A stretch of 25,890 nucleotides of DNA from positions 1 through 25,890 of the IMG/VR virus record IMGVR_UViG_3300030419_003828, one strand, 5' to 3'. This DNA is from a virus. The position numbers were made by a program, and so were the translations under genes. Of this stretch, positions 1 through 25,890 are shown one piece after another. Each line of letters opens with the position of its first letter. Position 1 is the stretch's first letter. Below the pieces are notes generated by a model. The model did not search any database and was not told the origin of the DNA. It saw only the letters and a list, made by a program, of their open reading frames with translations.

Positions 1-318
1 GCTGAACTTGTAGAGGAAGAACCTGCTGTTGCACAAGCAGTTGAGGAGTTTGTAGAGAGAGCAGCAGAAGATGATAGCGATGACTATACCTTAGCAGATG
101 CAGTAGTAGAAGTTCAGTTAGAAGAATTTATAGCAGATCCAATCGGTGCTATTATTGATATAGAGATAGAACCAATAGAACTTAGAGAAGTTATAGAGAT
201 AGGTAATGATATGACAACAGACCAGAAAGAGAAGGCACAAGAAGTTGTTGTGCCTGTAATCATAGTATCTCAAATCATATCAACAAGCTCTATAATTCCT
301 GTTAGAAGGATAAGATGA
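1..318 (+). CDS. C-terminal part of an acidic protein of unknown function (5' end outside window)
   Basis: Frame 1 is open from the first base to a TGA at 316-318, giving about 105 residues. The sequence is very rich in Glu, Asp, Val and Ile (runs such as AELVEEEPAVAQAVEEF and EIEPIELREVIEIG) and ends in a hydrophobic and then basic tail (VIIVSQI, then PVRRIR). No catalytic motif or known domain is recognisable. Its stop overlaps the start of the next gene (ATGA), so the two are translationally coupled. Acidic C-termini of this kind occur on phage tail or fibre-associated proteins, but that is only a guess from position next to the lysis-type genes. Confidence 0.7.
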   Translation, partial: AELVEEEPAVAQAVEEFVERAAEDDSDDYTLADAVVEVQLEEFIADPIGAIIDIEIEPIELREVIEIGNDMTTDQKEKAQEVVVPVIIVSQIISTSSIIPVRRIR

Positions 319-578
319 TAAAGAAGTTTATAAATCTAATATTTAATATATTGGCTCTCCCTTATCACATAGTAGTTAATATACCAAGAGCAGTTAAAGC
401 ATTTGCTAGGTGGTTTATAGAAGCAATAAAAGAAACAATCGCACAAACATTCACACTTTTGGGCTTCTTTATCGCTTGGCTTACCTTAACTGGTACTGCT
501 AAAGATATAGTGGGGATAGCTATATTAGGTTCAATAACCCTATGGCTTATCACATTAGGTTTAAGAAAAGACAAGTAG
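315..578 (+). CDS. Small membrane protein with two predicted transmembrane helices
   Basis: The 87-residue protein has a hydrophobic, amphipathic N-terminus (residues 5-22) and two strong membrane segments at about 44-60 (LLGFFIAWLTLTG) and 64-83 (DIVGIAILGSITLWLITLGL). It finishes with a short basic tail, RKDK. The ATG overlaps the preceding stop as ATGA, so translation is probably coupled. The size, the two membrane spans and the charged tail would fit a second holin, an antiholin or another phage membrane protein. A better holin candidate lies at 1902-2183, so I do not assign the function. Confidence 0.7.
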   Translation: MIKKFINLIFNILALPYHIVVNIPRAVKAFARWFIEAIKETIAQTFTLLGFFIAWLTLTGTAKDIVGIAILGSITLWLITLGLRKDK

Positions 579-582
579 ATAA

Positions 583-834
583 TTGAAGGTATGGATAGAC
601 CAACACATCTGTACAGGAGATGGTATCTGCGAGGAGATAGCTCCAGATGTATTTGTTGGATTAGATGATGGATTATATTATGTTAAAGATGGCGACCACA
701 TATACGCAGAATCAGAGGGTAACAAAGAAGGTGCTAAAGGTATTGCCACAATCCCTGAAGGATTATTACAAGATGTTATTGAATCAGCAGAAGAATGTCC
801 TGGAGAATGTATAATGATAGAACCAGGAGAGTAA
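583..834 (+). CDS. Ferredoxin, short [3Fe-4S]/[4Fe-4S] type
   Basis: The 83-residue acidic protein begins with KVWIDQHICTGDGICEEIAP and ends with AEECPGECIMIEP. This is the layout of small actinobacterial-type ferredoxins: C10-x2-D13-x2-C16 and a distant C72-P73. Asp13 stands where a fourth cluster ligand would be in a classical [4Fe-4S] site, so a [3Fe-4S] cluster or an Asp-ligated [4Fe-4S] cluster is expected. C76 is an extra cysteine near the C-terminus. Such proteins pass single electrons to cytochromes P450 or other oxidoreductases; no partner enzyme is encoded here, so a host partner is inferred. The start is TTG, four bases after the previous stop, with no clear Shine-Dalgarno; no in-frame ATG would retain the cluster motif. 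The stop abuts the next ATG. Confidence 0.85.
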   Translation: MKVWIDQHICTGDGICEEIAPDVFVGLDDGLYYVKDGDHIYAESEGNKEGAKGIATIPEGLLQDVIESAEECPGECIMIEPGE

Positions 835-1176
835 ATGAAGTACTATTATGGAGTAGAAGTCCTTAGAGTAGTAGATGGAGATACAGTAGATGTCAGAATG
901 GATTTGGGTTTTAATGTGTGGCATAAATGTCGTGTACGACTTGTGGGCATCAACGCTCCTGAGTCTAGAACCAGAGATAAGAAGGAGAAAGAACGAGGGT
1001 TGGCTGCGAAAGAGTGGCTTATTGATAGACTAGCTGATAAATCTGTTGAGTTACATTCACAAGGAACAGGTAAATATGGCAGAGTACTCGGAGAACTTTA
1101 TATAGATGAAACAAATATCAATCAAGAGATGATAGAAGTTGGACACGCAGTACCTTATGATGGGGGTAAGAGATAA
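835..1176 (+). CDS. Thermonuclease-family (SNase-like) endonuclease
   Basis: This 113-residue protein is a minimal staphylococcal-nuclease fold. It shows the RVVDGDTVDV motif (D14 and D16, calcium ligands in the family), R35 followed by LVGINAPES (E43 matches the catalytic glutamate; Asn replaces the usual Asp at position 40), and GKYGRVLGELY with R83 matching the second catalytic arginine. There is no signal peptide, so action inside the infected cell is likely, for example DNA or RNA breakdown or a repair role. The ATG follows the ferredoxin stop directly, with an AGGAGAG-type ribosome site inside the end of that gene. The TAA overlaps the next ATG. The family call is secure; the biological role is not. 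Confidence 0.9.
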   Translation: MKYYYGVEVLRVVDGDTVDVRMDLGFNVWHKCRVRLVGINAPESRTRDKKEKERGLAAKEWLIDRLADKSVELHSQGTGKYGRVLGELYIDETNINQEMIEVGHAVPYDGGKR

Positions 1177-1283
1177 TGTCAGAAGCTATACTAACTGCTT
1201 ACTGTGAGAAATGTCTTACACCTTTTTGGCAAGACTATGATAAAAGTTTTTTGTGTCCTACTTGTATTGGAGAAGAAGAATAA
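1176..1283 (+). CDS. 35-residue zinc-ribbon micro-protein
   Basis: The ATG overlaps the thermonuclease stop (TAATG) and the stop again overlaps the next ATG, so this short frame sits exactly in a coupled chain. The protein contains two CxxC knuckles (YCEKCLTPFW and LCPTCIGEEE), the signature of a single zinc ribbon, and ends in an acidic tail. Frame placement plus the zinc motif make it a credible gene despite its length. Its role is unknown; phage proteins of this size often bind nucleic acid or host proteins. A similar zinc ribbon is encoded at 4124-4270. Confidence 0.65.
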   Translation: MSEAILTAYCEKCLTPFWQDYDKSFLCPTCIGEEE

Positions 1284-1363
1284 TGGAGATACTATCAATA
1301 GCTTTATTTATTATGGTAGGATTAATATTCGGTAGATTAATAAAGTATATAATTGAGGAGTAA
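1283..1363 (+). CDS. 26-residue single-pass membrane micro-protein
   Basis: The frame starts at a TAATG overlap and ends at another TAATG overlap with the DUF5675-type gene. Residues 2-20 form one hydrophobic helix (EILSIALFIMVGLIFGRLI) followed by KYIIEE. With flanking coupling on both sides it fills what would otherwise be a gap, so I regard it as a real small gene. It could be a lysis accessory or regulator of the adjacent holin, but nothing in the sequence proves this. Confidence 0.5.
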   Translation: MEILSIALFIMVGLIFGRLIKYIIEE

Positions 1364-1902
1364 TGAATTTAGAAGTATTAAGAATAAGTAGTCAAGAAGA
1401 TAGTACATCAGGAATATTGTTTGATGTATCCAATGGTAAGAGAAAGTTCCTTTGCTATACATTAGAAGATGAGCATAGAGATGAAAAGGTAATGCACGAA
1501 ACAAGGATACCAGCAGGTACATATAAGTTAGAACTTCGTACTGAAGGTGGGTTTCATAGCAGATATAAGAAGAAGTATGGCTTTCACGAAGGTATGATTT
1601 GGGTTAAAGATGTACCAGGATTTGAATATATCTTATGGCATACAGGTAATACAGATGAACATACATCTGGCTGTCTTATTGTTGGACAATCACAAGAGAG
1701 TAACCTTGTTAAGAGAGATGGGTTTATAGGAAGTTCAGTTTCTGCTTATAAATTTATCTATCCTTATGTGGTTTCAGCTATAAAAACTGGGGGAGCAGCA
1801 GTAACATATGTAGATTTTGATGGCGAAATAAAAAAACCTAGTAAAATTGATACGAGTAAGAGAATTGACAGAGGTTGGGGTTCTTACTCAAAGTTTAAGT
1901 AA
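1363..1902 (+). CDS. DUF5675-family protein, probable lysis-cassette member
   Basis: The 179-residue protein matches the DUF5675 pattern: an N-terminal beta region, then CYTLEDEHR, RIPAGTYKL, and the conserved core ILWHTGNTDEHTSGCLIVG with H93, H100, S102 and C104. The H-x-G...S-x-C arrangement is reminiscent of L,D-transpeptidase-type active sites, so a cell-wall-modifying role is plausible; this is inference because the family has no proven reaction that I know of. The C-terminal part from about residue 140 is lysine-rich and less conserved. It is coupled to a micro membrane protein upstream and to a holin downstream (ATG overlapping the stop at 1902), and no conventional endolysin is seen beside it, which supports a lysis role. 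Confidence 0.75.
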   Translation: MNLEVLRISSQEDSTSGILFDVSNGKRKFLCYTLEDEHRDEKVMHETRIPAGTYKLELRTEGGFHSRYKKKYGFHEGMIWVKDVPGFEYILWHTGNTDEHTSGCLIVGQSQESNLVKRDGFIGSSVSAYKFIYPYVVSAIKTGGAAVTYVDFDGEIKKPSKIDTSKRIDRGWGSYSKFK

Positions 1903-2183
1903 TGTTTGAAAAGTATAAAAGAAGCAGAAATTCTGATGGTACATTTAAGAACGATATTAAATGGACACCTTGGAATGATGCGTGGGAGTATAAAATGAGT
2001 GAAGAACTCAAGGATATGTTAGAGCGTGTCGTATGGACTTTCTTGGAGGCATTTATTGCTTCCTTAACTATCGCACCATTAGTTGGTGTTGATGCAGAAG
2101 TAGTTCAACTGGCACTACTTTCTGGAGGAGCAGCAGCTCTTGCAGTAGTAAAGGCTTACGCCAAAAAACAAATTAGTAAGTAG
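1902..2183 (+). CDS. Holin, r1t-like
   Basis: The 93-residue protein has an N-terminal hydrophilic arm and then the motif LKDMLERVVWTFLEAFIASL, two transmembrane helices (about 44-62 and 66-85) separated by a short acidic turn (VGVDAEV), an Ala/Gly-rich second helix and a basic tail (KAYAKKQISK). This matches the class of r1t-like holins frequent in actinobacteriophages, which form membrane lesions that time lysis. The first ATG overlaps the upstream stop. An internal ATG at 1995 (residue 32) is preceded by GGGAG at good spacing and would give a 62-residue form, the more usual holin length, so a dual start is possible. Confidence 0.75.
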   Translation: MFEKYKRSRNSDGTFKNDIKWTPWNDAWEYKMSEELKDMLERVVWTFLEAFIASLTIAPLVGVDAEVVQLALLSGGAAALAVVKAYAKKQISK

Positions 2184-2234
2184 TAAATCTGTCATATAAA
2201 ACAGCTATACTGTTATTAAACAGAAAGGCTGCAA

Positions 2235-2879
2235 ATGACAGAAGAAACAAAAGACTTAGGGAATAACTATTACAAGTCAGGTTGGCAACCATCAATAGAG
2301 TTTGATGAACAATCTGGTACAGGTGAGATAACGTATGTTGGTACTGACCCTGACTACAAGAATAAATACGACTCAATCCTAGAAGATTGGGGATTTGACC
2401 CCAAATATTATAAGATAGAAGGTACAGTTCGTGCTAGTTCTTGGAACGCACAACTTAAAGGTGGTGAAGCAACCACCTTTTTTGCATTTAAGGGTGTAGT
2501 TAAAAGAAAGAACCCTGCATTAGATGAGTACTTTGATGAGCTATGCAAGATATATCTTAAGAAACCTAAGCTAAAGAACAAAAAATATGGTGGTGATACT
2601 GCTTTTATATGGACAATGGCTGACTGGCAGTTAGGTAAAGCTGATTATGGGGTGGAAAATACCCTTAAACGCTACGAGGAAGCCCTTATAGAGGGGGTAA
2701 ATAGGATTAAGGCACTCCGTAAGGGAGGAACAGCCATAGATGAGGTGTTTTTACTAGGATTAGGTGATTTAACAGAGAACTGCGACCAATCTTTCTATTC
2801 ATCTATGCCATTTAACATAGAATTGACCCTATCACAGCAATATAAACTAGCAAAGGACAGGTATTATCTGATAGATTAG
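2235..2879 (+). CDS. Metallophosphoesterase, N-terminal part (frame interrupted near its end)
   Basis: This 214-residue frame carries the first half of a calcineurin-like phosphoesterase. The metal motifs are ADWQLGKADYG (Asp, with Gln where most relatives have His) and LLGLGDLTEN. Residues 1-110 are a family-specific N-terminal region. It stops at 2877-2879 in the middle of the fold, while the remaining motifs lie directly downstream in the minus-one frame (2891-3298, open from about 2846). One base has been gained or lost near 2860-2878. Related phage proteins are usually single and are suspected nucleases or phosphatases in DNA metabolism. An AAAGG ribosome site precedes the ATG. Either a real lesion or an assembly indel is possible. 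Confidence 0.75.
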   Translation: MTEETKDLGNNYYKSGWQPSIEFDEQSGTGEITYVGTDPDYKNKYDSILEDWGFDPKYYKIEGTVRASSWNAQLKGGEATTFFAFKGVVKRKNPALDEYFDELCKIYLKKPKLKNKKYGGDTAFIWTMADWQLGKADYGVENTLKRYEEALIEGVNRIKALRKGGTAIDEVFLLGLGDLTENCDQSFYSSMPFNIELTLSQQYKLAKDRYYLID

Positions 2880-2890
2880 ACAACTCTGAT

Positions 2891-3298
2891 ATGATGCACT
2901 TTGAAATAGTCAAAGAGATAATGGCACAGAACCCTAGATATAAGAAAGTTAATGTCATACTTCCTACTGACTATCATCACTTACTTGATATTAAGGGTAA
3001 AGCTGTAGCTATAACACACGGACATATGACTACAGGTGGTGCAGGTCCAGAGGGTAAGATAATGAAGTGGTGGCAAGGACAGATGTTTGGTTGGTTGCCT
3101 AGTGGTGCTGCTGAAATTCTTTTGACAGGGCATTATCATCACCCAAGATTACTGCAACAAGGTAAAAGAACCTGGATTCAATGTCCTAGTATTGATGCAA
3201 GTAAAGATTTCACTGCAAGAACAGGTATGTGGAATGAACCTGGTGTACTTACTTTAACTGTTGATAAGAATGGCTGGGATAACTTAAAAATCCTTTGA
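2891..3298 (+). CDS. Metallophosphoesterase, C-terminal part
   Basis: This frame supplies the motifs missing upstream: VILPTDYHHLLD (at the place of the GNHD motif), AITHGHMTTGG and LLTGHYHHPRLL, the last two being the metal-binding GH and GHxH signatures. The frame is open from 2846, and reading through gives a continuous protein with 2235-2879 if one base is corrected. An ATG at 2891 (MMHFEIVKEI) exists but has no Shine-Dalgarno, so independent translation is doubtful. The last 15 bases overlap the convergent leftward gene at 3284. It should be treated as one gene, about 350 residues, unless the split is confirmed. Confidence 0.75.
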   Translation: MMHFEIVKEIMAQNPRYKKVNVILPTDYHHLLDIKGKAVAITHGHMTTGGAGPEGKIMKWWQGQMFGWLPSGAAEILLTGHYHHPRLLQQGKRTWIQCPSIDASKDFTARTGMWNEPGVLTLTVDKNGWDNLKIL

Positions 3299-3541
3299 GT
3301 TGTACTCTTTCATATTGTACATATCAGGTGTGTCCTCATCATAACTTAGATTAGGCAAATCAAATCTTGAAAACTTAGGTTTCCTTAATGGTCTTAGTTT
3401 CCATATAACATTATCTACATCAACTGTATTTAAGTCAGAACGATTAAGCCATCTTGATGCACTAAGTTTTACTTTCCAACTGCTACAATTATTAATTAAA
3501 TCTTTTACTTCGGCTATTTGTTTATCTGTTGCCTGTGTCAT
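3284..3541 (-). CDS. Hypothetical 85-residue protein
   Basis: This is the last gene of the leftward block, with its start overlapping the upstream stop as ATGA. The N-terminal half is helical and hydrophilic, with a tryptophan-containing segment (SSWKVKLSASRWLNRSD). The middle is basic and proline-rich (KLRPLRKPKFSRF) and the C-terminus is acidic. No domain is recognised. The 3' end overlaps the end of the convergent metallophosphoesterase gene by 15 bases, and no terminator hairpin is visible between them. Confidence 0.65.
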   Translation of the reverse strand: MTQATDKQIAEVKDLINNCSSWKVKLSASRWLNRSDLNTVDVDNVIWKLRPLRKPKFSRFDLPNLSYDEDTPDMYNMKEYNSKDF

Positions 3542-3717
3542 TCTTCCTCTTGTTGTACAGCATTTTGTGTAAGGAACAAAGGTTTTGGTGGAATGATTGC
3601 TTTGATTTCATTCCTACCTTGTTCATCTACAAACATAATCGTTTTGAAAGCTCCTCTTTTCTCAAGCTCTGCTAATAAAACACCTATGGCTGCATCACTT
3701 ACTGATATATCACTCAT
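3538..3717 (-). CDS. Hypothetical 59-residue protein
   Basis: The start ATG at 3717-3715 has a strong ribosome site (GGAGG, spacing about six). The TGA overlaps the next ATG. The protein begins MSDISVSDAAIGVLLAELEK, contains a short beta-like stretch (TIMFVDEQGRNEIKAII) and ends with an acidic EEE tail. No family is recognised. The ribosome site and exact coupling at both ends make it a convincing small gene. Confidence 0.7.
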   Translation of the reverse strand: MSDISVSDAAIGVLLAELEKRGAFKTIMFVDEQGRNEIKAIIPPKPLFLTQNAVQQEEE

Positions 3718-3728
3718 CTATCCTCCTT

Positions 3729-4127
3729 TTATTTAACTCTTTGTCCAAAACTTTCATAAAGATACCCTACTTCTTTATGCATCACTTCTTTATTTTCAAA
3801 CTCTGTTGTTTCTGGCATCTGTCTTACCTCCCACATAAAATTATAACCTGATTTAGTTAAGTCTGTTACATTCCAAGCAATAATAGACAACCTATGCTCT
3901 GTAATGTATATAAAGTCCTTACCTTTACTCTCTGCTTCCTTTATATTCGCATCATATTTCATTTTTTCTATTATCCAAGGGTCATAATGAGTATCTCTTG
4001 ACTTAATCTCTATTATGTATAAGTCATTTTCGCAATCGTGGTGTGCAAATTGATTAGTAGTTGGTAATAGAGTATCCATTTGAGGATATTCATAATTTAA
4101 TAAAGATATTATTTCTTCCTGCTTCAT
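3729..4127 (-). CDS. PD-(D/E)XK-like protein of unknown role
   Basis: The 132-residue protein has a core (DLYIIEIKSRDTHYDPW) in which D35, E40 and K42 resemble the D...ExK catalytic motif of PD-(D/E)XK nucleases, followed by a helix and a hydrophobic strand (FIYITEHRLSIIAWNV). This pattern also occurs in inactive phage relatives, so nuclease activity is possible but unproven. I chose the ATG at 4127 because it overlaps the TGA of the upstream zinc-ribbon frame. Longer starts at 4151 or 4160 would run inside that gene and lack a ribosome site. Confidence 0.6.
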   Translation of the reverse strand: MKQEEIISLLNYEYPQMDTLLPTTNQFAHHDCENDLYIIEIKSRDTHYDPWIIEKMKYDANIKEAESKGKDFIYITEHRLSIIAWNVTDLTKSGYNFMWEVRQMPETTEFENKEVMHKEVGYLYESFGQRVK

Positions 4128-4270
4128 TCTTCGTCCATTTTTATTAGACATTGAGGGCAATAACCCTTATAGCCCTCAACTCTATTCCAATAAATATTGA
4201 AGCAATCAATACAGGATACAAGAAAGTGGTTGTTACTCTGTAGCCTTTTGTAACTTCTCAATCCATTCAC
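4124..4270 (-). CDS. 48-residue zinc-ribbon micro-protein
   Basis: A GTG start at 4270-4268, preceded by AAAGGGA at good spacing, opens a frame ending in a TGA that overlaps the next ATG. The protein carries two CxxC pairs (SCIDCFNIYW and YCPQCLIKMDEE) and so is a probable single zinc ribbon. Its first 38 bases overlap the end of the annealing-protein gene in another frame. An in-frame TTG three codons later is an alternative start. A hairpin within it (4151-4158 pairing with 4172-4179) could influence translation of the following gene. The zinc motif and tight junctions argue that it is real. Confidence 0.55.
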   Translation of the reverse strand: MNGLRSYKRLQSNNHFLVSCIDCFNIYWNRVEGYKGYCPQCLIKMDEE

Positions 4271-5153
4271 TTGCGTTCCCTTTCGTTGCTTCCCCTGAAT
4301 TTAGATAGCTTTTTGCTTCTGCTCCAAGCTCATCTTGTCCTGAATCAATAGCTTTGGCTATAAGGCTTTCAATAAAACCTATTTGTGCTTCGCTAATTGA
4401 GTCATTTATCCATTTTCCTTCTGGTATATCTGCCACTTCGTTCTCCTTTTCTTCTACAATTTTTGCATCAAATGTTTCTAATACTTCATTTATACTATCA
4501 GAATTACCTGCTCTAATCTCAAAGTCTTTCTTAAATTTCTTAACATAATTGTCAGCAAATTCTAAGAACATCTCTACTGTATATTTCTCCCACTCTCCTA
4601 CATTATCAGTAAGGGTTTTGTCTTTTAACTTAGTTCTACTATGAGAGTTTTTCCAACAGGCTTCAGCAAACTTCTTATCTTTATCGCACATTTCAAAGAC
4701 AAGTTTCTTTAGTTCAACCTCTGATATTTCAGAATGGGATTTCCCATTCTCCTGTGTTACCTGTTTTTTTTTAGGTTGTTCTGGTGCTTTCTCTGTACCT
4801 ACATCATCATTAGCAATAACCTTTTTCATTTCCTCTTGGGTTGGTCTAGGTTTTTTACTGCCTTGATACTTCCAATTAGCCAATGCTCTACCGATTGCAC
4901 TTGATTCACAGTTCTCTAACCAGGCTTCGTTATTAGCAAATCCACCTATTCCTTTTGTTTCTTGTGCTAATCCTGTTGCGATAGGTAAAGTATCTTCTTT
5001 ATTAATGAATAGCTCTGCCTTAACAATAACCATAGTTCCATCATCAGAATTACCTACAACATCTGTGTTAATCCTTGCGTTAGGGTTATCTTTCCAGAAT
5101 TTTTTTAATCTATCTTCTACTAATTCGTAATTATCTATATTATATTTTGGCAT
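4233..5153 (-). CDS. Probable phage recombination / single-strand annealing protein
   Basis: The 306-residue protein has an N-terminal globular half with VEDRLKKFWKDNPNARINT, strands carrying PIATGLAQETKG, and the motif LENCESSAIGRALANWKY at about 79-96. That motif is characteristic of a large group of actinophage proteins related to, or placed beside, Rad52/ERF-type annealing proteins. A charged linker of about 50 residues follows, rich in Lys, Gln and Glu, and then a C-terminal helical domain (ISEAQIGFIESLIAKAI). The family is inferred to bind single-stranded DNA during replication and recombination. The start has an AAAGGAAAG ribosome site. It is the largest gene of the leftward block. An alternative is a structural DNA-binding protein without annealing activity. 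Confidence 0.6.
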   Translation of the reverse strand: MPKYNIDNYELVEDRLKKFWKDNPNARINTDVVGNSDDGTMVIVKAELFINKEDTLPIATGLAQETKGIGGFANNEAWLENCESSAIGRALANWKYQGSKKPRPTQEEMKKVIANDDVGTEKAPEQPKKKQVTQENGKSHSEISEVELKKLVFEMCDKDKKFAEACWKNSHSRTKLKDKTLTDNVGEWEKYTVEMFLEFADNYVKKFKKDFEIRAGNSDSINEVLETFDAKIVEEKENEVADIPEGKWINDSISEAQIGFIESLIAKAIDSGQDELGAEAKSYLNSGEATKGNASEWIEKLQKATE

Positions 5154-5235
5154 TTTCTTTCCTTTCTTTAATATTATATATTCCCCCTATGACATTTTTT
5201 TTGGTATAATAAATATAGTTCAAATATTTATTCAT
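5140..5235 (-). CDS. Possible 31-residue leader peptide before the annealing-protein gene
   Basis: A frame with a GAAAGGA ribosome site starts at 5235 and encodes MNKYLNYIYYTKKNVIGGIY followed by a basic tail. Its stop lies 14 bases inside the next gene, in another frame. Overlap with the downstream start suggests translational coupling or a leader role. Tyr/Asn/Ile/Lys richness is what random AT-rich sequence also gives, so support rests mainly on the ribosome site and position. Confidence 0.3.
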   Translation of the reverse strand: MNKYLNYIYYTKKNVIGGIYNIKERKENAKI

Positions 5236-5258
5236 ATTATTTGTTCCTTTCTAAAGTT

Positions 5259-5280
5259 AAGCGAGACATTAGTCTCGCTT
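5259..5280. terminator. Perfect 9-bp hairpin overlapping the end of the helix-turn-helix gene
   Basis: AAGCGAGAC and GTCTCGCTT flank the four-base loop ATTA. On the minus strand the left half of the hairpin contains the last codons of the 5269 gene, and the downstream sequence (AACTTTAG) has only a weak T-run. On the plus strand it is followed by TTCTTTTG. It may act as a weak or bidirectional terminator, or as an mRNA 3' stabiliser between the two genes. Confidence 0.5.
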
Positions 5281-5559
5281 TTCTTTTGAATTGCAGATAT
5301 GAAAAACCATTTGTCTTGTCATTCCTGCAACCTCGCCTATCTTTATCATAGGGATATGGAGTTCTTTATATAGCTTTGCTATTGCAGTATTCCTGTTATC
5401 TAGCCATTGTCTTTCAAGACTTTTTATATTGTTTAATTGAGATATACTTTCAGATAAGTATTTAAGTGCTTCTTCCAACTCTCTTTTGTTGGTGTGTTCC
5501 TCTGTGCTTTCTCTTGCTTCCTCTAGTAATTTCTGTAATTCAATATCATTTGCATTCAT
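5269..5559 (-). CDS. Helix-turn-helix DNA-binding protein
   Basis: The 96-residue protein starts with a charged coiled-coil-like helix (residues 5-45, LQKLLEEARES to ALKYLSES) and ends with a helix-turn-helix at about 58-88 (AIAKLYKELHIPMIKIGEVAGMTRQMVFHI). The order IPMIKIGEVAGMTRQMV fits the turn and recognition helix of small phage regulators. It probably binds DNA as a dimer and may regulate the leftward block; no operator can be assigned. A short ribosome site (GGAAAG) precedes the ATG. Confidence 0.65.
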   Translation of the reverse strand: MNANDIELQKLLEEARESTEEHTNKRELEEALKYLSESISQLNNIKSLERQWLDNRNTAIAKLYKELHIPMIKIGEVAGMTRQMVFHICNSKEKRD

Positions 5560-5589
5560 ATTTTATTCCTTTCCTTATATTATTTTTAT

Positions 5590-5772
5590 TTAATAAAGTG
5601 CTTTAGCAACAAGTAAGTGTGATATATTCCCTATAATATTCTCATCAACTATACGTAAGTTGTGATGATTAATATAATGTTCAACTAAATCTTTTGTCTT
5701 AAAGAATTTAACTTGTCCGTAATAATCTACTCTGTATTGTTCTACTTGACTATCAACGAGTATACTACTCAT
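5590..5772 (-). CDS. Hypothetical 60-residue protein
   Basis: The ATG is preceded by AAAGGAG at ideal spacing and by a good promoter at 5794-5822. The protein is a mix of strands and helices (VEQYRVDYYGQVKFFKTKDL, then HYINHHNLRIVDENII). No domain is recognised. It is the first gene after an internal promoter, so it and the genes downstream can be expressed apart from the 6-7.5 kb genes. Confidence 0.65.
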   Translation of the reverse strand: MSSILVDSQVEQYRVDYYGQVKFFKTKDLVEHYINHHNLRIVDENIIGNISHLLVAKALY

Positions 5773-5793
5773 AAAAGTCTCCTTTACATATTA

Positions 5794-5822
5794 AGTATAA
5801 CGTCATTGTCATATATTGTAAA
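5794..5822 (-). promoter_or_regulatory. Leftward sigma70-type promoter
   Basis: On the minus strand TTTACA (5822-5817) and TATACT (5799-5794) are separated by exactly 17 bases. Transcription would begin near 5787, just before the AAAGGAG ribosome site of the 5590-5772 gene. Both boxes differ from consensus by one base. Confidence 0.6.
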
Positions 5823-5862
5823 CCTTATTTTAAGACTTATTCTTATATATCTCGCCCTATCA

Positions 5863-6036
5863 TTACTGCACTTCCTTTAATCGTATAACAATACCTTTAG
5901 TTGTTTCATCATAAGTAGCACTAGAAAATTCATAATCAACACCACCAATAAAATCAGCTAACATTTCTTTATCTTTTTCTTCTATTTGTACTACCTCGTG
6001 TTTAGTGCAGTTTTCTTCACAAGTTAATTCTGCCAT
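5863..6036 (-). CDS. Hypothetical 57-residue acidic protein
   Basis: The start is preceded by GAGAGGAG and follows the previous stop closely. The protein begins MAELTCEENCTKHEVVQIEE; C6, C10 and H13 could form part of a metal site. It continues with an acidic stretch and ends with strand-like IVIRLKEVQ. The stop overlaps an ATG (TAATG) that opens only a six-codon remnant ending in RDI, the same ending as the neighbouring 6049-6210 gene. No family is recognised. Confidence 0.6.
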   Translation of the reverse strand: MAELTCEENCTKHEVVQIEEKDKEMLADFIGGVDYEFSSATYDETTKGIVIRLKEVQ

Positions 6037-6048
6037 TACTTCTCCTCT

Positions 6049-6210
6049 CTATATATCTCGTTCTATCTTGTACTCTTCTGCGTTTTCCCAGTCAATAACA
6101 TTAACATCAGTTCCCTTTAGTTCATCTATTACACAATCTAAAGATGAATCCCAATGATTAATATTGACTGCTGTATAAAGTACAATCTTCTCTATCTTTA
6201 TATCCTCCAT
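6049..6210 (-). CDS. Hypothetical 53-residue acidic protein
   Basis: The frame begins MEDIKIEKIVLYTAVNINHW and ends EEYKIERDI. The ATG follows GAGAGGAATA. It contains DSSLDCVIDEL and TDVNVIDWENAEE, which look like a short beta-alpha-beta regulator-sized domain, but no family is recognised. The last bases and following junction (CGAGATATATA) recur at 5845-5856. Confidence 0.6.
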   Translation of the reverse strand: MEDIKIEKIVLYTAVNINHWDSSLDCVIDELKGTDVNVIDWENAEEYKIERDI

Positions 6211-6228
6211 TATTCCTCCTCTCTTTCA

Positions 6229-6417
6229 CTAAACATTGGTATTTATTTCTTTCATAGTATCTATTGCAAATTGCAACCCTGCATAGAAACCTATCTCCCA
6301 ACTTTCATTATCAGTTTCCTCTGCATTAGATATAGTTTTCTGTTCTGGGTATTGCTCTTTCCAATATTTCTCACTATCGTTTTGTCTTTCTTCAAATAGC
6401 TTTATAAGTTCTTCCAT
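6229..6417 (-). CDS. Hypothetical 62-residue acidic protein
   Basis: MEELIKLFEERQNDSEKYWK forms a long charged helix. A loop follows, then a second helix SWEIGFYAGLQFAIDTMKEI. The GFYAGLQFAID segment resembles a short motif seen in many small phage proteins of unknown role. The ATG has a GAGAGGAATA ribosome site. It belongs to the leftward chain. Confidence 0.65.
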   Translation of the reverse strand: MEELIKLFEERQNDSEKYWKEQYPEQKTISNAEETDNESWEIGFYAGLQFAIDTMKEINTNV

Positions 6418-6432
6418 TATTCCTCTCTTTCT

Positions 6433-6570
6433 TTAACTACTTTTCTGTTGCCAGTCTTTCACTTCTCCTAAATGTTCTAGCCAATCTCCATCTCTCATAC
6501 TTACTACAAAGTTCTCTGCGTCCTCTCTATCTATAGCTTGAAACCTCACAAGTACTTTATAATTTTTCAT
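6433..6570 (-). CDS. Hypothetical 45-residue protein
   Basis: The start overlaps the upstream stop as ATGA. The protein is MKNYKVLVRFQAIDREDAEN followed by FVVSMRDGDWLEHLGEV. The beginning resembles the first strand and helix of small phage proteins that start with KxYxVxVxFxAxDxEDAxxF. The role is unknown. Confidence 0.6.
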   Translation of the reverse strand: MKNYKVLVRFQAIDREDAENFVVSMRDGDWLEHLGEVKDWQQKSS

Positions 6571-6809
6571 TCTTCTTCCTCCTCTTCAAATAAAGGCTTA
6601 CTCTTAGTAGCTATCGCTATCTCGTATGCCTTTATACCTTTCTTCTTCAATGTTCTATCAATATGTTGTTCAATTAACATTCTGTCTAGCTTGTCTGACT
6701 TTTCTTCAGTGTCAATTCTTCCTGTATCCCACTCGTCTAAGAAGGCATTGACTACAAGCTCCCCTGTAATAGTGAATGTTCCTTTAACTTCTCTGCTAGG
6801 CTCTATCAT
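6567..6809 (-). CDS. Hypothetical 80-residue protein with acidic tail
   Basis: The protein starts MIEPSREVKGTFTITGELVV, a strand-rich beginning, then has helices (EEKSDKLDRMLIEQHIDRTL) and ends in a run of six glutamates. No domain is recognised. It is coupled to its neighbours on both sides (shared T at 6809 and ATGA at 6570). Small beta-alpha proteins of this type are common in actinophage early regions. Confidence 0.65.
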   Translation of the reverse strand: MIEPSREVKGTFTITGELVVNAFLDEWDTGRIDTEEKSDKLDRMLIEQHIDRTLKKKGIKAYEIAIATKSKPLFEEEEEE

Positions 6810-7042
6810 TATTCTTCCTCTGCTTTCTGTATTAATTCGTATGCCTCATCTTCAGTAAGGTTATATCTATGTGCTACTACCTCTACTAAGTACTCATCTG
6901 CGTAACATAAACTAGAAGTGAACTCAACATAAGCCCCATTAATTCTGACTTCAGGTTTAGGTATGTCCGAGTAGTAGTCATTCAAAGCCATAGCTTCCGA
7001 TATGTTTAAGTCATACTTTTCTTTTATTTTTTTAACTGTCAT
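6809..7042 (-). CDS. Hypothetical 77-residue protein
   Basis: I choose the ATG at 7042 rather than a longer in-frame start at 7063, because GAGAGGAAG lies just upstream at the right distance. The protein begins MTVKKIKEKYDLNISEAMAL, contains CYADEYLVEVVAHRYNLTED and ends EDEAYELIQKAEEE. It is mostly helical. No family is recognised. The first bases overlap the end of the 7032-7175 frame. Confidence 0.65.
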   Translation of the reverse strand: MTVKKIKEKYDLNISEAMALNDYYSDIPKPEVRINGAYVEFTSSLCYADEYLVEVVAHRYNLTEDEAYELIQKAEEE

Positions 7043-7175
7043 TATTCTTCCTCTCTTCTTCATCTACAATCTCTTCAAACTTTACATCTTCCATAGCAGG
7101 TAGTAACATATCTATATCTTTAGCTATAAACTTGTACCAATTACTTCCCTGTTCATCTTTCCAATGTGTTATCAT
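7032..7175 (-). CDS. Hypothetical 47-residue acidic protein
   Basis: A GGGAAG ribosome site precedes the ATG, which overlaps the stop of the upstream micro-gene (TAATG). The protein runs MITHWKDEQGSNWYKFIAKD and then IDMLLPAMEDVKFEEIVDEE. No domain is recognised. Ribosome site and coupling support it. Confidence 0.55.
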   Translation of the reverse strand: MITHWKDEQGSNWYKFIAKDIDMLLPAMEDVKFEEIVDEEERKNNDS

Positions 7176-7252
7176 TACTTCCCTATTCTCTGAACACGAT
7201 TAACTATTGACATAATTAAACAAGTCCATAATACTATTGCTATCCAGTGCAT
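7175..7252 (-). CDS. 25-residue single-pass membrane micro-protein
   Basis: The frame has an AGAGAGGAAG ribosome site and encodes MHWIAIVLWTCLIMSIVNRV plus a short basic tail (QRIGK): one hydrophobic helix with positive residues at the C-terminus. The stop overlaps the next ATG. The composition could arise by chance, but the ribosome site and junction match the neighbouring genes. Confidence 0.45.
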   Translation of the reverse strand: MHWIAIVLWTCLIMSIVNRVQRIGK

Positions 7253-7287
7253 TCTTCCTCTCTTTCTTTATTATCTTTTGATGCCAT
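7240..7287 (-). CDS. Possible 15-residue peptide
   Basis: AAAGGTAAAC precedes an ATG opening MASKDNKEREEECTG, which ends inside the next micro-gene in another frame. It may only be a translated leader that delivers ribosomes to the following start. Weak call. Confidence 0.25.
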   Translation of the reverse strand: MASKDNKEREEECTG

Positions 7288-7304
7288 TGTTTACCTTTCT
7301 TCTT

Positions 7305-7538
7305 CTATATATATTCTGTTTTGTAAATAGTTCTATAACGCATTTTTTCATATTCAATTTCGTTATATTTTCTATTTAACTTTTCAATGTACCAATAAAG
7401 AGTACGTAATTTATCACATAATTTATTTATAAGTTGGTCTAACCAAACAAATCTAGGCTTCGTTAAAGTTTCGTAATATCTTTCTCTACCTATTGGTACT
7501 TGTTTAGTTCTAACTTCGTAATATCTTTCCCACATCAT
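7305..7538 (-). CDS. Hypothetical 77-residue Tyr/Arg-rich protein
   Basis: The protein contains an imperfect internal repeat, RYYEVRTK at residues 5-12 and RYYETLTK at 20-27, followed by a basic, aromatic, probably coiled region (LINKLCDKLRTLYWYIEKLN). It is highly charged and aromatic, which would suit nucleic-acid or protein binding, but no family is recognised. AAAGGTAA precedes two adjacent ATG codons. It is the first gene after the promoter at 7573-7601. Confidence 0.6.
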   Translation of the reverse strand: MMWERYYEVRTKQVPIGRERYYETLTKPRFVWLDQLINKLCDKLRTLYWYIEKLNRKYNEIEYEKMRYRTIYKTEYI

Positions 7539-7572
7539 TTACCTTTCTTTTGTTAATCTCATATTACATACA

Positions 7573-7601
7573 AGAATAACATTGTTAATATAATTTGTCA
7601 A
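7573..7601 (-). promoter_or_regulatory. Leftward sigma70-type promoter for the small-gene block
   Basis: On the minus strand TTGACA (7601-7596), a 17-base spacer and TATTCT (7578-7573) form a strong promoter. It lies between a strong leftward terminator (7672-7701) and the first gene of the block (start 7538), a classic terminator-then-restart arrangement. Confidence 0.75.
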
Positions 7602-7643
7602 TAACCTCATCTAATTATTATCTAAACAAAACTTTAGATTTCT

Positions 7644-7661
7644 TTGTGAAAAATTTCACAA
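7644..7661. promoter_or_regulatory. 18-base palindrome, possible operator
   Basis: TTGTGAAA and TTTCACAA are perfect inverted halves around AA. It sits about 43 bases upstream of the -35 box of the promoter at 7573-7601. The site would suit a dimeric DNA-binding protein, such as one of the helix-turn-helix proteins encoded nearby, but no second copy was found. Confidence 0.35.
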
Positions 7662-7671
7662 GCTAGGTCAT

Positions 7672-7701
7672 AAAAAAAACACCCCCAAATTAATGGGGGC
7701 G
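7672..7701 (-). terminator. Strong leftward intrinsic terminator
   Basis: On the minus strand the stem CCCCCA/TGGGGG (7699-7694 with 7687-7682), extended by a G-U and a C-G pair, encloses a six-base AT loop and is followed by a run of eight T (7679-7672). It lies directly after the three-hairpin RNA region and before a new promoter. Confidence 0.9.
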
Positions 7702-7744
7702 TTCTTCGTACTAGAAAGGGGGTCTTTCTAATATATTAATCTTT

Positions 7745-7826
7745 ATAGATAGCTTGTAACACACAGTCTCAGTCTCTCTTAGTTAGCGTACGTACTTCTG
7801 CGTCCTATGTGCTACAAGCTATCTAC
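7745..7826 (-). repeat. Hairpin unit 1 (arms 7745-7765 and 7806-7826)
   Basis: The 21-base arms pair along their whole length on the minus strand with three G-U pairs, plus one further G-C pair inward. The loop is about 38 bases and contains the palindrome GTACGTAC. Confidence 0.9.
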
Positions 7827-7876
7827 TTTCAGTCGCTAGGTGAAACAGGGCATTGTTTTTTAACTAGCTCTTACTT

Positions 7877-7971
7877 ATAGATAGCTTGTAACACACAAGG
7901 AAAATTGATTTGGTTACATTATACCTCACAATTTTTACCTATGAAAACCTTATGTGCTACAAGCTACCTAC
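7877..7971 (-). repeat. Hairpin unit 2 (arms 7877-7897 and 7951-7971)
   Basis: The left arm is identical to units 1 and 3; the right arm is identical to unit 3. There are four G-U pairs on the minus strand, and three more pairs inward give a 24-bp stem. The loop is about 47 bases and AT-rich, unrelated to the loop of unit 1. Confidence 0.9.
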
Positions 7972-8007
7972 TTATCCAACCATTTGCTTTCATTTCATTT
8001 GTGGAAC

Positions 8008-8088
8008 ATAGATAGCTTGTAACACACAGTTGTTTTCCAGACTTTTCCTGCAGGTTTCTAGTTAACCTATGTGCTACAAGCTACCTAC
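8008..8088 (-). repeat. Hairpin unit 3 (arms 8008-8028 and 8068-8088)
   Basis: The arms are the same as in unit 2, with one extra G-C pair inward and one extra G-U pair outward on the minus strand. The loop is about 37 bases, contains CCTGCAGG and does not resemble the other two loops. Confidence 0.9.
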
Positions 8089-8149
8089 AATCTACTCATT
8101 AAGTGGAGCTTAATTTTCAATTATTGGTAGCTTTTTCGGATATTAATAT

Positions 8150-8578
8150 TCACCCCTTTTGTTCTTCTTCTATTACTATCTTTGAATTTGGTCTATTCAG
8201 CAAGCCTTTTTCTGCTATCCTATCCCAAACTTCTCTATCGTGTCCATACATAGTCTTAAACTCTGCTCTCTTATCAGACTTCCTAGAGTGATACCTGTGT
8301 CTAAGAAAAGATACTGGAGTTTCCTCCCAATTTTCTTTCCTCTTCTGCTTATCTCTTTGTTTCTTGCGTTCACTATAAGGCTCTTTTCTTTTAGCATTCT
8401 TTAACCTCTGCTTAGCTCTACTTTCATCATTGCACCAATAAACTATTGTTGTAGGAGATACTGAAAAAGCTAACGCTAGTTCCTTGTTACTGAAACCTAA
8501 CTTCTTCAATTCCCTAATGTCATTAACATCTTGTTGAGTTAGCTTGTATCTCTTATCCTTTAATCCGTTTACTTTCAT
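8150..8578 (-). CDS. Helix-turn-helix protein with basic tail
   Basis: Residues 13-50 (LTQQDVNDIRELKKLGFSNK then ELALAFSVSPTTIVYW) form a resolvase/transposase-type helix-turn-helix. A strongly basic region follows (55-90, many Lys and Arg), then a C-terminal part with FLRHRYHSRKSDKRAEF and EVWDRIAEKGL. It has no recombinase or nuclease motif, so it is probably a DNA-binding regulator or an accessory protein. The ribosome site is AAAAGGGG. It is followed immediately by the three-hairpin region, with which it may share a transcript. Confidence 0.65.
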   Translation of the reverse strand: MKVNGLKDKRYKLTQQDVNDIRELKKLGFSNKELALAFSVSPTTIVYWCNDESRAKQRLKNAKRKEPYSERKKQRDKQKRKENWEETPVSFLRHRYHSRKSDKRAEFKTMYGHDREVWDRIAEKGLLNRPNSKIVIEEEQKG

Positions 8579-8594
8579 TATTTACCCCTTTTCT

Positions 8595-8724
8595 GATACT
8601 TACTTTATAAGTATCTATCTGCACACCGTAAGCGAGTGAAACAGGAATTAGTTATTAACTTTGTTTATATCACTTTTCCTCCTAAGAGTTCCTGACTTGT
8701 GAACTTACAATGTGCAGTTAGATA
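8595..8724 (-). ncRNA. Structured leader between the 8730 and 8150 genes
   Basis: Nested inverted repeats fill the 150-base gap: 8612-8625 with 8711-8724 (14 bases, one mismatch), then GTAAG/CTTAC, then CAGGAA/TTCCTG. A separate hairpin at 8595-8615 (GATACTTA/TAAGTATC) stands directly before the AAAAGGGG ribosome site. The extended stem is long enough to form in RNA and may control translation of the 8150-8578 gene. The inner part shares GTGAAACAGG with the hairpin at 7832-7868. Confidence 0.55.
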
Positions 8725-8729
8725 ATTAC

Positions 8730-9023
8730 TTAATCCCAAAACAATCCAAAATCGCCCTCACTCACTCTTTTACTTGTTCCATAATCGCTCTCTGCTTTGT
8801 GTGTGTTAAATTGGTCTTCTTGCAGTTCTTCTTCTGAAAGTTCCACAAGTTCCCCAAGTTCTTCTTCAACACTCCAACCACATTCGTTCAAACGGACTGA
8901 AGACATTTTATCGCCTCCACCATTCTCAGTAAGTTGAGTAATAAAGTCAATCGCTTCACTTCCGTTCTCAGCTTGAACGAATGCTTCGCTGTTTTGAGTA
9001 TATACTACTTTGTATAGTTTCAT
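8730..9023 (-). CDS. Hypothetical 97-residue acidic protein
   Basis: The protein begins MKLYKVVYTQNSEAFVQAEN GS, a strand followed by EAIDFITQLTENGGG. The middle (WSVEEELGELVELSEEELQE) is strongly acidic and helical, and the C-terminus is SEGDFGLFWD. The N-terminal pattern (KLYxVxxxxxxxxxVxAxxxxEAI) is seen in many small phage proteins; no function is known to me. The ribosome site is AAAGGGGAAG. Confidence 0.65.
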   Translation of the reverse strand: MKLYKVVYTQNSEAFVQAENGSEAIDFITQLTENGGGDKMSSVRLNECGWSVEEELGELVELSEEELQEDQFNTHKAESDYGTSKRVSEGDFGLFWD

Positions 9024-9055
9024 ATCTTCCCCTTTCTACTTATATCTTTTATAAA

Positions 9056-9093
9056 TAGTATTGTGTCCACCCTTGCGAATGGACACTATACTA
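9056..9093. terminator. 14-bp hairpin at the end of the 9091 gene
   Basis: TAGTATTGTGTCCA and TGGACACTATACTA pair with one T-T mismatch around a ten-base loop. On the minus strand it begins at the stop codon of the 9091-9345 gene and is followed by TATTTATAAAAG. The T-run is poor, so it may be an attenuating or mRNA-stabilising hairpin more than a true terminator. Confidence 0.5.
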
Positions 9094-9345
9094 ATTACTT
9101 ATTTTTTCCATATAATAAGCAGTCGTAGTCATAATCATTTTATGAGGAAGAAAATTATCCAACTGTATTTTCCATTTCACTTGCATTTCTTCTGTATTTT
9201 CATAAGTGTCTTGTTCAACTGCTACAATCTCACCAATGCAATCTTCATCAAGTCTTAAACCTAATGCTGATTTATTGCTTTCCTCATTTGTTAGATTGAC
9301 TTTGACTTTGTCGCCTAACTTAAATGATTTATTTTTTACATTCAT
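9091..9345 (-). CDS. Hypothetical 84-residue protein, SH3-like barrel possible
   Basis: I choose the ATG at 9345, because AAAGGGGAAAC is just upstream; a TTG at 9360 would overlap that ribosome site. The sequence has alternating strands (FKLGDKVKVNLTNEES, CIGEIVAVEQDTYEN, MQVKWKIQLDNFLPH), which resembles the KOW/SH3-like beta barrels of small phage proteins where GDxVxV and GxIVxV strands bind nucleic acid or protein. The call is by pattern only. The end overlaps the hairpin at 9056-9093. Confidence 0.6.
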   Translation of the reverse strand: MNVKNKSFKLGDKVKVNLTNEESNKSALGLRLDEDCIGEIVAVEQDTYENTEEMQVKWKIQLDNFLPHKMIMTTTAYYMEKISN

Positions 9346-9881
9346 AGTTTCCCCTTTCAAGAATACATTTGTAACCGTGTATTCTCGGTAAAGAGCATTT
9401 ATAATTGCTGTAAAACATTTCCAACAGTTTAGAGCTTCTTTTAACCCTATTATTATCGTTCACAGTTCCGTGCAAAGATAACACGATAGTAAGACTTGCT
9501 TACTCAACACATTGAATTATTGGCTTATTTTCACCCTGAGCTTTGACATAATCTCCACTACATAATTCAGTTTTTCTCTTTACCGACAACACACTTTAAG
9601 AGAGCTTTGTAGAACATACTATTATTTTTTCGCTAGTTAAGTTTTTAATTATTCACACCTATATTTCATTCTCAATCTATATAGTTAATAATCAGCGTGT
9701 GTTACTTCGGTTTCGTCTTTTACTTCTTAACAAGTAGGGTATCAAAACCCCAAGTACTCCCTTTTCAGACCTAATCAATATGTCCTATAAAGCTCTCTCG
9801 TAGGAGACTAAGTAGATAACTCATTCGATTTGGTTGCAACTTCCTCGTTTGAGGGACTGGTCTGACTCAGGTAGTTTCGAT

Positions 9882-9904
9882 AAGCGTCACTATGAAGCGT
9901 CACT
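9882..9904. repeat. Direct repeat of 10 bases
   Basis: AAGCGTCACT occurs at 9882-9891 and 9895-9904, separated by ATG, inside the third domain of the candidate RNA. Confidence 0.8.
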
Positions 9905-10048
9905 TGTGCAGAGTAGAACCATTGCCAATTGGATAGTTTTTACTCTCACAAGGTATAGCCAAGAAGTTTCTTTTGCGATACTATGGAAGTCTTTACGACC
10001 TCTCCTGAGTTACCTACTTAGTCTCCTTATTCTTTTGATACCCTCTTA

Positions 10049-10067
10049 AAACAGGTCAAGCCTGTTT
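10049..10067 (-). terminator. Hairpin directly after the 10069 gene
   Basis: AAACAGG and CCTGTTT flank a five-base loop, one base beyond the TAA of the leftward gene. On the minus strand the stem is followed only by TAAGAGG, on the plus strand by GTT. It could be a weak terminator in either direction. It overlaps and competes with the left arm of the 22-bp inverted repeat. Confidence 0.5.
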
Positions 10068-10068
10068 G

Positions 10069-10395
10069 TTATAACGTTGGTACGTTAATTATTAAATTGC
10101 TTTTTAGTTCTTGTAACTTCTCAAAGAAAGTCTCTGTATCAACTCTCTTTGATTTGTCTTCGTCTATCCAATTAAGGTGTTTGCCTGTTGTGTTGCCCCA
10201 AATATTTTGCCTGATAACTAAATCAGAAGTTGGGTGCTTAAACGCTACAAGCGTGTTGTAACTAAAATAGTATTCTATTCTATTTACATCTGTAAAAACT
10301 AGGGCATTAATTCCGTAGTTGCTACTTGAATAATTACCATAAGTTTTAACACTTACGATTTGATTTTCTAATTTATATATATCTTTTATAAACAT
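10069..10395 (-). CDS. Small phage protein with the WGNTTGKHLNWID motif
   Basis: The 108-residue protein contains strands (IVSVKTYGNYSSSNYGINAL, IEYYFSYNTLVAFK) and then LVIRQNIWGNTTGKHLNWID with a following KSKRVDTETFFEKLQEL helix. This motif order is recurrent in small proteins of many tailed phages that carry only a DUF label; the function is unknown. The start has a modest GTAGG ribosome site. The gene lies between two arms of a 22-bp inverted repeat and next to the large structured non-coding stretch, an unusual isolation compared with the tightly overlapped genes elsewhere. It is not a recognisable homing endonuclease. Confidence 0.75.
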   Translation of the reverse strand: MFIKDIYKLENQIVSVKTYGNYSSSNYGINALVFTDVNRIEYYFSYNTLVAFKHPTSDLVIRQNIWGNTTGKHLNWIDEDKSKRVDTETFFEKLQELKSNLIINVPTL

Positions 10396-10474
10396 ATTAC
10401 CTACTTTCTTTAAGTGCCTGACCTGTTTTAAGGGGGTATCATATTTTTTTGCCCCTTACGACTATTTAAGGACT

Positions 10475-10655
10475 TCAATTGTCCTGCTTTTTTGGTGAAG
10501 GTAGCTTAGGCTGTCGACCCTCCAGAACTTCCCTTTTATTAGGAGTTAAAGTTCTAATTTCCCCTTTTAGTTCTTCTTCTTGTATTTAAGCTTACCAGCT
10601 TTTTAATCTTTGTCAAATCTCTTTGACATTCTTTTAGTCTTTTATAAGTCCTCAA
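10475..10655 (-). pseudogene. Possible small gene broken by one base
   Basis: A TTG at 10655 with AGGA seven bases upstream, about 30 bases after the start point of the leftward promoter, opens RTYKRLKECQRDLTKIKK LVSLN. In the plus-one frame from about 10587 the sequence continues QEEELKGEIRTLTPNKREVL and EGRQPKLPSPKKQDN to a TGA at 10475. Joined, they give about 59 residues of coiled-coil-like then basic, proline-rich protein. Promoter, ribosome site and the protein-like composition of both parts argue for one gene with a single-base indel, real or from assembly. Neither part alone would be convincing. Confidence 0.4.
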
Positions 10656-10691
10656 GTATATTTCCTAACTGTATTGAAACTTATAATATAT

Positions 10692-10720
10692 AATATAGTC
10701 AAATGAGTTTTACTTGTCAA
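10692..10720 (-). promoter_or_regulatory. Leftward consensus promoter
   Basis: On the minus strand TTGACA (10720-10715), a 17-base spacer and TATATT (10697-10692). The predicted start is near 10685. It should drive the genes at 10655 and 10395 and possibly the structured leftward region. Confidence 0.75.
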
Positions 10721-10752
10721 GTTTATTATAAAATTATTATTGTAAATATGAT

Positions 10753-10781
10753 TTGACATAGGGTAGGTTACGTGGTATAAT
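10753..10781 (+). promoter_or_regulatory. Rightward perfect-consensus sigma70 promoter
   Basis: TTGACA (10753-10758), exactly 17 bases, then TATAAT (10776-10781). Both hexamers are perfect. It points rightwards into about 730 bases with no rightward gene, so it most likely makes a non-coding RNA. Its -35 box is 33 bases from that of the leftward promoter. Confidence 0.85.
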
Positions 10782-10787
10782 AAGAGG

Positions 10788-11189
10788 TTAAATATACGGG
10801 GTGGGGCTAATCAATCTTTCTTAATATCACAACAGAACCACTCATAATATCTATACTTCTATACATAAATAATCTAACTGTACACACTTAGATTTAATCT
10901 AGTTACAAATTGGTAAAAACTACCAAATAAAACCTATGGGAATATCAATTTCAGGGGTATCTTTATTTTGTCTTAGACATCTATATATATAAAGAACAAA
11001 CTCTAGTAAAAAACTAAAAGATTACTTTAAGAGATTGTTTGCATACGTTAGGTGAGCTATCACAGTAGTAACCCTTACCTGTCTTTTTTAGAATGTGCTT
11101 ACATTCTTTACATTTTTTATTCAATAATATATATTTTAATTCTTAATATCCTTTTTGGGCAGTAACGGGCATAGAAGTGTGTAGGCTTG
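10788..11189 (+). other. Non-coding stretch downstream of the rightward promoter
   Basis: This is AT-rich sequence with no credible rightward gene. Minor hairpins are visible: AATCTA/TAGATT around 10871-10894 and TTGGTA/TACCAA at about 10909-10925. A possible leftward zinc-motif frame crosses it at 11014-11124. It may be the 5' part of the RNA started at about 10788. Confidence 0.5.
11014..11124 (-). CDS. Possible 36-residue zinc-binding peptide
   Basis: A TTG-start frame encodes NKKCKECKHILKKTGKGYYC and then DSSPNVCKQSLKVIF. The CxxC...C...C spacing resembles a zinc knuckle and recalls other tiny zinc proteins in this genome. There is no convincing ribosome site (an AAAAAGGA lies about 25 bases upstream) and no ATG, so it may be a remnant of a longer gene or a chance frame. 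Confidence 0.3.
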   Translation of the reverse strand: MNKKCKECKHILKKTGKGYYCDSSPNVCKQSLKVIF

Positions 11190-11312
11190 AAAAATTAATT
11201 TTAAGTAGTCCTTGGGTAGCTTACTTGTCTTTCTAGTTGGTCAGGTCTCCCTGGTAAGCCTTTTGTACTCCCGATGTCCTCTTTACCTGTAACTACCTAC
11301 TTCTTAATTTTT
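11190..11312 (+). ncRNA. Branched structured domain in the rightward transcript
   Basis: AAAAATTAA (11190-11198) pairs with 11304-11312 and AAGTAG (11203-11208) with 11297-11302, giving 15 pairs around a small bulge. Inside, GTAG/CTAC and TTAC/GTAA continue the stem (11215-11223 with 11289-11296) and CAGG-TCTC-CCTG forms a terminal hairpin near 11241-11252. Nested pairing over 120 bases in a gene-free region suggests a structured RNA. Confidence 0.5.
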
Positions 11313-11393
11313 GTTTGTTATAACTTACAATACTATCATAGTTCTATTAATATAGATAGTACATAAAAACTCTTCCTGTGATTATGTATACAA

Positions 11394-11419
11394 ATCCCTG
11401 CCTCCCCTTTGGTAGGGAT
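11394..11419 (+). ncRNA. 9-bp hairpin before the tRNA-like fold
   Basis: ATCCCTGCC and GGTAGGGAT pair with one G-U pair (plus strand) around an eight-base loop. It stands eight bases before the tRNA-like element and could be a processing signal or part of the same RNA. Confidence 0.6.
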
Positions 11420-11427
11420 ACAAAGAA

Positions 11428-11504
11428 TGTGGGGGTGTCCAAGTTAGAGTCTCTGCTGGGCAACCAATAGAGATAACGTGGGTGCAAATCCCACCACCTC
11501 CACA
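11428..11504 (+). ncRNA. tRNA/tmRNA-like element without normal anticodon and D arms
   Basis: A ten-pair closing stem (11428-11437 with 11495-11504) contains the acceptor-like pair GGGGGTG/CACCTCC with A after it. A T-arm-like hairpin GTGGG-TGCAAAT-CCCAC (11478-11494) is stacked directly on it. A second arm TCTCT/AGAGA (11450-11454, 11469-11473) ends in TGG-GCAA-CCA, a GNRA tetraloop in place of an anticodon loop. The D-arm position is a 12-base unpaired linker. The T loop has G where tRNAs have the second conserved U. GGGGGTG...CACCTCCA strongly recalls bacterial tmRNA ends, whose tRNA domain also lacks a D stem. No 3' CCA is encoded. Confidence 0.55.
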
Positions 11505-11522
11505 GAAAAAAAATTTTTTTTT
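11505..11522 (+). terminator. A8-T9 tract after the tRNA-like fold
   Basis: Eight A followed by nine T directly downstream of the stable closing stem. The T-run would suit transcript termination or 3' end formation for the rightward RNA. The A-run between stem and T-run is atypical for an intrinsic terminator, so the call is moderate. Confidence 0.5.
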
Positions 11523-11548
11523 ATTCCAAAGCAAGTCTGTGTTCTATA

Positions 11549-11554
11549 TATAAT
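11549..11554 (+). promoter_or_regulatory. -10 box placed for a leaderless methyltransferase mRNA
   Basis: TATAAT ends six bases before the ATG at 11561, so the first transcribed base would be the start codon itself. No Shine-Dalgarno sequence is present. A -35 box is not convincing. Leaderless genes with such -10 positions are common in actinobacteria. Confidence 0.5.
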
Positions 11555-11560
11555 TCAGTA

Positions 11561-12103
11561 ATGATTCCTTTTCCAGACAATAAATATAATATAATTTATG
11601 CTGACCCACCTTGGTCTTTTAAGAATTACAGTAAGAAAGGAGAGGAGAGAAACCCTAATCAACACTATCTAACAATGGGTAAGGAAGATATAAAGCAACT
11701 TCCTGTAAATGATATAGCAGCAGATAACTCGGTTTTATTCTTATGGGTAGTTAATCATTCTCTACCCCTAGCTTTTGAAGTAATAGATAGTTGGGGTTTT
11801 GAGTACAAGACTATGGCTTTTGTTTGGGTTAAGAGAAATATTAAATCAGAGGGGTTTTTTACAGGGTTGGGGTATTGGACAAGAGGAAACCCAGAGCTAT
11901 GTTTATTAGCTACCAAAGGGAAACCAAGCAGGGTTTCAAAAGCTGTTAAAGAATTGGTAATAGAGCCTAGACAAAAGCACAGTAAAAAACCAGACAGAAT
12001 TAGAAATGATATTGTTAATTTATGTGGAAATCTACCACGCATAGAATTGTTTGCTAGAGAAACAGCAGAGGGTTGGGATAGTTGGGGTAATGAAGTTAGT
12101 TAA
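11561..12103 (+). CDS. MT-A70 family adenine-N6 DNA methyltransferase
   Basis: The 180-residue protein has the hallmark DPPW motif (residues 15-18, in YNIIYADPPWSFKNY). The rest of the MT-A70 order follows: YLTMGKEDIKQLPV, the strand FLWVVNHSLPLAFEVI, WVKRNIKSEGFFTGLGYWTR, NPELCLLATKG, and the C-terminal RIELFARETAEGWDSWGNE that completes the SAM-binding fold. It transfers a methyl group from SAM to the N6 of adenine, probably in phage DNA to block host restriction or to mark replication. The length is normal for phage members. It appears to be transcribed alone from a leaderless promoter, and its end overlaps the convergent gene at 12096 by eight bases. Confidence 0.93.
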   Translation: MIPFPDNKYNIIYADPPWSFKNYSKKGEERNPNQHYLTMGKEDIKQLPVNDIAADNSVLFLWVVNHSLPLAFEVIDSWGFEYKTMAFVWVKRNIKSEGFFTGLGYWTRGNPELCLLATKGKPSRVSKAVKELVIEPRQKHSKKPDRIRNDIVNLCGNLPRIELFARETAEGWDSWGNEVS

Positions 12104-12302
12104 TCGGTTCTTGTAATCCAGTGGGTGCTTTTCTTCCCTTGATTCTTGGAATTGTTTTTATCTTATGTTTATTACACCAAGGGTGTTTATTGTATTTTGA
12201 AATAACAGTTTTACAATCTTCCTTTTTACACACCCTTCCACTACTATAAGTCTTAGAGGGTTTAGCATTAGGGTATTTATTACCTTTGATATAATCACTC
12301 AT
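12096..12302 (-). CDS. Small CCCH zinc-finger protein
   Basis: This 68-residue basic protein has a probable zinc site C25-x4-C30-x12-C43-x2-H46 (VCKKEDCKTVISKYN then PWCNKH). Many small actinophage proteins of this type carry the ending WCNKH or LCxxH. The basic termini suggest nucleic-acid binding. There is no ribosome site, but TATACT on the minus strand (12316-12311) ends eight bases before the ATG, so this too looks leaderless. It lies alone against the rightward flow, between the methyltransferase and the packaging genes. Confidence 0.7.
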   Translation of the reverse strand: MSDYIKGNKYPNAKPSKTYSSGRVCKKEDCKTVISKYNKHPWCNKHKIKTIPRIKGRKAPTGLQEPIN

Positions 12303-12325
12303 AGAAATTAAGTATAGGAGGAAAA

Positions 12326-12391
12326 ATGCCAGGCAAGAAGTATTCGTACAAAAAGGGTATGAAGAAAAACAAATCTAGAAGAAGGAAGTAA
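12326..12391 (+). CDS. 21-residue very basic micro-protein
   Basis: A strong AGGAGG site precedes the ATG, and the stop overlaps the next ATG (TAATG). The sequence is MPGKKYSYKKGMKKNKSRRR plus K, almost all Lys, Arg, Tyr and Gly. Short Lys/Arg-rich peptides with YSYKKGM occur just upstream of terminase genes in related phages as far as I recall. It probably binds nucleic acid. It is the first gene of the packaging and virion operon. Confidence 0.65.
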   Translation: MPGKKYSYKKGMKKNKSRRRK

Positions 12392-12498
12392 TGCCTTTTA
12401 AGAAAGTTGGACCAAACAAATATAAATCCCCTAGTGGAAGAATATTTACAGGAAAACAAGTTAAAGCCTATTATGCAAAAAATAGAAAGAAAAGGTAA
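12391..12498 (+). CDS. 35-residue basic micro-protein
   Basis: It is coupled on both sides by TAATG overlaps. The sequence MPFKKVGPNKYKSPSGRIFT continues GKQVKAYYAKNRKKR, with a K-x-Y-x-S-P-S-G-x-x-F-T pattern that looks like a conserved short fold and not a random frame. Basic and probably nucleic-acid-binding; perhaps linked to packaging because it is directly upstream of the terminase. Confidence 0.65.
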   Translation: MPFKKVGPNKYKSPSGRIFTGKQVKAYYAKNRKKR

Positions 12499-14411
12499 TG
12501 CCCAAACCTATATGTAAAAAAAACTCTTACAAAGGAGAGACCTGTAGAAGGCAGAGAAGAACACATAGTCCGTACTGTTCTGACAAATGTAGAAACAGAG
12601 CTGCTTACTTAAGAAAGAAAAACAAAGAAGAGCTTGAGCAACCAGCCGAGTTTGTTGAAAGGAAACTTCCTTCAACAGTTTCCAGAGGACCTCACTATGA
12701 GTACTTTGTTGGTAGTTATGCACAAGCTATTGAAGAAGGAAAGTTAACACATCAGAAGGTTGCGAACAAAATGAACATAGCTAGAAGTATTGTTACAAAA
12801 ATGTATCAGGCTTACCTAGAAGATAAAATGATTTTGGAGCAACAAGAAAACTGGGAGACACCAAAAGAAGCTGTTAAGAGTTTAGAGGAGTTTACCAAGT
12901 TTAGAGATAGATACTTTTTAACAGAGACAGGAGAGAAGTATGAAACAGCAGACTTTCACATCAAGTGGATTAACTCTATATTAGATGCTATAGATAACGG
13001 AAAACAACAAATGATTTTATCTCCTCCTAGGCACGGAAAGACAGACTTACTTACACACTTTGCAGTATGGCAGATTTGTAAAAACCCTAACATACGAGTT
13101 ATGTGGGTTGGTGGTAATGAGGAGATAGCAAAGAACGCAGTTGGTGCTGTGTTAGACCATTTAGAAAATAATGAACAATTAATTTTAGATTTCTGTGGAC
13201 CTGGTAATACATTCCAACCAAAAGTTAGAAGTGGAAAGTCCTGGTCATCAGGACAGTTTACAGTTGCAACAAGAAATGTAACTGGAATTAAATCTCCATC
13301 TATGGTTGCTGTAGGTAAAGGTGGAAAGATTCTCTCAAGAGATTGTGATTTGATTATTGCTGATGACATTGAGGACCACGGAACAACTATTCAACCAAGT
13401 GCAAGGGAACAGACAAGACAATGGTGGACAACAACTCTCTCTTCAAGGAAAGAGGAACATACAGCTATTGTAGTTATAGGTTCAAGACAGCACCCAGAGG
13501 ATTTATATAACTTTCTTTTAGAAAACCCAGAGATGGAGACAATAGTAGAAGAAGCACACGATTCGTTATGTGTAAAACCAGAGACAGAGGTTGAAAAACA
13601 TAAAAAGTGTATGTTGTGGGCATCTAAGAGAAGTTACAAGTGGTTAATGTCTCAGAAAAACAATGCAGACACAACAGGTGGTAGAGCAATTTTTGAAATG
13701 GTGTATTTGAATAAAGCATTTGTTGAAGGGATTACAATGTTTAGTTCTGAAGAGGTGGACCAATGTAGAGATGTAAACAGAGTAATAGGACATATCCCAT
13801 CAGGAACTCATTTGATTGCTGGGCTTGACCCTGCATCTACAGGATTTCAGGCTTGTTTCTTATGGGCAGCTAATCCAGAGACAGGAATGTTGTATTTAGT
13901 AGATATAGAAAACGAAGAAGGTGGAGGAGTTATACAGGCAAGGAAGTCTATAAAGAAGTGGTATGATATGTACGGACTTTCTCATTGGGTTATTGAGGAA
14001 AACGGATTTCAAAAAGCCATTAGGCAAGATATAGAGTTAAAAAATTATACAGCAAGAAATGGAATACACTTAGAGGGTCATCAGACACAGAAAAACAAAT
14101 ATGACCCAATTTATGGTGTTGGCTCTATGAAACAGCTTTTTGAACAAAGTCTAATAAGTTTGCCATATGGCAATACAGAAAGTGAAACTAAGAGTAATAT
14201 ATATCGTAGACAACTAATTTATTTTTCATCTGCTGCTAGTAGGGCAAGTAAGGCGAAAAGTTACAAATCAGATGTTGTAATGGCATCTTGGTTTCCAATG
14301 AGAGTTGTAAGGAGACTAGGTAAAGAGAGAATGGCTGAAATAGGATATGAGTACACACCAAGTTTTGGTGAATGGGATATAAGCGAAATGAACGAAGCAC
14401 CTTGGAGTTAA
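12498..14411 (+). CDS. terL: Terminase large subunit with N-terminal zinc and helix-turn-helix extension
   Basis: The 637-residue protein packages DNA into the capsid. Residues 1-40 contain a Cys cluster (C6, C16, C27, C31), and 82-110 (KLTHQKVANKMNIARSIVTK) look like a helix-turn-helix. The ATPase follows: Walker A SPPRHGKT at 175-182 and Walker B LIIADDIED at 285-293. The RNase-H-like nuclease begins with AGLDPAS (D444), then VIEENG (E500), and has a late Asp in KSDVVMA. No separate small terminase is seen, so the N-terminal DNA-binding part may replace it; this is inference. The start overlaps the preceding stop. Length exceeds many single-domain large subunits by about the size of this extension. 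Confidence 0.93.
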   Translation: MPKPICKKNSYKGETCRRQRRTHSPYCSDKCRNRAAYLRKKNKEELEQPAEFVERKLPSTVSRGPHYEYFVGSYAQAIEEGKLTHQKVANKMNIARSIVTKMYQAYLEDKMILEQQENWETPKEAVKSLEEFTKFRDRYFLTETGEKYETADFHIKWINSILDAIDNGKQQMILSPPRHGKTDLLTHFAVWQICKNPNIRVMWVGGNEEIAKNAVGAVLDHLENNEQLILDFCGPGNTFQPKVRSGKSWSSGQFTVATRNVTGIKSPSMVAVGKGGKILSRDCDLIIADDIEDHGTTIQPSAREQTRQWWTTTLSSRKEEHTAIVVIGSRQHPEDLYNFLLENPEMETIVEEAHDSLCVKPETEVEKHKKCMLWASKRSYKWLMSQKNNADTTGGRAIFEMVYLNKAFVEGITMFSSEEVDQCRDVNRVIGHIPSGTHLIAGLDPASTGFQACFLWAANPETGMLYLVDIENEEGGGVIQARKSIKKWYDMYGLSHWVIEENGFQKAIRQDIELKNYTARNGIHLEGHQTQKNKYDPIYGVGSMKQLFEQSLISLPYGNTESETKSNIYRRQLIYFSSAASRASKAKSYKSDVVMASWFPMRVVRRLGKERMAEIGYEYTPSFGEWDISEMNEAPWS

Positions 14412-14412
14412 G

Positions 14413-16164
14413 ATGAAAGCAACAGATTTACAAGATAGAATAACGCAACTACATTACGATAATCAACAAGCATACGCAACAAGAGGTCGTATTCGTGCAA
14501 TTATGAATGGTGGACCTTCAGGTATCTTAGCTTTATTGGGAGACCAGATAAAAGGTTTCCAAGATTGGCAAGTTCCAGTTCCAAACCTTATGAATACAGG
14601 ATTAGAACACTTAGCTCAAAAAATAGGTCGTATTCCAAATCTTAAAATAGACATACCTAATGACAGAGATTCAGAAAGGTCAAAACAAAAAGCAGAAAAG
14701 ATTGCAAGAATTATTACTGCTTATGATGACAACCAGAGATTAGATATTCAAATGCCACAAGTTGGTAGGTGGTTACCAGGTTATGGTTTTGCTGTATGGG
14801 TTATTAGAGAGAAAAAAGATTCTAATGGAGTTCCTTACCCTTGTGCAGAACTAAGAGACCCTTATAACTGTTTTCCTGGTTATTATGGTGCAGACCAAAA
14901 ACCAGTAGATTTATCCATAGTTCGTAGAGTTCCAAAGTATGCACTAGAGAATGTCTATCCAGATTTCAAAGATGTAATTAACAGAGAAGCTAAACACGAA
15001 GGATTGAATATCGGTGGTGGATATGCTTCTCCATATACAGATTCTTATTCAGGTTCTTGGGCTAACTCCAATGGACAGGGAGATTTAGTTGCAGAATATT
15101 ATAATGATGAAGGAACATATGTATATCATATGGCATCAGGAACAGTATTTGATTTTGTTCCAAATCCACTATCAAGTGGTCCTGCTTTCGTTGTAGCTAA
15201 GAAGTTTTCATTTGACCAGCTAGAAGGACAGTATGACCAAATCATAGGATTGATGGCAGCTATGGCAAAGATAAATGTTATGAGCATTATTGCTATGGAA
15301 GATGCTGTCTTTACGGAAACAAATATTTCAGGAGAGCTTGAATCAGGACAGTATAGAAAAGGAAGATTTGCTGTAAACTATCTAGCTCCAGGTACACAGG
15401 TTTCAAAACCAGCTTCAAATGTTCCTTATCAGATTTTCCAACAGATAGATAGGATTGAAAGACAACTTCGTATTGGTGGTGCATATCCTGTTACTGATGA
15501 TTCTCAATCTCCACTTAGCTTTGCTACTGGTAGAGGTTTAGAGGAACTAGGTGCATCAATGTCTTTGATGATTAGAGAATACCATACTGTAATGGCAGAT
15601 GCTATTGAACAGACAGATGCGAAAAGACTTGAGTGGGATAGTGTTATGTATGGTGGAAAGCCAAAACCATTATCAGGATATATGGATAACAAGTTCTATG
15701 CAGAGAAATATGACCCAGAGAAAGATATAGGATTTAATTATAAGACACGCAGAGTGTATGGTGCTATGGCTGGTTATGATGAACCACAGAAGATAGTTAC
15801 AGGGTTGCAATTACTTCAAGCAGGTATCATAGATACACAGACTTTGCAAGAGAACCTTGATGGGTTAGATAACATAGTTAGAGTTAATGAACGAATAACT
15901 AGAGAGAAAGCAGATAAGGTATTGTTTGATACTTTACTTGCACAATCACAAGCAGGAGACCAAAGAGCAACAATGGCTATTGTTGAGATAAGAAAAAACC
16001 CAGGAGATGTAGAGAATATTTTAGATAAATTCTTTACCCCTCAAGAACCACAAATGACAGAAGAGGAGATTTCTTTTGTAGAAGGACAAGGACCTCAAGG
16101 ACCTCAAGTTCCTCAAGGTCCTCCACCTGGTATTGCTCAGTTAATTGGAGGATTGGGAGGATAA
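14413..16164 (+). CDS. Portal protein
   Basis: The 583-residue protein follows the terminase by one base, the usual place of the portal. Its features fit phage portals: an N-terminal helical region, then LAQKIGRIPNLKIDIPND, a WLPGYGFAVWVIREKK strand region, RDPYNCFPGYYG, and a long helical C-terminal half with TGRGLEELGASMSLMIREYH (the stem/wing region). The last 40 residues are Pro/Gly/Gln-rich with collagen-like steps (GQGPQGPQVPQGPPPG), then IAQLIGGLGG. The portal forms a 12-fold ring at one capsid vertex through which DNA passes. The assignment is from position and pattern, as portal sequences vary strongly. Confidence 0.8.
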   Translation: MKATDLQDRITQLHYDNQQAYATRGRIRAIMNGGPSGILALLGDQIKGFQDWQVPVPNLMNTGLEHLAQKIGRIPNLKIDIPNDRDSERSKQKAEKIARIITAYDDNQRLDIQMPQVGRWLPGYGFAVWVIREKKDSNGVPYPCAELRDPYNCFPGYYGADQKPVDLSIVRRVPKYALENVYPDFKDVINREAKHEGLNIGGGYASPYTDSYSGSWANSNGQGDLVAEYYNDEGTYVYHMASGTVFDFVPNPLSSGPAFVVAKKFSFDQLEGQYDQIIGLMAAMAKINVMSIIAMEDAVFTETNISGELESGQYRKGRFAVNYLAPGTQVSKPASNVPYQIFQQIDRIERQLRIGGAYPVTDDSQSPLSFATGRGLEELGASMSLMIREYHTVMADAIEQTDAKRLEWDSVMYGGKPKPLSGYMDNKFYAEKYDPEKDIGFNYKTRRVYGAMAGYDEPQKIVTGLQLLQAGIIDTQTLQENLDGLDNIVRVNERITREKADKVLFDTLLAQSQAGDQRATMAIVEIRKNPGDVENILDKFFTPQEPQMTEEEISFVEGQGPQGPQVPQGPPPGIAQLIGGLGG

Positions 16165-16355
16165 TGAACGAAACGGATAAAGAGTTTGTAAGTATAATTA
16201 ATGAACAACTTTGGGACGTAGATGATATTGGAGAAGGTATATTATTAGAGGAAGCTATAAAACAACACGAAAAATTATCTTCTTTGTCTCCTTATAAATT
16301 TATAGTTATTAATTCAATAGTAGAGTTTTTTGAGGAAAGAGGAGAAGATGACTAG
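16164..16355 (+). CDS. Hypothetical 63-residue acidic protein
   Basis: The start overlaps the portal stop (TAATG) with GGAGG just upstream. The protein is acidic and mostly helical: MNETDKEFVSIINEQLWDVD and EAIKQHEKLSSLSPYKFIVI, ending FFEERGEDD. No family is recognised; it probably belongs to head assembly by position. Confidence 0.65.
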   Translation: MNETDKEFVSIINEQLWDVDDIGEGILLEEAIKQHEKLSSLSPYKFIVINSIVEFFEERGEDD

Positions 16356-16758
16356 AGCGCCTAAACCAATGTATACAAATCAAACTTGGGGTACTACTGA
16401 AGAATTAAATAGAAGATTAAGAGATGTTGATAATGAAGAAATTACTGGAAGAAATAATAATTTACCTCCTGCTTCTATTAATACAACTGACCAAACTAGA
16501 ACAATACAACCAGTTGAAGAAGAAGTTGCACAAATCACAGGTCAAGAAGGTGTTTCCCCTGTATCAAATTTAGGACAAACTACAAATATGTTAGATGTTC
16601 TTAGGGATTCTGATTTCGCAAATGAAGATGCAACAGCAGGTGCTAGTCCTGTATATGTAAGTCAAACTGAATTAGGAGATTTAGATTACGAAGTTTTAGC
16701 TTCTTTATCAGGCAATACAAGTGTTAATGCTTTAAAAGAAATATTGCAACAAGGCTAG
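16348..16758 (+). CDS. Hypothetical 136-residue low-complexity protein
   Basis: I choose the ATG at 16348, preceded by AGAGGAG, instead of a TTG at 16330 that overlaps the ribosome site. The protein begins MTRAPKPMYTNQTWGTTEEL and is rich in Asn, Thr, Gln and Glu without clear hydrophobic core until the end (LGDLDYEVLASLSGNTSVNA). Disorder is likely. Position between portal and giant virion protein suggests a head-assembly or scaffold-like role, unproven. Confidence 0.65.
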   Translation: MTRAPKPMYTNQTWGTTEELNRRLRDVDNEEITGRNNNLPPASINTTDQTRTIQPVEEEVAQITGQEGVSPVSNLGQTTNMLDVLRDSDFANEDATAGASPVYVSQTELGDLDYEVLASLSGNTSVNALKEILQQG

Positions 16759-16759
16759 T

Positions 16760-19700
16760 ATGAGTAACGAAATAGTTGGGCCATACACTTTTGGTGAAGA
16801 TTACAGACAGATACAGGAAAAACAAAAAAAAATACAATTTAGTTTTAATAAGAAAAAAGCTGAAGTAACTCCAGAACAAATACAAAGAGTAAATCAATTA
16901 ACAGAGAAATATCCTACTGCTTTAAGTGGTTTAATTTCTTCTGCAGTTATTTCAAATTTATCAGATGAAGAGTTTGAAAAAGTATTAGCTTTACAATACA
17001 AAGCAATAGGTAAAGGAAATCCCTCATTACCTAATCCAATAGGTAATCAAGTTACAAATGGTTTAATAATGAACAAGGCTTTTGGAAAAGATTTAGAATC
17101 TAAATATAAAGGTGAATTTGAACCCAAGCCTTGGACTTCAAAAAGCACTTCTGAAGATTATAAAAGGGGATTAGGAGTTTTAGCAAAACTTATTCAATTA
17201 GCAGGGGAAGCATTATGGAATCCTATAGGTAAAGCAGAAAGAGCTTTTGTAGAAACTGCTGAAACTTATGAAAAACCTTTTCAGTTAATGGCTGATTTAA
17301 AACAACAGGAAATAGAGGAATTAAAAAATAATGCAACTTCAATAAAACCAGGAGAACCAGGAGACACTTTATTCAATATAGCTACTAAAAGAGATGAAAA
17401 AAAGAAATTAGAAAGAACAGGTCAAATTGCTGGCTTAGCTTTAACATTTGCAGATTTATTGTCTGGTCGTGCCTCTCTTACATCTAAAGCAACTAGAAAA
17501 ACATTTTCTGAAAAATATAAGAATGCTGGTTCTTCTATTGCAGGAACAGCAGTTGAAAAAATAAAACAAGGAGAAGACCCACAAGAAGTATTTAATAGTT
17601 TTGGAGATGGGTTTATTTTAGAAGGTCCAATAGTAAAAGAAGCATTAGAAAATCAAGAAGCATATAAATATCGTGGAAGAAATATAACTATTGGTAGATA
17701 TGTAGAAGATGTTATAGGTGTAGACCCCAATAGCGTTTTGTATGGTGGGGTTTCAGGAGTAATAGATTTTGCTAAAGTATTAGCATTAGACCCTTTGTTA
17801 GTAGCAGGGAAAGTAAATAAAGCTATAAAGTTTTCAAAATCAACTACAGGTAAATTACAAAAAGCATATACAGAAGCTAACTTTGAAGAGATACCAAAGA
17901 TACTAGATAACTTTTTAGATAGTGAAAAGTCAGCTCCTCTAATAGAAGCTATTGCAAAAAACAAAGATTTTAAACAATTATTTGATGCTGTAAAGGATAC
18001 AGATTTAGCTATAAAGTTATACAATGCAGATACACCAGCAGCAGTAAAAGCCTCTTTAGATTTTTGGGTAAAGACCCAACAATCTGTTGGAATACCTAAA
18101 GTAATTAGAAGTTTTCAAAGTCTTGGTTATAACAAAAACTTAATTAAAGGATTAAAAGGAAAAAATGCAGCTTATTCTAAATTTGGAGAATGGACACCAG
18201 AAGCAGGTGCTTCTTATTCTGATGCTAACCAATCAGTTAAAGTATATAATCAATGGTTAGTTAATTTTCAAATACCAAGAGAGACAGCAAATAACTTAGC
18301 TTATAAATTTGGTATTGCAGCTAACTCTGGAAATAAAGCTGTAATGAATAAGATACTTTTTGAAAGCACATTAGACGCAGCAAAAGAAGTTGCTAAGAAA
18401 AAAGGATTTAAAAAAACTGATTTCCTAGATGATTATTTTAAAGAACTTTCAGGAATGAGTGAAATGAATGGAAAATCTTATTGGGCTAAAGTTCAAGAAA
18501 CTATGGGTGGAAAGTATGTAGTAGGTGAAGCTGAGTTTTTAGGTCAAAGAACATCTATACCAGGACCAGGTGGAAAAGCTCTTAATTTACCTACCCCTGT
18601 TGATGCAGGACAACATTTTGACGATATGTGGACATTAGGAAGTCCAAAAGATATTAGAAGAGCTTTAGGTAAAATAAATAAAATAGCAAGATTACCACTT
18701 AATAAAACATCTGGATTTAGAGGACTACAAGAAGTAGCTTCAAAAATACCTGGTGTTAATACTCCTGTTGATGACATTTTAAAAAATATTCCAGAAAAAT
18801 ATACAGATTTAATGATGGCTGCACCAGGAAAAAAAGTTAGTGGCCAAGGACTTGTTTATGGAACTATGGATAGAATGTTATGGCCATTTCAGAAAGTTTG
18901 GACAGGGGTTCAATTAATTACTAGACCAGCTTGGACATTAAGAATATTTGGTGAATCACAATTTAGAATGGGATTAGATGGATTAGACAACTGGATAGAA
19001 AATCCAATGTCTATGTTTGTGTGGGGAACTTATACTGATGATTTGTTAGGTAACCCTTGGAAAATGGGAACTAGAAGAGGTAAAAGAGCCTATAACCCAG
19101 ATATAGAAAAAGTTATTGCAAGAAGATTAGGTTCAGTTTTTGGTAAAAATAACCAAGAAAGCATTATAAAAGGACAATGGTATCCAACTGCAACACAGTC
19201 TTTAAATGAACCAAGCAAAATACAAGCGTGGCAATTAAATCTTAAATGGCCTTTAGAAAGTGATTTAGCTCAAGCTGTTGCTGGTACTATTTTAGATGGT
19301 ACAGACTTAACAAAAGTAAAGGCTTCGTTTTGGAATGGAAAACTTAGGTCTGTAAGAAACACTCTTAATGAAACAAGAATAGATTTTAAAGGAAAGCGTA
19401 CTAATCCTTATACAAAATTATCTGATGCTGATGCTTATGTAGATTCATATAGAGAATGGATAATGGATTTAACTAATGGTAATCCAAACATACTTAAGAT
19501 GATAAGAGATAGGAGAATTAATATAGATGGTTCAGATATTGATTTATCTTCTATAGATAGATTTACTCCAACAAATATTAAAAGTATTAAAAAGTTTTTA
19601 GGTGAAAACATAGATGCTTTACCAGATGCTTTACCAGTTCCTTCTTGGGTTAGTAATCCTGCTAAAAATAACGAAGTGTTTGAAGCTATGAGAAAAGGTT

Positions 19701-22105
19701 CAGAGTTTCTATGGCACTGGTTAGGAGAATTACCAGATTCAACATTACAAAGAATACCAACAATTAAACAATATTATTGGCAACAAGTTGGTCAGATGTT
19801 ACCTTTTGCAGATGATGCTGCAATTAAACATTTTGAAAAAGGAATTAAAGCAGGAGATATTCCTAAATCAGTTGTAGCGTTATTTAACGCATCTAAACAA
19901 AATGCTATTAAAAAATATGGTTCTGCATCTAAAATTTCTGGAAAAAATAATTCTGAAAAAATAAATGAAATATTATTAAAAGGCATTAAAGCAACAGGTA
20001 TAGATGATTTAAAACCAAACGCTATAAATCCTAAAACAGGCTATCCAGTTGACCACGGAGATTTAATACGAGCTATTGATGAAGCAGGAGATTTAAATAA
20101 ATTAAAAGAATTAGTAGGTGGTGAAGTTGCGTTAGAACAGCTTTTAATGGAGATTGTGGAAGCACAAGTAAAATTTAGTCCTAGATATTTAAAAACACCT
20201 AAACCAAAAGACCAGTTTGGAGAAATTGTTGAAGGAGCAAGACCAGCTTATGGTATTAACTCTAAAGAATTGTTACAAAAAGAAATTCAAGATTTATTAA
20301 AAGTTAAAAATAGAAATTTTTTGTCTATTGAAGATATTGATGAAGCATCAAAAGCATTTGCTATAGAAGCACACGATAGATTGTTATATAATTTAACACA
20401 AAAAGGTTATGTAGCAGAAGCTATGCGTTTAGTTTATCCTTTCTTAGAACCTTGGAAAGAAATAGTTTTAAACTATCCAAGATTATTAGCAAAAAATTTA
20501 TCTGGTTTAAGAAAAGTACAGTTAGCAACAGAGACAGGAATAGAAAATGGTATATTCTTTAAAGACCCTGTGTCAAACGAATTAAGATACGCAAGTCCTT
20601 CTACAGATTTAATGGAATCAGTATTTGGTGTAGCTCCAGAAGAAACTGAAATAAGAAGAACTGCTTCTTTAAAAGGAATGAACTTATTTACACAAAGTTT
20701 GCTTCCTGGATTCGGACCAGTTCTTCAAGTTAGTTACCAAGCTGCTATAAAGTTTTTACCTGAAGATTGGAGACAAGCCGAAGATGTGTTGTTTCCTTAT
20801 GGGTTACCAGATTCAGATATAGGTTCTCAAATTGCAAGACAGTTACCTGTGTGGATAAGAAATTTATGGAACTCTGCAACTGAAGGTGGAATAAATGAAG
20901 GACAGTTTTTAAATGATGTTGCTGATGCTGGAAAAATATTAACAGTTGCTTTTATAAAAGGTAAATTAGATTACGACCCTAGAACTGCAGAAGGAAGAAT
21001 ACAATTTGAAGAGGATTCTATTGCGTTAGCTCAGAGAATGAATGTATATGAAAACTTATCTAAAGCTATAGAACCATCAGCTCCTAGATTGGAAACAGCA
21101 GTTCAATTAGAAAGTCCAGAATTTTTTAATGACCAAACATTAATAGACACATTTAAAGAATTACTACCAGAAGATTATACTTTTGGTAAGTATGATGACG
21201 ATTATTTTACAACTACTGTAATTACAGCAATATTTAGAGAAGTTTATAACAATGTAGATGAAGGGGAAGAGTATTTAGCTTATGCTTTGATAGCTTCGCT
21301 TATTGGAGAAGACCCTAATGATTGGGACGCTATTTATAGTGCTGCATATTTAGTTCAAGGTAAGACTTCTAGTTTAGGAGCTAAACTACCTTCAACAGAA
21401 GAACAAGTTAAATGGGATAAAGAATGGCCAGAACACGCAGATAAGTATTCAAATACTTTTGCTTACTTTGCACCAGATATTGAAGAATTAGATTTATTAG
21501 ATGTAAATTCATTTTATAACCAAATTGAAGAAGGTAAGAGAGAAAGCTATACACAACAAGAACTACTAGAAAGAGCGCAAGAAACTGCTTTTAGAGTTAT
21601 TTATAATTATTTAACTAAACCTTACAGAGGAGACAACAGCAAAGAAGCTATTGCTGAAAGAGCAACAATTAAACAAAATTTATTAGAAGCGTTCCCTTAT
21701 GGAAATGGGCAAAGAGATATGGTTAAATGGCAAAAAGGTGTTTCACCATACGAAGTATTTTTAGAATTAAAAGAAGCATCTAATGATGAGTGGTTGTTAG
21801 AAAGTTCACAAGCAGCTAAAGGTTTAAATGAATTTCTTTATGGCACAGATAAACATTATGGTTTATTAGCTGCTGTAGATTCAATAAGAGATGACGAAAA
21901 ACTTATAAAACTTAATGCAGAAGGCAAAGAAATAAAAATGAACGAAGCAGATGCTTTAAGTTACTTAGCTAGTAGAGAAAGTTCTCAATTAATGAGAGAT
22001 GAACTGTTAGTATTCTTACAGGAAATAGTGGATAGATACCCTGAATTTGCTCCATTAGCAAAAGAAAAGTTCTTAAACTATGTAGAATATCAATATACAC
22101 CATAA
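16760..22105 (+). CDS. Giant virion protein (1781 residues), probably internal or ejected
   Basis: This single frame takes up a fifth of the window. It is largely helical and Lys/Glu/Asn-rich. Recognisable landmarks are an N-terminal EVTPEQIQRVNQLTEKYP region, LTFADLLSGRASLTSKA near 230, and a central MLWPFQKVWTGVQLITRPAW then TLRIFGESQFRMGLDGLD near 715-750, a pattern seen in very large phage virion proteins. A helical segment with MRLVYPFLEPWKEIV lies at about 1230, and the C-terminus is acidic. No peptidase, glycosidase or polymerase motif is seen. The position after the portal and before a lysozyme-like protein suggests an internal capsid protein that may enter the cell with the DNA, as for the large internal proteins of podoviruses. 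A tape-measure role is an alternative. Confidence 0.7.
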   Translation: MSNEIVGPYTFGEDYRQIQEKQKKIQFSFNKKKAEVTPEQIQRVNQLTEKYPTALSGLISSAVISNLSDEEFEKVLALQYKAIGKGNPSLPNPIGNQVTNGLIMNKAFGKDLESKYKGEFEPKPWTSKSTSEDYKRGLGVLAKLIQLAGEALWNPIGKAERAFVETAETYEKPFQLMADLKQQEIEELKNNATSIKPGEPGDTLFNIATKRDEKKKLERTGQIAGLALTFADLLSGRASLTSKATRKTFSEKYKNAGSSIAGTAVEKIKQGEDPQEVFNSFGDGFILEGPIVKEALENQEAYKYRGRNITIGRYVEDVIGVDPNSVLYGGVSGVIDFAKVLALDPLLVAGKVNKAIKFSKSTTGKLQKAYTEANFEEIPKILDNFLDSEKSAPLIEAIAKNKDFKQLFDAVKDTDLAIKLYNADTPAAVKASLDFWVKTQQSVGIPKVIRSFQSLGYNKNLIKGLKGKNAAYSKFGEWTPEAGASYSDANQSVKVYNQWLVNFQIPRETANNLAYKFGIAANSGNKAVMNKILFESTLDAAKEVAKKKGFKKTDFLDDYFKELSGMSEMNGKSYWAKVQETMGGKYVVGEAEFLGQRTSIPGPGGKALNLPTPVDAGQHFDDMWTLGSPKDIRRALGKINKIARLPLNKTSGFRGLQEVASKIPGVNTPVDDILKNIPEKYTDLMMAAPGKKVSGQGLVYGTMDRMLWPFQKVWTGVQLITRPAWTLRIFGESQFRMGLDGLDNWIENPMSMFVWGTYTDDLLGNPWKMGTRRGKRAYNPDIEKVIARRLGSVFGKNNQESIIKGQWYPTATQSLNEPSKIQAWQLNLKWPLESDLAQAVAGTILDGTDLTKVKASFWNGKLRSVRNTLNETRIDFKGKRTNPYTKLSDADAYVDSYREWIMDLTNGNPNILKMIRDRRINIDGSDIDLSSIDRFTPTNIKSIKKFLGENIDALPDALPVPSWVSNPAKNNEVFEAMRKGSEFLWHWLGELPDSTLQRIPTIKQYYWQQVGQMLPFADDAAIKHFEKGIKAGDIPKSVVALFNASKQNAIKKYGSASKISGKNNSEKINEILLKGIKATGIDDLKPNAINPKTGYPVDHGDLIRAIDEAGDLNKLKELVGGEVALEQLLMEIVEAQVKFSPRYLKTPKPKDQFGEIVEGARPAYGINSKELLQKEIQDLLKVKNRNFLSIEDIDEASKAFAIEAHDRLLYNLTQKGYVAEAMRLVYPFLEPWKEIVLNYPRLLAKNLSGLRKVQLATETGIENGIFFKDPVSNELRYASPSTDLMESVFGVAPEETEIRRTASLKGMNLFTQSLLPGFGPVLQVSYQAAIKFLPEDWRQAEDVLFPYGLPDSDIGSQIARQLPVWIRNLWNSATEGGINEGQFLNDVADAGKILTVAFIKGKLDYDPRTAEGRIQFEEDSIALAQRMNVYENLSKAIEPSAPRLETAVQLESPEFFNDQTLIDTFKELLPEDYTFGKYDDDYFTTTVITAIFREVYNNVDEGEEYLAYALIASLIGEDPNDWDAIYSAAYLVQGKTSSLGAKLPSTEEQVKWDKEWPEHADKYSNTFAYFAPDIEELDLLDVNSFYNQIEEGKRESYTQQELLERAQETAFRVIYNYLTKPYRGDNSKEAIAERATIKQNLLEAFPYGNGQRDMVKWQKGVSPYEVFLELKEASNDEWLLESSQAAKGLNEFLYGTDKHYGLLAAVDSIRDDEKLIKLNAEGKEIKMNEADALSYLASRESSQLMRDELLVFLQEIVDRYPEFAPLAKEKFLNYVEYQYTP

Positions 22106-22115
22106 AAGAGGATTA

Positions 22116-22994
22116 ATGACAAACGGAAACGAAGAAGACAAGAATAACATAGTAGAAGAATTAGAAAAAAAAGTAGCTCCTCCTGGTTTAACTAGAGATA
22201 CAGAAGATGCTACTATTGCTCCTTATGGTTATTCACCTTTAGTCAAAAATGATGCAGGAACATATGTTGCTGTAGAAGTTTATTTAAATGCTTTAAATCC
22301 TAATGGTCAATGGTATTACCAAGGAGATGAAGATTCTATTATTGACAATTTGTCTGTACAACAATTAAGAACTTTACAAGATAGATTAGTTAGAACAAGT
22401 TGGTTTAGTGCAGAAGATTATTCAAAAGAATATGGTAGAAAAGGTAGAGCTACAAGAGATGCTTTAAAAAATGCTTTATACGCTTCTAACTTTGAAAGAG
22501 GTGTTGGATATGAAACAGCAATAGATTTAGAAATACTTAATCCTGGTGAAGTGCAGTATGTTCCTAAGACTTATCAAGCAACTGATAAAACTTCTAGGTT
22601 AAAGAAAGTTGATGCTATATTTAAATCTCTTGGTTTACAACCAACAAACAAAGAAAAGAATTACTACGAATTAATATTAAAAGATTTAGAAGAAAAAGAA
22701 TTTTATAATGATGAAACTGTTAATAGGATTTCTGTTGAAGGGCCTAAAGTTACTAAAACAGAAACTAGAAGACAAGGTGTAGAACCTTTATCAGAAAAAC
22801 CTACTGAAATAGTAGAAGTAGAAGAAACAGTAGAGAAGATACCAGATGATTTTGATGCTTTATCAAGATTACAAGAAAGAGTTGGAACGGATTTTGCTGG
22901 TGTACTTGCGAGACAAGGAGATGTTACTAGGGCTAGAATAAATACAGGTAACATAGCACAGTCTATTATGAGATTAAAAGGGTTAGGAGGATAA
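22116..22994 (+). CDS. Virion-associated protein, unknown function
   Basis: The 292-residue protein has an acidic N-terminus, then SPLVKNDAGTYVAVEVYLNA, and at about 82-130 a helical module with LSVQQLRTLQDRLVRTSWFS and KGRATRDALKNALYASNFER. That module resembles the three-helix units of phage virion proteins related to peptidoglycan-binding domains (xxLQxxLxxxG...TxxALxxAL). The C-terminal half is charged and ends QSIMRLKGLGG. The ribosome site is AGAGG and the stop overlaps the next ATG. Proximity to the lysozyme-like protein fits a DNA-entry assembly; the exact role is unknown. Confidence 0.65.
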   Translation: MTNGNEEDKNNIVEELEKKVAPPGLTRDTEDATIAPYGYSPLVKNDAGTYVAVEVYLNALNPNGQWYYQGDEDSIIDNLSVQQLRTLQDRLVRTSWFSAEDYSKEYGRKGRATRDALKNALYASNFERGVGYETAIDLEILNPGEVQYVPKTYQATDKTSRLKKVDAIFKSLGLQPTNKEKNYYELILKDLEEKEFYNDETVNRISVEGPKVTKTETRRQGVEPLSEKPTEIVEVEETVEKIPDDFDALSRLQERVGTDFAGVLARQGDVTRARINTGNIAQSIMRLKGLGG

Positions 22995-23740
22995 TGACAC
23001 CTTTGGAACTTGCTATAATATTAATAACTGCTGCAACATCTTTAAAAGATGCAGGTATGGAATTAGAAATAGACCCTTCTGCTAATCCTATGGATTTAGC
23101 TACATTAGTATCTATTGCGTATGCAGAAAATGAACAAGGTGAAAATATAGGTTCAGGACAATCTATTTTAAGAGATAAAGAAGGAAAAAGAGAAGTATCT
23201 TTTGGTCCATTTCAAATTAATAAATTTTGGTACAGAGATAAATCAAAGAGTGGAGATACAACTGTAGTTAATAATGAATATACAGATGTTTTTGATGGTG
23301 CTACTCCAAAAACTATGCCTGAATTATTAAAAGACCCACTTAATTCTGCATTAGCAGCAATTATTGTAGCTAATAGTAAGAAAGGTTTTGAGAACTGGAC
23401 AACCTATACAAGTGATGCTTACGGAATCAAAGAGCAAGATTACGAATCAAAATATTGGAAAGCTGGATTTAATGCTGCTGTAGAAGAATTATATAAAGTA
23501 AATATTACTGTTCCTGAGTTAGATTTACTTGATGAATCTCCAGAAATTACTGAAATACCTTTTTTAGAAAAAGATAGAAGAGAGTTTGAATCACAAGTAC
23601 CCAAAGAAGCAGATAGTTATGCCTTAGCCAAATATAGAAGTCTAAAAACTCAAGAAATAGATAAAAATTTTAGAAACTTAATGGAGAAAATATCAAATTC
23701 ACAAGCAATACTCTCTGCAAAGGAAGATAATAATGGCTGA
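22994..23740 (+). CDS. Lysozyme/lytic-transglycosylase-like virion protein
   Basis: The 248-residue protein starts with a hydrophobic helix (TPLELAIILITAATSLKD). A lysozyme-superfamily core follows: LVSIAYAENEQGENIG, in which E45 is the likely catalytic acid, SFGPFQINKFW (like the S-x-G-x-F-Q-I motif), and ALAAIIVANSKKGFENWTTYTS. These features are typical of virion-borne muramidases that open the cell wall locally during DNA entry. The C-terminal third is charged and helical and probably anchors it in the virion. The ATG overlaps the upstream stop with GGAGG before it; the end overlaps the next gene by eight bases. It is distinct from the lysis cassette at 1.3-2.2 kb. Confidence 0.75.
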   Translation: MTPLELAIILITAATSLKDAGMELEIDPSANPMDLATLVSIAYAENEQGENIGSGQSILRDKEGKREVSFGPFQINKFWYRDKSKSGDTTVVNNEYTDVFDGATPKTMPELLKDPLNSALAAIIVANSKKGFENWTTYTSDAYGIKEQDYESKYWKAGFNAAVEELYKVNITVPELDLLDESPEITEIPFLEKDRREFESQVPKEADSYALAKYRSLKTQEIDKNFRNLMEKISNSQAILSAKEDNNG

Positions 23741-25265
23741 TTATGTATTTATAGCAGAACCAGGTTTTGATAGAAGAATATTAAAAGATAAAGATGGTAA
23801 TACTGTATTTGTAAACTCTCAATTAGAGTATGACTATTACACAGCCGATAGAGGTGGTCCATTTAATGGTTCTTATTGGGAGGACGCTGGTTCGGCAGGT
23901 ATTATTACTGAAAAAATGATAAATGATATTCAACCAGAATATGAACAAAAAAAATCAGGAGGTGATGAATTAGTTAGCCCTGATACTGATATAAGTATTT
24001 TGAATTTATATGGACCTGATGGAGAACAACCTATTGATGATAATGGCTCTATAGATACATCATTCGGAGCTGGTTCTACAAGTTTTAGTGCTTGGTCAGG
24101 AAGAGACAAAGGGAAAATACCTTCAGGAGCTGAATATTGGAATGTTAATGGAGAATATTATATTGTATATTTTATTCCAGGAAGTGGAGTACCAGTTTAT
24201 TACGATTCAAGTTTAGAAGATTTGAAAAATATATTTGGACCAGTTGAATTTCCTGAAGTTGAAGCAAGTATTAAATCACCTAGCTCTGACCAATGGTCTA
24301 AAGCTATTAGATTTGGTAATTCATTAGAGTTAGCAGACCCAAATGTTTATGACCCAACACAAAGTCCTTGGGTTTCATTTATTGACACAGTAGCTAAAGA
24401 AGCTGCTATTAGACCTTGGTTGGCTAACGAAGAAATGGTTGAATTATTAGCTGAAGCTACTTTAGAAGGTAGAACAGTTACAGATGCTGAATGGCAATCT
24501 ACTGAATGGTGGAGAAGTAGTACACAGGCACAAAGAAATTGGTTACTATTAGCTCAATCTGGTTCTGGAGATTTTGTACCAGGTTTACCTGCAGATGCTT
24601 TAGCAAAAATAGCAGATGATAAGTTAGTTGTAAATAATTTAATGCAACAAATGGGAATAAATAATCCTTCTGATGAATTAGTTGCTTGGGTTAGTGAAAA
24701 ATTAACTACAGGTGATTGGACACCAACTTATGTAGACGAACAAATAAAAGTATTAGCTGACCCAACATTAGATGCTGATATGGACACAGATTTAAGTGAT
24801 TTTATAACTTCAGGTGAAATAGATTATGACACTACAAGAGCAGGAGAATCAGAAGTTAAAAGATTAGTGAAAGAATATTTAGGACCTGTATTTGGTGGTA
24901 ATATTGGCGACTCTCAAATTAATAAATGGGCAGGTATGTTAAGAAATGACCCAGATGCTGTAATACAAATAAAAGAAACTATGTTGAATATGAAAAAAGG
25001 TCTATTCGGTGAATACAATGATGAGCTAACTTATGAAGAGATAGCTGCTCCTTGGAGAGGTTTTACTACTAATACTTGGGGTGGCACTATTGATGAAACA
25101 TCAACATTATTTCAAGAAGTTGTTAAAGCTAATGATGTTACAGTTGCGAATAAATTATTATTTGATGCAGGATTAAAAGATGGTGGCTCTGAAAAGATTA
25201 AACAAGATGTGTTAAATAGTTTAGTAAGCTCTTTTGGTGGTGGAGCAGTTAGGAGAATTATATAA
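23733..25265 (+). CDS. Probable internal virion protein (510 residues)
   Basis: No known domain is recognised. The first 180 residues are strand-rich and aromatic (YVFIAEPGFDRRILKDKDGN; GAEYWNVNGEYYIVYFIPGS). The rest is acidic and helical with Trp-rich turns (AEWQSTEWWRSSTQAQRNWL) and several similar helical stretches such as VNNLMQQMGINNPSDELVAW and NKWAGMLRNDPDAVIQIKET, which suggest a repeated helical unit. The start overlaps the lysozyme-like gene by eight bases with AAGGAAG upstream, and the stop overlaps the next ATG. The context indicates a structural or ejection protein. Confidence 0.65.
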   Translation: MADYVFIAEPGFDRRILKDKDGNTVFVNSQLEYDYYTADRGGPFNGSYWEDAGSAGIITEKMINDIQPEYEQKKSGGDELVSPDTDISILNLYGPDGEQPIDDNGSIDTSFGAGSTSFSAWSGRDKGKIPSGAEYWNVNGEYYIVYFIPGSGVPVYYDSSLEDLKNIFGPVEFPEVEASIKSPSSDQWSKAIRFGNSLELADPNVYDPTQSPWVSFIDTVAKEAAIRPWLANEEMVELLAEATLEGRTVTDAEWQSTEWWRSSTQAQRNWLLLAQSGSGDFVPGLPADALAKIADDKLVVNNLMQQMGINNPSDELVAWVSEKLTTGDWTPTYVDEQIKVLADPTLDADMDTDLSDFITSGEIDYDTTRAGESEVKRLVKEYLGPVFGGNIGDSQINKWAGMLRNDPDAVIQIKETMLNMKKGLFGEYNDELTYEEIAAPWRGFTTNTWGGTIDETSTLFQEVVKANDVTVANKLLFDAGLKDGGSEKIKQDVLNSLVSSFGGGAVRRII

Positions 25266-25890
25266 TGGAACAATTTTTACAAGAAGCTAGAGCTTTGTTA
25301 CCTTGGCTACCAGAGTCTCTTATACAGATATATGCAAATTCTTTTGCCGAAACACAAAATAAAGATATAGCAATAGCTGAAGTCAGAGCTAGTGAAGATT
25401 ATGAAACATATTTTCCTAAGAATAAAAGAGATGATGGAACTGTAAGATTATCTGAATCTGATTACGCTTCAGTTAAAGAATCTTATGGTTTAACTATTGA
25501 AGATTACGGAATGAATAAAGATTATTTTCAAAATACTTTTGCTACATTAATAGAAAAAGGTATATCACCAAACACATTTAGACAAAGAGTTGAAACTGCA
25601 AGTTCAGGAATATTACAAAATATACCTGCTGTAAAAGAATACTATTCAACTAATTTCGGTATGAACTTAGATGATAACCAGATACTTGCTTCTATAATTG
25701 ACCCAGATATTGGTCAGGCAATCATAGAAGGAAAAATAACTGCTGCACAAATAGGTGGAGAAGCTCAAGCAAGAGGATTTGATTTAAGTGCTGAAGAAGT
25801 ACAAGCATTAGAGAGAGCAGGATTAACACAAGCTCAAGCTAGACAATTATTTGCTGCTGCAGAAACAGAAGTACCTAGATTAGCTAATTT
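25265..25890 (+). CDS. Start of a further virion protein (cut by window end)
   Basis: The ATG overlaps the previous stop (TAATG). About 208 residues are visible: MEQFLQEARALLPWLPESLI, a helical beginning; EDYETYFPKNKRDDGTVRLS; and an Ala/Gln-rich helical stretch (LERAGLTQAQARQLFAAAET). The segment DYASVKESYGLTIEDYGMNK and the later GFDLSAEEVQALERAGLTQA look like successive helical hairpins, similar in style to the 510-residue protein before it. The function is unknown; probably part of the same internal structure. Confidence 0.6.
   Translation, partial: MEQFLQEARALLPWLPESLIQIYANSFAETQNKDIAIAEVRASEDYETYFPKNKRDDGTVRLSESDYASVKESYGLTIEDYGMNKDYFQNTFATLIEKGISPNTFRQRVETASSGILQNIPAVKEYYSTNFGMNLDDNQILASIIDPDIGQAIIEGKITAAQIGGEAQARGFDLSAEEVQALERAGLTQAQARQLFAAAETEVPRLAN

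Follow-up and report, generated by a model that had tools for sequence, protein, structure and literature searches.

Phages are known to encode large, elaborate non-coding RNAs of unknown function, of which the GOLLD and ROOL RNAs are the closest described parallels to the locus examined here. Each is a single large RNA with many helices and candidate tertiary contacts that is often located near tRNA islands and forms cages, a homo-oligomeric nanocage in the case of GOLLD, and many GOLLD RNAs exceed 800 nt (PMC12286853). In ribosomal RNA precursors and T7-type early mRNAs, functional units of a polycistronic transcript are enclosed or separated by long helices of about 20 or more base pairs that are cut by RNase III. 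Finally, hammerhead ribozymes provide examples in which the strands of an RNA core are exchanged in order while the fold is kept (PMC10085705).

The locus lies in an uncultured virus contig from IMG/VR (IMGVR_UViG_3300030419_003828), which was analyzed as one stretch of 25,890 nucleotides (hereafter the window) and which carries a tailed-phage terminase at 12498-14411. An initial annotation, made from sequence alone, had proposed that positions 9360-10067 hold one large multi-domain RNA recalling GOLLD and ROOL, formed by three consecutive stem-closed domains of about 200 bases and probably paired on the plus strand, antisense to the neighboring genes. The observation itself is confirmed, as the three domains and their closing stems are present in the intergenic space between minus-strand ORFs 10069-10395 and 9091-9360. 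The interpretation is only partly supported, because this is a real and elaborate structured RNA region, but one that is made of three separate modules in tandem. The modules, designated D1, D2 and D3, and associated features are as follows.

9802-10027, minus strand: module D1, 226 nt, with closing helix 10027-10006/9823-9802, core internal-loop strand A (AGTATCGCAAAAGAAACT) at 9982-9965, core strand B (GCTTATCGAAACTACCTG) at 9885-9868, and conserved GAAGTTGCAACCAAA at 9843-9829
9598-9799, minus strand: module D2, 202 nt, with closing-helix arms 9798-9779/9618-9599, a covarying hairpin at 9751-9736, and an invariant loop-helix GUUAAG/CUUAAC (about 9731-9726 with 9641-9636)
9377-9594, minus strand: module D3, 218 nt, with closing arms 9594-9576/9395-9377 and three inner stem regions
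10036-10061, minus strand: conserved element just 5' of D1 (GACCTGTTTTAAGAGGGTATC at 10037-10057), with an inverted copy at 10416-10441
10692-10720, minus strand: promoter-like site for the minus-strand early genes (TTGACA-17-TATATT), by consensus match only
9063-9086, minus strand: terminator-like hairpin downstream (GTGTCCATTCGCAAGGGTGGACAC), by pattern match only
7745-8090, minus strand: three tandem modules of a related small class with shared arms GTAGGTAGCTTGTAGCACATA / TGTGTGTTACAAGCTATCTAT

The closing stems of D1, D2 and D3 comprise 22 positions, 20 positions (90% complementary) and 19 positions (89%), respectively. When the stretch was folded and compared with dinucleotide shuffles, the minus strand reached -203.7 kcal/mol (z -7.45) and the plus strand -180.7 kcal/mol (z -5.78), and 0 of 20 shuffles were as good on either strand. 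In shuffles of a 226-base module, the longest comparable helix was usually only 4-11 bp. By comparison, the plus-strand spacer at 10782-11560 is not unusually structured (z -1.7).

The preference of the initial annotation for the plus strand is not borne out. The closing arms hold three G-U positions on the minus strand against one on the plus strand, and four one-sided changes (three in D1, one in D2) between the window and another IMG/VR contig, L257, stay paired only on the minus strand. The modules therefore lie sense, and not antisense, to the small genes around them. A reading of the stretch as a gene scrambled by indels, which had been named in advance as a refuting outcome, was not supported either, as the 71-aa plus-strand ORF has no Pfam match and changes among homologues follow base pairs.

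Comparison with GOLLD and ROOL gave no sign of membership in either class. No Rfam family reaches its gathering score in the window, a permissive scan of 9000-11600 lists neither RNA, and scans of the homologues at gathering and permissive thresholds likewise gave nothing credible. There are no tRNA genes in the window or in 27 related loci. The only hint of one in the window is a tRNA-like match on the plus strand at 11431-11502 that falls below the Rfam threshold (25.3 bits, E 0.026) and is not called by ARAGORN, and that lies downstream of a perfect extended sigma-70 promoter match at 10753-10781. Furthermore, the array consists of separate modules of about 200-230 nt whose order and partners change between phages. 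It may nevertheless share the general theme of these large phage RNAs.

Relatives of D1 and D2 were first revealed by BLASTN searches against contigs fetched through neighboring genes and through a nearby repeat, which showed that each domain has its own relatives in other contigs (given L numbers here). Pattern scans with the conserved cores then yielded D1 in L103, L209, L211, L213, L214, L219, L221 and L222, D1 with the core strands swapped in L210 and L218, and D2 in L117, L159, L188, L223, L224, L228, L229 and L230. Five viral hits of the D1 pattern and three of the D2 pattern lacked the rest of the motif and were dropped. A covariance model of D1 recovered the swapped members (E about 1e-29) and an independent member in L112/L251 that had not been used to build the model (E 9e-23), although E-values from the shortened calibration used are rough. 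In total, D1 was found in about a dozen other IMG/VR phage contigs and D2 in nine. Neither family has a credible Rfam match.

Both families retain their shape more faithfully than their letters. In the nine-sequence D1 alignment, whose members are all 221-235 nt long, 28 of 42 predicted pairs carry two-sided changes, 90.6% of cells are paired against 38-48% when partners are slid by 1-3 columns, and no shuffle of 500 reaches any of the five measures used. This structure was partly derived from the same nine sequences on which it was counted, and the L112 and L257 members serve as the independent checks. For D2, the alignment of eight sequences represents only about three lineages. Here, 98.0% of cells are paired against 29-53%, and 15 of 31 pairs have two-sided changes. 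The D2 covariation score was matched by 0 of 500 shuffles, but the number of pairs with change was reached by 8 of 500, and the count of pair types does not exceed the shuffles. In both families it is the closing helix of about 20-30 bp that changes sequence while remaining paired, whereas the inner motifs are nearly invariant.

The closing helix of D1, which is 20-26 bp long, encloses a junction with a hairpin that usually ends in GAAA, the segment RUUGCAAY (GUUGCAAC or AUUGCAAU, such that its two end letters covary), and a long arm. This arm holds a conserved two-stranded core (strand A AGUAUCGNAAAAGAAACU, strand B AGU..GCUUAUCGAAACU, each followed by ACCUG-like sequence) and ends in a conserved apical loop of the type AUCCNA..GG. 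In L210, the two core strands have changed places relative to L221, while the three flanking parts are 39/40, 74/79 and 64/67 identical. This exchange can be read as a natural experiment showing that A and B form one two-sided motif that works in either orientation. It parallels the permuted hammerhead ribozymes, but the core is different, the RNA is larger, no catalysis has been shown, and the exchange occurs within one otherwise ~95% identical molecule.

D1 and D2 usually occur without each other. Among the contigs searched with both models, those with D1 and those with D2 do not overlap, apart from the window and L257, which was found with the last scan. L257 carries D1 and D2 in the same order and with the same short linker, 89% identical over 460 bases, but the interior of D3 is missing there and other stem-closed units follow. 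Five positions of the D1 closing helix differ between the window and L257, and all five still pair, two of them by double change. D3 rests on folding alone (z -4.4, 0 of 200 shuffles), as no homologue was found by BLASTN, nhmmer or a single-sequence covariance model in 80 contigs. A 12-nt complementarity between 9736-9747 and 10033-10044 was considered as a long-range helix, but its upstream half is absent in L257 and the other D2 homologues, and it is treated as incidental.

Near relatives lack the array at this site, so it is accessory. Contigs L005 and L068, which share about 99% terminase identity with the window, have the same upstream gene cassette but run from GGGTATCAAAAG straight to the next ribosome-binding site, whereas L085 has a different module there. 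The same two relatives lack the DNA methyltransferase gene (11561-12103), as their homology jumps from 11521 to 12106. The conserved element 5' of D1 and its inverted copy form a 26-base inverted repeat that flanks the 108-aa ORF, and the 21-mer GACCTGTTTTAAGRGGGTATC recurs in both orientations in many related contigs. Its one mismatch would be G-U on the plus strand, and it might be an operator, promoter or processing site. Elsewhere in the window, two adjacent plus-strand ORFs (2235-2879 and 2891-3298) match the first and second parts of the same exonuclease family (phrog_284, positions 37-214 and 264-384), indicating a split or frameshifted gene.

The same phages carry many smaller modules. 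The three at 7745-8090 share a helix of about 22 bp, have different interiors, and are followed by a terminator-like hairpin (GAACGCCCCCATTAATTTGGGGGTGTTTTTTTT on the minus strand). A pattern scan for the arm matched at least 120 stretches in IMG/VR, and from these and other fetched loci 172 distinct modules with about 85 kinds of interior were extracted. Because this sample was seeded on arm sequences, its outer-arm conservation is partly by construction. The shared helix keeps G-U pairs at positions 1, 5, 15 and 20 and has a median length of 23 bp with quartiles of 22 and 25, a size similar to the closing helices of D1 (20-26 bp) and D2 (21-31 bp), whose sequences vary widely. The helices of D1, D2 and the small modules fit the length of about 20 bp or more that encloses units processed by RNase III, whereas the D3 helix, with 18 bp, falls short of it. 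D1 lies 8 nt from a small module in L210, and D2 is followed by one in L188 and L159. In L214, a stretch of about 2.5 kb (272-2743) without an ORF of 70 aa or more holds D1 and several stem-closed modules. Some payloads of the small modules (L108:3224-3366, L090:9251-9353) end in a tRNA T-arm-like sequence (e.g., GTAGGTTCAAATCCTAC), suggesting tRNA-like payloads.

Wider searches did not place these RNAs among known sequences. BLASTN of the array, the modules and their homologues against phage isolates and plasmids gave no credible match, and a search with the exact arm pattern of D1 gave none. The D1 core 18-mer had ten hits in 84,980 cellular genomes, read as chance matches because none shows the rest of the D1 core, and the small-module arm pattern had none. 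No description of D1, D2 or the module arrays was found in the literature that could be searched.

The explanation that is somewhat favored is that the stretch is a tandem array of three independently folding non-coding RNA modules in a spacer of the minus-strand early operon. The comparative data establish that D1 and D2 are RNA families conserved in structure, on the minus strand, that they are found singly or in other combinations in other phage contigs, that each sits inside a covarying helix of 20-31 bp, and that the array is present or absent between phages with nearly identical terminase genes. In contrast, everything about expression and mechanism is inferred, including co-transcription with the early genes from the promoter-like site, release at the closing helices, as in ribosomal RNA precursors, by RNase III or a similar double-strand ribonuclease that measures about two helical turns, and action of the released RNAs, with their rigid conserved cores, in trans by binding a host or phage factor. 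Host takeover or counter-defense would be the likeliest use of accessory, exchangeable early-region cassettes. The release idea rests only on the length of the helices, on their position around each unit, and on the fact that in D1 and D2 the helix sequence drifts while length and pairing stay. Trans action is favored because there is no constant neighboring gene and because whole arrays come and go.

The main rival, although less likely, is that the modules are cis-acting mRNA elements that stabilize, insulate or tune translation of the small early genes on either side, or bind a ligand as regulators, and do nothing once detached. Most D1 and D2 copies lie upstream or downstream of small early genes and are usually co-directional with them. 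D2 lies 21-34 nt before a co-directional ORF in L223, L224, L229 and L230, and the array in the window ends just before the ribosome-binding site of the minus-strand ORF 9091-9360. However, D1 and D2 loci have no common downstream gene, several modules in tandem and non-coding stretches of up to 2.5 kb are more than a leader needs, and in L211 and L222 the nearest large downstream gene is on the other strand.

It is unlikely that the three domains assemble into one RNA particle of about 650 nt, perhaps as an oligomer in the manner of GOLLD or ROOL. The constant D1-D2 linker is consistent with this possibility, as are the GAAA-type tetraloops, conserved apical loop and self-complementary RUUGCAAY segment of D1, which are the kind of parts that make tertiary or dimer contacts. 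Arguing against it are the mostly separate occurrence of D1 and D2, the missing D3 interior in L257, and the absence of a match to either class. Similarly doubtful is a self-cleaving or otherwise catalytic role for D1 or D2. Near-invariant unpaired cores with freely changing helices, the strand permutation and the D2 pseudoknot might suggest one, but the modules are much larger than known small self-cleaving ribozymes, match no ribozyme family in Rfam, and show a permutation that is also possible for a binding site. Least likely is a DNA-level recombination or replication element whose RNA-like pairing is a by-product, because although homology blocks between near relatives begin and end at or near such repeats and array and gene cassettes are exchanged there, one-sided changes stay paired only as G-U on one strand, G-U positions are fixed in the shared helix of the 172 small modules, and GNRA-type loops and strand-specific internal-loop motifs are present.

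A more far-reaching possibility, which can be advanced only tentatively, is that these loci represent an undescribed phage system. In this view, early-region arrays would hold exchangeable RNA cassettes, each a distinct folded payload inside a measured helix of about 22-25 bp that serves as a common release handle, so that related phages carry different sets of trans-acting RNAs much as others carry sets of small protein genes. The uniform helix length makes the release hypothesis directly testable, and the natural strand swap in the D1 core, together with its conserved apical loop, tetraloop and self-complementary segment, makes D1 a good target for structure determination. Overall, two new RNA families with strong covariation, and an array architecture with some 85 payload kinds in a sample of 172, would add a layer of RNA-based accessory functions to uncultured phages.
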